From contig CANQGT010000010.1 of NCBI GenBank assembly GCA_947623505.1, positions 1-64,000 of the forward strand: a DNA stretch of 64,000 nucleotides, in the 5' to 3' direction. A program made the translations under genes and the position numbers. Shown here one piece after another: positions 1 through 64,000 of the stretch. This DNA is from an uncultured Clostridia bacterium (lineage in GTDB: Bacteria; Bacillota; Clostridia; Oscillospirales; Acutalibacteraceae). Below the pieces are notes generated by a model that saw only the letters and a list, made by a program, of their open reading frames with translations, made no database searches and had not been told where the DNA came from. Numbering within the stretch: the first letter of the stretch is position 1; each line of letters starts with the position of its first letter.

Positions 1-175
1 CTATACTGCTCTTCTTCAAAAAAAGAAAGTGCGTAAGTCCTCTCTTTGTCTACTTACACACTTTATTTTACACTCTCATGAATCTCAAAAAATATGCAAT
101 TCACAAGTGGAAAGCAACACACCCATATGACTTTTCTTTTTTGATTTACTCTATTTCTTTCTTATTTAAAAAATC

Positions 176-204
176 AACCCTAAATCTTAATCGGATTTAG
201 GGTT
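176..204. terminator. Hairpin, probable secondary terminator downstream of gdhA
   Basis: An 11-bp perfect inverted repeat (AACCCTAAATC / GATTTAGGGTT) is followed by a run of T on the plus strand and by A/T-rich sequence on the minus strand. It lies beyond the main gdhA terminator and could stop transcription in either direction. Bases 1-175 show no gene that I can support. Confidence 0.6.
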
Positions 205-217
205 TTTCTACAGACTG

Positions 218-244
218 AAATCCCGCAGAATATCTGCGGGATTT
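218..244 (-). terminator. Terminator of gdhA
   Basis: A 12-bp perfect stem (AAATCCCGCAGA / TCTGCGGGATTT) with a 3-base loop starts 18 bases after the gdhA stop codon. Its symmetric A/T flanks make it usable in both directions. Confidence 0.8.
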
Positions 245-262
245 TTGAATTAAAAAGCCGGT

Positions 263-1672
<1,410 letters not shown>

Positions 1673-1791
1673 TAAACAAATTCGCAAAAATATATTGCGC
1701 CAAAACAAAAAAAATTATGTAAATTGATACATAAAAATGAATATTTATGAGAGCGGCAGTTCACTTTTGATAAATTGTTGGGATATTGCCC

Positions 1792-1820
1792 TTGAAAAAT
1801 CAGAACGGGAAATATATAAT
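1792..1820 (+). promoter_or_regulatory. Promoter of the M28 peptidase gene
   Basis: TTGAAA and TATAAT are separated by exactly 17 bases, about 35 bases before the peptidase start codon. Confidence 0.65.
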
Positions 1821-1854
1821 TGAATTGACATAAATTATTTAAGGGGGCATTTTG

Positions 1855-3156
1855 ATGAGGCTTACTAAAGGCGCGTCCCGCGAAACGCAGAAATATATGA
1901 TTGACGGGATAAGATACGTTTGCGAGAATTTTAAGGACAGAGCGCCGGGAACCCATAGCGAGCGCAAGGCTCAGAAATACCTTAAAGGCGAGCTTGAAAA
2001 ATGGGCGGATAAGGTTGAAATGGAGGATTTTAGCGTTCACCCCGCCGCGTTTATGGGCTGGATACCGATTGCCGGAATAATCGGCGTTATCTCGGTCGTA
2101 TTTTTTTGGCTTACATATACGGGTGTAGTTAAGGGCGGAGTGCTTGCCGTTATAGCAACGATTTTCGTTTTGCTTTCGCTTGCGTGCCTTGTTTTTGAAT
2201 TTCTTATGTACCGCGAATTTGTTGATTTTCTGTTTCCGAAAAAAACCTCGCGCAACGTTATGGCGCGCAGGTATCCTTCGGGCGAGCTGAAAAGGCGGAT
2301 AATATTCGGCGGCCATACCGACGCCGCGAACGAATGGACTTATTCTCTCCACGGCGGTCTTAAAAGCCTTGCGCCTGTAATGGGCGGCTCAATAGGCGGG
2401 CTTATACTGATTTCCGTTTTCGATATTGTTTGGCTTTGTTACTCGCTTTTCGGCGGCGGAGCGTATGAAAGCAAATTTTGGCTCATTGCCGGAATAATAC
2501 AGCTTATCCTTATTCCGTTTTTTATCGCGATATGTTTCTTTATCAACTGGAAAGTTATTGTTGACGGAGCGAACGACAATCTCACCGCCGATTTCATTGC
2601 TATGGGCGTTTTAAAGGAAATGGCGGAAAACGATATAAGATTTGAAAACACCGAGGTCTGCGCCCTGCTTTCCGGTTCTGAGGAAGCCGGTATCCGAGGC
2701 GCGGTTGAATACGCCAAAAAGCATAAGGCCGATTTGGAGGAAGTTGAAACAATTTTCGTCGCGATGGACACAATTCGGGAAACGGAACAGCTTCAGATCT
2801 ATACTCAGGGTTGCACGGGAACGCAGAAAAACTCAAACGCCGTTGCCGAGGTTATTTATGAGGCCGGTGTGAACTGCGGCATAGAGATGAAAGAAACGGA
2901 GATTTATCCCGGCGCGATAGACGCCGAGGGTTTCAGCCGTTACGGTCTTCTCGCTTCCGGCTTTTGCGGAGTAAATCACGATCCGAAAACATATTATCAC
3001 ACCCGTCTTGACACGCCCGACAATATGAGCGAGGAATGTATAAATCTTTCCCTTGACATTTGCATTGAAGCCGCGAAGCTTTATGATGAAAAAGGCGGGA
3101 TCAACTCGTTCAGAGCCGACGGCGCGAAGAGATTTAAGAGAGGTCACAATAATTAA
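1855..3156 (+). CDS. M28-family zinc aminopeptidase-like membrane protein
   Basis: Translation is 433 residues. I start at ATG 1855, eight bases after AAGGGGG, rather than at the in-frame TTG three bases earlier. All co-catalytic zinc ligands of M28 peptidases have candidates: H154 and D156 (GGHTDAANEW), D241 (GANDN), E276/E277 (GSEEAG), D305 and H382 (YYHTRLDTPD). The odd part is the membrane topology. Two hydrophobic segments (about 68-89 and 94-119) precede the first ligand, and two more (about 174-199 and 207-231) lie between D156 and D241, where ordinary M28 enzymes have a short loop. No signal peptide is seen. Peptidase activity is inferred from the ligands; the substrate is unknown. 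Confidence 0.85.
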   Translation: MRLTKGASRETQKYMIDGIRYVCENFKDRAPGTHSERKAQKYLKGELEKWADKVEMEDFSVHPAAFMGWIPIAGIIGVISVVFFWLTYTGVVKGGVLAVIATIFVLLSLACLVFEFLMYREFVDFLFPKKTSRNVMARRYPSGELKRRIIFGGHTDAANEWTYSLHGGLKSLAPVMGGSIGGLILISVFDIVWLCYSLFGGGAYESKFWLIAGIIQLILIPFFIAICFFINWKVIVDGANDNLTADFIAMGVLKEMAENDIRFENTEVCALLSGSEEAGIRGAVEYAKKHKADLEEVETIFVAMDTIRETEQLQIYTQGCTGTQKNSNAVAEVIYEAGVNCGIEMKETEIYPGAIDAEGFSRYGLLASGFCGVNHDPKTYYHTRLDTPDNMSEECINLSLDICIEAAKLYDEKGGINSFRADGAKRFKRGHNN

Positions 3157-3183
3157 GTTATTAAGAATATAATAAAAAAATCG

Positions 3184-3208
3184 CAGCCGTGAGAAATCAC
3201 GGCTGTTT
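3184..3208 (+). terminator. Hairpin between the peptidase and PHP genes
   Basis: A perfect 9-bp stem (CAGCCGTGA / TCACGGCTG) with a GAAA loop is preceded by seven A and followed by TTT. It may end peptidase transcription. It also lies only 13 bases before the next start codon, so it could instead affect that gene's leader. Confidence 0.6.
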
Positions 3209-3218
3209 CGGTGATTAT

Positions 3219-3995
3219 ATGGAAAATTTAAAGGATATGCACATTCATATCGAGCGCGGGCCTTATACCTTGCAATGGATAGAAGAATTTATTTTTGCCG
3301 CCGGGAAAATGAATATGCGCGAGATAACTTTGCTTGAGCACAGCGTAAGATTCAAGGAATTTCACCCCGTTTTCAAAGAGGCGAGAGATTATAATAACTA
3401 TCAGAAAAGGTGGTTTGACGAAAAGGCAAAAACCGCCCGAAACGTCGATGAATTTCGCCGCCTCGCCTGCGAAGTGAAAAGCAGAGAATATCCCGTTAAA
3501 ATCAATTTCGGAATTGAGGTATGCTGGTTTGAGCAGCACGAAAAAGAGCTCGCGGGGCTCGTTGCGGACGACGTTTTTGATATTGTTATCGGCTCCGTTC
3601 ACTGGGTGGATAATTGGGTGTTCAATCAGCGAAAATATCAATGGCTCGGCAGAGATATTGACGCAATATACAGGCGTTATTTTGAAATGGAAAATACGCT
3701 TATGCAAAGCGGGATTTTCGATGTAATCGCGCACCCCGATTTGATAATGTGCCATTCTCTGTATCCGAGTTATGATTTGCGTGAAACATATGAAATTTTT
3801 TGCAAAACGGCAAAGAAAAGCGGAGTAGCCGTTGAAATGAACACGACAAGAGGCACGAAAACAGGACTGAACGATGATTTTTTGAAGACGGCTTTGAGAG
3901 AGGGCGTTCGCTTTTCCACGGGCTCAGACGCGCATTGCCCCGAGGACGTGGGGAAAGGGATTAAGGAGGCAACGGAGCTCATATGCCATAGGTAA
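3219..3995 (+). CDS. PHP-domain phosphoesterase, histidinol-phosphatase-like
   Basis: This 258-residue protein has the metal-binding motifs of the PHP superfamily in order: DMHIHIERG at the N-terminus, LLEHS, the acidic FGIEVCWFE, GSVHWVDN, DVIAHPDL, and the C-terminal STGSDAHCPEDVG. The closest known family is HisJ-type histidinol phosphatase, which dephosphorylates L-histidinol phosphate. No other histidine gene is nearby, so the physiological substrate is open. I use ATG 3219; a longer frame beginning at GTG 3189 would start inside the preceding hairpin. The ribosome site is weak (CGGTGA). The 3' end overlaps the convergent DUF6512 gene by 17 bases. Confidence 0.8.
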   Translation: MENLKDMHIHIERGPYTLQWIEEFIFAAGKMNMREITLLEHSVRFKEFHPVFKEARDYNNYQKRWFDEKAKTARNVDEFRRLACEVKSREYPVKINFGIEVCWFEQHEKELAGLVADDVFDIVIGSVHWVDNWVFNQRKYQWLGRDIDAIYRRYFEMENTLMQSGIFDVIAHPDLIMCHSLYPSYDLRETYEIFCKTAKKSGVAVEMNTTRGTKTGLNDDFLKTALREGVRFSTGSDAHCPEDVGKGIKEATELICHR

Positions 3996-4506
3996 AGGTC
4001 TGCGGGTCCTCAAATAACGGAATTAGCGGCGGCGAAAAGGTAAATATAAAAAACAGCGCCGAAATAAATATAAGCATTGAGATGCTGAAATTTTCGTTCG
4101 GACGCGTCGAATCTTTTTTGTTGCGCATAAGCTCGTAGCTTACGGCAAAAGATATTGCCGCTCCTGCGAAAAATGATAATATATTCGCAAATGTGCTTTC
4201 ATTTCCCGTAATTCCCGTGTATGTATAGAAAAAAATCACTATAAATGCCATTCCGCAAAGCGCGCCTATCAGCTTTGAAAAAAAGAAACTCTTCGGCTTT
4301 TTCAGCGGCAGATATTCAACGGCGCACCAAAGCAGATACGGAAAATACAGCAGCTTCAGATGCTCCCAAACGCTTTCGTTGACAGGGCAGAAAAGCCCGA
4401 CAAACGCACTTGAGTTAAAAAAATCGAAAAGAAAATGATTCAGCGTGCCGAAAACGCCGACGAAAATAAACCCCGAAACCTCATAAATAAAAAGCTTTCT
4501 GCTCAT
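3979..4506 (-). CDS. DUF6512-like integral membrane protein
   Basis: A 175-residue hydrophobic protein with about five membrane helices. It resembles the Firmicute DUF6512 family: an early polar motif NESVWEHLK after the first helix and a C-terminal PLFEDPQTFTYGI tail. The function of this family is unknown to me. It converges on and slightly overlaps the PHP gene, which gives no functional hint. The family name rests on recognising these motifs by eye. Confidence 0.65.
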   Translation of the reverse strand: MSRKLFIYEVSGFIFVGVFGTLNHFLFDFFNSSAFVGLFCPVNESVWEHLKLLYFPYLLWCAVEYLPLKKPKSFFFSKLIGALCGMAFIVIFFYTYTGITGNESTFANILSFFAGAAISFAVSYELMRNKKDSTRPNENFSISMLIFISALFFIFTFSPPLIPLFEDPQTFTYGI

Positions 4507-4564
4507 AACATCACCATTTCAAGTTTATGAGCAAAAAGTTGAAAATATCTATGATAAAAAGTTA

Positions 4565-4593
4565 TTGACTTTTTTTTGATCTTTTGTTATATT
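4565..4593 (+). promoter_or_regulatory. Promoter of tRNA-Ser(GCT)
   Basis: TTGACT, a 17-base spacer and TATATT lie 59 bases before the tRNA 5' end. Confidence 0.55.
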
Positions 4594-4651
4594 TATTAAA
4601 GCACCGTTAAGGTGTTTAAAACTTGACAGCGAGTGTTTAAGTTACCGTTTT

Positions 4652-4742
4652 GCAGAAGTACTCAAGCTGGTGACGAGGCGCCCCTGCTAAGGGCGTAGGG
4701 TGGGTAACCGCCGCGAGAGTTCGAATCTCTCCTTCTGCGCCA
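4652..4742 (+). tRNA. tRNA-Ser (anticodon GCT)
   Basis: A class II tRNA of 91 bases including an encoded CCA. The acceptor stem pairs GCAGAAG (4652-4658) with CTTCTGC (4732-4738), with discriminator G. The anticodon stem CGCCC/GGGCG encloses the loop CTGCTAA, giving anticodon GCT at 4686-4688. A long variable arm and a GTTCGAATC T-loop are present. It reads AGC/AGT codons. Confidence 0.95.
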
Positions 4743-4743
4743 C

Positions 4744-4778
4744 GCCGCCGCAAGCGAAATTCGCTTGCGGCGGCTTTT
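4744..4778 (+). terminator. Terminator after tRNA-Ser(GCT)
   Basis: A GC-rich 14-bp stem (GCCGCCGCAAGCGA and its complement) is followed by TTTT. It starts directly after the CCA end and also faces the end of the gatD-like gene. Confidence 0.85.
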
Positions 4779-4797
4779 CCTTATACCGTGTAAATTT

Positions 4798-5508
4798 TCA
4801 ATCTTTAAGAAGTTCCGCTATCCTTTTTTCATAAGCCTCTTTTTCAAACGGAAATTCAACGGGGGAATATTCGCCGTCCGCCAAAGAAATAAGATAATCG
4901 GTAAACGGCGGGTTTAGAGGAAGCACGGGGCCGATAAGATAAGTGGCGAACAGGTTGTTATAATGTATCCCCTCAATGTCGGTGTCTTTATTCATTCCGC
5001 AGCCTTTCAGCATTTTTAAGAACGGATGCGGCAGTTCGCCGCGGCTGAGGCTCAAAAGATTTTTAAAGCCCGTTATCTTCATACCGTCAAATTCGCCTAC
5101 CGAGCAGTCGTTGTATCTGAGCCGCGAAAACTGCTCCGCGTGATAGGGGAAAAATCCGAGGCACTCCGTTTTGCCCGAATCGGTGTGCTCAATATATTCT
5201 CCGAAGAGCTCGAACGCGTTGCCCGTGGCAAGTATTATCCCGCCGCCGTCAATGCGTTCTTTTATTTTATCCGAATACGCACGCAGTTTCTCAAGCTCGA
5301 TTATCTGGTGCTTTTCCTGGCAGGGGCCTATCAGAAGAAAATCGACCTCGTTTTCGATAAAATACGGCTCGTCAAAAAGCGTTGTTTTAACGGTTTCGGT
5401 TTCATAACCCGCCGCTTTCAGCTTTTTTTCAAGATATTCCGCGTTGCCGAGATCTCCGAAAAGATTGTTAAATTCGGGATAGAGCAGTTCGATAGTCATT
5501 TTTTTCAT
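4798..5508 (-). CDS. gatD: GatD-like glutamine amidotransferase subunit lacking the catalytic Cys and His
   Basis: This 236-residue protein has the GATase1 fold signature of GatD, the glutaminase partner of MurT (LLYPEFNNLFGDLGN start; ATYLIGPVLPLNP near the end). MurT/GatD normally amidates the D-glutamate of lipid II using ammonia from glutamine. Here the nucleophile region reads ATGNAFELFG where active GatD has a CGGYQ-type elbow, placing Gly96 where the cysteine should be. The histidine of the usual TYLHGP motif is Ile192. Glutaminase activity is therefore doubtful. It overlaps murT by 4 bases (ATGA), so the two are probably translationally coupled. It may be a structural partner or a paralogue with a new role. 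Confidence 0.75.
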   Translation of the reverse strand: MKKMTIELLYPEFNNLFGDLGNAEYLEKKLKAAGYETETVKTTLFDEPYFIENEVDFLLIGPCQEKHQIIELEKLRAYSDKIKERIDGGGIILATGNAFELFGEYIEHTDSGKTECLGFFPYHAEQFSRLRYNDCSVGEFDGMKITGFKNLLSLSRGELPHPFLKMLKGCGMNKDTDIEGIHYNNLFATYLIGPVLPLNPPFTDYLISLADGEYSPVEFPFEKEAYEKRIAELLKD

Positions 5509-6884
5509 TGCTTGCCGTCCTTTTCCGCCGCAGCCTTTTTTATCATATCAACTATTCTTACGGCATAGAGTTCAAAATAAATCACGGTAGGTTTTTCCGT
5601 TGAAATGTTTTCGCACAGCTCGCCGCAAAGGCGTGAATAATCCTCAAACAGCTTCATCTTGCCGGTATCAACTCCGGTAAGAAACAGCTTTAGCGCCAAA
5701 TCATAGCACCTTGTGCCGCCGATATATATGTTTTCAACGCTGTCCGAAAGCAGAGGCGAAAAGTCGGTATCGTAAAGCCAGGATATATCCTCATGGCCGT
5801 GCTTTTTGTCGTTTGAATCCGTTATCAGAAGCACAACGTCTTTCTTACCTTCGGACGCGGCAAGATATTTCAGGCTTTGGGAGCAGGAAATCGGATTTTG
5901 GTTTTTTGAAAGCATAGTTATAAGCTCGTATCCGCCGTACCTTTTATCAATGAACCTGCCCGTTTTCGCCGCCACATTTTCAATGCCGCTGCTTATGGTT
6001 TCAAGGTCTATGCCGATAAGGCGGCATAGAGCGCACGCGCCGGTGATATTGAAAACATTGAAAAAGTTTTCTTTCTGAAAGGGGAGAACAGCCGTTTTTC
6101 CGTCGCCGTCGTGAAAAATGAAAGTGCCGTTTTCAAAATCAACGTCCGTGGCGGTGTAAACGCTTTCGTCCATTTTAAAGCCGCATTCGGGGCAGTGAGG
6201 CACGCCTATGTGATTATAATGGTAATACTCGTATTCTAATATATGCCCGCATTTTGGGCAGGCTGTAATATCGCACACGGTGTCAACGCACCTGTCGGTG
6301 CTTTTTTCCGTTTTGCCCACGGAATAATAGATGCGCCTGCATTTTCCCTCGCCCAAAAGGCCGGATATAGCGTCGTTTCCGTTGAGCACAAGCGTTGTTT
6401 TTTCCGAAAGATTGTCGTTTATTTTGTCAAATATAAATCCGCTGTGTCCGTTTCTTTTTATCGAATCGCGAAACAGATTTGTGCAAAGAATATAATCGGG
6501 CGTAAATTTTGTGTATATATATCCGGAGGAACGCTCGTCCACCTCCAAAACGGCAACGTCGGACTTTACTTTGCCCGAAAGCGTGCAGTCGGCTACAAGC
6601 GCCGAGGCTATGCCTGACGCCATATTCGAGCCCTTTGAATTGTTTACAACGGTTTTGCCGCTGCCGCGTATTATATGCGTTATCAGGTTTGAAGTGCTTG
6701 TCTTTCCGTTCGTTCCCGTAACGCAAACTGTTATGGGCGGCATTTTAAATCTCGCGAGCGCGTCCGGGCAGAGCTTTAGCATTATTGCCCCCGGGGTATT
6801 CGTGCCTCTCTTAAACAGCCTGTCCAGCAAAAATGCCGAAATTTTGCCTATTATAACCGCCGCGAGAAATCTTAATTTTCCCAT
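5505..6884 (-). CDS. murT: MurT-like Mur ligase family protein
   Basis: The 459-residue product has the Mur ligase ATP-binding loop GTNGKTST (57-64), the four-cysteine zinc ribbon typical of MurT (C209, C212, C231, C234) and a C-terminal DUF1727-type domain with DSNDKKHGHEDISWLYD. MurT binds and activates the glutamate carboxylate of lipid II for amidation. I start at ATG 6884, preceded by AGGTG; an upstream in-frame extension of 41 residues lacks a comparable site. It overlaps the gatD-like gene. Because that partner has lost its catalytic residues, the ammonia source of this pair is uncertain. Confidence 0.8.
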   Translation of the reverse strand: MGKLRFLAAVIIGKISAFLLDRLFKRGTNTPGAIMLKLCPDALARFKMPPITVCVTGTNGKTSTSNLITHIIRGSGKTVVNNSKGSNMASGIASALVADCTLSGKVKSDVAVLEVDERSSGYIYTKFTPDYILCTNLFRDSIKRNGHSGFIFDKINDNLSEKTTLVLNGNDAISGLLGEGKCRRIYYSVGKTEKSTDRCVDTVCDITACPKCGHILEYEYYHYNHIGVPHCPECGFKMDESVYTATDVDFENGTFIFHDGDGKTAVLPFQKENFFNVFNITGACALCRLIGIDLETISSGIENVAAKTGRFIDKRYGGYELITMLSKNQNPISCSQSLKYLAASEGKKDVVLLITDSNDKKHGHEDISWLYDTDFSPLLSDSVENIYIGGTRCYDLALKLFLTGVDTGKMKLFEDYSRLCGELCENISTEKPTVIYFELYAVRIVDMIKKAAAEKDGKQ

Positions 6885-7142
6885 TGTTTCACCTCTTGCC
6901 AATCGTTTTTTGTATCGTTGGAATATCGCCGCAGACTGTATAAAGCTTGCGGACGGAATATTGTCGTTTTTTCGTAAAAAAGCCCGAAAAAGCCGTTTCC
7001 GTATCATATTTACAAGATTATATCACAATGGCCTTTATCCAGTCAAGGCAAGGAGTTATGAAAAGAGCCGCGTATGTATGAAAAATCCGGGCTTTTGCGC
7101 GAAGCGTGAATAAGAACGGCGTGCGCCGAGCAATAATATTTC

Positions 7143-7171
7143 TTGACAAGGAAAAACGGTTGTGCTAATAT
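7143..7171 (+). promoter_or_regulatory. Promoter of tRNA-Ser(TGA)
   Basis: TTGACA, a 17-base spacer and TAATAT lie 15 bases before the tRNA 5' end. Confidence 0.75.
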
Positions 7172-7185
7172 ATTTGAGCAGACAC

Positions 7186-7273
7186 GGAGAGGTATCGAAG
7201 CGGTCATAACGAGGCGGTCTTGAAAACCGTTTGGCCAAAAGCCACATGGGTTCGAATCCCATCCTCTCCGCCA
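7186..7273 (+). tRNA. tRNA-Ser (anticodon TGA)
   Basis: A class II tRNA of 88 bases with encoded CCA. The acceptor stem is GGAGAGG (7186-7192) with CCTCTCC (7263-7269). The anticodon stem GCGGT/ACCGT encloses CTTGAAA, so the anticodon is TGA at 7221-7223. It has a long variable arm and the T-loop GTTCGAATC. It reads TCA-family codons. Confidence 0.95.
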
Positions 7274-7277
7274 CATC

Positions 7278-7310
7278 GCCGCAGGCTTTATATAGCTTGC
7301 GGCGGTTTTT
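7278..7310 (+). terminator. Terminator after tRNA-Ser(TGA)
   Basis: An 11-bp stem (CGCCGCAGGCT / AGCTTGCGGCG, one G-T pair) is followed by six T. It also sits at the 3' end of the convergent small gene. Confidence 0.8.
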
Positions 7311-7316
7311 TATGCT

Positions 7317-7505
7317 CTATTGCTGCGGCGGCAGGTCCGAAAGTCCGTTTACAAAGCTTCGCATTTCGTCACGAGAATGTATGTCGTGAGTTTTGTTAAT
7401 GAGATTTTCCTTTTCCTCGTCCGTCATAGACTGAAATTTTTTTCTCGCCGCGTCATTCTGCGCCAAATTCATCACGAAGCTCAAAGGCGGTTCGCCTCTC
7501 TTCAT
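7317..7505 (-). CDS. Small conserved hypothetical protein
   Basis: A 62-residue, mostly helical and charged protein with the pattern FVMNLAQNDAARKKFQSM and then HSRDEMRSFVNGL. Similar short proteins recur in Clostridia, as far as I recall, without assigned function. I choose ATG 7505, six bases after GGGGGTG; the longer frame from GTG 7520 would place the start inside this ribosome site. Confidence 0.6.
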   Translation of the reverse strand: MKRGEPPLSFVMNLAQNDAARKKFQSMTDEEKENLINKTHDIHSRDEMRSFVNGLSDLPPQQ

Positions 7506-7623
7506 TTTTTTCACCCCCACATTATTAAGTCTTTCCGAAAAATGCGGAAAAATGAATAATTAAAGGGATTTGAGTTTCTTTGCGATTAAGCGGGAAAACG
7601 CGGCGAGGGACGCAAATATAAAA

Positions 7624-7660
7624 GCCGCGGAGAAAACGGATTTTCCGTTTCCTCCGCGGC
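7624..7660 (-). terminator. Terminator of the sigma factor operon
   Basis: A long hairpin with outer stem GCCGCGGAG / CTCCGCGGC and an inner stem AAACGGA / TCCGTTT. On the minus strand it is followed by TTTTATATTT, about 75 bases after the sigma factor stop codon. Confidence 0.75.
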
Positions 7661-7734
7661 GTCAATATTTTCGGTTTGAGTTACGGGAGCCGGTTTGCCG
7701 CCGCTCCCGTTCGCCGTTTCCGGCATTTTAAAAA

Positions 7735-8307
7735 TTATCTTATTTCCTTTAATTTTTTTCTTATGCGCTGTATGGCATTGTCAACCGCCTTTGGCGTTTT
7801 ATTCATTTTTTCGGCGATTTCCTTATAACTGCACCCGGCGATATATAATCTTAAAACCTCGTTTTCAAAAGCGGAAAGCTCCGTTTCAAGAAAACCGTTC
7901 AGCGACTCAACGCTCTCTTTGGCCAAAAAAGCGTCCTCGGCGCTGATAGCGGCGCTTACGCTTCCCGCTCCGGCAAAATCATCATCCTCAAGCGAAACCA
8001 CCTTGCTTTTCGGCACGTCCTTTTTTCTGTTTACCTTGCGAAGCGCCGACTGAAGAGCGTTGCTTATGCAGGTGTAGCAATAGGTGCCGAAAGAGATTTT
8101 TTTATCGCCGTCAAACGACCTTATTGCCGCAAGCAGACCTATCAACCCCTCTTGTATCAGGTCGTCGTACTCTATCGGGGAACCTGAGATTTTTGAAGCG
8201 GCAAATTCTACCTGCGCCTTGTATTTTGAAATGATAAGCGTTACAGCCGTTTCATCTCCGCGCTTGGCAAGCCGCAGTGTTTCTTTTTCATCAAATTCAT
8301 TCAGCAT
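7735..8307 (-). CDS. Sigma-H-like RNA polymerase sigma factor
   Basis: A 190-residue sigma-70 family protein. Region 2 is seen as EYDDLIQEGLIGLLAAIRSFD with the aromatic FGTYCYTCI stretch. Region 4 is a helix-turn-helix, YKEIAEKMNKTPKAVDNAIQRIRKK. Length and layout match Spo0H (SigH), which directs early sporulation and stationary-phase genes, but the sequence is divergent and another alternative sigma factor is possible. It lies 54 bases downstream of ychF on the same strand. No anti-sigma gene is adjacent. SpoIIID elsewhere in the window supports a sporulating host. Confidence 0.75.
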   Translation of the reverse strand: MLNEFDEKETLRLAKRGDETAVTLIISKYKAQVEFAASKISGSPIEYDDLIQEGLIGLLAAIRSFDGDKKISFGTYCYTCISNALQSALRKVNRKKDVPKSKVVSLEDDDFAGAGSVSAAISAEDAFLAKESVESLNGFLETELSAFENEVLRLYIAGCSYKEIAEKMNKTPKAVDNAIQRIRKKLKEIR

Positions 8308-8361
8308 TTTAAGTGTTTCCTGTTTTAGCCGATATTCTGAGAAAGGTTTGCGTTTCGACGG

Positions 8362-9456
8362 TTATACGTTAAATCTGAATTCAACAACGTCGCCGTCTTT
8401 CATAACGTAATCCTTGCCCTCGCTTCTTATGAGCCCTTTATCCCGGCAGGCGGCGAGGCTGCCGTTTTCCGAAAGTACCTCAAAGGGAACGACCTCCGCC
8501 CGTATGAATCCGCGCTCAAAATCGGAATGGATTTTTCCTGCGGCCTGCGGCGCTTTGGTGCCTTCCTTTATCGTCCACGCGCGGACTTCTTTTTTGCCTG
8601 CCGTAAGGAATGAAATCAGACCGAGCAGATGGTAGCTTTTTTTGATAAGGCGGTCAAGCCCGCTTTTTTCAAGCCCCATATCGGCGAGGAATATTTTCTT
8701 CTCATCTTCCTCAAGCGTTGCGATTTCGGCTTCCATTTCGGCGCAAATCGGCAGCGTTTCGGCTCCCTCTTTTGAGGCGATTTCCTTTACGGCGGCGAAA
8801 TTTTTGCTGTTTTCAATGCCGTTTTCAAAATCAGCCTCGCTCATATTGCACGCGTATATAACGGGCTTTACGGTCAGAAGAGAGACTTCCTTCAGATATT
8901 CGCTCTCTTCTTCGGATATTTCAACGGAGCGGGCGGTTTTTCCCTGCTCCATTTCTGAGTAAAGCCTTTCAAGAAAGGCGAGTTCGGCCGCAATCGTTTT
9001 ATCGCCTTTCATCGCCTTTTTTCTGCCGTCTATCCTCCTCGAAAGCACCTCAAGATCGGCCAAAATAAGCTCAATATTTATCGTTTCAATATCTCTTGCG
9101 GGATCGATAGAGCCGTCAACGTGGGTTATATCGTCGTTTTCAAAGCATCTCACAACGTGAATTATCGCGTCCACCTCGCGGATATGGCTTAAAAACTTGT
9201 TTCCGAGCCCCTCTCCCTTGGAGGCGCCTTTAACAAGCCCCGCTATGTCCACAAATTCGATAGTGGCGGGAGTGAATTTATCGGGCGCGTACATTTCGGC
9301 GAGCCTGTCAAGCCTCTCATCGGGCACGCTCACCATTCCCACGTTCGGCTCGATTGTGCAAAACGGGTAATTGGCGCTTTGCGCGCCCGCGTTTGTAATT
9401 GCGTTAAACAGGGTGCTTTTTCCGACGTTCGGAAGTCCTACTATTCCTAATTTCAT
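8362..9456 (-). CDS. ychF: Redox-regulated ATPase YchF (Obg family)
   Basis: The 364-residue protein has the P-loop GLPNVGKST at its start, the G3 motif DIAGLVKGASKGEGLGN and, at the base-recognition position, NMSE in place of NKxD, as in YchF/OLA1 proteins that prefer ATP. The C-terminal TGS domain is present (LTAGKKEVRAWTIKEGTKAPQAAG onward). The family associates with ribosomes and stress responses; its exact task is unsettled. It follows the lipoprotein peptidase gene by 26 bases, and GGAGAAG precedes the start. Confidence 0.95.
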   Translation of the reverse strand: MKLGIVGLPNVGKSTLFNAITNAGAQSANYPFCTIEPNVGMVSVPDERLDRLAEMYAPDKFTPATIEFVDIAGLVKGASKGEGLGNKFLSHIREVDAIIHVVRCFENDDITHVDGSIDPARDIETINIELILADLEVLSRRIDGRKKAMKGDKTIAAELAFLERLYSEMEQGKTARSVEISEEESEYLKEVSLLTVKPVIYACNMSEADFENGIENSKNFAAVKEIASKEGAETLPICAEMEAEIATLEEDEKKIFLADMGLEKSGLDRLIKKSYHLLGLISFLTAGKKEVRAWTIKEGTKAPQAAGKIHSDFERGFIRAEVVPFEVLSENGSLAACRDKGLIRSEGKDYVMKDGDVVEFRFNV

Positions 9457-9482
9457 TTTCTTCTCCGTTAAATTTATTTGCT

Positions 9483-11069
9483 TTATTCGGCGGTATCAGC
9501 CATTTCAATAAACTCTTCCCAGCACACGTTTTGCGCGTTTTTCATACAGGAGTACGATTCTCTTATTGCATCGGCAAGAAACTTCGCTTTCTTGAACACG
9601 CCTTCGTGCTGAGTCAATCTTTCGTAATCTTTGTTTACCGAAACCTCGTACATTGCCTCAAATGTGTCCGCAAGATCTTCGACGGCATTAGTCGTTGCGT
9701 AGTTGCTTACGAAATAATTTTCATCGCATTCGCCGTCATCGCTGCCCGAATATTCATATCCTTTGGGATTGAGTTCCTCCCACTCGGCATAGAAATCTTT
9801 GTTCACCTCATCATAATGATTTTGTAATCTGTTGTCGATAAGGTGCATCAATTCGTGGAAAACAATGCCTTTTGTAAATCCGTTGAATGAAAACATTATC
9901 TCATAAGTTTCGGTGAAATCGTCCGCGTACGCGTTAACGTTTTCTATGCTGCTGCAAATGTATATGTTGAGCTTTTCAACGTTGGGAACGTCAACGATTT
10001 CCTTGATGAAGCCTTCGGGGAAAAGCGCAAGAGAGTCTTTCAGACCTTGAAGAACGAGGTTTACCTGAAGAGGCGAGGCGTTAAATTCGGTAACATCGTT
10101 GTAAGTGCCCCATTCAGTGGGCTTGTTTACATAAAAATCTATGGAATATTTTTCCTTCATTTCGGCGATAAGGGTGTTGTTTACATCCTCAAATTCGGAA
10201 GTCCTTAACTTTCTTACATTTATATCCTCATTTTTGGCGTTTTCGGCGTATTTCCAAATATACGGTTCAACTTTCTGGCCGCCGGTAACGTCGTTTCCGG
10301 TGCATTTGATAAAGCAAACGTAGCTGTCGTTGAACGCGCTGTCGTACACGTTAAGATACTGCCCCGCCTGCGTCGTTTCAAGCGCCGCCTCGTTTATGGA
10401 TTTTGAGTTTTCAAGGTCGTAAACAACAAGCGTGCTTTTTGTTGTTTCATCGCTTTCCGAATACACGGAGTTATTTATGAGAACTTTTTTGCCGTTGGCT
10501 GATAGAAGCTCGCCGCTGCCGTCACAGACGTAAAAAGTGTTTACATCGTCGGCATACACGATATACATGTTGTCGCCCTCATAGGCGTAGGCGTATGTAT
10601 CGTGTTTCGCGAAGCGGTAATTTATAAAATCCGCTTCCTCGGAAGAATCGTACAAATCATAGTCGGCGGGAGTAAAATCGCTTTGCCCGATCTCGTTCAG
10701 ATTGAGGTCATATTTTATACATTTTGTATTTTCTTCGTCATAAACCGTAATTTCGTTTTCACCGGTGAATTTTGCGTCGGTTATGCACTCCAAAGAGCAG
10801 TCCGCGAGGCTTTTTTCCTGCGCTATTTTGTTCTTTTCAACGTCAAAAACAAACAGTTCATAGGGATCAAGCTCTTTAGACGCAAGAAACAAAGCGTAAT
10901 TGCCCATAACATCGACCGATGAAAAATTTGTCGCTTTTTCAGAGAGGGCGGTTATAGCGTAAAGATCCGAATCCGGCTTGCTGAACATCGCCTTTATATC
11001 AGAGCAGCCGCTTAACAAAAGAATGGAAACGGCAATAAGCAGAGCGGTTAAGGATTTCAATTTTTTCAT
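9483..11069 (-). CDS. Lipoprotein with HExxH metallopeptidase motif
   Basis: A 528-residue lipoprotein: signal peptide with lipobox LLSGC (lipidated Cys22), then about 250 residues of beta-rich sequence, then a domain with H405-E-L-M-H409. A downstream FVSNYATTNAVEDLADTFE segment supplies a likely third zinc ligand (Glu), the arrangement of gluzincin peptidases such as lethal-factor-like proteins. It should sit on the outer face of the membrane. Substrate and role are unknown to me. It has its own promoter and is probably cotranscribed with ychF. The N-terminal half may be a propeller-like repeat domain, but I cannot prove this by eye. Confidence 0.75.
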   Translation of the reverse strand: MKKLKSLTALLIAVSILLLSGCSDIKAMFSKPDSDLYAITALSEKATNFSSVDVMGNYALFLASKELDPYELFVFDVEKNKIAQEKSLADCSLECITDAKFTGENEITVYDEENTKCIKYDLNLNEIGQSDFTPADYDLYDSSEEADFINYRFAKHDTYAYAYEGDNMYIVYADDVNTFYVCDGSGELLSANGKKVLINNSVYSESDETTKSTLVVYDLENSKSINEAALETTQAGQYLNVYDSAFNDSYVCFIKCTGNDVTGGQKVEPYIWKYAENAKNEDINVRKLRTSEFEDVNNTLIAEMKEKYSIDFYVNKPTEWGTYNDVTEFNASPLQVNLVLQGLKDSLALFPEGFIKEIVDVPNVEKLNIYICSSIENVNAYADDFTETYEIMFSFNGFTKGIVFHELMHLIDNRLQNHYDEVNKDFYAEWEELNPKGYEYSGSDDGECDENYFVSNYATTNAVEDLADTFEAMYEVSVNKDYERLTQHEGVFKKAKFLADAIRESYSCMKNAQNVCWEEFIEMADTAE

Positions 11070-11099
11070 ATAACTTTTCTCCTTTCGTTTTATGAAATA

Positions 11100-11128
11100 A
11101 TTATATCACGGGGGCGTTCGTTTTGCAA
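11100..11128 (-). promoter_or_regulatory. Promoter of the lipoprotein-ychF transcription unit
   Basis: On the minus strand TTGCAA, a 17-base spacer and TATAAT lie about 30 bases before the lipoprotein start. Confidence 0.65.
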
Positions 11129-11191
11129 TAGCTGAGTGGAGTCGAACCCGATAAGTCCCACGGCGGCAAATTATTGACTAAACATACGGAC

Positions 11192-11220
11192 TTGACATCT
11201 ATAGACAAAAATAATATAAT
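11192..11220 (+). promoter_or_regulatory. Perfect consensus promoter of the ilv-leu operon
   Basis: TTGACA (11192-11197) and TATAAT (11215-11220) are separated by exactly 17 bases. Only about 40 bases remain before the ilvB start, so there is no room for a T-box or a leader-peptide attenuator. Confidence 0.9.
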
Positions 11221-11262
11221 AAATTTTAAATTTCAGTATGTTTATGTTGTGGAGAGGATATT

Positions 11263-12924
11263 ATGAAATTAAACGGTTCGCAAATCGTTCTTGAGGTTCT
11301 CAAGGAGCAGGGAGTAGACACGATTTTCGGCTATCCCGGAGGAACGATACTTAATATTTTCGATGAGCTGTATAAATACGGCGACACGTTCAATCATATT
11401 CTCACGGCTCACGAGCAGGGCGCGTCGCACGCCGCGGACGGCTACAGCCGCGCGACGGGCAAGGTCGGCGTATGCTTCGCCACCTCAGGCCCCGGCTCAA
11501 CAAACCTTGTAACAGGCATCGCCACGGCTTATATGGATTCCGTTCCGATGGTTGCGATAACCTGCAACGTAGGAACGTCTCTGATAGGGCGCGATTCGTT
11601 CCAAGAGGTCGATATCAAGGGCATAACAATGCCTATAACGAAGCATAATTATATGGTTTCGCATATCGAGGAGCTTGCGGACACTATAAGAAACGCGTTC
11701 AGAATCGCCATAAGCGGCAGAAAGGGCCCCGTCCTTGTTGATATTCCCAAGGATATTACGTCGGCCGAGTGCGAATATTATCCCGTTCCGAAGCAGCAGC
11801 CCGATGAAAACGTTTATCCTAAAACGGAATGTGTTGAAAGAGCGGTAAAGCTGCTCGGAAACTGCAAAAAGCCGCTGATTTATCTTGGCGGCGGCGCGAT
11901 TTCGGCAGACGCGAGCGAAGAGATAAAGGCATTCGCCGAAAAGCTTGACGCTCCTGTCGTTTCCTCCCTTATGGGGCTCGGCGCTTTCAGCAGCGCTCAC
12001 GAGCTTTACTCGGGGCTTATCGGTATGCACGGCAGATTCGAGTCAAACAAGGCCGCGTCTCAGTGCGATGTACTTATCACCTGCGGCGCGAGGTTTTCGG
12101 ACAGGGTTGCCGGCAACAGAACGAAATTCGCGCCCAAGGCGGACGTTTTGCATATAGATATAGATCCCGCCGAGATGGATAAAAACGTCTATTCGCGCTA
12201 TCATCTCAGAGGCTCTCTCAAGGATATTCTTCCGGTGCTTACGGAAAGGATTGAAAAGCAGTCCCACACGGAATGGAAAAAAGAAATAAACGGCTGGAAG
12301 AGGCCGTTTATGCAGAATCAGATAGACGATTATGTAAATCCTCAAAAGGTTATCGAGGCGGTTGACAGGCAGACCCCGGACGATACGATAATCGTAACCG
12401 ACGTCGGTCAGCATCAGCTTTGGGCCGCGCAGTTCTATAAATTCACAACGCCCCGCACATTTTTGACCAGCGGCGGTCTCGGCACTATGGGCTATTCTAT
12501 GGGCGCGGCGATGGGCGCCGCTTACGGCAGACCCGACAGGCGCGTTGTTCTCTTCGCGGGTGACGGCGGTTTCCATATGAATCTCAACGAGCTCGCTACT
12601 ATGGCGTCCTACAATATACCGGTAGTTATGATAATTATGAACAACAGGGTGCTCGGAATGGTGCGCCAGTGGCAAAAGCTTTTTTACGGAAACCGTTTCG
12701 CGGATACCGATCCAAACAGAAAAACCGATTTCGTAAAGGTTGCCGAGGCGTTCGGCGTGAAGGGTATGCGTATCAGCCGCAACGACGAAATAGACGCCGT
12801 TGTAAAAGAGGCTTTGGAGCATAACGGCCCCGTGGTTATCGATTGCCGCATTTCACCGGATTCAAACGTTCTTCCGATGATACCTCCGGGCGGTTCGGCG
12901 GACGATATAATCGTTAAATTCTGA
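11263..12924 (+). CDS. ilvB: Acetolactate synthase large subunit
   Basis: The 553-residue catalytic subunit condenses two pyruvates (or pyruvate and 2-oxobutyrate) using thiamine diphosphate, the first common step of valine, leucine and isoleucine synthesis. It shows the catalytic glutamate segment HEQGASHAADGYSRATG and the ThDP/Mg motif GDGGFHMNLNELATM through NNRVLGMVRQWQ. The length is typical. It heads the ilvB-ilvN-leuC-leuD operon; GGAGAGG precedes the ATG and ilvN follows after 17 bases. Confidence 0.95.
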   Translation: MKLNGSQIVLEVLKEQGVDTIFGYPGGTILNIFDELYKYGDTFNHILTAHEQGASHAADGYSRATGKVGVCFATSGPGSTNLVTGIATAYMDSVPMVAITCNVGTSLIGRDSFQEVDIKGITMPITKHNYMVSHIEELADTIRNAFRIAISGRKGPVLVDIPKDITSAECEYYPVPKQQPDENVYPKTECVERAVKLLGNCKKPLIYLGGGAISADASEEIKAFAEKLDAPVVSSLMGLGAFSSAHELYSGLIGMHGRFESNKAASQCDVLITCGARFSDRVAGNRTKFAPKADVLHIDIDPAEMDKNVYSRYHLRGSLKDILPVLTERIEKQSHTEWKKEINGWKRPFMQNQIDDYVNPQKVIEAVDRQTPDDTIIVTDVGQHQLWAAQFYKFTTPRTFLTSGGLGTMGYSMGAAMGAAYGRPDRRVVLFAGDGGFHMNLNELATMASYNIPVVMIIMNNRVLGMVRQWQKLFYGNRFADTDPNRKTDFVKVAEAFGVKGMRISRNDEIDAVVKEALEHNGPVVIDCRISPDSNVLPMIPPGGSADDIIVKF

Positions 12925-12941
12925 GAGAGGAGATATTAACA

Positions 12942-13448
12942 ATGGCCGAGAAATTAACATTATCAGTTCTTGTAGATAACCAAAGCGGCGTTTTGCAGCG
13001 CGTGGCAAGTCTGTTCAGCCGCAGGGGCTACAATATCAAATCCCTTACGGTTAGCGAAACGGAGGATCCCTCTTTTTCGAGAATGACCATAGTTACCGAA
13101 ACCGAGCCCGAAATGATACGCCAGATAGAAATGCAGCTTATCAAGCTTGAGATCGTTAAAAAAGTGGCGGTGCTCACTTACGGCAATTCCGTTTCTTCCG
13201 AGCTGCTTCTAATCAAAATAAGCGCCAAGGGCATAGAAAAGAAAAACGCGCTTATTGAGATAAACAGAAAATACGGCGCGAGGATTATGGACGTAACTCT
13301 TGAAAGCATAACCGTTGAGCTTACGGGCAGACCCGAGCTTATAGACGAATTTATCAGCGATATTGCAGATTTCGGAATTATCGAGCTTGCGAGAACGGGC
13401 GTTACTTCCCTTGAAAGAGGCGCGGATTCCTTTAACGAGGATATTTGA
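12942..13448 (+). CDS. ilvN: Acetolactate synthase small regulatory subunit
   Basis: The 168-residue protein opens with an ACT domain (LSVLVDNQSGVLQRVASLFS), the site of valine feedback inhibition in this family, followed by the C-terminal activation domain with MDVTLESITVELTG. The length matches IlvN/IlvH. It lies between ilvB and leuC with a GGAGAT ribosome site. Confidence 0.93.
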   Translation: MAEKLTLSVLVDNQSGVLQRVASLFSRRGYNIKSLTVSETEDPSFSRMTIVTETEPEMIRQIEMQLIKLEIVKKVAVLTYGNSVSSELLLIKISAKGIEKKNALIEINRKYGARIMDVTLESITVELTGRPELIDEFISDIADFGIIELARTGVTSLERGADSFNEDI

Positions 13449-13481
13449 CGGATTATATTTTAAACAGCAGGTGATGTTATT

Positions 13482-14741
13482 ATGGGTATGACTATGACTC
13501 AAAAGATACTTGCCGCGCACGCCGGTCTTGAGAGCGTGGAGGCAGGGCAGCTTATCGAGGCAAGCCTTGATATGGTGCTTGGCAACGACGTTACTTCGCC
13601 CGTTGCCATAAACGAGATGAATAAATTCAATAAAAATTCGGTTTTTGACAAAACGAGGATAGCTCTTGTTATGGATCATTTCACTCCGAACAAGGATATT
13701 CAGTCAGCCGAAAACTGCAAGCAGGTGCGCGAATTCGCGAAAGCCCACGATATTCTTCATTATTACGACGTGGGAAATATGGGCATTGAGCACGCTTTAC
13801 TGCCCGAGCAGGGAATAGTCACCAGCGGCGACTGCGTTATAGGAGCGGACAGCCACACCTGCACTTACGGCGCTCTCGGCGCGTTCTCAACGGGCGTCGG
13901 TTCCACAGATATGGCGGCCGGTATGGTCACAGGCAAGGCGTGGTTCAAAGTACCCTCCGCGATAAAGGTGACCGTTACGGGCGAAAAAGCGCCTTATATC
14001 AGCGGCAAGGACGTTATTCTTCACATTATCGGCGAGATAGGCGTTGACGGAGCGCTTTACAAGAGCCTTGAATTTACGGGCGACGGAATTAAAAATCTTT
14101 CTATGGACGATCGCCTCTGCATTTCAAATATGGCGATAGAGTGCGGAGCGAAGAACGGTATTTTCCCTGTTGACGATGTAACGCTTGAATATGTAAAAGG
14201 GCGTTCTCAAAGAGAATATAGGGTGTTTGAGGCCGATGCCGACGCTGTTTATGACAGCGAGATAAAGGTCGATCTCGGCGCACTTCGCCCGACGGTCGCT
14301 TTTCCTCATCTTCCCGAAAACACGAAGACGATAGACGAGGTCGGCGAGATAAAGATAGATCAGGTGGTTATCGGCTCCTGCACAAACGGCAGAATGGAGG
14401 ATATGCGCACGGCGGCTTCAATTCTTAAAGGCAGAAAGGTTGCCGACGGCGTTCGCGTTATCGTTATTCCCGCAACGCAGCAGATCTACCTCAACTGCAT
14501 AAAAGAGGGGCTTGCCGAAATATTCGTCAAAGCGGGCGCGGTGGTATCAACTCCCACCTGCGGGCCGTGCCTTGGCGGCCATATGGGCATTCTCGCCAAG
14601 GGCGAAAAAGCCGTTTCCACCTCAAACAGAAATTTTGTCGGCAGAATGGGGCATACGGAATCTGAGATTTATCTTGCCTCTCCCGCGGTGGCGGCCGCTT
14701 CTGCCGTTAAGGGCTATATTGCCGATCCGGCAAAAATTTAA
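13482..14741 (+). CDS. leuC: 3-isopropylmalate dehydratase large subunit
   Basis: The 419-residue subunit carries the [4Fe-4S] cluster of isopropylmalate isomerase. The ligands are visible as C300 ([13 protein letters not shown]) and C360/C363 ([14 protein letters not shown]); [16 protein letters not shown] is also conserved. The size is that of the two-subunit bacterial/archaeal HacA-like class. Alternative starts exist at the second and third Met (MGMTM). It pairs with leuD 12 bases downstream. leuA and leuB are not in this window, so the leucine branch must be completed elsewhere. Confidence 0.93.
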
Positions 14742-14753
14742 GGAGGCAAGCAT

Positions 14754-15233
14754 ATGAAAGCTGAAGGAAAAGTGCATAAATTCGGAAATAATATCGATAC
14801 GGACGTTATTATTCCCGCACGCTATCTCAACAAAAGCGACGAGGCGTGGCTCGCTTCGCACTGTATGGAGGATATAGATAAGGATTTTGTAAACAAGGTT
14901 AAACCGGGCGATATTATGGTGGCGGAGGCAAACTTCGGTTGCGGCTCTTCGCGTGAGCACGCGCCCATTGCGATAAAGGCAAGCGGTATTTCCTGCGTTA
15001 TCGCGTCTACCTTTGCCAGAATCTTTTACAGAAACGCCATAAATATCGGCCTTGCGATACTTGAATGTGACGAGGCGGCACGGGAAATAAAGGACGGAGA
15101 CGAGGTTGCGGTGGATTTTGACAGCGGTGTTATCACCGATTTAACAACGGGCAAAAGCTATAAGGCGCAGCCGTTTCCTCCGTTTATTCAAAATATTATT
15201 TCAAAGGGCGGTTTGTTAAAATCTATAAGCTGA
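14754..15233 (+). CDS. leuD: 3-isopropylmalate dehydratase small subunit
   Basis: A 159-residue swivel-domain subunit with the motifs [13 protein letters not shown] and [13 protein letters not shown], which shape the substrate pocket. The short length fits the HacB-like class that partners a 420-residue LeuC. AAGGAGG precedes the ATG. It is the last recognisable leucine gene of the operon, and no clear terminator follows. Confidence 0.93.
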
Positions 15234-15411
15234 GCGTCATAATTTTGAAAAATTTCCTTACTATTTAATATAAGCAATTTGATTTCGTATCATCTTTTGT
15301 TTTATTTAAACCTTTTAATTTAATAAACGATATTAAATGAATTAAATGAACATCGGCGAAAAGACCTCTGCGTTTTTTCTCCGCCGACAGACCAAAACCG
15401 GGGGATATGTT

Positions 15412-15819
15412 ATGAAATTGATAATCAATTCGGAATTGAAAAATAAATGCGGTTACGGCTCATCGGAATATTGGTTTTCTTTCAGGGATTACGCCGTTAC
15501 AAGCATAAAAAATCTTGCTTGTGCCGATAAACCGAATAATATGGGGCAAATGGAATATTTCTTCTCGTTGGGGCTTATTCCTTTTGTCTCCGTCAGCAAC
15601 GAGGAAATAATGCGCGCTTTTGTAAAAACAAAAGAAAACAAAAAGCTTGATGAGGTTTTCGATAAGCTGGACGGCGATGAGCTTGTGGACGGATTTTGGA
15701 AATACTACAACGCGTTTTACGAATTTCGCAACGGCTTTGAGGAATTTCAGAGTAAGTATATAAACGAAAGAATAGCGCGCTGGTGCGAAGAAAACAGCAT
15801 CGAATACGCATTTGAATAA
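15412..15819 (+). CDS. Hypothetical protein
   Basis: A 135-residue soluble protein that I do not recognise. It is rich in aromatic and acidic residues (for example FWKYYNAFYEFRNGFEEFQ) and has no signal peptide or membrane segment. I start at ATG 15412 after GGGGGAT; the frame extends 22 codons upstream without a comparable ribosome site. The 170 bases between leuD and this gene are A/T-rich and may hold a promoter. The GH2 gene begins 18 bases downstream, suggesting an operon. Confidence 0.6.
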   Translation: MKLIINSELKNKCGYGSSEYWFSFRDYAVTSIKNLACADKPNNMGQMEYFFSLGLIPFVSVSNEEIMRAFVKTKENKKLDEVFDKLDGDELVDGFWKYYNAFYEFRNGFEEFQSKYINERIARWCEENSIEYAFE

Positions 15820-15837
15820 AGCACAGGAGGGGTAAAA

Positions 15838-17535
15838 ATGCTTTTAACAAAATTCGGCGAGGAGCTTGACCGAAACTGTCCTTTGAGCGAATATCCTCGC
15901 CCGCAGTTTGTGAGAGACAGTTATTTTAATCTGAACGGAAAATGGAAGTGCGAGTTCAGCGACGGCGAGGCTCTTCCTGAAAAATATACATACGATATAA
16001 CCGTTCCGTTTTCACCCGAGGCTCCGCTATCGGGAGTAAACAGGGTGCTTAAACCGGGCGAATATCTTCATTACGAAAAGAAATTCACTTTACCGAACGG
16101 CTTTAACAGAAGTAGAGTTTTTATTCATTTCGGCGCGGTGGATCAAATAGCCTTTGTATTTCTCAACGGGGCGAAAATAGGCTCCCATAAAGGGGGATAT
16201 ACTCCGTTCAGCTTTGAACTGACCGAGCATCTCGTTGACGGAGAAAACACGCTCAACGTTACGGTGCTTGATTATTCGGACACAAAAGAATACGCAAGAG
16301 GCAAGCAGAGATTTAAACGCGGAGGTATATGGTACAGCCCTCAAAGCGGCATCTGGCAGACGGTTTGGCTTGAAAGCACGCCCGAAACGTTTCTTGAAAA
16401 GGTGAAAATCACACCTGATTACGATAACGAGCAGGTGCGTTTTGAGTTTTTCGGAACGAACGATGTTATCACTTCGATTTACGACGGCGACGAACTTATA
16501 GCCGAAACAACTGAAACAACGGTCAAGCTGCCCGATTTCAAGGCGTGGTCGCCCGAAAGCCCGTTTTTATACAGCGTGCGTTTTAAGGCCTGCGGCGAGG
16601 TAATAAAATCTTATTTCGGTATGCGTAAATTCTCTGTCGGCGAGGATAAAAACGGCATAAAGAGGCTGTTTCTCAACAATGAGCCGTATTTCCACAACGG
16701 CCTGCTCGATCAGGGCTATTATCCCGACGGCTATCTCACTCCGCCAAGCAACGCCGCTATGGAATTTGACGTTAAAAAAATCAAGGAGCTCGGCTACAAT
16801 ATGCTTCGCAAGCATATTAAGGTGGAGCCGCTCCTTTGGTATCATTACTGCGACGTCAACGGAATTCTCGTTTGGCAGGATATGGTAAACGGAGGCGGAA
16901 ATTACGGCCTTGAAATATCCGTTTTGCCTTTTATCGGAATAAATCTTGACGACACGAATTATAAGACCTTCCACAGGACGGATAAAGAGGCGAGAGACCT
17001 CTACTATAACGAGTTAAAGGATACGGTCGACTATCTCTATAACTGCCCGTGTATCGCGCTTTGGGTGCCTTTCAACGAGGGTTGGGGGCAGTTCGATTCC
17101 GCGAAAGCCTATGATTTGCTGAAAAAGCTCGATCCTACACGCACGGTCGATTCCGCGTCGGGCTGGCACGACAGAGGGCGGTCGGACGTTATATCCAAGC
17201 ATATTTATTTTACGCCCATTAAGGTGAAGGCGGGCAACAGGCCGTATGTTCTTTCGGAATTCGGCGGTTATTCAATGAGGATCGAAGGCCACACGTTTAA
17301 CGATAAAATGTTTGGCTATAAGATTTATAAAACGAAGGAAAGCATAACCAAGGCTTACGGAAAAACGTTTGAAAAAACGATTATTCCGCAGATAAAGGAC
17401 GGTCTTTCTGCAACGGTTTATACTCAGGTAACGGACGTTGAGGACGAGCTTAACGGGCTTATGACTTACGACCGCAAAATGGTAAAGATAGACGAAAACA
17501 CGATAAAAGAAATCAACAAAAAGGTAAAGATATGA
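15838..17535 (+). CDS. Glycoside hydrolase family 2 enzyme
   Basis: A 565-residue cytoplasmic GH2 protein: N-terminal jelly-roll sugar-binding domain (about 30-180), a short immunoglobulin-like domain (about 190-260) and a TIM barrel. The catalytic acid/base is E414 in [12 protein letters not shown] and the nucleophile is probably E474 in VLSEFGGYS. It is shorter than LacZ and lacks its C-terminal domains. Specificity (beta-galactosidase, glucuronidase or mannosidase) cannot be read from the sequence. AGGAGGGG precedes the start, and the cyclophilin gene overlaps its stop by 4 bases. Confidence 0.88.
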
Positions 17536-18119
17536 ATCAGCTTGAAAAAAAGGACGGCATAAAGGCCGTTATTAAAACAAACAGGGGAGAGATGCGCTTT
17601 GTTCTTCTTCCGGAAGAGGCTCCCAAAGCGGTGGAAAACTTCGTAAAACACAGTGAAAACGGTTACTACAACGGCCTGATTTTTCACCGTGTTATCAAGG
17701 ATTTTATGATACAGGGCGGAGATCCCACGGGCACGGGCTGCGGCGGCGAATCCGTTTTCGGCGGCAGCTTTGAAGATGAGTTTTCCGTTGACGCGAGAAA
17801 TTATTACGGCGCGCTCTCAATGGCAAATTCGGGGCCGAATACAAACGGCAGTCAATTTTTTATAGTTCAGGCGAAAACTGTTCCCGAAGGGCTTATTTCT
17901 CAGATGGAGCAGCTAAAGGATAGCGGTTATCCGCGGCAGGTAATCGATAATTATAAGCGTATCGGCGGAACGCCGTGGCTCGATTTTCATCACACCGTTT
18001 TCGGCCAGCTTATCGACGGGGCGGAGGTTCTTGATGAGATTGCCGAAACGGCCTGCGGTGCAAACGACAGACCTCTTAATGATGTTATAATTACAGAAAT
18101 TGAGATTATAAAGCAGTAA
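17532..18119 (+). CDS. Cyclophilin-type peptidyl-prolyl cis-trans isomerase
   Basis: A 195-residue cyclophilin that isomerises X-Pro bonds. Family motifs are [19 protein letters not shown], the [16 protein letters not shown] strand and [11 protein letters not shown]. There is no signal peptide, so it is cytoplasmic. An insert between the last two motifs (about 115-145) is typical of the longer Clostridial forms. It is coupled to the GH2 gene by an ATGA overlap, but no functional link is evident. Confidence 0.92.
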
Positions 18120-18127
18120 AACAATTA

Positions 18128-18175
18128 TATAGCAGAGGGAGCCGAACACAATAAGGTTCGACTCCCTCTGCTATA
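18128..18175. repeat. Long near-perfect inverted repeat after the cyclophilin gene
   Basis: Two arms of about 20 bp (TATAGCAGAGGGAG... and its complement) enclose ACAATAAG with a single mismatch. It could terminate the GH2-cyclophilin transcript, but no T run follows. Its right arm reads GGTTCGACTCC, like a tRNA T-arm. Confidence 0.6.
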
Positions 18176-18182
18176 CAGTTAA

Positions 18183-18880
18183 GGGCAGCGGCAAAAAGCT
18201 ACTGCCTCAGACTGTCGATAAAGCGGTCTGAACCGCGCCGAGAAAACAAATATGTTTTCGTAATCGGTATCACCTACAAAAATTCGGTCTGTATAATTTT
18301 TAATAACAACTGCAATGAGAAAGCCGCTTGAACATCGAATTCAAGCGGCTTTCGGCGCTTTCGCCTTTCGGCAACTCTACCGTACCTATGTACGCCGACG
18401 AATTGCCGAAAGGCAAATTCAGTTCCGTTTCTCGAAGTCTGCCGGCGTGTAGAAATCTGTTTTCTTGACTTTTTCTACACGCAGGGGCAGCGGCAAAAAG
18501 CTACTGCCTTTTTCTTATCCCTGCGCGAAACGGCAAAAAATTATTTTCGCCTGCCCCCGCCCCTGAAGCGAAACCGTGCTTGAGGTCAGGCGAATGCTTT
18601 GATTATGCTTTTCGGCGATAATCGGGATAAATTTACGGGTACAGGTTTCTATATCTGCTCAGAAATCGCCCTGATTTATAAGTTGCAGATTATGCTTTCC
18701 GTTCGGCGGCCTAACCGCTTGACGCGGTTTTGAAAAAGATTTCGTCATTATATTATTCGCGGGCGAGTTCGCCTTTTTGATTGCTCGTAACAATGCCGAA
18801 AATATAAAAAATATGCCGTCGAAATGCGCGATATTGTATTTAATGTTCCCGTTTTTTTGTTCCTCCTTTCGTATATTAAA
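18183..18880 (-). repeat. Repeat-dense non-coding element, no credible gene
   Basis: About 700 bases hold an exact 25-bp direct repeat (18183-18207 and 18485-18509, itself a GGCAG...CTGCC hairpin) and three further hairpins: 18320-18352 (13-bp stem), 18363-18414 (12-bp stem around an inner CGTAC/GTACG hairpin) and 18445-18482 (11-bp stem). On the minus strand an AGGAGG at 18862-18867 precedes an open frame ending at 18659, and another open frame ends at 18179; neither has a proper start codon. I recall similar translated fragments among predicted proteins from gut Clostridia, which would make this a dispersed element, but I cannot verify it. Confidence 0.55.
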
Positions 18881-18913
18881 TATAAGTTAGGATAATTTTG
18901 TTATAAAAAAAAT

Positions 18914-18953
18914 AAAAAACCGTCGGTTTAAACAAAAACCGAACGGCTTTTTT
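18914..18953. terminator. Bidirectional terminator downstream of the flavodoxin lipoprotein gene
   Basis: The stem AAAACCGTCGGTTT / AAACCGAACGGCTTTT (one bulge) has A runs on the left and T runs on the right. It lies about 120 bases after the flavodoxin stop codon on the minus strand. Confidence 0.65.
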
Positions 18954-19070
18954 GTTAAATTTGCGTATTAAGCGGTTTTTCTAATGTTAGTAGATAGTTC
19001 GCCGCTTTAATGTTAACAAACCGAAGATAGTGTAAACAGATATAACGGACGGAAACATTAATTTTTTTAT

Positions 19071-19766
19071 TTATTTTATTCCAAGCCCGTTCGCCCACGC
19101 AAGCACATCGTCTGCGGAGGCTCCGGCGGAAAACCGTTGCCCGTCAAGCCATTTCGCTCCGCTTGCCGCCGATCTCAGCGCCGAATCGCTGTTTCCGAAT
19201 CCGCTGCTTCCTGAGGTGCAGAACCCAACCAAGGTTTTGCCGGAAAAATCATAGCTTTCGATAAACGTGCTCATAATCCGCGGAGCCTCGCCCCACCAGA
19301 TTGGGTAACCGATAAACACCGTTCCGTACTGCTCCATATTTTTTACGGAGCCGGAAATAGCCGGCCGCGCGTTCGGATTATTCATTTCCGCTGATGAACG
19401 GCTTTGTGAATTGTTGTAGTTCAGATCTTCGTCGGTATAGGGCTGTGCCGGAGTGATTTCATAAAGATCCGCGCCAAGCCCATGGGCTAACTTTTGCGCC
19501 ACGCCCTCCGTGTTGTTTGTGGCGGAAAAATAAGCCACAAGGATTTTATTGCCCTCCGGCTCTGAAACATCTCCGCCGGGTGTTTCGGCGGTCTGCCCGC
19601 CCTCGTTTTCCGCTTTGTCGGACACGGCGGGATTATCCCGGGCGTTGCTTTGCGACGCTTCGGTATTGCCCGCGTTTTCTTTTTCTTCGTTTCCTCCCGA
19701 ACAGGCGGTAAAGGTGAGCAGCATTATAAGCGCAAGTAAAGCCGCCGTAATTTTTTTAATATTCAT
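19071..19766 (-). CDS. Flavodoxin-domain lipoprotein
   Basis: A 231-residue protein with a lipoprotein signal (FTACSGG, Cys22), a low-complexity linker rich in Glu, Asn and Gly (about 25-75), and a flavodoxin-like domain starting at KILVAYFSATNNTEGVA, the FMN phosphate loop. The GYPIWWGEAPRIM and FCTSGSSGFG segments are characteristic of this flavodoxin subgroup. It probably acts as an FMN electron carrier outside the membrane. ATG 19766 is chosen because GGAGG lies six bases upstream; the frame extends eight codons further. It is the last gene of the flavodoxin / AKR operon. Confidence 0.85.
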   Translation of the reverse strand: MNIKKITAALLALIMLLTFTACSGGNEEKENAGNTEASQSNARDNPAVSDKAENEGGQTAETPGGDVSEPEGNKILVAYFSATNNTEGVAQKLAHGLGADLYEITPAQPYTDEDLNYNNSQSRSSAEMNNPNARPAISGSVKNMEQYGTVFIGYPIWWGEAPRIMSTFIESYDFSGKTLVGFCTSGSSGFGNSDSALRSAASGAKWLDGQRFSAGASADDVLAWANGLGIK

Positions 19767-19831
19767 TTCAAGCCTCCGTATAGATTTCAATTCCCGTTAT
19801 GCTCACATAACGATAGTTTTTTGTTTTGATT

Positions 19832-20842
19832 TTAAACTACGTTTCCCGCTTTCTGCTTTCCGTTCTGTGCCATCACTCCGACGAGAGCGTGGGGAACATA
19901 AAGTTCTTCAAGATAATCGATTTCGTCCTGTGTAAGTGTCAGATCAACGGCTTTCGCCGCACCGTCAATGTGTGAAAGCTTCGTTGCGCCCACTACGGGA
20001 GCGGTCACTTTGGTAAGCAGCCACGCGAGAGATATTTCCGTCATAGATACGCCGCGCCTGTCCGCAAGCCCGGCAACACGGGCAATGATTTTTCCGTCAG
20101 CCTCGGCGGTCGCGTCATATTTGAATTTGGCGTATGCGTCCTGCTCCAAACGCTTAGAGGTCTCTCCGGGGCGTTTTGAGAGCCGCCCTCCGGCAAGCGC
20201 GCTGTACGGCGTCATAGCGATGTTCCGCTTTTTGCAAAACGGCGCCATTTCCCGTTCTTCCTCGCGGGCGATAAGGTTATAATGTCCCTGAACGGATACG
20301 AACTCCGTCAAACCGTTTTCCCTTGCGTAGGAATTAGCCTCCGCAAGCTGCCAGGCAAAGCAGTTGGAAATGCCGATATATCGGGCTTTGCCGGATTTCA
20401 CGGCGTTGTTCAGTCCCTCCATTATTTCCTCCATGGGCGTGTGATAATCCCACATATGGCAGATATAGAGATCAACATAGTCCGTGCCGAGATTTTTTAA
20501 ACTCCGATTAAGATAATTCTCAATATGTTTCTGCCCGCTTATTCCGGAGTCTATTTCCTCCTGCGTTCGGGGCGTGAATTTTGTGGCGATAACAACATCG
20601 TCACGCTTCGTGAAATCCCGCAGCGCCCTGCCGACGTACCGTTCGCTCGTGCCGTTTTGATAAACGATGGCGGTGTCGTAGAAGTTGATTCCCAAATCAA
20701 GGCCGCGTTTTATGATTTCTCTCGTTTGCGCCTCGTCAACCGTCCAGCTGTGCTGCCCCGTGGCGGCGTTGCCGAAACCCATACAGCCCATACATACGCG
20801 GGAAACGGTCAAGTCGGAATTGCCTAATTTCGTGTACTTCAT
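19832..20842 (-). CDS. Aldo/keto reductase
   Basis: A 336-residue NADPH-dependent oxidoreductase with the full AKR catalytic tetrad: D56 (FYDTA), Y61, K88 (ATKF) and H129 (YICHMWD). The order and the SNCFAWQ strand fit the YajO/IolS-like group that reduces aldehydes. It lies between two flavodoxin genes, spaced 12 bases from the upstream one, suggesting a shared reductive or electrophile-detoxifying role. Confidence 0.9.
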   Translation of the reverse strand: MKYTKLGNSDLTVSRVCMGCMGFGNAATGQHSWTVDEAQTREIIKRGLDLGINFYDTAIVYQNGTSERYVGRALRDFTKRDDVVIATKFTPRTQEEIDSGISGQKHIENYLNRSLKNLGTDYVDLYICHMWDYHTPMEEIMEGLNNAVKSGKARYIGISNCFAWQLAEANSYARENGLTEFVSVQGHYNLIAREEEREMAPFCKKRNIAMTPYSALAGGRLSKRPGETSKRLEQDAYAKFKYDATAEADGKIIARVAGLADRRGVSMTEISLAWLLTKVTAPVVGATKLSHIDGAAKAVDLTLTQDEIDYLEELYVPHALVGVMAQNGKQKAGNVV

Positions 20843-20854
20843 TCTTTTAGCACC

Positions 20855-21334
20855 TTAAATAACTGTCTCAGCCCAAGCCTTGAGGCCTGCCGCCGTCTGC
20901 CTGCCGTTCAGAACTCTGCCTTCGGTGATGACCGTATCCGCCGCGACGGACGGCTTCAGTCCCGCCAATGTTCTGCCGAATCCGCTGCCGCCCGAGGTTG
21001 CGAACAGCACGATTTTTTTGCCGGAGAAATCATAGCTTTCCAAAAAGCTGTTGATAATCGTTGGCGCAACATACCACCAGATAGGAAAGCCGAGCAGGAT
21101 CGTGTCGTATTCCGCAATATCGGCGTTACGGTCTGCCAACGCGGGGCGGCTGCTTTTGTCGCTCATTTCAACCGAACTGCGGGATTTTTTGTCCGACCAG
21201 TTAAGATCGGCTTTCGTGTAAGGCGTTGCCGGGCGTATCTCATACAGATCCGCGCCTGCCGCTTGCGCAAGCTCCTTCGCGATACGCGCCGTTGTTCCGC
21301 TCGCGCTGAAATACGCTACCAATGTTTTGCCCAT
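20855..21334 (-). CDS. Flavodoxin
   Basis: A 159-residue cytoplasmic flavodoxin. FMN phosphate loop: YFSASGTTARIA. Flavin-stacking segment: GFPIWWYVAPTI. Closing segment: ATSGGSGFGRTL. It is closely related to the flavodoxin domain of the lipoprotein two genes downstream, so the two may descend from a duplication. It is first in the operon and follows the palindrome-flanked promoter. Confidence 0.9.
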   Translation of the reverse strand: MGKTLVAYFSASGTTARIAKELAQAAGADLYEIRPATPYTKADLNWSDKKSRSSVEMSDKSSRPALADRNADIAEYDTILLGFPIWWYVAPTIINSFLESYDFSGKKIVLFATSGGSGFGRTLAGLKPSVAADTVITEGRVLNGRQTAAGLKAWAETVI

Positions 21335-21478
21335 ATTTATTCGCTCCTTTATATAAATTTATAAATATTAAAAACTTTTTTTGGATTGAATACCGCGTGC
21401 GCAGAATAAAATTTTTGCCTTTGTGTAATCATTATTCTCTGACGCATAGGTGTTGCGTTTTTAATGCTTAAGATGTTC

Positions 21479-21528
21479 TGACACAATGTCAGCATAATTA
21501 GTATAGCACTATTCTGACGTTGTGTCAA
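21479..21528 (-). promoter_or_regulatory. Promoter flanked by two palindromic operator boxes
   Basis: On the minus strand TTGACA (21523-21528), a 17-base spacer and TATACT (21500-21505) form a promoter. One palindrome (TGACACAATGTCA, 21479-21491) lies just downstream, and a one-mismatch copy (TGACGTTGTGTCA, 21515-21527) overlaps the -35 box. Paired boxes of this kind suit a TetR-type repressor. No regulator gene is adjacent. Bases 21529-21690 show nothing else that I can support. Confidence 0.7.
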
Positions 21529-21693
21529 TACCAAACATAAATTTTTTATTTGTTAATACAAGGACAAGGTGGGGGAGGGGAATTCTCGCCGCATATCAGC
21601 GGTTTTTAACGCATTATTGTGCAAAAATTTGTGTTAAAAAAATACTGCCTTATCGCTATTCGGCTAACGTGAGCGGTTACTTAATAAAATAAA

Positions 21694-21722
21694 TCGGCGG
21701 CGGGAAAATCCTGCCGCCGTCG
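21694..21722 (-). terminator. Terminator of the subtilase gene
   Basis: A GC-rich hairpin (CGGCGGCGGGA / TCCTGCCGCCG) is followed on the minus strand by ATTTATTTTATT. It lies about 70 bases after the stop codon. Confidence 0.7.
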
Positions 21723-21790
21723 GCTCTGAGCCGTTGATTATTTGATTTTTCGCTTACCGTGCGATTCGGTTTTTAATACGTAAGTTTTGT

Positions 21791-24700
21791 TTATTTTGAA
21801 AGATACCGTTTTTTCAAAACCGTGATTATCATAAGCAAAGCCGCGCAACTCAGTATCAAAACGAACACGATGTATGCCGATTCGTTTTCAAAGCTCGTTT
21901 CGGGGCTTTTATCGCTGCCCGTGTTTGTATTTCCGTTTTCGGTGCTTTCGTTTTCGGTGCTTTCGTTTTCGGTTTGAGATTCCGTCGGCTTCTGCGGTTC
22001 TTCTGCCGCATCATCGGTAATATCTACGAGGAAAACGGTTTCCAAACCGTTATAGCTCACTTTTACTTCACGTTGGCCGGCAACGCTGAAATCGTACTGT
22101 GTTGTCCATCCTTCGGTAACGGTTTGAGTTGTGCCGTTGTCGAAATAGAGCGTAAGTTCCATTCCGCTGTCGTCAATTTCGGAATTAAGCGCATATTCCG
22201 TTACATTCGGCATATGTGTGACTTCAATGCGTGTCAGCGTCTTGGCGGCCACGTTTATTTTAAGCGCCGCGTCATATCCCTGATATGATACAATAACGCT
22301 GCTTTCACCGGCACTTCCGAAATCGTACTCGATTTCAAAGCCGTCGGTTAAGATTTCAGTTTTTCCGTTGTTGTAGTAAACGGTTATTTCCATTCCCTGC
22401 GGATCAAACTGCGTTCCCTCAATGTAATCCGTTTTGTTCGGATTGCGGGTTATCTCTATGCGTTCGATCTCTTTGGGCTGAACCGTTACTTCAAATTCCG
22501 CCGTAAATCCGCCGTATTCCACCGTAACGGTCTGTTTGCCGGGTTTGGTAATATCAAATCCCTTGGAAATCATTTCCGAAGAAATTTCAATTTCTTCCGT
22601 TGTGCCGTTGTCATAATAAAGCGTAAGCTTTCCGCCGCTGAGATTCAGTTTTCCCGAATCCTCAAGATAAACAGATTGCTCGGGAGCGGACGATATTTTA
22701 ATTCCCGTAAGCGATTTTTCAACAACGTCAACTTCAAGTGTTGTCTGCAATCCGGCATAGCTTACGGTAACGGTGGATTTACCCGCCTTGTCAAAGTTGT
22801 ATTCCGTTTCCCAGCCGTCGGTAATTGTCTCCGTATCGCCATTGTCATAGGTGAGAGTAAGCTCCATACCCTTGCCGTCAAAATCGGTTCCCTCAACGTA
22901 TACCGTTTTGTCGGGCTGTTTGCTGACCGTTAGGGAAACGGGGGATTTTTCAACAACGTCAACCTCAAGTGTTGTCTGTAATCCGGCATAGCTTACGGTA
23001 ACGGTGGATTTACCCGCCTTGTCAAAGTTGTATTCCGTTTCCCAGCCGTCGGTAACCGGCTCTATATCGCCGTTGTCATAGGTAACGGTAAGCTCCATAC
23101 CCTTGCCGTCAAATTCGGTTCCCTCAACGTATACCGTTTTGTCGGGACGTTTGCTGACCGTTAGGGAAACGGGCGATTTCGCTTTAACGCTTACGGTAAA
23201 TTCCGCCGTCTGCGTAACGCCGTCCTCCGTATAGCTCACCGTAATTTTATGCTCGCCCGGTGTGGATTGATATCCGGAAATTTCGCAGTCTCCCGCATTC
23301 AGAGTCTTTTCGCTTCCGTCGCTGTAGTGAGCCGTAACCTCAAGACCGTTTGTGTCAAGATTTGCGTCTCCCTCAAGATATTCGGTTTTGGGCATAGCGC
23401 TTATTTCAATGGACTGAAGCGTGCGCTCCGGTTCTTTTGCGGGCAAGGTTACGGATTCTTTTTGCTCGTTCGGTCCGCTGTATGTTTTCGGATCGCCGTT
23501 TTCTCTTTCGGTTACGGTAAGCTCCGCCGTTTGCTTGTTTTCTTTTTCTTCATAGGTAAATTCTATTTTTACGGTCGGATTTTCAATCGTGTCAGCATCG
23601 GCAAAGGCGATATTTATCGTTCCGTCTTCGGCGTTGTTGCTGTAGGAACTATAAGGCATGGAGGCGGTGAGCTTGGAAAACGTTAGCACGCTCGGGTCAT
23701 ATTTGAATCCCATAAGCCCGTTTGTCGTTTCGTCGGCCGTTAAATTGAAAGTAACGGTCTTTTCCTCCTTGTTTACCTCAAAGGATTCGTTTGCGGCGTT
23801 TTGCGAGGCATATGCGCCCATGTCGCTTGCGGAGCTCTCGGTTTTCTGCGTTATATCGGAATATTTTGAATAATCGTATTGATATAAAACACCTACCTGG
23901 CGCACATCGTCGTCAAATTCGCGGGTCATTATAAGGGATGCCGTCTTCGGGTCGATCACCTGCACCTTCGCGGCGCCGTTTCCGATTTTGCTGACGAGCA
24001 CGAGCAATTCGGACGCGGCGTCATAGATCATCGAGGAGGTGGCGTAGTTTGTCATCTGGCTCACGCCGGGCAGGCTTACGCCGTCCACGTGGCCGATCTT
24101 CTTTTCGTATACCTGCTCGCTATCGATCCATTCGCCCGGCTCGTCCTTCACGCCGGCATACCAGCGGGGTGCCTCGTAGCAGTAAAGTTCAAACAGGTCG
24201 CCGCTTTCATTGATCACATAATAAGCGTCTGCTTTATATTTTTGGCCGGTGAGTTCGGGATTTTTGGTTCCGTAGTTGCAGAAGTCCTCGACTTCAACGA
24301 GACCTTTATAGGTGATTCCCGCCAACGCGCCGACGCTCACGCGACCAGTGTGAAAGCTCACCGTCACCGTATCAAAGCAGTCCTCTTGTTCCCTGCCGAG
24401 TCGGGAGCCGAGCAGAAGCACCTGACCGTTGCTTTCCACAGTGAAATAGCCGAAATTGGTATAAAATCCCCGAGACATGCCGGGCGCGGCGTCGGCGTGC
24501 TTGTGGGAAGCGTCGATGGACGCAACCAGCGGATCAGTCTTGAAAGTCTGCGGATCCACCCGGTATGCCCAGCTCCCCGAGAACAGGTACAGGCAATCCT
24601 CGCCGCGGTTCATCGTGCCGGCGGTGTATGCGTTTGAAAAGGCAAGGCGCTTGCGCTCGTTGGGCGTTGCGGTGCTGAAATTCTCCCAGTAATAGGAGCC

Positions 24701-27700
24701 GTTGCCCTCGCAGAACACGGCGGTAACGTCGATATCAGGCGCAGGCTTCACTTCGATTTCGCATTCTGCGGTGAGGGGTTCGCCGCCCGTCTCAAGTGTT
24801 GCGGTAACTGTTGCCTTTCCGGCTTTGATTGCGGTGACCAATCCGCTTCCGTCAACGGAGACGGCGTCGCCGTCCGCCCGCCACTGAACCGACGAAGCGG
24901 TGCTCTGCGCATTCCACGGGGAGATCGCGGCGGTGAGCTGCAATGTGTCGCCCGCAACCATCTCGCGTTTCGCGCCGAGGATATTGAGCGCGGCGGGTTC
25001 GCCGTCTTTCACAAGACCGAGCTTCGGCATCACGGCGAGGTTGACCAATCCGCGTACAGCTTCGTTAAACCGAGACAGGTTGGCATCCCACCCGGAAGCG
25101 GATTGATACGCCACGGAAGTTCCGTTTTCAAAATTGATCGAGGAGATTTCATACAGATAGTTTTTGTAGCTTGACCGGTCGAGGTTCTCGGCGCAGGCGG
25201 CATAAAGAACCGTGCGGGAGGGATCCTTCCAGGTCAGGCTGATATAGCGCATGGTCGAAAGCTCTTTGTGGCCAATGGTACACTTATCGGCGGTCACCGT
25301 TTCTTCGCCCCCGGCGATCGTCCACGAGACAAGTATGCTCTTTTCTGTCGATTTGTCATAGTGGGTGGCGACGGCCTTTCCCTCGTTGTTGACGGTAAGG
25401 CCGTACAGTGCGGCGGGCTTTCCGTCAACCTCCACTTTTTGCGCGGCTTTAACTTCGCCGAGCATCGGATCTATCTGCCAAAGCGTGTCGGAGCCGTCCG
25501 CGGCGTAGAGCATATGATCTTTCGGATTGAACGCGAGGTCGCGCACCGTTTTTACCCCGAACGCGGAGAGGTCGCAGACAAGCTGTTTCGCGTTCACGTC
25601 GCTAAGCGGCGCGACGCGGAGACTGCCGTCCTCAAACGCCTGCCAGAGGTACCCGTCCGCCGCGTCCGCTCCGGCGAGAAGCGCCGACGCGTCGGCGCTG
25701 GAGAAAACAAACCCGTTGGTATATCGACCACTGCTCAAAGAGAAGCGCCCGGGGTCGACGGCGATCCAGTCGCCGCGGTTGATCTGCGCGCCGCCGTTGG
25801 AGCTTGAACGGATGTTGGCGATAACCTTGTCGGAAATATCCTGCTTTTCCCCGAAGGTAAAGCGGTATGTGCTTCGATTGCCGGCATAGTCGCCGACGAC
25901 GATATTGTAGGTTCCGCCCTCCTGAAGCCGGGAGGAGCTGAATTCCGCAACGATGTCCGATTTCGCGTCGTTTTCGCCCAAAACGCGCTTCTCAAAAGAA
26001 TAGGTGCCGTTGCCGCTGTAAAGTCCGATAAACGCGACGCTTTGCGCGTCAGTTGCGGTGACGCGGATGCTTGAGCCGGTCTTTTCCACATTCTCAACCT
26101 TGGGGGCATCGCTGTCAAGCGTGACGGTGGTGGTGAGATATGCGCCCTCGCCGAGTGCGCCGTCCTCTATCAGCTTTTTGATTCGGGCGGCGTTTATGGT
26201 CTTGCCGGGCGTTTCCTCATAATATTCCGGCACTGCGACGGCGCCAAGCTCGATTTTGTCGCCTTCCTTGACGTTGGTACCCTTCAGCAATTTTTTCAGG
26301 GTAGCGCGAACGGGCAGGCTCACCGACGTGCCGCTCCAACCGCCCACGCTGTTGGGGCTCGGGAAGGCGCAGGTCTGATGAATGTAAACGGCGTCGATAC
26401 TCTCCACATGGCGGTTGCCGTCTTTGTCCTTTGTCATAATGGCGAAGCACATCGCGCCCGCCGGGCGGATCAGGGTAAGCTGAATGCTGCGGATTGTATC
26501 GTTCAGACTTAAGGCCAGCTTGTCGAGCGGAACGCGGCTGTTTTCGTCATACAGATTGACAGCCTGTTTTAACAAATTGCCGCCTTCATCCTGATAGGTC
26601 ATATAATTTATATCATAAACACCGCTCGGGCTTTGAGTGTAGGGAACTCTGCTGTTTGTGCCGCTGAAGCTTTCCACAAAGCTGTTGCGGTCAAACATCG
26701 AGGGATCGGACCAGTTACCGCAGAATCCGAGAATCGGTATTGTATGCGTAACGTCCGTTTCCTCCTCGCCCATATTAACGGGAACAACCGAAGTAAAGCC
26801 TTCCAAATACGCGCCCTTCGGATATTTATCCAAACTGTCCGTAACCTCTATATCCACGTCAACGGTTACGCTGCCGTCAGCCTTAACGCAAACGGCCGAG
26901 GTTTTAAGCCCGCTTAAAATCAAATGCGCGTCGTAAGTGGTTTTCTTGCCGTCGCCGTCAACGTCCGCAACGTCTAAATTAAGGCCGTTGCCGTCGATTT
27001 TTCCGGAAAGATAGTCAAGTAAAGCCAGCGCGTCGTCGGCGTCGGTTTTGTTGTCACGATTTATATCGGCCTCTGTTTTTGAGTCGAAGTCAATCTCTTT
27101 ACCGCCGATTTTGTAGGTCGCCTTTCCCAAAAGGTCACGGGTATTGTCGGCAAGATAGTCTATCCCGTCTTCAGTAACGGTGTCCTCGGTAAACAAATCG
27201 GTTTTGAAATAGTAATTTCTGTCCGTTTCGCTCACGTTGTGCAGAGTGAAAGTGTAGTGGAATGTGTTGGTTCCGTCGGGGCAGTCTCCGACCTCCGCCT
27301 TAACACGGCCGCGTGTCTGGCCGTCTATTTCTATAAACGATTTGGCGGAAGCGGCGTTCTGCGTGTTAAGCAGACCTGCGCCTTGGCGCAGTAATGAATA
27401 ATATTTGCCGCTCGGATCTATCATCGGATCCGCCGTGGACATAAGAAGACCGGCGGAAATCATTCCTTTGTTCAGCGATTCATTCTGAGCAAGCGCGCGG
27501 TTAAGGAAAGAATCGTTTCCGAACTGTGCCTGCTCCGCCTTGATGTATTGGCTTACCACCGCGGCGGCTCCGGTCACGTCGGGGGCGGCCATCGAGGTGC
27601 CCGAAAGCATGGTGTAGCCGCTGTTAGTGTTGCCGTCAACGGAGTTTACTTTTGTTCCGAAAGCAGTGATTTCCGGCTGAAGCATAAGGCTGCTCGGAAT

Positions 27701-29110
27701 GCCGTAAGCGCTGCTTTTGTTTATAGTCGGGTGCGAACCGTCCTTGCCGTCGCCGTCCGCCCACGCAACGCCCATAAAGTCGGCATAGGAGGAGGGCGGG
27801 GTGCAAAGCGACATATTAACGTCGTCCGAGTAAAGCTTATTCGGTCTGCCCTTTTTGTTCTCGCTCATCCACGCGCCGTCGTTTCCCACGGCGCCCATAA
27901 TAAGAACGCCCTGCTTTGTAAGCTCGTCAAAAACGCCGCCGAAAACGCTGTCGGCGCAGGAGAATCCCACCTCCGCGGTGCCGAGAGAAAGATTAAGTAC
28001 GTCCGCTCCGAGAATCAAAGCGTCCTCAATAGCGGTTGCGATAACCGCGTCGGTGCACAAATTGCTGCCGAAAACCTTAAGGTTAAGTATCTGCGCATCG
28101 GGAGCCGTGCCGACCATGGCGTTTGCGTTCTCAGCCTTTTCAAACGTTTTCTCCTCACCGTCATTTTGAACGGGAACGTAAGCGTTCGCCGCGGCTATAC
28201 CGGAAACGTGGGAGCCGTGAATGCCCGCGGCGCCGTTCTTGGTGAAGTGGCTGTAATCTGAGTAGTTATACGCGAACGGAATTTTATCGTTGATATAGAG
28301 TTTGTCCGCGTCCTGGTGCTCCTGCAAAACGTGGAGGCGTGTTGTGTCTATCGCGTCGGAAACGTCCTCCTGCGTCATAAAATCAAGGCTTTCTTTATAT
28401 TCCGCGAGTTCTTCGTCGTCTACCGAGCCGTTGTTGTCGGTATCGGGAGCGGACTGCCTTAAAGAGTAGTTAAGAGCGTCGGCGTCAAAAGACTGATGCT
28501 CGTCGTTCACGCCGGAATCGATAATTGCGATTCTTGAACCGGCGCCCCTGTATTCGGTCAAAGCCTTTTCAACGGCCGCGGCCTTTTCGCCGACGGTCTG
28601 TTCATCTTCCAAAGGCTCATACACATTTTCAATAACAACCTCTTTAACGCCTTTAACGTTTTCTATATCTTCGATCTGAGAATATTCAACGTCGGCGGAA
28701 ACAAGGTTCGCAACGAGCGTCAGATTTGTGACAACGTCAAGCTCCTCGCCGTCCAAAACCTTTTCCTCGATTCTGTCAACAACCTTGTCCTGCTCTCGGC
28801 AGAGCTTGTCCTGATAATTCGCGGCGGCCTTGTTGCTGCCTATCGTCTCTATCGGATAGCCCTTGTCGATAGCGGAGTCGCTGTCCATAATTATAGACAC
28901 GCGCACGGTATCGTCCGGGGAATATTCCGGCTCATCTGATTTCTCATCGGATTCCGAAACGAATAACTCCGGCGAGCGCGGGTCGACCGCCGTTTCGATT
29001 TCCGTAAATTCCAGTCTGTTTTCGTCTTTCGCGAAAGCGATTGTCGGAACGCTGCCAAACAGCATAACAACCGCCAAAAGAACGGATATTATAGATCTGG
29101 GATACTTCAT
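21791..29110 (-). CDS. Giant secreted S8 (subtilisin) peptidase, membrane anchored
   Basis: A 2,439-residue protein starting at ATG 29110 (AGGAGG eight bases upstream). Signal peptide about 1-27 (ends AFA). Catalytic triad: D198 (IIDSGV), H298 (GIHGSHVSG), S506 (SGTSMAAPD). Between Asp and His is an enlarged insert with an EF-hand loop, DTDNNGSVDDEE. Residues about 680-740 hold two dockerin-like calcium repeats. Then come Fn3-like and propeller-like stretches, a BIG2-type Ig domain, a cohesin-like stretch, and five to six bacterial Ig-like repeats of about 75 residues. It ends with a Glu/Asn-rich linker and one membrane helix followed by KKRYLSK, with no LPXTG. It probably degrades extracellular protein at the cell surface. 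Confidence 0.88.
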   Translation of the reverse strand: MKYPRSIISVLLAVVMLFGSVPTIAFAKDENRLEFTEIETAVDPRSPELFVSESDEKSDEPEYSPDDTVRVSIIMDSDSAIDKGYPIETIGSNKAAANYQDKLCREQDKVVDRIEEKVLDGEELDVVTNLTLVANLVSADVEYSQIEDIENVKGVKEVVIENVYEPLEDEQTVGEKAAAVEKALTEYRGAGSRIAIIDSGVNDEHQSFDADALNYSLRQSAPDTDNNGSVDDEELAEYKESLDFMTQEDVSDAIDTTRLHVLQEHQDADKLYINDKIPFAYNYSDYSHFTKNGAAGIHGSHVSGIAAANAYVPVQNDGEEKTFEKAENANAMVGTAPDAQILNLKVFGSNLCTDAVIATAIEDALILGADVLNLSLGTAEVGFSCADSVFGGVFDELTKQGVLIMGAVGNDGAWMSENKKGRPNKLYSDDVNMSLCTPPSSYADFMGVAWADGDGKDGSHPTINKSSAYGIPSSLMLQPEITAFGTKVNSVDGNTNSGYTMLSGTSMAAPDVTGAAAVVSQYIKAEQAQFGNDSFLNRALAQNESLNKGMISAGLLMSTADPMIDPSGKYYSLLRQGAGLLNTQNAASAKSFIEIDGQTRGRVKAEVGDCPDGTNTFHYTFTLHNVSETDRNYYFKTDLFTEDTVTEDGIDYLADNTRDLLGKATYKIGGKEIDFDSKTEADINRDNKTDADDALALLDYLSGKIDGNGLNLDVADVDGDGKKTTYDAHLILSGLKTSAVCVKADGSVTVDVDIEVTDSLDKYPKGAYLEGFTSVVPVNMGEEETDVTHTIPILGFCGNWSDPSMFDRNSFVESFSGTNSRVPYTQSPSGVYDINYMTYQDEGGNLLKQAVNLYDENSRVPLDKLALSLNDTIRSIQLTLIRPAGAMCFAIMTKDKDGNRHVESIDAVYIHQTCAFPSPNSVGGWSGTSVSLPVRATLKKLLKGTNVKEGDKIELGAVAVPEYYEETPGKTINAARIKKLIEDGALGEGAYLTTTVTLDSDAPKVENVEKTGSSIRVTATDAQSVAFIGLYSGNGTYSFEKRVLGENDAKSDIVAEFSSSRLQEGGTYNIVVGDYAGNRSTYRFTFGEKQDISDKVIANIRSSSNGGAQINRGDWIAVDPGRFSLSSGRYTNGFVFSSADASALLAGADAADGYLWQAFEDGSLRVAPLSDVNAKQLVCDLSAFGVKTVRDLAFNPKDHMLYAADGSDTLWQIDPMLGEVKAAQKVEVDGKPAALYGLTVNNEGKAVATHYDKSTEKSILVSWTIAGGEETVTADKCTIGHKELSTMRYISLTWKDPSRTVLYAACAENLDRSSYKNYLYEISSINFENGTSVAYQSASGWDANLSRFNEAVRGLVNLAVMPKLGLVKDGEPAALNILGAKREMVAGDTLQLTAAISPWNAQSTASSVQWRADGDAVSVDGSGLVTAIKAGKATVTATLETGGEPLTAECEIEVKPAPDIDVTAVFCEGNGSYYWENFSTATPNERKRLAFSNAYTAGTMNRGEDCLYLFSGSWAYRVDPQTFKTDPLVASIDASHKHADAAPGMSRGFYTNFGYFTVESNGQVLLLGSRLGREQEDCFDTVTVSFHTGRVSVGALAGITYKGLVEVEDFCNYGTKNPELTGQKYKADAYYVINESGDLFELYCYEAPRWYAGVKDEPGEWIDSEQVYEKKIGHVDGVSLPGVSQMTNYATSSMIYDAASELLVLVSKIGNGAAKVQVIDPKTASLIMTREFDDDVRQVGVLYQYDYSKYSDITQKTESSASDMGAYASQNAANESFEVNKEEKTVTFNLTADETTNGLMGFKYDPSVLTFSKLTASMPYSSYSNNAEDGTINIAFADADTIENPTVKIEFTYEEKENKQTAELTVTERENGDPKTYSGPNEQKESVTLPAKEPERTLQSIEISAMPKTEYLEGDANLDTNGLEVTAHYSDGSEKTLNAGDCEISGYQSTPGEHKITVSYTEDGVTQTAEFTVSVKAKSPVSLTVSKRPDKTVYVEGTEFDGKGMELTVTYDNGDIEPVTDGWETEYNFDKAGKSTVTVSYAGLQTTLEVDVVEKSPVSLTVSKQPDKTVYVEGTDFDGKGMELTLTYDNGDTETITDGWETEYNFDKAGKSTVTVSYAGLQTTLEVDVVEKSLTGIKISSAPEQSVYLEDSGKLNLSGGKLTLYYDNGTTEEIEISSEMISKGFDITKPGKQTVTVEYGGFTAEFEVTVQPKEIERIEITRNPNKTDYIEGTQFDPQGMEITVYYNNGKTEILTDGFEIEYDFGSAGESSVIVSYQGYDAALKINVAAKTLTRIEVTHMPNVTEYALNSEIDDSGMELTLYFDNGTTQTVTEGWTTQYDFSVAGQREVKVSYNGLETVFLVDITDDAAEEPQKPTESQTENESTENESTENGNTNTGSDKSPETSFENESAYIVFVLILSCAALLMIITVLKKRYLSK
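22721..23182 (-). repeat. 231-bp tandem duplication inside the subtilase gene
   Basis: Two near-identical 231-bp units (22721-22951 and 22952-23182) encode two 77-residue Ig-like domains, each with the YVEGT and LTVSK motifs. The other Ig-like domains of the protein are clearly more diverged, so this is a recent duplication. Confidence 0.85.
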
Positions 29111-29211
29111 AAAATTTCCTCCTGTTTTCAGGCCTGCTTCGGTCGGCAATTTCATCGGCCTTTTTAAAATCTTTAAGCCGTCGCGATTCGCCCGACCGGA
29201 GCGGCAGATAT

Positions 29212-29240
29212 ATTATATTATAGTTTATAGAATATTTCAA
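29212..29240 (-). promoter_or_regulatory. Promoter of the subtilase gene
   Basis: On the minus strand TTGAAA (29235-29240), a 17-base spacer and TATAAT (29212-29217) lie about 100 bases before the start codon. The leader between contains no obvious structured RNA. Confidence 0.55.
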
Positions 29241-29312
29241 TAAGAAAATATGTGTAAATCTTAATGAATCAAATAACTTATATAATTGTTGCTCTCAAAA
29301 ACACCTGAACGT

Positions 29313-29351
29313 GAAAAACCGATTCCGCCTTTAAACGAAATCGGTTTTTTT
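29313..29351 (-). terminator. Terminator of the AI-2E-family gene
   Basis: A short stem (ACCGATT / AATCGGT) lies between A and T runs, about 110 bases after the AI-2E-family stop codon. The rest of 29241-29462 shows nothing that I can support. Confidence 0.6.
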
Positions 29352-29462
29352 CAAAAATTTTATACATTTTGAACCCGATGGGGAAAAATCGCCCGCAATC
29401 GGCTCTTTTCCGCCGTTTTCGGCGCCGCCAGCGTTGCTTAAATGGGGCCGACTCGGCATGCG

Positions 29463-30623
29463 CTATTCCGTTTTGACCTCAGTCGGCGCGGAGCTGTCCG
29501 TTTTATTTCCCGCACCGACCACTTTTGCTTTGATTTCGGATTTGCCGTTTGTGTAATCCCTAAGAATTTTATAAACCGTTGTGGTTATGGGAACTCCGAG
29601 CAGCATTCCTACGATTCCCCAAATGGAGCCGAAAACGGTAACGGAAGCAAGCACCCAAACGCTTGGCAGGCCTATCGACGAGCCGACAACGTGCGGCGCG
29701 ATAAGATTTGCCTCTATCGTTTGCAGTATCAGAACGAAAACAAAGAAAATAATCGCTTTTTTAAACGATACGGAAAGTATCATAAACGCGCCGACAAATT
29801 CGCCGACATAGCCGCCGATAACAGGTATCAGAGCGGTAATTCCCATAAGCGCCCCGATCATCAGGGCGTAAGGCAGTTTCAGTATAAGCATTCCCACCGT
29901 GCAAAGCGAACCGAGAATGAACGCCTCAAGAAATTGAGCGACGACGTATTTGTGAAAGCTTTCGTCGAGATTTCTCAAAACATAAACGATTTTTTCATAG
30001 AGCTTTGGGCGGGACGCCGTTTTTACGAGCTTTTTAAACTGCCTTAAAATCCTGTCTCTGTCCGACAGGAAGCAAACGGCGAAGAAAAGACCGAGCAGGA
30101 AGCTCACTATCATAGAAACCGTTGACGAAAGGAACGAGGTTATTCCCTGAGCCGCGCCGCCTAAGCCCGATTTGAAAACGGAGGTCAGCTTCGTTATTAT
30201 ATCGTTCCAGTCGATATTTTCAAGCGTTTCCTCAATGTTTTCGGGTATAAGCTTCGCTATCTGCGGAACAGACAGCAGCATATCTATCGCGGCCGGAGCC
30301 TTTTCTATCAGCGTTGAAATGCAGGTTATGAATTGCGGAATTACAAGGAAACCGATAAGAGCTATAAATAAAAGAATTGAAAGTATCGCGAAAATAAGGC
30401 AAAGCGGTTTTCGCATTTTAAATTCTTTTTTGGCGAAAAAATGCCTTTCGTAAAAAGAAACAAGTATGTTGATAAGATAAGCGAAGACCACGCCGACGGT
30501 TATCGGAAGCAGCGCGTTAAACACGGTTTTCGGAATATCGCCATTTATGCAGTAATAGCTCGCCACCGCCGCGACAAAAGCCGTTATTCCAAGTCTTATA
30601 CAGCATTTAAGGTCAAATTTCAT
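29463..30623 (-). CDS. AI-2E family transporter (membrane protein)
   Basis: A 386-residue protein with about eight hydrophobic helices and the conserved loop motifs of the family, including LIPVIGGYVGEFVGAF, the SIGLPSVWVLASVTVFG segment and GMLLGVPITTTVYKI. Some members export the quorum signal AI-2 or exchange ions; for most, including this one, the substrate is not known. It has its own promoter and terminator and is divergent from htpG. Confidence 0.88.
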   Translation of the reverse strand: MKFDLKCCIRLGITAFVAAVASYYCINGDIPKTVFNALLPITVGVVFAYLINILVSFYERHFFAKKEFKMRKPLCLIFAILSILLFIALIGFLVIPQFITCISTLIEKAPAAIDMLLSVPQIAKLIPENIEETLENIDWNDIITKLTSVFKSGLGGAAQGITSFLSSTVSMIVSFLLGLFFAVCFLSDRDRILRQFKKLVKTASRPKLYEKIVYVLRNLDESFHKYVVAQFLEAFILGSLCTVGMLILKLPYALMIGALMGITALIPVIGGYVGEFVGAFMILSVSFKKAIIFFVFVLILQTIEANLIAPHVVGSSIGLPSVWVLASVTVFGSIWGIVGMLLGVPITTTVYKILRDYTNGKSEIKAKVVGAGNKTDSSAPTEVKTE

Positions 30624-30661
30624 AAAATCTTTCCTTTCCCGTTTCCTTAATTACAATTCAG

Positions 30662-30690
30662 ATTATACATTATCCGTCAAAAATTGTAAA
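30662..30690 (-). promoter_or_regulatory. Promoter of the AI-2E-family gene
   Basis: On the minus strand TTTACA (30685-30690), a 17-base spacer and TATAAT (30662-30667) lie about 40 bases before the start codon. Confidence 0.65.
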
Positions 30691-30751
30691 TATATTTTCG
30701 CCTTGGGCGGGAAACGCGGGCGAATCTTTAAAATAATCGTTCTTTTCGGTG

Positions 30752-30779
30752 TTGACAAATGGAAAATAAAGGCTATAAT
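30752..30779 (+). promoter_or_regulatory. htpG promoter
   Basis: TTGACA and TATAAT are separated by 16 bases and followed after four bases by the CIRCE operator. Confidence 0.85.
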
Positions 30780-30783
30780 ATAT

Positions 30784-30810
30784 TTAGCACTCGAAGAGCA
30801 AGAGTGCTAA
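30784..30810 (+). promoter_or_regulatory. CIRCE operator (HrcA binding site)
   Basis: An exact CIRCE element: TTAGCACTC, nine bases, GAGTGCTAA. It lies at the transcription start of htpG, so the HrcA repressor should block initiation until heat shock. Confidence 0.95.
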
Positions 30811-30845
30811 ATTATGATAAAACAGCAAATGAAAAGGTGGTTTTT

Positions 30846-32732
30846 ATGAGAAAAAAACAGTTTAAGGCCGAATCAAAAAAGCTCCTTGATATGATGATAA
30901 ATTCGATTTACACCAACAGGGAAATTTTTATACGCGAGCTTATTTCAAACGCTTCTGACGCGATAGACAAGCTCTATTTCAAATCTCTCACCGATGATTC
31001 CGTCGGACTCAATAAGGGCGATTTTGAAATATTTGTTGATATAGATAAGGACGCCCGCACAATAACGGTAACGGATAACGGTATCGGTATGACTCAGGAG
31101 GAGCTTGAGTCAAATCTCGGAACTATCGCCAAATCAGGCTCTTTCAATTTTAAAAATGACAACGGCGAGGCCGCGCCCGAGGATATTGAGGTTATCGGGC
31201 AGTTCGGCGTAGGCTTTTATTCTTCGTTTATGGTTGCGTCAAAGGTTGAGGTAGTGTCAAAGGCTTTCGGCGAGGATACCGCCCACAAATGGGTATCCGA
31301 GGGAGCCGACGGCTACACCATAGGGGAATGCGAAAAGGACTGCGCGGGTACTGTAATTACCCTGCACATCAAGGACGATACCGAAAACGACGATTACTCG
31401 CAGTTCCTTGAGCAGTACAGACTTTCGTCGCTTATCAAAAAATACAGCGATTATATCCGTTATCCCATAAAAATGGAGATGACGAAAAGCGTTCCCGACG
31501 AGGAAAAAGAGGGCGAATACAAAGAGGAAACGGTTGTTGAAACGCTCAATTCGATGATACCGATTTGGCGTAAGAACAAAAACGAGCTTACCGAAGATGA
31601 TTACAACGAGTATTATAAAAACAAGTTTTCCGATTTTGAAAATCCGCTTCTCCATATCCATTCAAAAACCGAGGGGCAGGCCACTTTTGACGCTCTTATT
31701 TATATCCCCTCAAGGCCGCCGTTCGACTACTATTCCAAGGAATACGAAAAGGGGCTTCAGCTTTATACAAACGGCGTTCTTATTATGGATAAATGCGCCG
31801 ATCTCGTGCCCGATTATTTCAGTTTCGCGAAGGGCGTTGTCGATTCCGCGGATCTCAGCCTCAACATAAGCCGCGAAATGCTTCAGCAGGATCACCGCCT
31901 TAAAATAATTGCCAAGGCGATAGACAAAAAGATAAAATCGGAGCTTAAAAAGCTGCTTGAAAACGACAGGGAAAAGTATGAGAAATTCTTTGAAACCTTC
32001 GGCGTGCAGCTCAAGTGGGGAGTTTACGCGAATTACGGTTCGGAAAAAGAGGGGCTAAAGGATCTTATTTTGTTTAAATCCTCAAAGGAAAGCAAATATG
32101 TTACATTAAAAGAATATGTCGCCGATATGGCCGAGGGGCAGGATACGATTTATTATGCCTGCGGCGAGAACGAAACGAAAATTTCACTTTTGCCACAGAC
32201 CGAGGCGGTAACGGCGAAGGGCTACGATGTGCTCTGCTTTACCGATGATGTTGACGAATTCGCCATTCAGATGCTTATGGAGTATGACGGCAAGAAATTT
32301 GCCAATATCTGCAAGGACGAGCTTAATCTTTCGTCTGAGGACGAAAAAAAGGCGCTCGACGAGAAAAACGAGGCCGCCAAGGATATGCTTGAGGAAATGA
32401 AAGGTTATCTTAACGGCGAGGTATCATCTGTTAAGTTCACGAACGCCATAGGCGGCCACGCCGTGTGCCTTTCTGCCGAGGGTTATGTTTCGCTTGAAAT
32501 GGCTAAGGTGCTCAGCCAAATGCCCGGCGGAAACGGCGGAATGAAAGCGCAGCTTGTGCTTGAAATAAATTCCGAGCACGCGATAAGCGAAAAACTTTTT
32601 GAGCTTTTCGCAAAGGATAAAGAAAAATTAAAGAATTACACATATCTGCTCTATAATCAGGCGCGCCTTATCAGCGGTCTGGATATAGATAATCCCACGG
32701 AATTTGCCGATATGATAACTCAGCTTATGTAA
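30846..32732 (+). CDS. htpG: Molecular chaperone HtpG (Hsp90)
   Basis: The 628-residue Hsp90 homologue has the GHKL ATP-binding motifs: RELISNASDAIDKL, DNGIGMTQEEL and GQFGVGFYSSF. Middle and C-terminal dimerisation domains complete the usual length. I start at ATG 30846, nine bases after AAAGGTGG; the frame runs 29 codons further upstream through the promoter and CIRCE element, so the longer form is impossible as a product of this promoter. It folds client proteins under stress and is a single-gene unit under HrcA control. Confidence 0.95.
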   Translation: MRKKQFKAESKKLLDMMINSIYTNREIFIRELISNASDAIDKLYFKSLTDDSVGLNKGDFEIFVDIDKDARTITVTDNGIGMTQEELESNLGTIAKSGSFNFKNDNGEAAPEDIEVIGQFGVGFYSSFMVASKVEVVSKAFGEDTAHKWVSEGADGYTIGECEKDCAGTVITLHIKDDTENDDYSQFLEQYRLSSLIKKYSDYIRYPIKMEMTKSVPDEEKEGEYKEETVVETLNSMIPIWRKNKNELTEDDYNEYYKNKFSDFENPLLHIHSKTEGQATFDALIYIPSRPPFDYYSKEYEKGLQLYTNGVLIMDKCADLVPDYFSFAKGVVDSADLSLNISREMLQQDHRLKIIAKAIDKKIKSELKKLLENDREKYEKFFETFGVQLKWGVYANYGSEKEGLKDLILFKSSKESKYVTLKEYVADMAEGQDTIYYACGENETKISLLPQTEAVTAKGYDVLCFTDDVDEFAIQMLMEYDGKKFANICKDELNLSSEDEKKALDEKNEAAKDMLEEMKGYLNGEVSSVKFTNAIGGHAVCLSAEGYVSLEMAKVLSQMPGGNGGMKAQLVLEINSEHAISEKLFELFAKDKEKLKNYTYLLYNQARLISGLDIDNPTEFADMITQLM

Positions 32733-32735
32733 AGC

Positions 32736-32769
32736 AAAGCCGCTTGAACATCAAATTCAAGCGGCTTTT
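32736..32769. terminator. Bidirectional terminator between htpG and the kinase gene
   Basis: The perfect 13-bp stem AAAGCCGCTTGAA / TTCAAGCGGCTTT encloses CATCAAA and serves two convergent genes. The same stem with a nearly identical loop occurs at 18320-18352. Confidence 0.85.
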
Positions 32770-32774
32770 GTTTG

Positions 32775-33686
32775 CTATTTTTCCGATATTTCTTTTTTTA
32801 TATCAAGCAATTCTTTTTCGGTGAGATACGCCGAAAGAGCGCCGGTTTTCGTTACGGCTTTCCCTCCCGTTATGTTGCCGAATTTGATACAGTCGCGCAG
32901 GGGATAGTCATAAAAAAGCCCGTAGACAAAGCCCGCGAGAAAAGCGTCGCCGGCGCCGGTGCTGTCAACGTTTTTAAACCGCTCAAGGCTCGGGCAGAAA
33001 AAGTAATCGTCGCCGTCTATTCCTATGCAGCCGTCCCTGTCCGTTTTGACTACCACCTTGTCAAAATATTTTTTCAGAGCGAACGCCGCCTCTTTTTCGT
33101 CGGATTTTCCCGTTATTTTCAGCGCCTCTTTTCTGTTCGGCGTAAAATAGTCGGCTATGCTGAGAAGCTCGCCGTATTTTTCAAAGGAAAGCTCCTCGTC
33201 CCAGCCTATATCAAGCACCATTATCGTGCCCTGCGATTTCAGTTTTTTGTAAATTTCCGTAAACCCTCCGGCGGACATAAGGCATATTTTCGCCCCCTCG
33301 GCAAGGCGGTAAAAATCCTCTTTGGCCTCGTCGCTCGGCTCTGTCGAGCCCTTACCATAGGTTATAAAGCTTCTGTCGTTTTTAAGAATTATTGCCGAGG
33401 TAATATTCAGCGGTATGCCGTTTCCTTTATATAGGTTTAGGGGCTCAACGCCGTTTTCCGCGTATTTTTTGCGCGCGAAATCCGAAAACATATCGTCGCC
33501 AAGCTCCGTTGCGATTTTCGTTTTTATCCCAAGCCTGCCTAGATTTATAAGCGTCGCGGGCAGGCCTCCGCCGAGCTGAAGCGAAAAATCGTCGGTGTAG
33601 ATTTCCTCACCCACGTCGGGGATTTTCGGCATATTCTGATATAAAAGGTCAATATTTGTTGCTCCCGCGCCGGCTATAAACGGCAT
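32775..33686 (-). CDS. PfkB-family carbohydrate kinase
   Basis: A 303-residue ribokinase-fold sugar kinase. The N-terminal glycine-rich motif is LQLGGGLPATLINLGRLG and the ATP/anion-hole motif DSTGAGDAFLAGF contains the catalytic Asp. The family phosphorylates sugars or nucleosides (ribose, fructose, 2-keto-3-deoxygluconate and others); the substrate cannot be told from the sequence, and no sugar transport genes adjoin it. It is a single-gene unit with its own promoter and a possible operator. Confidence 0.85.
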   Translation of the reverse strand: MPFIAGAGATNIDLLYQNMPKIPDVGEEIYTDDFSLQLGGGLPATLINLGRLGIKTKIATELGDDMFSDFARKKYAENGVEPLNLYKGNGIPLNITSAIILKNDRSFITYGKGSTEPSDEAKEDFYRLAEGAKICLMSAGGFTEIYKKLKSQGTIMVLDIGWDEELSFEKYGELLSIADYFTPNRKEALKITGKSDEKEAAFALKKYFDKVVVKTDRDGCIGIDGDDYFFCPSLERFKNVDSTGAGDAFLAGFVYGLFYDYPLRDCIKFGNITGGKAVTKTGALSAYLTEKELLDIKKEISEK

Positions 33687-33712
33687 TCAAAGCACCTCTT
33701 TTCCGAAAGTTT

Positions 33713-33760
33713 ACGGTTTACCGTGTTATTAGTATATATTACTTCGCGCCGTTTGCTCAA
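33713..33760 (-). promoter_or_regulatory. Promoter and possible operator of the kinase gene
   Basis: On the minus strand TTGAGC (33755-33760), an 18-base spacer and TATACT (33731-33736). A 12-base palindrome ACGGTTTACCGT (33713-33724) lies just downstream of the -10 box, near the expected transcription start, where a repressor could act. Confidence 0.5.
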
Positions 33761-33790
33761 TAAAAAACCGTCATTGTAATAAATTTGTAA

Positions 33791-33819
33791 TTGACTTATA
33801 ACTCCGTATAATTTATAAT
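33791..33819 (+). promoter_or_regulatory. Promoter of the pyrimidine operon
   Basis: TTGACT, a 17-base spacer and TATAAT. The leader before pyrC is only about 25 bases, so no PyrR attenuator fits there. Confidence 0.8.
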
Positions 33820-33849
33820 ACAGTAAAATGAGAAAGGTAAGGGCTTGAA

Positions 33850-35124
33850 ATGTCATTGCTGATAAAAAACGCCTTGGCTTACAAAGGCGGCAGTTTTGAA
33901 AAGGCAGATGTGCTTATTGATAATTCTTTTATCCGCCGTATAAGCCCCTTTATTTCTTCAATCGGCGCAGATCGTATTATCGACTGTAAGGATAAGTATT
34001 TTTTAATTCCGGGTTTTGTTGATGTTCACGTACATCTTCGGGAGCCCGGTTTTTCTTATAAGGAAACGATAAAATCCGGCACGGCGGCCGCCGCCAAGGC
34101 GGGCTATACGGCCGTTTGCTCTATGCCGAATCTTGATCCCGCGCCCGATTGCCCCGAAAATCTCAAGGCGCAGACGGATATTATCGAAAGAGACGCCGCG
34201 ATAGACGTTTTTCCGTTCGGCACGATAACAAAAGGCAGAAAGGGAGCGGGCGAGTGCGTTGATTTCGCCTCGATGAAGGATAATGTAATAGGTTTTTCCG
34301 ACGACGGCACCGGTGTGCAGTCGGGAGCGCTTATGCTCGAAGCAATGGAAAAATGCGCGAAACTCGGCTGTATAATTTCGGCCCATTGCGAGGATAACGG
34401 TCTTTTGCGCGGCGGCTATATCCACGGCGGTGAATATTGCAGGGCTCACGGGCATCGGGGCATTTGCAGCGAAAGCGAATGGAAACAGATAGAGCGCGAC
34501 TGCGCCCTTGCCGAAAAAACGGGCTGCCGCTATCACGTTTGCCATATATCGACAGAGGAAAGCGTGGAAATCATAAGAAAAGCAAAGGCAAGAGGAGTTA
34601 AGGTCACTTGTGAAACGGGGCCGCATTATCTTACGCTTTGCGATGAGGATATGAGAGAGGACGGCGCTTTTAAAATGAATCCTCCGCTCAGAAGCAGAAG
34701 CGATATGGAGGCGTTGATAAACGGGGTTAAGGACGGCACGGTAGACGTTATCGCCACGGATCACGCTCCGCACAGCGCGAAGGAAAAATCCTTGGGGCTT
34801 GAAAAAAGCGCTATGGGGATAGTCGGGCTTGAAACGGCATTTCCCGTGCTTTACACGAAACTCGTTAAAACAGGCGTGATAAGCCTTGAAAGACTCGTTG
34901 AGATGATGAGCGTTAAGCCGAGAGAGATTTTCGGCATAGAGGGCGGAGAGATAAAAGAGGGCTCGCCGGCAGATCTCTGCCTGCTTGATCTTGAACGGCA
35001 GTGGACGGTTGAGCCCGAAAAATTTCTTTCAAAGGGCAGAGCCACGCCGTTTAAGGGAGAAAGGCTGTTCGGCGAAAATTTGCTTACTTTACTGAGAGGA
35101 GAGATTGTATATGAAGCCCTATGA
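33850..35124 (+). CDS. pyrC: Dihydroorotase
   Basis: The 424-residue class I enzyme cyclises carbamoyl-aspartate to dihydroorotate. Metal ligands: H60 and H62 in DVHVHLREPG, further His in ISAHCEDNG and HVCHIST, and the catalytic Asp in IATDHAPHS. The length is typical of Firmicute PyrC. It leads the nine-gene UMP operon and overlaps carA by 14 bases. Confidence 0.95.
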   Translation: MSLLIKNALAYKGGSFEKADVLIDNSFIRRISPFISSIGADRIIDCKDKYFLIPGFVDVHVHLREPGFSYKETIKSGTAAAAKAGYTAVCSMPNLDPAPDCPENLKAQTDIIERDAAIDVFPFGTITKGRKGAGECVDFASMKDNVIGFSDDGTGVQSGALMLEAMEKCAKLGCIISAHCEDNGLLRGGYIHGGEYCRAHGHRGICSESEWKQIERDCALAEKTGCRYHVCHISTEESVEIIRKAKARGVKVTCETGPHYLTLCDEDMREDGAFKMNPPLRSRSDMEALINGVKDGTVDVIATDHAPHSAKEKSLGLEKSAMGIVGLETAFPVLYTKLVKTGVISLERLVEMMSVKPREIFGIEGGEIKEGSPADLCLLDLERQWTVEPEKFLSKGRATPFKGERLFGENLLTLLRGEIVYEAL

Positions 35125-36199
35125 TAAAAAGATTGTTCTTGAAAACGGCGCCGAATTTTACGGTTGGGGTTTCGGCGCGGATAAAGAGGCGGTAAACGAG
35201 CTCGTTTTTAACACTTCAATGGTCGGTTATCAGGAAATAATTTCCGATCCGTCTTATACGGATCAGATGGTGTGTATGACTTACCCGCTTATAGGAAATT
35301 ACGGTATGACCGATGAGGACTATGAAACGAAAAATCCCACGATGGGAGGCTTGATCGTAAGGGAATACAACGATCTTCCGTCAAACTTCAGATACACGAA
35401 AACTCTTTCCGAGGTGCTTGACGAATACGGTATTCCGGGAATAAGCGGAGTGGATACGAGAAAAATCACAAGGATAATAAGAGACGAGGGAAGTCAGAAA
35501 ATTATAATAACCGACGCCTCAACTCCGTATGAAAAAGCGCTTGAAAAGGTCAGAGAATATAAGATACCGACCGATATGGTAAGCCGCGTGAGCTGCAAAA
35601 AGCGCTGGTATTCAAGAACGCCGAATCACAGATTTGACGTTGTCGCTATAGACTGCGGCATAAAGCTCAATATAGTCCGCAAGCTCAACGAAAAGGGCTG
35701 TAACGTGACCGTTGTGCCGTATAACACAACGGCTCAGGAAATTATGAATATGAATCCGGACGGGCTGTTTCTTTCTAACGGCCCCGGTAATCCCGAAGAC
35801 GTAACTCCCGTTATTGAGGTGGTAAAAGAGCTCAGAGGAAAGCTGCCGATTTTCGGCATTTGCCTCGGTCATCAGATGATATGCCTTGCCCTCGGGGCAC
35901 GGACATTCAAGATGAAATTCGGCCATCGGGGAGGCAATCATCCCGTTGTGAATCTTGAAACGGGCAAAATCGAAATTACTTCGCAAAATCATTCATACGC
36001 TGTCGATGTGCCGTCCCTTGAGGGAACGCCTTTGACTCTTACGCATAAAAATCTGCTTGACAACACGGCTGAGGGCGTAAAAAGCGAAGCGGACAAGCTG
36101 TTTTCCGTGCAGTATCATCCGGAAAGCGCGCCCGGCCCGCAGGACAGCGCGTATTTATTCGATAAGTTCATTTCAATGATGGAAAAGGAGGCGGAGTGA
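35111..36199 (+). CDS. carA: Carbamoyl phosphate synthase small subunit
   Basis: The 362-residue glutaminase subunit feeds ammonia to CarB. It has the class I amidotransferase triad: Cys in FGICLGHQM, and His and Glu in [10 protein letters not shown]. The start is ATG 35111, preceded by GAGGAGAG; a TTG two codons earlier is less likely. It overlaps the end of pyrC, and carB begins one base after its stop. Its place in the pyrimidine operon suggests a pyrimidine-dedicated synthase. Confidence 0.95.
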
Positions 36200-36200
36200 T

Positions 36201-39200
36201 ATGCCTAAGCGCACTGATATACATAAAATTCTTGTGATCGGCTCCGGTCCTATCGTTATAGGTCAGGCGGCGGAGTTTGACTATTCGGGCACGCAGGCGT
36301 GCCTTTCCCTCAGGGAGGAGGGCTATGAGGTAGTCCTCATAAACTCAAATCCGGCCACGATAATGACGGATACCGATATTGCGGACAAGGTGTATATGGA
36401 ACCTCTCACCCTTGAATATGTTGCGAGGATAATCCGCCATGAGCGCCCCGACGCGATACTGCCTTCGCTCGGAGGGCAGACGGGGCTTAATCTTGCCGTT
36501 CAGCTCGCTAAAAAAGGCATACTCAAGGAATGTGATGTTGAGATACTCGGCACACGGTTTGAGGCGATAGAAAGAGCGGAGGACAGGGAGCTTTTTAAAG
36601 AGCTTTGCGAAAAGTTAGGCGAGCCGGTTTTGCAGTCCGATATATGCAACAGCCTTGAAGAAGGACTGAAAATAGCGGAAGAAATAGGATATCCTGTAGT
36701 TTTGCGCCCCGCTTTTACCCTCGGCGGAACGGGCGGCGGATTTGCCGATAACGAAGATGAATGCCGCCTTATTCTCAAAAACGCCCTCGCTCTTTCGCCC
36801 GTGCATCAGGTGCTTGTTGAAAAAAGCATAAAGGGCTACAAAGAGATAGAATACGAAGTAATGCGCGACGCGAACGACACCGCCATTACTATCTGTAATA
36901 TGGAAAATATCGATCCCGTGGGCATACATACGGGCGATTCAATAGTTGTCTGCCCCTCGCAGACGCTTACAAATAAGGAATATCATATGCTCAGGGATTC
37001 CGCCCTGCGCATAATCAGAGAGCTTGAGATTGAGGGCGGCTGCAACGTTCAGTTCGCGCTTGACCCGCATTCATTTCAGTATTATCTCATCGAGGTAAAT
37101 CCCCGTGTATCCCGCTCCTCGGCGCTTGCGTCCAAGGCTTCGGGCTACCCGATTGCGAGGGTGTCCGCCAAAATCGCAGTAGGTATGCGCCTTGACGAAA
37201 TTCGGATAGCCAATACTCCGGCTTCGTTTGAGCCCACTCTCGACTATGTTGTTTCAAAAATCGCGAGATTTCCGTTTGATAAATTTGCCGACGCCAACAA
37301 CAGCCTTAACACCCAGATGAAAGCCACGGGCGAGGTTATGGCAATCGGCAGAACCGTTGAGGAAAGTCTGTTAAAGGCGGTGCGCTCGCTTGAAACGGGC
37401 GTTTGCCACCTCTACCTTAAAAAGTTTGACAGCTATTCGGTGGACGAACTGCTCGAATATATCAAAATCGGCACGGACGACAGGCTTTACGCCATAGCCC
37501 GGCTTATCCGCCTTAACGCCGACCTCAACAGAATTTATAACGCCACAAAGATCGATATGTTCTTTATTGAAAAAATCAAGAATATAGTGGATTTTGAAAA
37601 AACGCTGAATGAAAATCCGAAAGATGTAAGCGTTCTTTACGAAGCGAAAAAAATGGGCGTTTCGGATAAATATATCGGAACGGTTTGGGGTATGAGCGAG
37701 GCGGAGGTCTTTGCTCTGAGAAAAGAAAACGGAATTTTTCCCGTTTATAAAATGATAGACACCTGCGCGTCGGAATTTGATTCGTATGTTCCTTACTTTT
37801 ATTCAACATATGAGTCCGAAAACGAGAGTATCGTTTCGGATAAAAAGAAAATAGTTGTGCTCGGCTCAGGCCCCATAAGAATAGGGCAGGGGGTTGAATT
37901 TGATTATTCCACCGTTCACGCGATATGGTCTATAAGAGACGCGGGCTACGAGGCGATAATAATAAACAACAACCCCGAAACGGTATCAACGGACTACACC
38001 ACTTCCGATAAGCTCTATTTCGAGCCCCTCACCACGGAGGACGTTATGAATGTGATAGAGCTTGAAAAACCGCTCGGAATAGTCGTTTCGCTCGGCGGTC
38101 AGACCGCCATAAACCTCGCGCCTCCGCTTGACGCGCTCGGAGTTCCGATAATCGGCACGGACGTTGAGGCGATAGACAAGGCGGAAAACCGCGATTCGTT
38201 TGAAAAGGTTATGACCGAGCTCGGAATACCTCAGCCGAAAGGGCTCGCCGTTACCGATATAGAGGAGGGCGTGAGAGTTGCCGAAAGCATAGGCTATCCC
38301 GTTCTGGTTCGCCCGTCGTTCGTTCTCGGAGGCAGGGCTATGCAGATAGTAGCAAACGAGGAAAGCCTGCGCCATTATCTTCAAACCGCTGTTGAGATAA
38401 ACACGGAGCAGCCCGTGCTTGTTGATAAATACATTATGGGCAAGGAGCTTGAGGTGGACGCGATATGCGACGGCAAGGACGTGTTTATTCCCGGTATAAT
38501 GGAGCATGTTGAAAGAACGGGCGTTCACAGCGGGGATTCCATATCGGTTTACCCCACGTTCGACGTTTCGCAGTCCGTAAAAAATAAGATAATAGATTAC
38601 ACCGTGCGCCTCGGAACAGCGATAGGTATCGTCGGGCTTTACAATATCCAGTTCATCGCCGACCAAAACGACGAGGTCTATGTCATAGAAGTAAATCCGC
38701 GTTCGTCGAGAACGGTTCCGTTTCTCTCAAAGGCCACAAGTGTGCCGATGGCGCATATCGCAACGCAGGTCATACTCGGCCACAGCTTAAAGGAGCAGGG
38801 GATAACGGATGTTTATCCGCCCGAAAAGAAACGCTGGTATGTAAAAGCGCCCGCTTTTTCGTTTTCAAAGCTAAAGGGAATGGATACTTACCTTTCCCCC
38901 GAAATGAAATCGACGGGCGAGGCGATAGGCTATGATAAATCATTGACGAGGGCGCTTTACAAAGCCATTCAGGCAAGCGGTATGAACGTTGCCAACTATG
39001 GCACGGTGCTTGTTACCATTGCTGATAACGACAAGCCCGCCGCGCTTCCGCTTATCAAGCGCTTTTATGACCTCGGCTTTAATATTGAGGCAACGGAGGG
39101 CACGGCGAATTTCCTTAAAAAGCACGGAATACGCACGAGGGTACGCGCCAAATTGACCGAAGACGACAGCGACGAGATACTTTTAGCCCTGCGTCAAGGC

Positions 39201-39386
39201 CATATTTCCTACGTAATCAACACCATTGATATAAGCCGCGGAGACAGCCATTCCGACGGTTCCGAAATCCGCCGCGCGGCAGTAGAAAACAATGTTACGA
39301 TGTTTACGTCTCTCGACACGGTCAAGGTTCTTCTTGACGTTCTTGAGGAGATAACGCTCGGCGTTTCCACCATTGACGAGGAGTAA
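36201..39386 (+). CDS. carB: Carbamoyl phosphate synthase large subunit
   Basis: The 1,061-residue subunit makes carbamoyl phosphate from bicarbonate, ammonia and two ATP. The two homologous ATP-grasp halves each begin with a GSGPI-type motif ([19 protein letters not shown] near residue 14; [18 protein letters not shown] near 554) and contain VEVNPR or IEVNPR. The last ~130 residues form the MGS-like regulatory domain ([15 protein letters not shown]), where UMP usually binds. Confidence 0.95.
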
Positions 39387-39389
39387 AAA

Positions 39390-40118
39390 ATGTATAAACA
39401 AGACGTTTACGAAATAACCGAAAACACACCCCTTACGAAGGACGTTTTCAGAATGAGGCTGAGCGGCGATACGCAATATATAACCGCCCCGGGGCAGTTC
39501 ATAAATATTCTGCTTTCGGGAAAATTCCTGCGCCGCCCCATATCCGTGTGCGATTGCGACGGGGAAACGATCACGATAATTTACAAAACCGTGGGAGAAG
39601 GCACGGAGCAAATGTCGCGTATGGCGGTAGGCGAAACTCTTGACTGCATTACGGGGCTCGGCAACGGTTATCATATTGTAAACGCCGAAAGGCCGCTTGT
39701 TATCGGCGGCGGCGTAGGCGTTCCTCCTCTCTACAATCTTACAAAGCGGCTTATTGAAAAAGGGAGCGATCCCCGCGTTATTCTCGGTTTCAACACGATG
39801 GACGAAATTTTTTATGAAAATGAATTTAAAGCCCTCGGCGCCAAAGTTACTGTTACGACCGTTGACGGCTCCTACGGAACTAAAGGATTTGTTACGGACG
39901 CTTTCCCCGATTCTTATGATTATTTCTACACCTGCGGCCCTATGCCGATGTTCAGGGCAATAGAAAAAACTGCGAAAACCCCCGGTCAATTCAGCTTTGA
40001 GGAAAGAATGGGCTGTGGTTTCGGTGCCTGTATGGGCTGCTCGTGCAAAACGAAATACGGCTCAAAGCGCATATGCAAGGACGGCCCCGTTCTTGAAAGG
40101 GAGGAAATCATATGGTAG
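39390..40118 (+). CDS. pyrK: Dihydroorotate dehydrogenase electron-transfer subunit
   Basis: The 242-residue FAD and [2Fe-2S] protein passes electrons from PyrD to NAD+. Motifs: FAD-binding RRPISVCD, NAD-binding IGGGVGVPPLY, and the C-terminal cysteine cluster GCGFGACMGCSCKTKYG. Its presence defines a class 1B, NAD-linked dihydroorotate dehydrogenase suited to anaerobes. It overlaps pyrD by 7 bases. Confidence 0.95.
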   Translation: MYKQDVYEITENTPLTKDVFRMRLSGDTQYITAPGQFINILLSGKFLRRPISVCDCDGETITIIYKTVGEGTEQMSRMAVGETLDCITGLGNGYHIVNAERPLVIGGGVGVPPLYNLTKRLIEKGSDPRVILGFNTMDEIFYENEFKALGAKVTVTTVDGSYGTKGFVTDAFPDSYDYFYTCGPMPMFRAIEKTAKTPGQFSFEERMGCGFGACMGCSCKTKYGSKRICKDGPVLEREEIIW

Positions 40119-41023
40119 ATCTTTCCGTTGAGCTTTGCGGCTTAAAAATGGATAATCCCGTAGTGCCCGCAAGCGGCACTTTCGGATTCGGCGCGGAATT
40201 TAAGGATTTTTACGATATAAACATACTCGGCTCTTTTTCCTTTAAGGGCACAACAAGAGAACCGCGTTTCGGCAATCCCACGCCGAGAATAGCCGAATGC
40301 GCCGCCGGAATGATAAACGCCGTGGGGCTTCAAAATCCCGGAGTTCAGCACGTTATTGATTATGAACTGCCGGAAATGAAAAAATATTTTCACAAAAAAG
40401 TGATAGCGAATGTCAGCGGCTTTTCCGTTGATGATTACGCTTACACCTGCGAAATGCTTGATAAAGAAGAGCAGGTGGGCATACTCGAGGTAAACGTGAG
40501 CTGCCCCAACGTTCACGGCGGAGGTATGAGCTTCGGCACTCAGCCCGAATGCGCCGCCGAGGTCACAAGGGCGGTAAAAGCAGTCACCAAAAAGCCCGTT
40601 TTTATAAAGCTTTCGCCGAACGTTACCGATATAGTTGCAATCGCCAAGGCGTGCGAGGAGGCGGGCGCGGACGGTATATGCCTTATAAATACCCTGCTCG
40701 GTATGAGAATAGATATTAAGCGCAGAACGCCCGTTATCGCCAATAAGATGGGCGGTTTCAGCGGCGGCGCCGTGTTCCCGATAGCCGTCAGAATGGTTTA
40801 TCAGGTCGCAAAGGCTTGCGATATCCCCGTAATGGGCTGCGGCGGTGTTTCCACCGCAAAGGACGTTATCGAAATGATGATGGCGGGAGCTTCCGCCGTT
40901 CAGGTAGGAGCCGCGAATCTTGTTGATCCGTATGCCTGCAAAAAGATAATCGAGACTCTGCCTGCCGAATGCGAAAAGCTCGGCATTGAGAGAATAAGAG
41001 ATATAATAGGAGTGGTTGAGTAA
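40112..41023 (+). CDS. pyrD: Dihydroorotate dehydrogenase B, catalytic subunit
   Basis: The 303-residue FMN protein oxidises dihydroorotate to orotate. Conserved segments: [21 protein letters not shown] with the catalytic cysteine of class 1B enzymes, KLSPNVTD, and the FMN phosphate site [19 protein letters not shown]. It works with PyrK. Its stop codon shares one base with the pyrF start (TAATG). Confidence 0.95.
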
Positions 41024-41727
41024 TGGGTAAGGATGTTATAATCGCCTGCGATTTCGGCGGCGCGGGTGAGGCTTTTGATTTTCTTGATAAATTCAAAGGC
41101 GAAAAAAGAAAGCCTTTTGTTAAAATCGGTATGGAGCTTTTCTATGCCGAAGGCCCTTCGATAGTAAGGGAAATTAAAAACAGGGGGCATAAGATATTTC
41201 TTGATTTAAAGCTGCACGATATTCCCAATACGGTAAAAAGAGCTATGGCGGTTTTATCCTCTCTTGACGTTGATATGACGAATCTTCACGCCGCCGGCAC
41301 GATGGATATGATGAAAGCGGCGTTAGAGGGCCTTACAAGGCCGGACGGCACGCGCCCCATACTTATCGCCGTAACGCAGCTGACCTCCACAAGCGAGGAG
41401 AGAATGCGAAACGAATTGCTTATAAACGCCTCGATAAACGATACTATTGTAAAATACGCCCAAAACGCCAAGGCGGCGGGGCTTGACGGCGTCGTATGCT
41501 CTCCGCTTGAGGCCGGAATGGTAAAGAAAGCCTGCTCAAAAGATTTTCTGACGGTCACGCCCGGCGTTCGCTTTGCGGACGGTGAGATCGGAGACCAGGT
41601 AAGAGTTACCACTCCCGCGAGGGCAAAGGAAATCGGTTCCGATTATATCGTTGTCGGCAGGCCGATAACGAGGGCGGATGATCCCGTGGCGGCATACAGA
41701 CGCTGCTGCGATGAATTTATAGGATAA
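41023..41727 (+). CDS. pyrF: Orotidine 5'-phosphate decarboxylase
   Basis: The 234-residue TIM-barrel enzyme makes UMP from OMP. Catalytic motif [13 protein letters not shown]; phosphate site [12 protein letters not shown]; the [16 protein letters not shown] loop is also typical. It is translationally coupled to pyrD and followed by pyrE. Confidence 0.95.
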
Positions 41728-41738
41728 GGAGAATTACG

Positions 41739-42395
41739 ATGGAAGCGTACAAGAGAGAATTTATAGAATTTCTGCAAAGCGCCGGAGTGCTGAAATTCGG
41801 CGATTTCACGGCGAAAAGCGGAAGAAAGATACCTTATTTCATAAACGCGGGCGACATTAAAACGGGCGGGCAGATACAAAAGCTCGGCGAATTTTACGCC
41901 AAGGCGTATTTTGAAAGGCTCGGCAATAAAAATGCCGTTCTGTACGGCCCCGCGTATAAGGGAATACCGATAGCCGTTTCCGTGGCCGTCGCGCTTGCCC
42001 GCCACGGACTTGACCTGCCTTTTTTCTTCAACAGAAAAGAGGAAAAGGATCACGGCGAGGGCGGCGTTTTCGTCGGTTGTGTTCCGAAGAAGGGCGAGGA
42101 AATAGTTATCGTTGAGGACGTTATCACCGCCGGCACGGCGATAAGGGAAAGTATGGAGATACTCTCAAAAATCGACGGAGCGAAGGTCTCTGCCGTGTTC
42201 GTTATGGTAGACAGAAAAGAAAAAGGAAAAACCGAAAAATCGGCTATGGAGGAAATAAGCGGGGAATTTGGATTTCCCGTATATTCGGTAGTCGACGTTT
42301 ATGATATAATCGAGTATCTTGAAGAGGACAAAGCAAACCGCGAAAATGTTGAAAGAATTAAAAAATATCTTGAAATAAACGGGGCAAAGGCGTGA
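41739..42395 (+). CDS. pyrE: Orotate phosphoribosyltransferase
   Basis: The 218-residue enzyme joins orotate to PRPP. The PRPP-binding loop is VIVEDVITAGTAIRES, and YGPAYKGIPIA is the conserved substrate segment. AAGGAG precedes the ATG. Together with PyrF it completes UMP synthesis. Confidence 0.95.
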   Translation: MEAYKREFIEFLQSAGVLKFGDFTAKSGRKIPYFINAGDIKTGGQIQKLGEFYAKAYFERLGNKNAVLYGPAYKGIPIAVSVAVALARHGLDLPFFFNRKEEKDHGEGGVFVGCVPKKGEEIVIVEDVITAGTAIRESMEILSKIDGAKVSAVFVMVDRKEKGKTEKSAMEEISGEFGFPVYSVVDVYDIIEYLEEDKANRENVERIKKYLEINGAKA

Positions 42396-42410
42396 CCGAA
42401 AGGAGAAAAA

Positions 42411-43334
42411 ATGAGGCATTTACTCGATACAACGGATCTCAGCGTTGAAGAGATAGACGAGATCGTGGCGCTTGCGCTTGATATTATTTCCGATGGGAAA
42501 AAGTACGCCCGTATCTGCGACGGAAAAAAGCTTGCCACACTTTTTTATGAGCCGAGCACAAGAACGAGGCTTTCGTTTGAGGCGGCGATGATGGAACTTG
42601 GGGGAAATGTTTTGGGCTTTTCCGAAGCGGGCTCAAGCAGCACCTCAAAGGGCGAAACGGTAAGCGACACCGCGAGGATGGTTTCCTGCTACGCGGATAT
42701 AATCGCTATGCGCCATCCGCTTGAGGGCGCTCCGAGGGTTGCCGCGGCAAAGAGCGCCGTACCCGTTATCAACGCGGGAGACGGCGGGCACAGCCACCCG
42801 ACGCAGACGATGACCGATCTACTCACCATATTCCGTGAAAAAGGGCGCTTTGAGAATCTTACGGTGGGGCTCTGCGGAGATCTCAAATTCGGCAGAACGG
42901 TTCACAGTCTGATAAAGGCGATGTGCCGCTATAAAAATATAAAATTCATTCTTATATCCCCGAAAGAACTTTCGGTTCCCGATTATATAAAAACGGATTA
43001 TCTTGAGAAAACGGGTAAGGAATATTCCGAAACGGAAAATATGGAAGAAGTAATGCCGCGGCTTGATATACTGTATATGACGAGGATTCAGCGCGAACGC
43101 TTCTTCTCCGAAGATGAATACCTGAAGCATAAGGACGCTTTTATTCTTGACACGGACAAGCTGAAAAACGCCAAGAGCGACCTTACGATAATGCACCCGC
43201 TGCCGCGTGTAAACGAGATAGATCCCGAGGTGGACAATGATCCGAGGGCTAAATATTTCGAGCAGGCTCTTAACGGCAAATATATACGTATGGCGCTTAT
43301 CATAACGCTGCTTAAATGGGGAGGCAGGCTTTAA
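42411..43334 (+). CDS. pyrB: Aspartate carbamoyltransferase catalytic subunit
   Basis: The 307-residue catalytic chain joins carbamoyl phosphate and aspartate. Signature [13 protein letters not shown] binds carbamoyl phosphate; [17 protein letters not shown] and [10 protein letters not shown] are also conserved. It is directly coupled to pyrI (TAATG), suggesting an allosteric dodecameric enzyme. Confidence 0.95.
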
Positions 43335-43744
43335 TGAAAATAGATAAGATAGAAAACGGTATCGTGCTCGACCATATCCGCGCTGGCAACGGTATGCGGG
43401 TATATGACGCTCTCGGGCTCAACGGACTTTCCTGCCAGGTGGCGGTAATTCAAAACGCAAAATCGGAAAAGCTCGGTAAAAAGGATATTATTAAAATAAA
43501 CGAACTGATAGATATTAACCTTGACGTTTTGGGCTTTATTGACGACAATATTACCGTGAACATTATAAAAAACGGCAAGGCGGAAAAGAAGAAAGTGACT
43601 TTGCCGAAAAAAATCGTAAACGTTGTAAAATGCCCGAATCCCCGCTGCATCTCGAATAACGAGAATATACCGTATGAATTTGAGCTTACCGACGGCAATG
43701 GTACTTACCGCTGCGTTTACTGCGAAACAAAGGCGAACCGATAA
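43334..43744 (+). CDS. pyrI: Aspartate carbamoyltransferase regulatory subunit
   Basis: A 136-residue regulatory chain: nucleotide-binding N-terminal domain, then a zinc domain with C100, C105, C127 and C130 (CPNPRC ... CVYC). Compared with the roughly 150-residue E. coli chain it is slightly short at the N-terminus. It should confer CTP/ATP control on PyrB. I use ATG 43334, which overlaps the pyrB stop, rather than an upstream in-frame start within pyrB. Confidence 0.93.
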   Translation: MKIDKIENGIVLDHIRAGNGMRVYDALGLNGLSCQVAVIQNAKSEKLGKKDIIKINELIDINLDVLGFIDDNITVNIIKNGKAEKKKVTLPKKIVNVVKCPNPRCISNNENIPYEFELTDGNGTYRCVYCETKANR

Positions 43745-43776
43745 GGCGAAAATAATCTAAATAAGGCTTAAAAGAA

Positions 43777-43804
43777 AAATCCGAACGGTGTTCCGCTCGG
43801 ATTT
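43777..43804. terminator. Terminator of the pyrimidine operon
   Basis: The hairpin AAATCCGA...CGGATTT, with an inner ACGG/CCG pairing, lies between pyrI and the convergent SDR gene and can serve both. Confidence 0.7.
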
Positions 43805-43819
43805 ACTGTTGTTTAGAAA

Positions 43820-45382
43820 TTACTTTTTTATATCGTCCCACGCAATGCCGTTTATATAGAATAACTCGTCAAATGTATAGCGATCTGTTTCGTCCTTTGA
43901 ATGTTCGGGATACCACACCTGAGCAAAAAACGGATTAGTTTTCGCTACGGCGTTGTAATTCCATTCTTTATACGGAACAAAGCATTCGGGGCACCAATGT
44001 CCGCCGAACAGGATAAGCGCGGGGCTTGCCTCAAATTCGGCTCCGCAGCTTCCGCATTTCCATTTTAGCTTGGCGGCCGTGTTTCCCTTTTCCATTTTTT
44101 CCGAAAGGCATTCTCCGCCCCTGAATTTTGCGGCAGTTTTCATATCCTCAATATCAAGCTCCGATTCGCTTTTGCTTTCGTCGTAGCCGTGATCGAGCCT
44201 AAAAGCTTCCGCCGCTTTGCCGCTTTTGTCAAATTGCATTATTTCAAAATCGTCCCAGCTCTGCGGCAACGCCTCAAATTCCTCTATGGAGCCGAAAAAG
44301 GAGTTTACGCGCGGTTCGATTTTCTTATCCGTCCAGTAAAGCGTTCCGAAATTTTTTGTTGAGGCAACCGCTTTCATAATCGGCTTTGTGAAAGTCGCAA
44401 CAACGTCCTTTGATATGCTTCTCGCCAGCTTGAACTGATAATCAAGCTGTGCCGCAAGGTCGCGGAAATAATCTCTTACAGGCACATTCTCGCGGAAGTG
44501 GAGATATTCCTCCAGCTTGTCGCCGTCCGAGAAAAACTGTCCGTGAAAGTTTTTAGTCGCAAACCAGTTCGGGTTAAAGATTTTTTCCGGCTTAGAAAGG
44601 CCGAGCGTATCGAGCATAATGACAATAAATTCATAATTTGAAAGCCTGTATTCTTCGCCCGAGCTCACATTGTAAAAATGATTCCAGAAATCTTTGCCGA
44701 GCCGTCCTGCGCCGTCCTCAAGGACAAGGTTGCAAAGAACTCTGCCGGAATCCTCCTGAGTGCACCATTCAAGAACCCCGTTCAGCGGTATATGAAACAT
44801 TATAGGATCGAGCCTTTTTAAAATTTGGGGATAAAGTATTCCCGTCTGCCTTAAAACCACCCAATTTTTAATTCCGCTGTCAACAAAAATGCGTTCGGCT
44901 ATCGTTTTTGAAACGGCGTAATGGTCATAGACGGAAATCTTTATGGGATCGCCGCATCTGCCCCAGTGTATAGGGTAATTTCTGCTGCCCGTCTGCGCGA
45001 CGGAACCGACGTAGCAGACCTTTACCGCGTCCGGATTATCTTGCGCGAGCACAGCCTTGCATATGTTTTCCGCCGCTGTGATGTTCGTTTTTTGGGTAAG
45101 ATAAGGCTTCATATCGGCGGCGGGGGATACGAGTCCGCCGACGTGCAAAACGTAATCCGCTCCCGTAACGCCCTCAAGCACGCTGTCATAATCCAGCAGA
45201 TCGCCCCATATAATCCTAACGTTGGGCTTGCTTATAAGAGAAGTAAGCGCGCTTACGTTTTTGGCGCTTTTGCGCGCAAGTATTTTTATGTTTATCCTGT
45301 TAGGATATTTTAGCATTTCCTTAACGGCCGCTTGGCCCATCGTTCCGGTTCCGCCGGTAATGAAAACTGTTTTTCTTGCCAT
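43820..45382 (-). CDS. SDR-family NAD(P) oxidoreductase fused to a zinc ribbon
   Basis: A 520-residue protein. Residues 1 to about 330 form an extended short-chain dehydrogenase/epimerase: nucleotide loop TGGTGTMGQA, active-site Ser region YVGSVAQTG and catalytic Tyr/Lys in YDHYAVSK. After a linker the C-terminus carries a zinc ribbon with C443, C446, C464 and C467 (CGSC ... CPEC). Such a tail is not part of ordinary SDRs; it might bind a partner or nucleic acid. Substrate unknown. It is monocistronic, with its own promoter. Confidence 0.8.
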   Translation of the reverse strand: MARKTVFITGGTGTMGQAAVKEMLKYPNRINIKILARKSAKNVSALTSLISKPNVRIIWGDLLDYDSVLEGVTGADYVLHVGGLVSPAADMKPYLTQKTNITAAENICKAVLAQDNPDAVKVCYVGSVAQTGSRNYPIHWGRCGDPIKISVYDHYAVSKTIAERIFVDSGIKNWVVLRQTGILYPQILKRLDPIMFHIPLNGVLEWCTQEDSGRVLCNLVLEDGAGRLGKDFWNHFYNVSSGEEYRLSNYEFIVIMLDTLGLSKPEKIFNPNWFATKNFHGQFFSDGDKLEEYLHFRENVPVRDYFRDLAAQLDYQFKLARSISKDVVATFTKPIMKAVASTKNFGTLYWTDKKIEPRVNSFFGSIEEFEALPQSWDDFEIMQFDKSGKAAEAFRLDHGYDESKSESELDIEDMKTAAKFRGGECLSEKMEKGNTAAKLKWKCGSCGAEFEASPALILFGGHWCPECFVPYKEWNYNAVAKTNPFFAQVWYPEHSKDETDRYTFDELFYINGIAWDDIKK

Positions 45383-45416
45383 TAAAATAAATCTCCCTGC
45401 GGTTTATTGCGGTAAA

Positions 45417-45445
45417 ATTATAAACTAATTATAAACTGATTTCAA
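45417..45445 (-). promoter_or_regulatory. Promoter of the SDR gene
   Basis: On the minus strand TTGAAA (45440-45445), a 17-base spacer and TATAAT (45417-45422). Confidence 0.65.
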
Positions 45446-45513
45446 CAGTATTGGCTGTCTATTTTGTGAACTTTTTTTGAATTTTCGGTTTACTCTTTTT
45501 ATCTAAATTTATA

Positions 45514-45542
45514 TTGACAAGCGCATACGCTTGCGCTATTAT
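45514..45542 (+). promoter_or_regulatory. metK promoter
   Basis: TTGACA, a 17-base spacer and TATTAT lie directly upstream of the riboswitch. Confidence 0.75.
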
Positions 45543-45555
45543 AAATACGAAACGA

Positions 45556-45655
45556 ATATCTTATCAAGAGTGGCTGAGGGACAGGCCTTATGACGCCACA
45601 GCAACCTGCCTTCGCAAGGTGCTAATTCCTGCGGTATTGCCGAAAGATGAGTTGA
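45556..45655 (+). promoter_or_regulatory. SAM-I (S-box) riboswitch
   Basis: It contains the S-box landmarks in order: CTTATCAAGAG, GGCTGAGGGA, GGCCTTATGA, CAGCAACC, a variable hairpin, and GAAAGATGAG closing the P1 helix. Binding of S-adenosylmethionine should hold P1 and allow the downstream terminator, shutting off metK. Confidence 0.93.
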
Positions 45656-45660
45656 TCTGT

Positions 45661-45690
45661 GCGCGCGCTCATATCGGTGTGCGCTTTTTT
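45661..45690 (+). terminator. Riboswitch-controlled terminator
   Basis: GCGCGC pairs with GTGCGC (one G-T pair), followed by six T. ATGAG of P1 (45647-45651) can instead pair with CTCAT (45668-45672) in the terminator loop region, giving the expected antiterminator when SAM is low. Confidence 0.8.
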
Positions 45691-45725
45691 ACGCGTATCA
45701 CGTTTTTGAAGGGAGAATAATACAT

Positions 45726-46904
45726 ATGTCTAAATTTTTATTTACGAGCGAATCGGTCACAAAGGGGCACCCCGATAAAATATGCGATCAGATTTCTGAC
45801 GCGATACTCGACGCTATGCTCGAACAGGACGAAAACAGCCGTGTCGCCTGCGAAACCACCTGCACGACGGGGCAGGTGCTTGTTATGGGCGAAATCACCT
45901 CAAAGGCGCAGGTGGATATTCCCGCTATCGTAAGAAAAACTATTTGCGATATCGGGTACGACGACGGCGCTAAGGGCTTTGACGGCAATAACTGCGCCGT
46001 TCTCGTCGCTCTCGATAAGCAGAGCGCGGATATAGCGATGGGAGTTGACGCATCTTATGAACTTAAAAATTCCGAAGATGACAAATATAATCTCAACGGA
46101 GCGGGCGATCAGGGTATGATGTTCGGTTACGCCTGCGACGAGACGAAGGAGCTTATGCCTATGCCGATAAGCCTTGCCCACAAGCTGGCGAAAAAGCTTA
46201 CCGAGGTCAGGGAAAACGGAACGCTTCCTTATCTCTATGCCGACGGTAAAACGCAGGTTACCGTGGAGTATGACGACGGAAAACCCGTGAAAGTAACGGC
46301 GGTGGTGGTATCGAGCCATCACAGCGCAAGCGTCTCTCTTGAAACACTTCGCGAAGATATAATAGAAAAGGTCATAAAAACAACTATTCCCGCGGAGCTT
46401 ATGGATGAAAGCACCGTGATTTACGTAAATCCGACGGGGCGTTTCGTTATAGGCGGCCCGCAGGGTGACAGCGGTCTTACAGGCAGAAAGATAATCGTTG
46501 ATACATACGGCGGCTATGCACGCCATGGCGGCGGCGCTTTCAGCGGCAAGGATCCCACGAAGGTGGACAGAAGCGCCGCGTATGCCGCACGCTGGGTCGC
46601 TAAAAACGTGGTGGCGGCCGGCCTTGCCAAAAAGTGCGAGATCCAGCTTGCCTACGCGATAGGCGTCGCGAAGCCCGTTTCCGTTATGGTGGATACGTTT
46701 GGAACGGGCGCCGTTTCCGATGAAAAAATCGCAGAAATAATTAAAAAAGTCTTTGATCTGCGCCCCTCCGCCATTATTGACAGGCTTGATCTCAGAAAGC
46801 CGATATATAAACAGGTTGCGGCTTACGGCCATATGGGCAGGGAAGACCTCGGCGTTTCGTGGGAAAAACTCGATATGGTTGATGAAATCAAAAAATACAT
46901 ATAA
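45726..46904 (+). CDS. metK: S-adenosylmethionine synthetase
   Basis: The 392-residue enzyme makes SAM from methionine and ATP. Signatures: [17 protein letters not shown] at the N-terminus, [12 protein letters not shown], and the phosphate loop [16 protein letters not shown]. The length is standard. Its product is the ligand of the riboswitch in its leader, giving feedback control. GAAGGGAG precedes the ATG. Confidence 0.97.
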
Positions 46905-46929
46905 CGCATAATATCTAAGTATATAAAAA

Positions 46930-46975
46930 GCCGTCCGAGGTGAAGCCTCCGACGGCCATTTGATTTTTTAAAATG
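46930..46975. terminator. Terminator between metK and proC
   Basis: An 11-bp stem (GCCGTCCGAGG / CCTCCGACGGC, loop TGAAG) is followed by TTTGATTTTTT and preceded by AAAAA, so it may serve both convergent genes. Confidence 0.75.
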
Positions 46976-46983
46976 TTTTGCCT

Positions 46984-47781
46984 TTAAAGTTTTTTGTCCT
47001 TATCAAGCGCTCTGTCCACGGCTTTGTGAACGGCGCTTTCAAAGCCGTCCGCCTGAAGCGATGCGATGCCCTCGATTGTCGTTCCGCCCGGCGAGCATAC
47101 GCTGTCTATCAGCTCAAACGGATGCGCGCCGCTTTCAAGTATCATTTTGGCGCTTCCCGCCACGGTTTGGGCGGCTATTTTAAGCGCGGTATCCTTGCTC
47201 AGTCCATTTTTTACCCCCGCTCTCGCAAGAGCATCGGTAAACATATACGCAAACGCAGGCCCGCAGCCCGCTATAACGCCGAATATCGGAAAACTGCTTT
47301 CCGGCAGCTCCGATATTTCTCCGATGGCTCCGAATATCTTTTCTATTTTCTTTTTTTCACTTTGCGTAACAAGTGAGTTAGCGCAGTAAGCGCAGCAGGC
47401 CGCGCCGACCTTGGCGTTTATATTCGGCATTACACGGACTATCTTATTGTCCTGCGAAAGAGTCTCCCTAATAAACGATATGGTTTTGCCTGCCGCAATG
47501 GAGATTAACACGGCGTTCTTTTCACGAAGTTTTATATTTATTTTGTTAAGCACCGAAACAAGCGCGTTGGGCTTTACCGCGAGAACAACGTAGTCGCAAA
47601 TATCCGTCAGTTCGTTTGCGTCGGCGCAAACGGTTATTCCGTATCTCGCGGCCGCGTTTTCCGTTGCCGCGGGGGAAACGTCGTAAGCATACACGTCATC
47701 GGCGCTTACCGCCTTTGATTCGATTATGCCTTTGATTATTGCCGAGGCCATATTGCCGCAGCCTATGAATCCTATTTTCAT
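46984..47781 (-). CDS. proC: Pyrroline-5-carboxylate reductase
   Basis: The 265-residue enzyme performs the last step of proline synthesis. The N-terminal Rossmann motif is GFIGCGNMASAIIKG; the C-terminal signature region reads VCSPGGTTIEGIASL. The length is typical. It lies downstream of spoIIID and the DUF554 gene on the same strand. proA and proB are not in this window. Confidence 0.95.
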   Translation of the reverse strand: MKIGFIGCGNMASAIIKGIIESKAVSADDVYAYDVSPAATENAAARYGITVCADANELTDICDYVVLAVKPNALVSVLNKINIKLREKNAVLISIAAGKTISFIRETLSQDNKIVRVMPNINAKVGAACCAYCANSLVTQSEKKKIEKIFGAIGEISELPESSFPIFGVIAGCGPAFAYMFTDALARAGVKNGLSKDTALKIAAQTVAGSAKMILESGAHPFELIDSVCSPGGTTIEGIASLQADGFESAVHKAVDRALDKDKKL

Positions 47782-47837
47782 TTAAAATTCCTCCGTTTTT
47801 GATTTCGGTAATATACTTCCACGCCGTATGGCGATTA

Positions 47838-48104
47838 TCAGGCTTTTTTCAGCCTGATGTATTTTTCTTTTGTGGCGTTGCCGCCCCTTATATGGCGCTC
47901 CGCCTTGTTTTCCTGCAAAACCCGCTCAACTTCGTCGTAAAGGCTTCTGTCAAGCTCGTGCAGGCGTTTCGTTACGTCTATATGTACGGTGGATTTGCTT
48001 ATCCCGAAAACCGTTGCCGCCTGCCTTACCGTCGCGCCGGTGTCTCTTATATAGCGCCCTATTTCAACACATCTTTTCTCAACATTACCGTTCAAGTGGT
48101 TCAC
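47838..48104 (-). CDS. spoIIID: Sporulation regulator SpoIIID
   Basis: An 88-residue helix-turn-helix protein (QAATVFGISKSTVHIDVTKR) ending with the SpoIIID-specific RHIRGGNATKEKY. SpoIIID is a mother-cell DNA-binding regulator acting with sigma-E during sporulation. The start is GTG 48104; AAGGA is very close to it, so an in-frame TTG three codons later is an alternative. Good evidence that the host belongs to a spore-forming lineage. Confidence 0.93.
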   Translation of the reverse strand: MNHLNGNVEKRCVEIGRYIRDTGATVRQAATVFGISKSTVHIDVTKRLHELDRSLYDEVERVLQENKAERHIRGGNATKEKYIRLKKA

Positions 48105-48185
48105 CGTCCTTGGTAATATATATTGAAAAGCGCGGCGGATTATAACAATATTAAAATCTTAATCGGCGTTTTAAAAATAACGTCT

Positions 48186-48902
48186 TTATTTTAAAAGCGA
48201 GCTTATAAGATTATAGAGCGGAACAAGCGCTATCGGCATAAATACGGCCGGCAGATAATTCATTACTTTCAGTTTTTTTATACCCGTAAGGTCAAGTCCG
48301 AGCGCGAATATCAAAAGGCTACCGGCGCACACCATTTCGTTCACGACTTCCTGCGTGAGCAGAGGAGCCGCCGCGCCCGAAAGCAAAACGAGACCTCCCT
48401 GAAAAACCAGCACGAACAGCGCGGCCGCCGTAACGCCGATACCGAGCGAGCTCGCAAGCACAAAGCTTGAAATCAAATCAAGTATGGATTTAATGAATAT
48501 CATCTTGTTGTCGCCGTTAAGCCCGGCTTCAAGGCTTCCGACTATCGTCATGGAGCCTATGCAGAATACGAGGCAGGCCGTAACAAATCCCTGCGCAAAG
48601 CTGCCCGCCGGCGAATCGTCTTTTTTCAATTTGTTTTCGATTTTCAGACTGAGCGCGTTGAAACGGCGGTCTATATCTATCCATGTTCCGAGCAAAACTC
48701 CGGCAACGGTTGAAAGAATAAGCACAATAGTGTTTTTGCCCTGAAGCGTTCCGCTTATTCCTATGTATATCGTGCAAAGCCCGATGCCCTTCATCAGCCC
48801 GTCCTTAAATCTTTCGGGTATTCCCTTTTTCAGCAGCAGCCCCAAAACAGAGCCTATAATCACCGTCGCCGTGTTTACGGCAACGCCTATCAGTCCCGCC
48901 AT
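48186..48902 (-). CDS. DUF554 family membrane protein
   Basis: A 238-residue protein with about six or seven hydrophobic segments. Family marks are the N-terminal GVAVNTATVIIGSVLGLLL with GIPERF and the central GSMTIVGSLEAGLNGD segment. DUF554 (YdfK-like) proteins are of uncertain function, perhaps transporters. It precedes spoIIID and proC on the same strand with an 81-base gap, so cotranscription is possible. Confidence 0.88.
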   Translation of the reverse strand: MAGLIGVAVNTATVIIGSVLGLLLKKGIPERFKDGLMKGIGLCTIYIGISGTLQGKNTIVLILSTVAGVLLGTWIDIDRRFNALSLKIENKLKKDDSPAGSFAQGFVTACLVFCIGSMTIVGSLEAGLNGDNKMIFIKSILDLISSFVLASSLGIGVTAAALFVLVFQGGLVLLSGAAAPLLTQEVVNEMVCAGSLLIFALGLDLTGIKKLKVMNYLPAVFMPIALVPLYNLISSLLK

Positions 48903-48963
48903 ATTGTTCCTCCGTTCAGTAGGTTTCCCGATAATACGGCAAAAAAATTAAGTGCCTGGCGTA

Positions 48964-48993
48964 TTTACATATCAAGTAATTTTATGCTATAAT
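48964..48993 (+). promoter_or_regulatory. Promoter of the beta-galactosidase gene
   Basis: TTTACA, an 18-base spacer and TATAAT lie about 50 bases before the start codon. Confidence 0.6.
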
Positions 48994-49046
48994 TTAATAA
49001 ACCGCAAGCCTTTATATATTATAACAAAACGGAGGGGCTTTTCAAT

Positions 49047-52040
49047 ATGCTTTATCAATTAAAAAAAGATAATTACAAAAATTTTAACGTGTTTTCGGAA
49101 AATCTCAATATGCCCCGCGCTTATTTTATTCCTTTTTCAAGTCCCGAAGAGCTTGAAAGCACGGATATTAGAACGGAACGCTATTCTTCCTCAATGGTGG
49201 GCGTGCTTTCAGGCGAGTGGAATTTCAAGTATTACGCCAAGCGTTCCGATATCCCCGATGAGTTTGACAGCGATTCCGAGGAGCTCGACACGGTGCGTGT
49301 TCCCTCTATGTGGCAGTTTACGGGATATGAAAAGCCGTATTATATCAACACAAGGTATCAGTTTGCTCCCGATCCGCCGAATTTCCCCGAGGACTGCCCC
49401 GCGGGCGTATATCTCAAGAAATTTATAATCGACGATGTCAACGGCAGTTACAGCCTTGCGTTTTTGGGAGTTGCGGGTTCTCTTGACGTTTTTGTAAACG
49501 GCGGTTATGTGGGCTACAGCGAGGGCAGCCATAATACGGCGGAATTTGATATTTCGGGATTTTTGAGAGACGGTGAAAACGAAATCGCAGCCGTAATACA
49601 TAAATGGTGCAGCGGAACGTATCTTGAATGCCAGGATATGTTCAGAAACAATGGCATTTTCCGCGACGTTCTGATATATCACACGGGCCCCAATTCAATT
49701 TATGATTTTGAGGTAAAGACGAAGTATAACGAGGACGGCTCCTATATGCTCGACGTTATACCGACGTTTAAAATAAGGGACGAAGTGGCGTTCAAAGCCG
49801 AATTGAGAGACGGCGAAAAGGAAATCGCCTCAAAAGAAATAAAAATATGCCTCGGAAAAACGGACAAAATAACTTTCGACGTGCTTGACGTTGAGGAGTG
49901 GAGCGCCGAGATTCCGAAGCTGTATAACTTGTATCTTTCCATTGTAAAAGACGGCGAGGTTCAGGAAATAATCAGAAAGCGCATAGGCTTCAGGCACGTT
50001 GAAATAAGAAGAAACATCTTTTATTTCAACAACAAAAGAATAAAGCTTTTAGGCGTAAATCACCACGATACCGATCCGAAAGCGGGCTATGTTCTTTCCG
50101 TTGCGGATATGGAAAGGGACGTTAAGCTGTTTAAGGAATATAATGTCAACTGCGTTCGCACTTCGCATTATCCTCCCGATCCGATTTTTCTCGATCTCTG
50201 CGATGAGTACGGCGTTTACGTGGTGGACGAGGCCGATATAGAGGCTCACGGTGTCGGTGAGATAAAAAAGCCCAATCTTATCAGCAACGATTTGAAATGG
50301 AAAGAGCATTATCTTGACAGGGTAAGCCGTATGTTCCAGCGCGATAAAAACAATCCCTGCGTCGCTATGTGGTCTTTGGGCAACGAGGCGGGCGGATACA
50401 GATGCCAGGATTACTGCTATAAATATCTAAAAAGCAATTCTTCTATACCCGTTCATTACGAGGGCGCTTGCCGCACATCGCGTTGGTCTTACGATGTGCA
50501 TTCGGAAATGTATACTTCTCCCGCTATGTGCGAAAGGATAGCATACGGCAAACCGCTGCCGTCAAAATATTTTAAAAAGCCGTTTTTCCTTTGCGAATAC
50601 GCCCACGCAATGGGTGTCGGAGCGGGTGAACTTGAAAGATACGTAAACATATTTTATTCGGGCGATATTATGATGGGCGGCTGCATATGGGAATTTGCCG
50701 ACCACGCCGTTTATCACGAAAACGGACCGTATAAATACACATACGGCGGCGATCACGGCGAGCGCAGGCACGACGGCAATTTCTGCGTTGACGGCCTCTT
50801 TTTCCCGGACAGAACCCCACATACGGGCGCTTTGCAGATGAAAAACTGCTATCGCCCGATAAGAGCGAGATTAAAGGAAAAAAACGTTTTTGAATTTACA
50901 AATAAAAATTATTTTAAAACAGTCCGCTGCACGCTTAAATATTCCGTCCTTTTGAACGGCAGGGAGCTCGCCACGGGAAATGAAGAACTTGAGATCGAGC
51001 CGACGCGCGCAGTTACAAAGCAAATAGAATACGAGGCCGAGGAGCATACTGTAATCGTCTTTACTTATCTTGACGGCGATTTTGAAATCGCGCGGGAGCA
51101 GATAATACTGAGCGATGAATACGCGGCTCAAAAAATAGCTTCGGCAAAAGCGCCGCAGGTCGCAGAAAATGAGCAAAAGCTCATTATTACTGGCGATAAT
51201 TTTGAGATAATATTCAACACCGCGAGCGGTATTCTTGAAAGCTATATTTATAACGGCTCGCAGATGTTCAACCGGATGCCGTTCGGAAAGGCGAGGGGAT
51301 TTGTTCCCGAACTTTACAGAGCGCCTATTGATAACGACAGGAATATTGAGAGAAAATGGAAAGCCAAAGGGCTTGACGACCTCTGTTTTGAGCTTTTGCC
51401 CTCAGGCTTCAGCTACAGCGTTGACGGCAGCTGCGTAACGCTGAACGCGGGCTTCGCGCTCAGAACCGCGAAATGCGGGCGGGCGGGTAAATTCACCGTT
51501 GAATACAGGATTTACGGCGGCGGTGAGATAAAGGTATTTTTCAAATACGAAAAGCTGAAATTTATCAATGTTCCGAGGCTCGGCGTTACTCTTGAAATGC
51601 CGAAACGCTTTGATAATGTGGAATATTTCGGGTACGACAGAATGAGCCTTTCCGATTTCAAGGAGCAGGCCGTTTACGGAATTTCAAGGCATAAGGTCTC
51701 AGAAATGCACGAAAAATATATAAAGCCGCAGGAGAGCGGTATGCGTTACGGCACATATTATGCCGTTGTTACGGACGGTGATGGCGCAGGTCTCAAATTC
51801 GAGAGCGAAAAGCCGTTCGTGTTTAACGCCAATCATTTTACAACCGCTCTTTGCGCAAAGGCTTCGCATGCGGAGGATCTTAAAGAATTTGATACCACGG
51901 CGGTTCATATAGACGGCTTTATGATGGGCGCGGGCTCAAATTCCTGCGGCCCGATGCCCGACGCTAAAGACAGAATGAGGCGCGTTGACGCTTTTGAATA
52001 CGGCTTCACCGTTTTTCCCAAGGGTGGAGAAAATGTATAG
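49047..52040 (+). CDS. Beta-galactosidase, glycoside hydrolase family 2 (LacZ type)
   Basis: A 997-residue five-domain GH2 enzyme of LacZ length. The jelly-roll sugar-binding domain has VPSMWQFTGYEKPYY; the TIM barrel holds acid/base E447 (MWSLGNEAGG) and nucleophile E517 (LCEYAHAMG); the C-terminal beta-sandwich (Bgal small-chain domain) starts near residue 710. No signal peptide: cytoplasmic hydrolysis of beta-galactosides is expected. GGAGGGG lies 10 bases before the ATG. acpS overlaps its end by 8 bases. No sugar transporter is adjacent. Confidence 0.92.
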   Translation: MLYQLKKDNYKNFNVFSENLNMPRAYFIPFSSPEELESTDIRTERYSSSMVGVLSGEWNFKYYAKRSDIPDEFDSDSEELDTVRVPSMWQFTGYEKPYYINTRYQFAPDPPNFPEDCPAGVYLKKFIIDDVNGSYSLAFLGVAGSLDVFVNGGYVGYSEGSHNTAEFDISGFLRDGENEIAAVIHKWCSGTYLECQDMFRNNGIFRDVLIYHTGPNSIYDFEVKTKYNEDGSYMLDVIPTFKIRDEVAFKAELRDGEKEIASKEIKICLGKTDKITFDVLDVEEWSAEIPKLYNLYLSIVKDGEVQEIIRKRIGFRHVEIRRNIFYFNNKRIKLLGVNHHDTDPKAGYVLSVADMERDVKLFKEYNVNCVRTSHYPPDPIFLDLCDEYGVYVVDEADIEAHGVGEIKKPNLISNDLKWKEHYLDRVSRMFQRDKNNPCVAMWSLGNEAGGYRCQDYCYKYLKSNSSIPVHYEGACRTSRWSYDVHSEMYTSPAMCERIAYGKPLPSKYFKKPFFLCEYAHAMGVGAGELERYVNIFYSGDIMMGGCIWEFADHAVYHENGPYKYTYGGDHGERRHDGNFCVDGLFFPDRTPHTGALQMKNCYRPIRARLKEKNVFEFTNKNYFKTVRCTLKYSVLLNGRELATGNEELEIEPTRAVTKQIEYEAEEHTVIVFTYLDGDFEIAREQIILSDEYAAQKIASAKAPQVAENEQKLIITGDNFEIIFNTASGILESYIYNGSQMFNRMPFGKARGFVPELYRAPIDNDRNIERKWKAKGLDDLCFELLPSGFSYSVDGSCVTLNAGFALRTAKCGRAGKFTVEYRIYGGGEIKVFFKYEKLKFINVPRLGVTLEMPKRFDNVEYFGYDRMSLSDFKEQAVYGISRHKVSEMHEKYIKPQESGMRYGTYYAVVTDGDGAGLKFESEKPFVFNANHFTTALCAKASHAEDLKEFDTTAVHIDGFMMGAGSNSCGPMPDAKDRMRRVDAFEYGFTVFPKGGENV

Positions 52041-52347
52041 AATAGGCACGGATATAGTCCTTATATCGCGAATGGAAAAAAGCCTCAAAAGGGAATCCTT
52101 CAAAACTGCCGTTTTCAGTGAAGAGGAAATGGGGTTTTGCAAAAAAGCGGAGAGCTTTGCCGGCGTTTTCGCCGCTAAAGAGGCGTATCTGAAAGCCCTC
52201 GGCACGGGGATAGACCGTAAGCTTAATACAATAGAGATATGCAAAGACGAAAGGGGAAAGCCCAATATCAAGGGCGTGGAAAATTCCGACGTTTCCATCA
52301 GCCATGACGGCGATTACGCTATCGCCACCGTGATTTTGTGGGAGTAA
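52033..52347 (+). CDS. acpS: Holo-[acyl-carrier-protein] synthase
   Basis: A 104-residue phosphopantetheinyl transferase that activates acyl carrier protein. N-terminal GTDIVLISRMEKSL holds the Mg-binding Asp and [14 protein letters not shown] is the second signature. I start at ATG 52033, with GGTGGAGA upstream; the open frame extends 16 codons into the galactosidase gene. nnr follows two bases after the stop. Confidence 0.92.
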   Translation: MYRIGTDIVLISRMEKSLKRESFKTAVFSEEEMGFCKKAESFAGVFAAKEAYLKALGTGIDRKLNTIEICKDERGKPNIKGVENSDVSISHDGDYAIATVILWE

Positions 52348-52349
52348 AT

Positions 52350-53855
52350 ATGAAAATTCTTACGGCAAAAGAAATAGGCAGAGCGGAGCAAAAGGCTTTT
52401 GAAAAGTATTTTACCGAGGCTCAGCTTATGAAAAGAGCGGGCGTGGAATGCTCAAAGGTCATAATCAAGAAGTATTCCGGGCTTATAAATAATCAAAGGG
52501 TGCTCATCCTCTGCGGAAAGGGCAAAAACGCGGGGGACGGATTTGTTATCGCAAAGCAGTTGCTTTCCTGCGGCGCGATGCCCGTTATAGTCTTGTGCGC
52601 GGGCGAGCCCTCGATAGCCGAGCCTTTGCAATATTTCAATGAAGCGGTTGAAAGCGGCGTAGAGGTCGTTGATTTCAAGAAAGCCGACCTTAACTGCGTT
52701 CTTATTATCGACTGCGTTTTCGGCACGGGCTTTCACGGAGAAGTCAAGGCTCCGTTTGACGAAGTAATAACCGCCGTAAATCAAAGCGGCGCAGCGGTCG
52801 TTTCCATAGACGTTCCGAGCGGTACGAACGCCACAACGGGCGAAGCGGAGCTCGCCGTCAAAGCAAATTTAACAATAGCGATTTCCACGCTCAAATACTG
52901 CCATATACTTCCGCCCGCAAACGAGTTTTGCGGTAAAACGGTGACGGTGGATATAGGCATACCCGAGGACTGCTATAACGGAAATTATCCGCAAACTATA
53001 ACAAAGTCCTTCGTTAAATCCTGCTTTAAAAAGCGCGCGGTAAATTCAAATAAGGGGGATTTCGGCAGGCAGCTAAACGTCTGCGGCAGTTATAATATGC
53101 CCGGCGCGGCGGTCATTTGCGCTAAGGCGGGGCTTAAAACGGGCGTTGGTCTGTTGAAATGCGCGTTCCCTAAATCGGCTTATCCCGCTCTGACCGCTAA
53201 TCTTACCCAATGCGTTTTTGCTCCGATGAGCGAAAACGAAAACAAAACATTTTCTATGGGCGCCCTTACATCTCTTTTGGAGGAGGTAAAATGGGCGGAC
53301 TGCGTTGCTCTCGGCTGCGGCATCGGCAATAACGACGATACGCAGGTGCTCTGCAATCAGATAATCAGAGAAAGTGAAGTCCCAGTCGTTCTCGACGCGG
53401 ACGGTATAAATTCAATTCTTTTGAATATAGATGTTTTAAGAGAGTCAAAAGCTCAGCTTGTTTTAACTCCGCACCCCGGTGAGATGGCGCGCCTGATAAA
53501 CGAGGATATCTCCTATGTCCAAAGCCATAGGATAGAGTGCGCTAAAGCCTTTGCCAAGGATTACGGCTGCGTGCTCGTTCTTAAAGGGGCGAACACCGTT
53601 GTTACGGACGGAGCGGAGGTTTTCGTCAACACCAACGGCAACGCGGGTATGGCTATGGGCGGAACGGGGGATATGCTCACGGGTATGACTGCCTCTCTTA
53701 CAGCGCAGGGGCTCTCTCCTCTCTGCGCGGCGGCTTGCGCCGTGTATATTCACGGCTTTTGCGGCGATATTGCCGCAAAGGAAATAAGCCAAAGGGGAAT
53801 GACCACGGACGATATGCTTGAGCTTTTGGGCGCCGTGATGGGCGAATTTGAATAA
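52350..53855 (+). CDS. nnr: Bifunctional NAD(P)HX epimerase / dehydratase
   Basis: A 501-residue fusion that repairs hydrated NAD(P)H. The N-terminal YjeF_N epimerase has GKGKNAGDGFVIAKQL; the C-terminal ADP-dependent dehydratase with ribokinase-like fold has LVLTPHPGEMARL and NGNAGMAMGGTGDMLTGM. The order acpS-nnr is common in Firmicutes. ATG 52350 is used, after GGGAG; a GTG four codons earlier overlaps acpS. Confidence 0.94.
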   Translation: MKILTAKEIGRAEQKAFEKYFTEAQLMKRAGVECSKVIIKKYSGLINNQRVLILCGKGKNAGDGFVIAKQLLSCGAMPVIVLCAGEPSIAEPLQYFNEAVESGVEVVDFKKADLNCVLIIDCVFGTGFHGEVKAPFDEVITAVNQSGAAVVSIDVPSGTNATTGEAELAVKANLTIAISTLKYCHILPPANEFCGKTVTVDIGIPEDCYNGNYPQTITKSFVKSCFKKRAVNSNKGDFGRQLNVCGSYNMPGAAVICAKAGLKTGVGLLKCAFPKSAYPALTANLTQCVFAPMSENENKTFSMGALTSLLEEVKWADCVALGCGIGNNDDTQVLCNQIIRESEVPVVLDADGINSILLNIDVLRESKAQLVLTPHPGEMARLINEDISYVQSHRIECAKAFAKDYGCVLVLKGANTVVTDGAEVFVNTNGNAGMAMGGTGDMLTGMTASLTAQGLSPLCAAACAVYIHGFCGDIAAKEISQRGMTTDDMLELLGAVMGEFE

Positions 53856-53867
53856 CGGAATGATTAT

Positions 53868-54341
53868 TTGAAACGAGTTATATTCCTGCTGCTGTCGGCG
53901 GCGGTTATTTTGGCAGGATGTAAAATGAAAACCTACAATCCCATAATAACCGATTTTGACCAACGGGCAACGGTTACGGCAGGGGATTTTTCTTATGAAT
54001 GTAATATCGTGCGGGGGCAGGGAACAGTCACCGTTACGGCTCTTTCCACAAACGCGCGGGGCGCGGTAATTACTTACAACGGTAAAAGCGCAGCTTTCAG
54101 CTATCTCGGTATGGATTATGAAATAGAAAGCTCCGAAATAGATTCCACCAACCCCGCGAAGGCAATATACGAAGCGTTTGAGGCGGTGTGCTCTCAGCCC
54201 GAAAAGGTTTCACGCACAAAGGACGGCTTTAGGTACGACGGAAAAACCGCCCTCGGCGAATTTACTCTGCTTCAAAATGACGATGACAGCTATAAATCGC
54301 TCTTTTTTAAGGACACTGATATAAAAATCATTTTTAAATAA
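53868..54341 (+). CDS. Small lipoprotein of unknown function
   Basis: A 157-residue protein with a lipoprotein signal (lipobox LAGC, Cys18) and a soluble, beta-rich domain of about 135 residues with no motif that I recognise. Start codon TTG 53868 follows a modest CGGA ribosome site. It is 12 bases downstream of nnr, so probably the last gene of the galactosidase-acpS-nnr unit. Confidence 0.75.
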   Translation: MKRVIFLLLSAAVILAGCKMKTYNPIITDFDQRATVTAGDFSYECNIVRGQGTVTVTALSTNARGAVITYNGKSAAFSYLGMDYEIESSEIDSTNPAKAIYEAFEAVCSQPEKVSRTKDGFRYDGKTALGEFTLLQNDDDSYKSLFFKDTDIKIIFK

Positions 54342-54350
54342 TAAATAAAC

Positions 54351-54376
54351 GAGCCGCTCTGTTTCGCAGGCGGCTC
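54351..54376. terminator. Hairpin after the lipoprotein gene
   Basis: A 7-bp stem GAGCCGC / GCGGCTC lies 10 bases past the lipoprotein stop. No strong T run follows on the plus strand. On the minus strand it lies just past a partial copy of the array repeat. Confidence 0.55.
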
Positions 54377-54377
54377 A

Positions 54378-54401
54378 ATGTTTCTGCTGATTTTGATACA
54401 A
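54378..54401 (-). repeat. Array repeat, partial copy
   Basis: Contains the conserved end TTCTGCTGATTTTGATACAA, which on the minus strand begins about 27 bases after the methyltransferase stop codon. The rest of the 88-bp unit is missing. Confidence 0.7.
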
Positions 54402-54427
54402 ACAGAAATTTTTCAAAAAAAAGCAAT

Positions 54428-55177
54428 CTATACAGCTTTTTTACAACGAAAAAACACAAAATCAGGACGGTGTATCGTTCCGCCAAACATATCCGGATAC
54501 TGCATTCTCATTTCATCAGATATATGTGATTCCTGACATTCTTCGATGATAAAACCGGATTTGATTATCGAATTCAGCAGACCGGAAAAGGTTCTATGGT
54601 AAAGTTCATAATCATCCACTACCCATTTTATTTTTCTGCGCCCTTCCACGAAATAGTTGCTGATATTTGCATATAAACGCTCTCCTGATTCCGAGCGGGT
54701 GTATCTGTCATAGGTTCCGTCATATGCCGTTGCCATTGGATGGGACATACTGAAAACAAGTTGTGCCTCTTCTTTCATCAACATGGAAATGTTCTTCAAT
54801 AGAGTATCAAAATCTTCAACATAATCAAATACCAAAGAACTTGTGACCAGATCAAACTGCCTACCTATATGGTCAATATCTTCCATTGCCATCTGTTGAT
54901 AGGTAATATTACATGCCTTGTTGTGTGCTCTTGCGTATTCCAGCATTTTTTCGGAAATATCAATTCCCAGAACTGACGTGGCACCCATTTCGGAATACTG
55001 TTTTGCATGCTGCCCCATGCCGCAGCCGATATCCAAAATCTCTTTTCCTTGCAGGTCAGGAAGCATGGAAAGAAGAATAGGAGTTTCAATACAATCATTA
55101 AAATTGATTTTGTTACTCCTGATCTTCTCAAAGTTCTCAAAGAAAACCTCATTGTCGTAGATGTTTTGTTTTGACAT
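54428..55177 (-). CDS. Class I SAM-dependent methyltransferase
   Basis: A 249-residue methyltransferase with motif I DIGCGMGQHAKQYSEMG, the acidic VLGIDIS and a YQQMAMEDI segment. The acceptor is unknown; small molecules are common targets in this family. I start at ATG 55177 with GGAGG upstream; the frame extends 31 codons further. It is the leftmost gene of the minus-strand single-gene array. The DNA looks more A/T-rich than the housekeeping genes nearby, consistent with acquisition. Confidence 0.85.
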   Translation of the reverse strand: MSKQNIYDNEVFFENFEKIRSNKINFNDCIETPILLSMLPDLQGKEILDIGCGMGQHAKQYSEMGATSVLGIDISEKMLEYARAHNKACNITYQQMAMEDIDHIGRQFDLVTSSLVFDYVEDFDTLLKNISMLMKEEAQLVFSMSHPMATAYDGTYDRYTRSESGERLYANISNYFVEGRRKIKWVVDDYELYHRTFSGLLNSIIKSGFIIEECQESHISDEMRMQYPDMFGGTIHRPDFVFFRCKKAV

Positions 55178-55296
55178 ACCTATATCCTCCTTAATCCGTC
55201 GATTTACCGGACTCAACCCACGATTTCTAATATATTTAATCAAAAATGGGAATAAAGCCACTCTCCGCATACACTTTACACCGCAAGCGAAAACTT

Positions 55297-55384
55297 ACAC
55301 CGCATAGGCGCGCTTTTGGGTTTTTCTCTGCCTTGTATCAAACTCTGCAAGATTATATCTATGTTTCTGCCGATTTTGATACAA
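55297..55384 (-). repeat. Array repeat, full 88-bp copy
   Basis: Runs from ACACCGCATAGGCGCGC to TTTTGATACAA. Its right part is an inverted repeat (TTGTATCAAA ... TTTGATACAA, 55333-55384) with a smaller AGAT/ATCT palindrome inside. It lies 51 bases past the NUDIX stop codon on the minus strand. Confidence 0.85.
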
Positions 55385-55434
55385 AAATTGGCAACGAGAG
55401 ATTTAATTTCAGATCATTTGCGCGCATCGAGATG

Positions 55435-55899
55435 TTAGATCAGGTATAGAGAATACGGCGCATCTTTCATATTTCCCTCATAATCTCGATATTGCAGCCC
55501 ATACCGTTTGAATGTTGCACTTTCAATCAACTTTTTCGTGAGTTCGGGAACATCATCTCTTGATAAAGCATCTTCTATATTCAACCATATAACTTCACTG
55601 TTCTCATCATTATCCGACCGCGGTTTGCCGGAAATATAATCTGCATAAAACACAATGTACCAGTCATGCATATTAAAGCGAATGCCTATTATATGAAGCG
55701 GTTCTATTTCTATGTTTGTTTCTTCCATATATTCGCGCTTCAGTACCTGTTGAGGTGTTTCACCATAATTCACATAACCGCCCGGTATGATCAACATACC
55801 CTTTCCGTTACCGTATGTATGACGAACAAGCAACACCTGATTATCCTTTATCACAACGCCTGCAACGCTTTGTCCCCAATTTGTATTTTTGTTATTCAT
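55435..55899 (-). CDS. NUDIX hydrolase
   Basis: A 154-residue NUDIX protein. The Nudix box is GGYVNYGETPQQVLKREY followed by MEETNI, with all metal-binding glutamates. The family hydrolyses nucleoside diphosphates linked to another moiety; the substrate is not predictable here. AGGAGA precedes the ATG directly next to a partial array repeat. Confidence 0.88.
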   Translation of the reverse strand: MNNKNTNWGQSVAGVVIKDNQVLLVRHTYGNGKGMLIIPGGYVNYGETPQQVLKREYMEETNIEIEPLHIIGIRFNMHDWYIVFYADYISGKPRSDNDENSEVIWLNIEDALSRDDVPELTKKLIESATFKRYGLQYRDYEGNMKDAPYSLYLI

Positions 55900-55912
55900 A
55901 GTAGGTCTCCTT

Positions 55913-55931
55913 TTTCTGCCGATTTTGATAC
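55913..55931 (-). repeat. Array repeat, partial copy
   Basis: TTTCTGCCGATTTTGATAC, the conserved end only, beginning about 27 bases after the reductase-like stop codon on the minus strand and abutting the ribosome site of the NUDIX gene. Confidence 0.7.
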
Positions 55932-55957
55932 GGCGGGGGAAATCATATTTTTCCGGA

Positions 55958-56638
55958 TCAATTGATCACTTTATATCTCATACGAACATATGAATCACAA
56001 AGCGGTGTGCATTCGATAAGTTTCAACGCGCTTAATCCGGGAAGCTCGCTTTCGCAAGTCAGAGAATGCCCGTCTATCAGCGTGGAAGTGTCTTTTCCGC
56101 CGATAAGAATCGGCGCAACGATGATATCAACATAATCAAGCAGCTTTTCTCTTAAAAGCAATTCGTTTACAGTTCCGCCGGATTGTATTGTCAACCGTTC
56201 ACATCCGAAATCCGATTTCAGCCGCTTAAACGCTTCCCGCAGGGATACTCGCTCCTGTGCAAGGATATGCAGATTATTTTCCTCAACGGAAAACGCGGGA
56301 TGATCCTTATTTGAAGTAATCAACACACATTCTTTCGCCAAGGCGCAGAAATAACGAATCCCATGCGCTGTCAGGTGGCTGTTGTCTAAAAGAACAAAAG
56401 ATACCGGGGTTTTCTCGGGCATCTCTTTTTGATTTACGCCTACTTTTGCCTGAACTCTGCCGGTATTGAATGACCAGAGATCGGTTGTCCTCTCAATTTC
56501 GTAGTACTGATGCAGCCCTTCCTTCACTCCGTCTATCTTTGGGAAGTCTTTATCTACATCCATTTCGTCCGTAGAGCCGGTACTGATCTTCCCGTCTAAA
56601 GACATTAACAAAAATAAAGTGGTTATCGGTCTGTCCAT
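55958..56638 (-). CDS. RibD C-terminal / dihydrofolate-reductase-like protein
   Basis: A 226-residue protein of the RibD_C fold. N-terminal FLLMSLDGKIS and the nucleotide-binding stretch LTIQSGGTVNELLLREKLLDYVDI followed by APILIGG are characteristic. Free-standing members reduce pteridine- or pyrimidine-like compounds with NAD(P)H. No riboflavin gene is nearby, so it is better read as an accessory reductase of the array. Confidence 0.85.
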   Translation of the reverse strand: MDRPITTLFLLMSLDGKISTGSTDEMDVDKDFPKIDGVKEGLHQYYEIERTTDLWSFNTGRVQAKVGVNQKEMPEKTPVSFVLLDNSHLTAHGIRYFCALAKECVLITSNKDHPAFSVEENNLHILAQERVSLREAFKRLKSDFGCERLTIQSGGTVNELLLREKLLDYVDIIVAPILIGGKDTSTLIDGHSLTCESELPGLSALKLIECTPLCDSYVRMRYKVIN

Positions 56639-56765
56639 TAGTTATCCTCCTCATTACAGATTAGCCGAGTGAACATGCTCGGTTTTAATAAATCCTATCA
56701 CAAAAATATGAGTAAATCTACCGATATAAGCCCTCGGTACATAATTTATACCTCAAGTAAAAACT

Positions 56766-56853
56766 ACACCGCAAAGGCGCACTTTTGGGCTTTTCTCGGC
56801 GTTGTATCAAACTCTGCAAGATTATATCTATGTTCCTGCTGATTTTAATACAA
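56766..56853 (-). repeat. Array repeat, full 88-bp copy
   Basis: ACACCGCAAAGGCGCAC to TTTTAATACAA, exactly the same length as the copy at 55297-55384. It carries the TTGTATCAAA inverted repeat and begins about 50 bases past the stop codon of the next NUDIX gene on the minus strand. Confidence 0.85.
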
Positions 56854-56902
56854 TGTTTATTTATCAATCGCAATGCAGTTATTCGCTCAAAAATTCGAGC
56901 TG

Positions 56903-57346
56903 TCATGATAGGAACGCAGGCAAAAATCCCCGTTTCTTGGCTTCATTTATTAAATGCGGTTGGATATCAGGATATGTCCATCTTTCCGGTAGTTCATCCA
57001 GCATCGCGATTTCCTCAATTTCACTATGTAACTCTTTTTCAAAAGACTCGATATCGGCAAAAAACAACATACCGAAGGTTTCCTCGCCATCAAAATTATC
57101 AGGTGCTGTAACAGAATACACGCAAATAGGTTTTATTTCAAATTTTATAGCGCCGGTTTCTTCATAGAGTTCCCTCTTCGCTGTATCGATAATATTTTCT
57201 CCCGGTTCCCTATGACCTCCGGGGATTTCCCATGTATCTCTATCTTTATGCTTGCAGAAAATGTACTGACCCTGTGCCTTGGATATAATAACTGCAAACT
57301 TAAGCAATTCATCATCTACGCTTTCATAAAATTTAACCTCTGTCAT
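56903..57346 (-). CDS. NUDIX hydrolase
   Basis: A 147-residue NUDIX protein with the box GGHREPGENIIDTAKREL followed by YEETGA. It starts at ATG 57346 after AGGAGG; ten more codons are open upstream. The flanking CKHKDRDTWEIPGGH region resembles 8-oxo-dGTP diphosphatase-type enzymes, but the substrate remains open. Single-gene unit of the array. Confidence 0.87.
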   Translation of the reverse strand: MTEVKFYESVDDELLKFAVIISKAQGQYIFCKHKDRDTWEIPGGHREPGENIIDTAKRELYEETGAIKFEIKPICVYSVTAPDNFDGEETFGMLFFADIESFEKELHSEIEEIAMLDELPERWTYPDIQPHLINEAKKRGFLPAFLS

Positions 57347-57427
57347 CCAAGCCTTTCCTCCTACCTCTTCTTTCATTTGTTACGGTCGAACGTTTCAACG
57401 TGAAAACCTATACCCAAACGGCAGCAT

Positions 57428-57515
57428 ACACCGCAAAGGCGCACTTTTGGAGGCTTTCCTCCGCCTCGTATCAAATTCTGCAAGATCATATATGTATTTC
57501 GCGATTTTGATACAA
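57428..57515 (-). repeat. Array repeat, full 88-bp copy
   Basis: ACACCGCAAAGGCGCAC to TTTTGATACAA. Again exactly 88 bp although the internal sequence differs from the other copies at several positions. It ends 44 bases short of the third NUDIX stop codon. Confidence 0.85.
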
Positions 57516-57558
57516 GAGGAAATTTTAGTCTCTGTTGCCCGCCTTGATAAATGCAGAT

Positions 57559-58005
57559 TTATACATTTTCAAGCAGCCGACAGCGCAATTCATATAAGGC
57601 TGTTTTGTTTGAATCCCAAGTCAGGCGCGCCATAGCGTCCTCATAACTCAGCCACTCGCTGCCGATGTGTTCATGGGAAAGCTTTATGTCCGAAACACAT
57701 TCAAACGCGAAGTTATATTCGGGAATAACATAGGTGTTCTTTGGCCAATATTTCCGATGCCTTTCCGCGATAACATCCACGGGAAGATATGCCATGGATG
57801 TCAGCTCTATAATACCGTTTGTTTTTATTCCGGCTTCTTCCGAAATTTCTCTTACCGCCGCCTCCGTCGGCGTTTCATCTTCTTCACCGCCGCCGGCAAC
57901 AAACTGCCACTGATCAAAATCCGAGCGACGCAAAACACAAAACTGCATCTCTCCCGACGCTGTTTTCCTGTAAGGAATCGCCAATATCTGAAACGCTGCT
58001 CTCAT
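57559..58005 (-). CDS. NUDIX hydrolase, dihydroneopterin-triphosphatase-like
   Basis: A 148-residue NUDIX protein. The box AGGGEEDETPTEAAVREI followed by SEEAGI is complete, and the C-terminal EWLSYEDAMARLTWDSNKTALYEL resembles NudB, which acts on dihydroneopterin triphosphate. GGAGG lies before the ATG. It is one of three different NUDIX genes in the array, too dissimilar to be recent duplicates. Confidence 0.87.
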   Translation of the reverse strand: MRAAFQILAIPYRKTASGEMQFCVLRRSDFDQWQFVAGGGEEDETPTEAAVREISEEAGIKTNGIIELTSMAYLPVDVIAERHRKYWPKNTYVIPEYNFAFECVSDIKLSHEHIGSEWLSYEDAMARLTWDSNKTALYELRCRLLENV

Positions 58006-58109
58006 ACTGTAAAACCTCCAAACCCGTTATCTTAAAACGGAAATTTTCTTGATTATAGCGCAAAAATATAAATATATCATAAAAATATTATAAAAGTCAA
58101 CGATAATTA

Positions 58110-58619
58110 TTAGGAAAGCTGAGACAAATCAAAAACATATTCAACAGCAGGGTAGGATCTGCCCGACAGGTTTACGGTGCTGTTGCTCTTTAATTTGCCA
58201 CCCATTTTTTCATAGAATTTTCTTGCGCTCGCGTTTTTCTCAAAAACGCAGAGGCTCATAATTGTGTATCCGCGGCAAACAAGCTTCTTAACGGTGTATT
58301 TAAACAGCGTTGTTCCGATTCCCCATCGCTTTAAATCGGGGCGAACATAGATTTCCCGAATTTCGCAGCCGAGCTTCACACTATCGGTATGACTGCCCGG
58401 CGAAATTCTGCAAAAGCCCACTATATTGCCGTCTGTTTCGGCAACGATAAAAGATGATAACGGGTATTTCATCAGCAGGGCGGACTGCTTCTCCACAGAT
58501 AGAGCATCAAGATATTCATCGTCAACTATTCCGCGATATGCGGCTTGCCAACCCTCAACCTTGATTTTCGCGATTGATTCAATATCGCTTTCTTGCGCAA
58601 ATCGGCATATCATTTTCAC
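58110..58619 (-). CDS. GNAT-family N-acetyltransferase
   Basis: A 169-residue GNAT protein. The acetyl-CoA motif reads IREIYVRPDLKRWGIGTTLF, with SLCVFEKNASARKFYEKMG after it. The start is GTG 58619 six bases after GAGGAG, or ATG two codons later. Substrate unknown. This is the only array gene with no repeat copy on its 3' side: the 104 bases to the NUDIX start hold only A/T-rich sequence. Confidence 0.85.
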   Translation of the reverse strand: MKMICRFAQESDIESIAKIKVEGWQAAYRGIVDDEYLDALSVEKQSALLMKYPLSSFIVAETDGNIVGFCRISPGSHTDSVKLGCEIREIYVRPDLKRWGIGTTLFKYTVKKLVCRGYTIMSLCVFEKNASARKFYEKMGGKLKSNSTVNLSGRSYPAVEYVFDLSQLS

Positions 58620-58643
58620 AAAATCTCCTCATCAATGATTGAA

Positions 58644-58658
58644 CATTTTTTGATACAA
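58644..58658 (-). repeat. Array repeat, remnant
   Basis: Only ATTTTTTGATACAA remains of the conserved end. It lies between two acetyltransferase genes, about 60 bases past the stop of the upstream one. Weak on its own, supported by its position. Confidence 0.45.
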
Positions 58659-58716
58659 AAAGAAAAGCATATTTCATTTCTTTATTAATTAGTCGAACGG
58701 AAAAGTTATTCTTGTT

Positions 58717-59151
58717 TCACAGCTTTTTACTGAAACAGATAATACGATTTGCCTCCGCAAAGCCCATTTTTAGATGAAATTTCAAGCTGTCGTCATTATT
58801 TATTTCACAATCGCTTGCAAATTCCGCACAGCCTTTGGCTTTTGCCCAATTCTGACATTCGATCAAAAGCCGAGACGCAAATCCCGAACGGCGAAATTCC
58901 TCCCGCACAAAAATGCCTTCCAAATACCCCACAGGGCTTGTTTCAGTGCCCTCTACATAGTCATACCGAAGCTGACATTGCGCAAATCCAACGGGCAAAT
59001 TATCCTGATACGCGATAAAGCAGGCGGCATTATCACTGCCTAACAAATCCGTGAATGAATCCGTCAATTCCGAAATCGTACTGTCCCACATTTTAACGGC
59101 TAACTCCGCCAAATCTGCCGCCTCTGATTTTGAGGCTCGTTTGATTACCAT
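58717..59151 (-). CDS. GNAT acetyltransferase resembling aminoglycoside 6'-N-acetyltransferases
   Basis: A 144-residue GNAT protein. The stretch YVEGTETSPVGYLEGIFV, then REEFRRSGFASRLL, ASDCEINNDDSLKFHLKMGF and a closing ICFSKKL follow the AAC(6')-I pattern, in which acetyl-CoA modifies the 6'-amino group of aminoglycosides. It starts at ATG 59151 after AAGGA; the frame extends 23 codons upstream. Resistance is only inferred. It may be a chromosomal relative with another amine substrate. Confidence 0.78.
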   Translation of the reverse strand: MVIKRASKSEAADLAELAVKMWDSTISELTDSFTDLLGSDNAACFIAYQDNLPVGFAQCQLRYDYVEGTETSPVGYLEGIFVREEFRRSGFASRLLIECQNWAKAKGCAEFASDCEINNDDSLKFHLKMGFAEANRIICFSKKL

Positions 59152-59204
59152 TATTCCTTTTCCTCCAAAATCCAAATTTTCATAGTTTAGAAAAGTAACA
59201 AGCC

Positions 59205-59288
59205 ATACCGCAAAACGCACTTTTCAATTTTCCTCTGCCTTATGTAAAACTCCGCAAATTATATCTTGTTTTACCGATTTTGATATAA
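59205..59288 (-). repeat. Array repeat, diverged full copy (84 bp)
   Basis: ATACCGCAAAACGCAC to TTTTGATATAA. Compared with the 88-bp copies, a G-to-A change in one arm (TTATATC) is matched by a C-to-T change in the other (ACATAA), which keeps the pair. Ends 47 bases short of the acetyltransferase stop codon. Confidence 0.75.
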
Positions 59289-59335
59289 GCGGGTGGTTTC
59301 ACGTTGCGTTTTGACCGTTAAAAGCTGTTCTCAAT

Positions 59336-59773
59336 CTAATTAAGCCATTGAATAAAAGCGGTCTTGTCCGAACTGTTATATCCCGCGTTGGCGTAAAACC
59401 GCAAAGTCGCCTCACTTTTTGATCCTGTAAGCAGCATCATTTTATAGCAGTTTTCTCTTTCCGCGATTTTCTTAGCGTAATTTAAACATTCGGTCGCGTA
59501 TCCCTTTTTTCTGAAATCCCTGTGAGTAACAACGTTTTCAACCAAAGCGTAAGGCCTTATATTTCTTGTCAGATTGGGGATTATTACGCATACGCAGGAA
59601 GAAACGATCTTTCCGCCGATTTCTTCAACGATAATATGATGATTTTTATCATTGATAATCTCTTTCCATGTATTTTTCAAATGCTCCGTAATTTCGGGGA
59701 CGGAATCCTCGTGCAGAAATAAATACAATTCCAACAGTTCCCGCAATTCGTTTTCTCTGATTTCTCTTACCAT
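59336..59773 (-). CDS. GNAT-family N-acetyltransferase
   Basis: A 145-residue GNAT protein: acetyl-CoA motif VENVVTHRDFRKKGYATECL and the closing SEATLRFYANAGYN. It starts at ATG 59773 after GAGGTG; 16 further codons are open upstream. Substrate unknown. It is the rightmost clear single-gene unit of the array. Confidence 0.85.
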   Translation of the reverse strand: MVREIRENELRELLELYLFLHEDSVPEITEHLKNTWKEIINDKNHHIIVEEIGGKIVSSCVCVIIPNLTRNIRPYALVENVVTHRDFRKKGYATECLNYAKKIAERENCYKMMLLTGSKSEATLRFYANAGYNSSDKTAFIQWLN

Positions 59774-59857
59774 AACACACCTCAATAAATTTGCCTTAAA
59801 GACAATATCCGTAATTCTCAATCGCTCTTATCATAAAAGCTTGAATAAATCTGCCGA

Positions 59858-59875
59858 CTGCCGATTTAGATACAA
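59858..59875 (-). repeat. Array repeat, remnant
   Basis: CTGCCGATTTAGATACAA followed by GCGGGCG, matching the GCGGG that follows the copies at 55913 and 59205. It lies about 170 bases past the stop of the DtxR-family gene. The remaining bases to 60043 show nothing else. Confidence 0.5.
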
Positions 59876-60043
59876 GCGGGCGACTCCTCACTTCCGCGTC
59901 GGGGGGGTGGGGAGTTTTCTGTTTGTTATTTTCGATAAACGGAAATTTATTTCAATTTCGCTTTATAAAACCTTTACGGCTTATGTTATAGGCATCCGCA
60001 TAATGCAGACGATATTATCCGAAATTATAAGGTATATATCGTT

Positions 60044-60415
60044 TTACGGCGTATGCTTTTCAACGTATTCCTTTACCGCTTTGAAGCTTTCGGCGCTTAT
60101 AACGTGCTCTATGCGGCAGGCGTCCTCAACAGCGGTTTGAGAATCAACGCCCAACGCGATAAGCCAGTTTGATATGGTGGTATGCCTTTCATACATCGTT
60201 TGGGCAATTTGCAGCCCGCTGGGCAGCAGGGAGATAAACCCGCTGTTATCTATCTCTATATATCCGTTTTCACGCAGATTTTTCATTGCAACGCTTACGC
60301 TCGGCTTTGAAAATTCAAGCTCATTTACTATGTCTATGGAGCGGACAAGGCCTTTTCTGTTTTTCAGTATAAGTATGGTTTCCAGATAGTTTTCTGCCGA
60401 TTCCTGAATTTTCAT
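60044..60415 (-). CDS. DtxR/MntR-family metal-dependent transcriptional regulator
   Basis: A 123-residue repressor. The winged helix (VRSIDIVNELEFSKPSVSVAMKNLRENGYI) is followed by a metal-binding dimerisation domain with ERHTTISNWLIALGV and EDACRIEHVIS, which supply the His, Glu and Cys ligands. There is no SH3-like domain, as in MntR. Such proteins bind DNA when loaded with Fe2+ or Mn2+. The gene is divergent from feoA-feoA-feoB, whose promoters carry dyad boxes, so iron control of the feo genes is likely. GGAGAT precedes the ATG. Confidence 0.88.
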   Translation of the reverse strand: MKIQESAENYLETILILKNRKGLVRSIDIVNELEFSKPSVSVAMKNLRENGYIEIDNSGFISLLPSGLQIAQTMYERHTTISNWLIALGVDSQTAVEDACRIEHVISAESFKAVKEYVEKHTP

Positions 60416-60462
60416 TCGGTTTATCTCCTTTCCGATTTTCGATATTTTTCAATATTATTAAC

Positions 60463-60491
60463 ATTATAGCACATTTTTCCCGATATTTCAA
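60463..60491 (-). promoter_or_regulatory. Promoter of the DtxR-family gene
   Basis: On the minus strand TTGAAA (60486-60491), a 17-base spacer and TATAAT (60463-60468). No TTAG-N6-CTAA box is present, so autoregulation is not evident. Confidence 0.65.
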
Positions 60492-60540
60492 ATAATTAGT
60501 AAAAAGAAACGGAGTGTATCTCTTTGCTGTTTATATGTCA

Positions 60541-60960
60541 CATCAAATGTAAAAGGGGAGGGGTTTCGCATATGATTTCCTTTATAGCCTCACCTTGAAT
60601 AGGTGAGCCGAAGAGGTGAAAGAACATATCTGAAAAAACAAGCCTTCCCTGTGCAAGGTTATGGCAAGCGAACAACCCCACCTCCTCTCCGCCTTCCCTG
60701 TGTAAGGGAAGGTGTTGAGCGTAAGCGAAACGGAAGGGTTGTGATGTTCTAGTTACAATAGCGTTATTGTAACTAACCAACCCCTCAGTCCGCCTTGCGG
60801 CAGACAGCTCCCCTTGCACAGGTGAGCCGAAGAGGTTAAAGATTGTATCGACAACCCCTCAGTCTGCCTAACGGCAGACATCTCCCCTTGCACAGGTGAG
60901 CCAAAGAGGTTAGAGATTATATTGACAACCCTCACAGGTGAGCCGGATATAAAAAATATA
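60541..60960. repeat. Block of interspersed repeat units, no gene
   Basis: Two 74-bp units begin at CCCCTCAG (60781 and 60855), each with a GTCTGCC/GGCAGAC-type hairpin and CACAGGTGAGCC...GAGGTT. A third, internally deleted unit follows at 60929. To the left are related pieces (GGTGAGCCGAAGAGGT near 60600), the hairpin CCTTCCCT/AGGGAAGG (60692-60712) and a perfect 10-bp inverted repeat AGTTACAATA/TATTGTAACT (60751-60774). The units look like the BOX-type repeats of Firmicutes. Short open frames here are translations of the repeats. Confidence 0.7.
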
Positions 60961-61033
60961 TCCGTTAAAACATACGATGCAGAGGACGGAGAAAACGCTT
61001 TAAGAAAAAATGAAAAATTTTTCAAAAATTTTG

Positions 61034-61119
61034 TTGACAAGGCGGTTAGTCTATGCTAATATATTTGCGGTTAGGAAATTCTAACCGTATTTTTAAAGCT
61101 TTGAGTTAGTTTAAACTAT
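61034..61119 (+). promoter_or_regulatory. feo promoter with three operator-like dyads
   Basis: TTGACA (61034-61039), a 17-base spacer and TAATAT (61057-61062). A dyad TTAG-N6-CTAA overlaps the -10 region (61046-61059), a second is at 61071-61084 inside the longer CGGTTAG...CTAACCG, and a weaker third (TTAG-N6-CTAT) is at 61106-61119. They probably bind the DtxR-family regulator encoded upstream. Confidence 0.75.
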
Positions 61120-61139
61120 CGCGGAAAGAGAGTGTGAAT

Positions 61140-61352
61140 ATGATGCCGTTGTCTTTTGCGGGTGCGGGGGAAGAAAACATTATAAAAAAAGTTGGCGGAA
61201 ATTCAGAGGTGAAGCAGCATCTTGAAAATCTCGGCTTTGTTACGGGAAGCGCCGTTACCGTTATTTCCGAAATTAACGGCAATCTTATAGTAAACGTTAA
61301 AAATTCGCGCGTGGCGATAAGCAAGGAGCTCGCGTCTCGAATAATGGTTTGA
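61140..61352 (+). CDS. feoA: FeoA-domain protein
   Basis: A 70-residue SH3-like FeoA protein (LENLGFVTGSAVTVISEING, ending VKNSRVAISKELASRIMV). FeoA assists the ferrous iron transporter FeoB at the inner face of the membrane. Start at ATG 61140 after AAAGAGAG; GTG 61134 or the next ATG are alternatives. First gene of the feo operon. Confidence 0.85.
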   Translation: MMPLSFAGAGEENIIKKVGGNSEVKQHLENLGFVTGSAVTVISEINGNLIVNVKNSRVAISKELASRIMV

Positions 61353-61397
61353 TACAAAACCGCGTTATGTAAACAGTAATTTTAAGGAGGAATATAT

Positions 61398-61625
61398 ATG
61401 CAAACACTGAAACAGGCAAATGTGGGGGATACGCTCAGAGTTGTAAAGCTCCACGGCGAGGGCGCGGTAAAGCGCAGGATTATGGATATGGGCATAACAA
61501 GAGGCACCGATATTTTTATACGAAAGGTTGCGCCTCTTGGAGATCCCGTTGAAATAACCGTTCGCGGTTACGAGCTTTCTATAAGAAAAGCCGACGCCGA
61601 AATGATAGAGGTTGAAAAAATATAG
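61398..61625 (+). CDS. feoA: FeoA-domain protein
   Basis: A 75-residue FeoA protein (KRRIMDMGITRGTDIFIRKVAP, PVEITVRGYELSIRKADAEMI). It is clearly different from the preceding FeoA, so the two are separate subtypes rather than a recent duplication. AAGGAGG precedes the ATG. A terminator and a second operator separate it from feoB. Confidence 0.92.
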   Translation: MQTLKQANVGDTLRVVKLHGEGAVKRRIMDMGITRGTDIFIRKVAPLGDPVEITVRGYELSIRKADAEMIEVEKI

Positions 61626-61632
61626 CCCTTTT

Positions 61633-61653
61633 GCGGAGTTTTCCGCTTTTTTT
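61633..61653 (+). terminator. Hairpin terminator between feoA and feoB
   Basis: GCGGA / TCCGC stem with a 4-base loop followed by seven T, eight bases after the feoA stop. It could reduce read-through into feoB. Confidence 0.6.
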
Positions 61654-61661
61654 CGGTCATA

Positions 61662-61680
61662 GGTTAGTTAAGACTAATAT
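61662..61680 (+). promoter_or_regulatory. Operator-like dyad and possible -10 box before feoB
   Basis: GGTTAGT, five bases, CTAATAT: the same composite, with the same spacing, as at 61044-61062 in the feoA promoter. TAATAT could be a -10 box, but the -35 region is poor. Confidence 0.6.
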
Positions 61681-61716
61681 TTTAAATAAGCAAATTATAT
61701 GAAAGGATATATTGAT

Positions 61717-64000
61717 ATGAGCATTAAAATCGCCCTTGCGGGGAATCCGAACAGCGGTAAAACAACGCTTTTCAACGCTCTTACGGGTTCAAATCAATTT
61801 GTGGGCAACTGGCCCGGAGTTACGGTAGAGAAAAAGGAGGGCAAGCTGAAAAAGCACGCCGATGTGATAATCACCGACCTCCCCGGTATCTATTCGCTTT
61901 CTCCCTACACTCTTGAGGAGGTAGTCGCGAGGAATTATCTTATCAACGAACGCCCCGACGCTATATTGAATATAGTTGACGGAACAAATCTTGAAAGAAA
62001 TCTCTATCTTACCACTCAGCTTACGGAGCTTGGAATACCTGTGGTTATCGCTGTAAATATGATGGACGTAGTGAGGAAAAACGGCGATAAAATCAATATG
62101 CAGGAGCTTTCAAGAGCGCTCGGATGCGAGGTCGTTGAAATATCGGCGCTTAAAGGCACGGGTATCGAAAAGGCGGCGCAGGCGGCTATCGAGGCGGCAA
62201 ACGGAGAAAAAACAGTTCCGCAGCACAGCTTCAGCGGAACGGTAGAACACGCGCTTGCGCATATCGAGGAGGTAACGGTTCACAATCTTCCCGAAGAGCA
62301 GCAGCGCTGGTACGCCGTTAAGCTTTTTGAGAGAGACGAAAAGGTAATAGAGCAGCTCGGCCTCGGCAGGGACGTTATTGAGCATATCGAAAGAGATATT
62401 CAGTCCGCCGAAAGGGAGCTTGACGACGACGCCGAAAGCATTATCACCAACGAGAGATACGTTTACATAGCCTCCGTTATAAAAAGTTGCTACAGGAAAA
62501 AAGACGCGGGCGCGCTTTCCGTTTCGGATAAAATAGACAGGGTTGTTACAAACCGTTTCGCGGCGCTCCCGATATTTGCCGTTGTTATGTTCCTTGTTTA
62601 CTTTATTTCGGTAACTACGGTCGGTACGTTCGTAACCGATTGGACAAACGACGGCCTTTTCGGAGACGGCTTTCATCTTTTCGGAATAGGCTCCTCCGAT
62701 TATGACGACGCGATGACGGAATACGCACTTGAAAACGTGTGGACAAATGATGTAAAATCTAAAGTGGACGCGGCGGTTTCGGCCGGGGTCATAGGCGCTG
62801 ATGAAATTCAGGACGCTATCAACAACGAGGATTTCGGCGCGTTTGACGAGGCTTACGGCAGCTACGCCGATTCGCTTGACGAAGCTGGCTACGGTATAGG
62901 CGAAACGGTTGACGCGGCGCTTGAGGCGGATTCCGTTCCCGCAACCGAAAACTATGGCGTGTGGGTTCCCGGTATTCCCGTGCTCATTGAAAATCTGCTT
63001 GTTTCGGTCAACTGCGCCGATTGGCTTCAGGGGCTTATCCTGGACGGTATAGTCGGCGGCGTGGGAGCGGTGCTTGGCTTTGTTCCGCAGATGTTTGTGC
63101 TGTTCATACTTCTCGCGTTTCTTGAAAGCTGCGGCTATATGGCGCGTATCGCCTTTGTGCTGGACAGAATTTTCCGCCGCTTCGGGCTCAGCGGCAAATC
63201 CTTTATACCGATGCTTATCGGCTCCGGCTGCGGCGTTCCCGGAATTATGGCATCGCGCACCATTGAAAACGACCGCGATCGTAAAATGACTATAATGACC
63301 ACCACCTTTATTCCGTGCGGAGCGAAACTGCCGATAATCGCGATGATCGCCTCCGCTCTGTTCGGAAAGGCGGCGTGGGTTGCGCCAAGCGCGTATTTTC
63401 TCGGCGTTGCCGCTATTATAATTTCGGGAATTATGCTGAAAAAAACTAAGATGTTCGCCGGCGATCCCGCTCCGTTTGTTATGGAGCTTCCCGCATACCA
63501 TTGGCCCACATTCGGAAATATTATGCGCAGTATGTGGGAGAGAGGCTCGTCCTTTATAAAGAAAGCGGGAACGATAATCCTTGTTTCATCAATAATCGTT
63601 TGGTTCGCGTCCGTGTTCGGCGTAGTGAACGGGTCGTTTTCGTTTGATCCCGATATGGAGCTTGAAAACAGTCTGCTCGGTATCATCGGCGGAGCCGTAA
63701 GCTGGATATTCGCTCCACTCGGATTCGGAAACATCAAGGCCACCGTGGCAACCGTTATGGGGCTTGTCGCCAAAGAGGAAGTTGTCGGCGTGTTCGGCGT
63801 TCTCGATTTTGAAGGCTTAACACCTTTGGCGGGCTATTGCTTCCTTATATTCAATTTGCTCTGCGCTCCCTGCTTTGCCGCTATCGGCGCTATCAAGAGA
63901 GAGATGAACAGCGCGAAATGGACTCTGTTCGCGATAGGTTATCAGTGCGTGTTCGCATATGCAATAGCGCTTATCGTATATCAGTTCGGTATGCTCTTTG
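61717..64000 (+). CDS. feoB: Ferrous iron transport protein B (3' end beyond the window)
   Basis: At least 761 residues, open at the window edge. The N-terminal G domain has G1 GNPNSGKTT (9-17), G3 DLPGIYSLSP, G4 NMMD and G5 SALKG, followed by the FeoB helical domain. Membrane core: the first gate motif GSGCGVPGIMASRTI and later FIPCGAKLPI. Between the first helix and the first gate is an unusually long acidic extracytoplasmic segment of about 100 residues rich in Asp, Glu and Ala. It imports Fe2+ with FeoA. Confidence 0.95.
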   Translation, partial: MSIKIALAGNPNSGKTTLFNALTGSNQFVGNWPGVTVEKKEGKLKKHADVIITDLPGIYSLSPYTLEEVVARNYLINERPDAILNIVDGTNLERNLYLTTQLTELGIPVVIAVNMMDVVRKNGDKINMQELSRALGCEVVEISALKGTGIEKAAQAAIEAANGEKTVPQHSFSGTVEHALAHIEEVTVHNLPEEQQRWYAVKLFERDEKVIEQLGLGRDVIEHIERDIQSAERELDDDAESIITNERYVYIASVIKSCYRKKDAGALSVSDKIDRVVTNRFAALPIFAVVMFLVYFISVTTVGTFVTDWTNDGLFGDGFHLFGIGSSDYDDAMTEYALENVWTNDVKSKVDAAVSAGVIGADEIQDAINNEDFGAFDEAYGSYADSLDEAGYGIGETVDAALEADSVPATENYGVWVPGIPVLIENLLVSVNCADWLQGLILDGIVGGVGAVLGFVPQMFVLFILLAFLESCGYMARIAFVLDRIFRRFGLSGKSFIPMLIGSGCGVPGIMASRTIENDRDRKMTIMTTTFIPCGAKLPIIAMIASALFGKAAWVAPSAYFLGVAAIIISGIMLKKTKMFAGDPAPFVMELPAYHWPTFGNIMRSMWERGSSFIKKAGTIILVSSIIVWFASVFGVVNGSFSFDPDMELENSLLGIIGGAVSWIFAPLGFGNIKATVATVMGLVAKEEVVGVFGVLDFEGLTPLAGYCFLIFNLLCAPCFAAIGAIKREMNSAKWTLFAIGYQCVFAYAIALIVYQFGMLF

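Follow-up and report, generated by a model that had tools for sequence, protein, structure and literature searches.

A tandem array of single-gene cassettes in a Clostridia genome with probable attP-type sites of a large serine recombinase system

Introduction

The trading of gene cassettes is usually linked to tyrosine integrases and their attC sites. Large serine recombinases (LSRs) serve elements such as Tn4451, which is autonomous, many kilobases long and carries one LSR, TnpX, with a GA core. Passages of PMC4430133 state that a central GA is always present in the target of TndX from Tn5397, and part of PMC4260502 places the integration of phage phi1207.3 at a GA in comEC. According to sections of PMC3783163, one LSR contacts a 25-bp attP half-site, and a serine integrase that has no directionality factor is there described as recombining attP with attB only. 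Among CIMEs, ICEs and IMEs, non-autonomous units retain att sites and accumulate in tandem through site-specific insertion into attR (part of PMC5704250), and the SCC, SCCmec and ECC elements use CcrAB serine recombinases, have ~50-bp dyad att sites and contain extra attR sites inside their islands (part of PMC6222049).

Here we analyze a gene array in an uncultured gut bacterium of the Acutalibacteraceae (Clostridia). It lies in a 64,000-nucleotide stretch of contig CANQGT010000010.1, referred to below as the window. A search of open-licence PMC articles found none on cassettes of this kind, which does not prove that there are none.

Results

The array sits between gene 53868-54341 and a host gene of the iron-dependent repressor family (60044..60415, minus strand) that forms its 5' border, although the exact border was not found. 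In genomes G073 and G078 the repressor gene adjoins the homologue of gene 53868-54341 and the array is absent. All eight array ORFs are on the minus strand, and Pfam agrees with the preliminary description in assigning them as a methyltransferase, three NUDIX proteins, a protein with a RibD_C domain and three GNAT proteins. The repeat reported there is likewise present, in four full and four partial copies, with a copy on the 3' side of seven of the eight genes. The full copies (55297-55384, 56766-56853 and 57428-57515, each 88 bp, and 59205-59288, 84 bp) had been taken as one element. The copies stand, but the 88-bp unit is a composite, in which a palindromic site of 52 bp is joined to the first part of a tail that moves together with the following gene. 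The site is an inverted repeat of 25 bp, GA and 25 bp, and the tail that follows is ~40 bp long. Of the 25 half-site positions, 19 are mirrored in each of two window copies and 20 in the An172 site described below. A cassette is ordered as R half (GATATAATCTTGCAGAG), tail, promoter-like stretch, gene and L half.

The sites, half-sites and tails of the array are all on the minus strand, as are the genes. The 3' end of the array is a left half-site (54375..54401) with its GA core at 54375-54376, followed by a host terminator hairpin; this junction recurs in genome G075 with another last cassette, which carries a MarR-family gene. The methyltransferase gene (54428..55177; the ORF is listed to 55270 but the ATG at 55177 is likelier) has on its 5' side a conserved tail (55276..55332), 3' of a full 52-bp attP-like site of 25+GA+25 bp (55333..55384, GA at 55358-55359). 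Next come a NUDIX gene (55435..55899), a truncated left half-site that has neither right half nor tail (55913..55932) and the RibD_C gene (55958..56638), then a second conserved tail (56746..56801), a second full 52-bp attP-like site (56802..56853, GA at 56827-56828) and the second NUDIX gene (56903..57376). The third full site (57466..57515) is diverged in its core region and, at 50 bp, is 2 bp shorter. Beyond it lies the third NUDIX gene (57559..58005), which shares 87-88% nucleotide identity over 462 bp with loci L194, L216, L238 and L239 and 80% over 615 bp with L189. The GNAT gene at 58110..58619 is the sole gene whose 3' side has no copy. It is followed by a left half-site remnant (58648..58658), a GNAT gene 83% identical in nucleotides to a gene of L198 (58717..59151; ORF listed to 59220, ATG at 59151 likelier), a decayed full site of 48 bp (59241..59288), a GNAT gene 84% identical to a GNAT cassette of L199 (59336..59773; ORF listed to 59821, ATG at 59773 likelier) and a further left half-site remnant (59858..59875). 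By eye, 59876-60000 is similar to the 3'-terminal part of a GNAT gene in L043, and this stretch is perhaps a decayed ninth cassette. A gene common to L043 and L127 looks, again by eye, 'HIT-like'.

These copies are not chance matches. In 20 shuffles of the window, in which single letters were permuted and dinucleotides not kept, the right half (at most 8 mismatches) appeared 0.05 times per shuffle, and the left half (at most 7) and the tail (at most 6) never. Contig C16 of this genome bears another array, with two more copies (E=1.5e-13 and 2.1e-6) that were left out of model building. Searching the window with Rfam gave a SAM riboswitch and tRNA only.

The layout of an ORF with a 3' inverted repeat, in one orientation and with GNAT and NUDIX cargo, is that of an integron served by a tyrosine integrase, or of an integrase-less array, with a divergent attC. 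Single-strand folding of the site, proposed earlier as a check, gave a divided answer that lends this reading some support: two of the four full copies fold well (z -5.95 for 55333..55384 and -3.60 for 56802..56853), the other two less so (-1.81 for 57466..57515 and -1.32 for 59241..59288). The R boxes are absent, however: neither GTTRRRY, whose absence had already been remarked on, nor RYYYAAC is found in any of the four full copies. An integron of this family is also contradicted by the breakpoint, because it falls at the centre of the palindrome and not at one end. No tyrosine recombinase is present on the contig, extending the earlier finding for the window; the five PF00589 matches of the genome are on contigs C13, C14, C15, C16 and C18. 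Across 20 element-bearing genomes, none of 34 tyrosine-recombinase ORFs, from about four times as many matches, lies beside a full site or tail. Near them are just two one-mismatch 13-mers (in L161 and L165, the latter 54 bp from the ORF). We therefore regard a tyrosine-integrase integron as highly improbable. The analogy in layout drawn by the preliminary description holds, and the enzyme family does not: judged from sequence, the 52-bp site is an LSR attP rather than an attC.

A covariance model of the four window copies (R1) has 25 pairs. RNAalifold found no common pair on 14 copies, so the wider model R2 is sequence-only; a conserved RNA was considered and rejected, there being no pair common to the 14 copies.

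The assignment as an LSR attP draws on the ends of phages. Heliusvirales phages with a pair of adjacent LSR genes have the same half-sites and tail at their ends. Phage PV036426 has the R half at one end, the L half at the other and two adjacent LSR genes, each encoding Resolvase, Recombinase and Zn-ribbon domains. In the An172 prophage both ends can be read, with R at G184:C1:117832 and L at 173551-173577; its LSR1 and LSR2 are 99.8% and 96% identical to those of PV036426, and in both elements the pair lies ~3 kb from the R end. The An172 host gene resumes in frame (...EGSIL|E|PSCGTGNF) across a single GA, and the uninterrupted homologue MT836012 has GA at the insertion point. Of six phages and prophages with an LSR1 at least 84% identical, five carry the R half, and the contig of the sixth (G424), on which no R half was found, ends 2.0 kb past LSR1. 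Within the stretches fetched, the R half is absent at the ends of PV036449 (LSR1 70% identical) and PV036454 (65%), and the first 3 kb of PV036416 and PV036420 contain no L half. PV036454 has a six-mismatch match to the R half away from its end. The fetched LSR loci that are 34-65% identical to LSR1 gave no half-site matching the pattern used, and in many of them the element end may fall outside the stretch. Among these loci, R2 matched L304, L297 and L289 weakly (E 3e-4 to 0.05).

Copies of the site thus do occur away from gene ends, as phage ends and as array borders inside host genes, an outcome named beforehand as weighing against cassettes. They do not refute them, because attP sites of an LSR are predicted at such places.

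We kept 72 database loci. MAG contigs with 'Lapin' in their titles, which we take to mean rabbit, account for 68 of them, and in the remaining four the site is of the phage version. Of 27 positions compared, the 'Lapin' half-sites depart from those of the phages at ~3 in R and ~2 in L. Four of the 68 failed the test for R half and tail and were kept for their R2 matches; 14 of the 18 non-'Lapin' pattern matches had no R half and tail and were treated as chance. There was no exact pattern match among 2.9 million viral contigs, and in plasmids neither the element nor the host flank was matched. Phages with matching sites were seen only in other hosts, An172 and CHK176 presumably being from chicken and A68 from mouse. 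Cassette gene content was viewed for the 25 commonest of 58 families.

Cassettes are gained and lost whole. An FMN-reductase cassette is 94% identical over 695 bp, exactly from GA to GA, between G178 and G373, which belong to different genera and carry it at unrelated loci. At one locus the related species G277 and G445 differ by whole extra cassettes, with breakpoints in ACATAGATAT; a genus-wide search matched the stretch beside this array in those two only. Both comparisons support gain and loss at a fixed base, a breakpoint that the preliminary description had suggested looking for, and with it the proposal of a new kind of cassette site in a mobile single-gene array. The idea, also raised there, of a mobile repeat, here one of the RUP or BOX kind that lodges at the ends of genes and leaves the genes in place, accounts for copies 3' of genes. 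It is contradicted by the movement of gene and both flanking halves as one, which leaves it scarcely credible. An empty site for the G373 cassette was sought in G422, where the left flank is 92% conserved and the right flank is not syntenic.

After cleaning, in which a junction read backward was left out, there are 51 distinct 5' flanks, with a core GA in 45, and 18 distinct 3' flanks, with GA in 17. Both shares are overestimates, since GA is part of the search motifs, and a few of the 5' flanks (L045, L046, L193 and L199) may be decayed cassette junctions. In 20 of 26 coding insertions the GA falls at the beginning of a codon (nominal p=7e-6, the insertions not being independent because some belong to the same gene family). 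Eight of the insertions are in genes with DNA-methyltransferase or restriction-modification domains. 'Lapin' elements and the phages insert into the same families of host genes: one family is common to L121 ('Lapin') and An172 (41% amino acid identity), another, with MmeI domains, to L212 ('Lapin'), L251 and L253; by eye L305 belongs to the latter too. The first ORF follows the element's orientation in 50 of 61 scorable cases and opposes it in 11, four backward reads having been dropped.

Inverted 25-bp ends and a GA on both sides of the insertion would also be expected of a non-autonomous, transposon-like element of the DDE type, flanked by 25-bp terminal inverted repeats and duplicating a 2-bp GA target. 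Such an element is very unlikely, given that the ends are common to phages with an LSR pair, that the 3' flanks share (G)CC after the GA and that an LSR relative integrates at GA (part of PMC4260502).

The recombinase itself was sought in the 'Lapin' genomes. None with close similarity to the phage pair was found there (20 element-bearing genomes and G075; 398 of the family), and among the genomes searched the only element-bearing one with a matching LSR is that of the An172 prophage itself. The best relatives are a 77% identical fragment in G178 and a 62% identical homologue in G158, whose R end is off the contig because the contig ends 0.9 kb past the gene; L247 and L234 contain C-terminal LSR scraps. 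There are no ccr genes among the eight window genes. The lack of a close LSR in the window's genome and the decay of several window copies would suit relics, that is, phage-derived att scars and genes now spread and reshuffled only by homologous recombination between repeats, with no recombinase active. Against this, the 51 distinct 5' flanks have their breakpoints at one place and cassettes end exactly at GA in unrelated loci, so that a site-specific reaction is needed, at least in the recent past. We consider relics unlikely.

Discussion

We conclude, with a probability of about 0.83, that the array consists of single-gene cassettes, each with one attP-type site of an LSR system. The observations behind this conclusion are the geometry of the site, the GA borders, the identity with phage ends beside an LSR pair, the gain and loss of cassettes and their sharing between genera. 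LSR recombination, action in trans, a circular intermediate, a promoter and a route of array growth belong to the model that follows.

A circular cassette would carry one full L-GA-R site. We infer that cassettes move in trans: a phage-type LSR pair supplied from elsewhere would insert the circle into host sites with a central GA, located in terminators and DNA-methyltransferase codons, so that the insertion would be bordered by host-GA-R on its 5' side and by L-GA-host on its 3' side. Full sites between genes could arise as later cassettes enter at the borders or as circles fuse. Array growth requires a reaction that is unproven, and the full sites between cassettes are at odds with the attP x attB-only rule described for serine integrases that act without a directionality factor.

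By analogy, these findings suggest that single genes are carried from one bacterium to another by serine-recombinase-type enzymes, in a manner that resembles integrons although enzyme and site are of another kind. More tentatively, and with some doubt, this might be a second, independently evolved integron-like gene trade, in which serine recombinases derived from phages would circulate single-gene cassettes with their own promoters, forming a habitat-wide pool, among the Clostridia in the gut of one animal via GA crossovers, preferring catalytic codons of DNA methyltransferases, so that uptake could switch off restriction-modification. A working LSR-based counterpart to integrons would widen the targets of cassette-finding tools, help account for the turnover of accessory genes in gut Clostridia and provide an LSR pair that has a GA core and many natural targets. 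It would also open to testing how a single gene comes by an attP and why codons of DNA methyltransferases are landing sites.

Among known systems, the array resembles in its site the phages that integrate with an LSR pair (phi1207.3 orf56/57 and Heliusvirales), sharing the GA core and the paired LSRs. LSR1 is 55% identical to the phi1207.3 LSR and 84-100% to those of Heliusvirales phages, which also end in the 52-bp pseudo-palindromic site. In contrast to these phages, the array has the site beside single accessory genes that are lined up in tandem and have no recombinase gene with them. LSR1 also matches TnpX of Tn4451 in the PDB (2mhc, E=6.5e-8), but Tn4451 and Tn5397 are autonomous elements of many kilobases with one LSR. 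Like CIMEs, the array consists of att-bounded non-autonomous units in tandem. CIMEs, however, have lost integration and transfer genes by decay, whereas here the units are mostly of one gene, have a common tail and are shared whole between genera. SCC elements insert at rlmH as islands of at least 20 kb and are not single-gene cassettes; the window array lies elsewhere, and there are many other host flanks. With integron cassettes the array shares single genes in one orientation, a palindromic site per gene, cargo rich in GNAT and NUDIX genes and the gain and loss of whole units. It differs from them in having no attC boxes, no IntI found and no common attI platform seen, and in its central crossover and the promoter-like stretch within its units.

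Organization of the site and of the window array

All eight accessory genes are encoded on the minus strand. They sit between a small gene (53868-54341) for which no Pfam match was found and an iron-dependent repressor gene (60044-60415), in the order methyltransferase, NUDIX, RibD_C, NUDIX, NUDIX, GNAT, GNAT, GNAT. The preliminary description proposed a possible integron-like cassette array at 54343..59888, with a repeat 3' of seven of the eight genes, and we find the repeat copies at the positions it gave. Shuffled windows contain equally good half-sites at most 0.05 times each (20 shuffles), and the real repeats thus exceed chance. Read in gene sense, the site is TTGTATCAAAATCnGCAGnAACATA-GA-TATAATCTTGCAGAGTTTGATACAA, with 25 bp on either side of the GA and 19 of 25 mirrored half-site positions in each of the two best window copies. 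About 40 conserved bases, the tail (AAAAGTGCGCCTTTGCGGTGTAA...TTGCGGTGTAAAATG), come 3' of the site and are followed by a weaker promoter-like stretch (TTTATTCA...TTTTGTGGTA); mean information over 78 aligned copies is 1.48 bits for bases 1-60, 0.89 for 61-120 and 0.50 for 121-180. Since a sigma-70 scan of the window alone gave no excess over shuffles (14 found, 15.0 expected), a promoter in the cassettes is a guess from sequence conservation. Of 92 sites read in their true direction, 31 were dropped as too near a contig end; the first open reading frame after the other 61 has the same sense in 50 and the opposite sense in 11.

The 3' border of the window array abuts the terminator hairpin of the neighboring gene. 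The closely related G075, whose neighboring gene is 96% identical at the amino-acid level, has the same junction; its last cassette, unlike that of the window, carries a MarR-family gene, after which the contig stops. In genomes G073 and G078 both host genes are adjacent and the array is absent. The window spans bases 1-64000 of contig C10 of genome G000 (1.82 Mb in 24 contigs), and contig C16 of this genome has a second array, with GNAT, S66 peptidase and APH-fold phosphotransferase genes. The window also contains a SAM riboswitch (RF00162, 45558-45653, 84.6 bits). Repeats of the form CCTCAGTCTGCC...CTCCCCTTGCACAGGTGAGCC lie at 60589-60925 of the window and at 2740-3160 of locus L015; they are dispersed through the genome and bear no relation to the cassette site. 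Separately, an 84% identical stretch links G078 (L043 2728-3272) and G000 (L013 2640-3184); the G078 copy is by eye a GNAT gene adjoining a cassette site, and beside the G000 copy no cassette site was recognized.

Distribution and mobility of the cassettes

The element is present in 4 of 80 genomes of the window's genus and, in the family sample, in 17 of 398 genomes and 12 of 135 genera. An exact pattern scan of a species-genome collection, which may not include the window genome's own records, matched 86 stretches. Of these, 68 have titles with the word 'Lapin', on records named Oscillospiraceae, Lachnospiraceae, Acetatifactor, Eisenbergiella, Ruminiclostridium and Clostridia. Under a strict criterion that required the right half together with the tail, 64 of the 68 qualified, the remaining 4 being matched by a sequence-only model of the element (R2). 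Of the 18 other stretches 4 qualified (L166, L232, L248, L251), all with the site in its phage form (GAAATAATCTTA...). In L165 (genome G422), a 13-mer at 1239 matches the left half-site with one mismatch and lies 54 bp past a tyrosine recombinase frame, probably by chance.

Cassettes recur as units bounded by the GA. Genomes G178 and G373, of two genera, have in common an FMN-reductase cassette, 94% identical over 695 bp, in which the similarity is bounded by GA on either side (L114 8735-9429, L123 8191-8885). At one locus G277 reads GNAT166-HAD-GNAT161; a second species, G445, has GNAT166-NUDIX on one contig and GNAT166-tail|HAD-GNAT161 on another, with an additional cassette for a 124-aa protein after GNAT161. 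Left halves keep to the upstream gene and right halves to the downstream gene, and the breakpoint lies within ACATAGATAT. The two G445 junctions, GNAT166|NUDIX and GNAT166|HAD, occur on contigs C10 and C26 (L117, L115) of one metagenome assembly, and may reflect live variation or rearrangement, duplication or mixed strains. The window NUDIX cassette (gene 57559-58005) is found in five 'Lapin' loci, four of which match it at 87-88% across 462 bp, and two window GNAT genes have relatives elsewhere at 83-84%. Among the 25 commonest of 58 families, 47 cassette proteins, picked by hand with phage genes and probable host frames excluded, include 13 GNAT, 6 NUDIX and 3 HAD proteins and two each of methyltransferase, S66 peptidase and FMN reductase.

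Phage ends carry the same half-sites

Array borders are hybrid: the 5' border reads host|GATATAATC..., with the right half only, and the 3' border ...AACATAGA|host, with the left half only. In cleaned counts GA is present in 45 of 51 distinct 5' flanks and in 17 of 18 distinct 3' flanks; the GA share is inflated because the motifs themselves contain GA. A few of the 5' flanks may be decayed cassette junctions, and some represent one locus in related genomes.

When the element was compared by BLAST with 50,697 phage records, two matched, both Heliusvirales. PV036426 has the right half and tail at one end and the left half (TTGTATCAAAATCAGTAGGAACATCGA|CCCG) at the other. About 3 kb in from the right-half end, genes for proteins of 523 and 588 aa lie next to each other, both with Resolvase, Recombinase and Zn-ribbon domains, and constitute a large-serine-recombinase pair (LSR1, LSR2); PDB matches to LSR1 include a conjugative-transposon recombinase, TnpX and PhiC31 integrase. 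An Anaeromassilibacillus An172 prophage encodes LSR1 at 99.8% and LSR2 at 96% identity, and has its right half at G184:C1:117832 and its left half at 173551-173577. The host gene reads ...SEGSIL before the prophage and EPSCGTGNF after it, from which the intact site is reconstructed as GGCAGTATTTTA-GA-GCCGTCCTGCGG; an uninterrupted homolog in MT836012 has ...TTGTTA-GA-GCCGTCC at that place. Six phages or prophages have an LSR1 at least 84% identical, and the right half is present in five of them (PV036426, An172, A68, PV036416, PV036420), both ends having been read in the first two only. The sixth, G424 (LSR1 93%), shows no right half on a contig that stops 2.0 kb past LSR1, and two phages with LSR1 at 65-70% have none at the ends fetched.

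In L246, a methyltransferase-like frame is interrupted by a right half, behind which lie LysR and aldo/keto reductase genes. Besides TetR and hydrolase genes, L247 contains a C-terminal LSR1 scrap (64%, 5450-5737), and L234 has a smaller one (60%, 5195-5338) adjoining a cassette site. Because inserts run from a single gene through multi-gene cargo to whole prophages, with LSR1 scraps in small elements, the data suggest, without proving, that cassettes derive from phage ends whose middle was replaced. In the window genome no LSR close to the phage pair was found; a distant one (L291, G000:C21:756-2000) is 34-40% identical to LSR1, the 40% applying to part of the sequence. The window array may be at rest now.

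Landing sites

An exact GA is found in 46 distinct 5' flanks, and 26 of these form the end of an open frame at least 60 codons long. The GA starts a codon in 20 of these 26 (about 9 expected; p=7e-6, nominal since some belong to the same gene family). Pfam places restriction-modification or DNA-methyltransferase domains in eight: N6_Mtase in L206, L217, L225 and L231 (three with HsdM_N; L231 just at the cut-off), MmeI in L212, L251 and L253, and N6_N4_Mtase in L236. Of the others, L130 is a GNAT and L219 a nuclease gene, and 16 have no Pfam family, seven of which (L121, L125, L132, L187, L188, L244, L246) resemble, by eye, methyltransferase motif I or IV at their ends. The 'Lapin' element L121 shares its gene family and insertion codon with the An172 phage, as does L212, also 'Lapin', with the A68, PV036416 and PV036420 phages. 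In these eight Pfam-assigned loci and at G184:C1:117832-173577 phage and cassette insertions break DNA-methyltransferase or restriction-modification genes, mostly with GA at a codon start, and integration may disable the interrupted genes. In 3' flanks (G)CC is favored directly after GA; since this also suits terminator hairpins, the position of the array next to a terminator does not by itself make hairpins the target.

Relation to known recombination systems

We put the probability of the whole account, an array of cassettes bearing LSR attP sites, at roughly 0.83, and hold the identification of the site as an LSR attP, taken alone, with greater confidence. A circle bearing one full site would be integrated at a GA-centered host site by an LSR pair supplied in trans; further circles would then enter at the hybrid borders, or circles would fuse beforehand. 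Full sites inside arrays call for an extra step because serine integrases lacking a directionality factor are described as recombining attP with attB only (PMC3783163).

Related enzymes are described in the literature. Streptococcal phi1207.3, with two LSR genes (orf56 and orf57) at its right end, uses a GA in comEC for integration (PMC4260502); the resolvase that matches LSR1 shares 55% identity with it. TndX of Tn5397 always uses targets with a central GA (PMC4430133), and an A118-family integrase contacts a 25-bp attP half-site around the central dinucleotide (PMC3783163). Neither 'integrase' nor 'recombinase' occurs in the main text of PMC9226167, on the Heliusviridae. Multi-targeting LSRs have been described (PMC10083194), as have CIMEs and accretion (PMC5704250) and ECC/SCC (PMC6222049). 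The integron comparison of the preliminary description holds for layout and behavior but not for family, the site being very probably an LSR attP.
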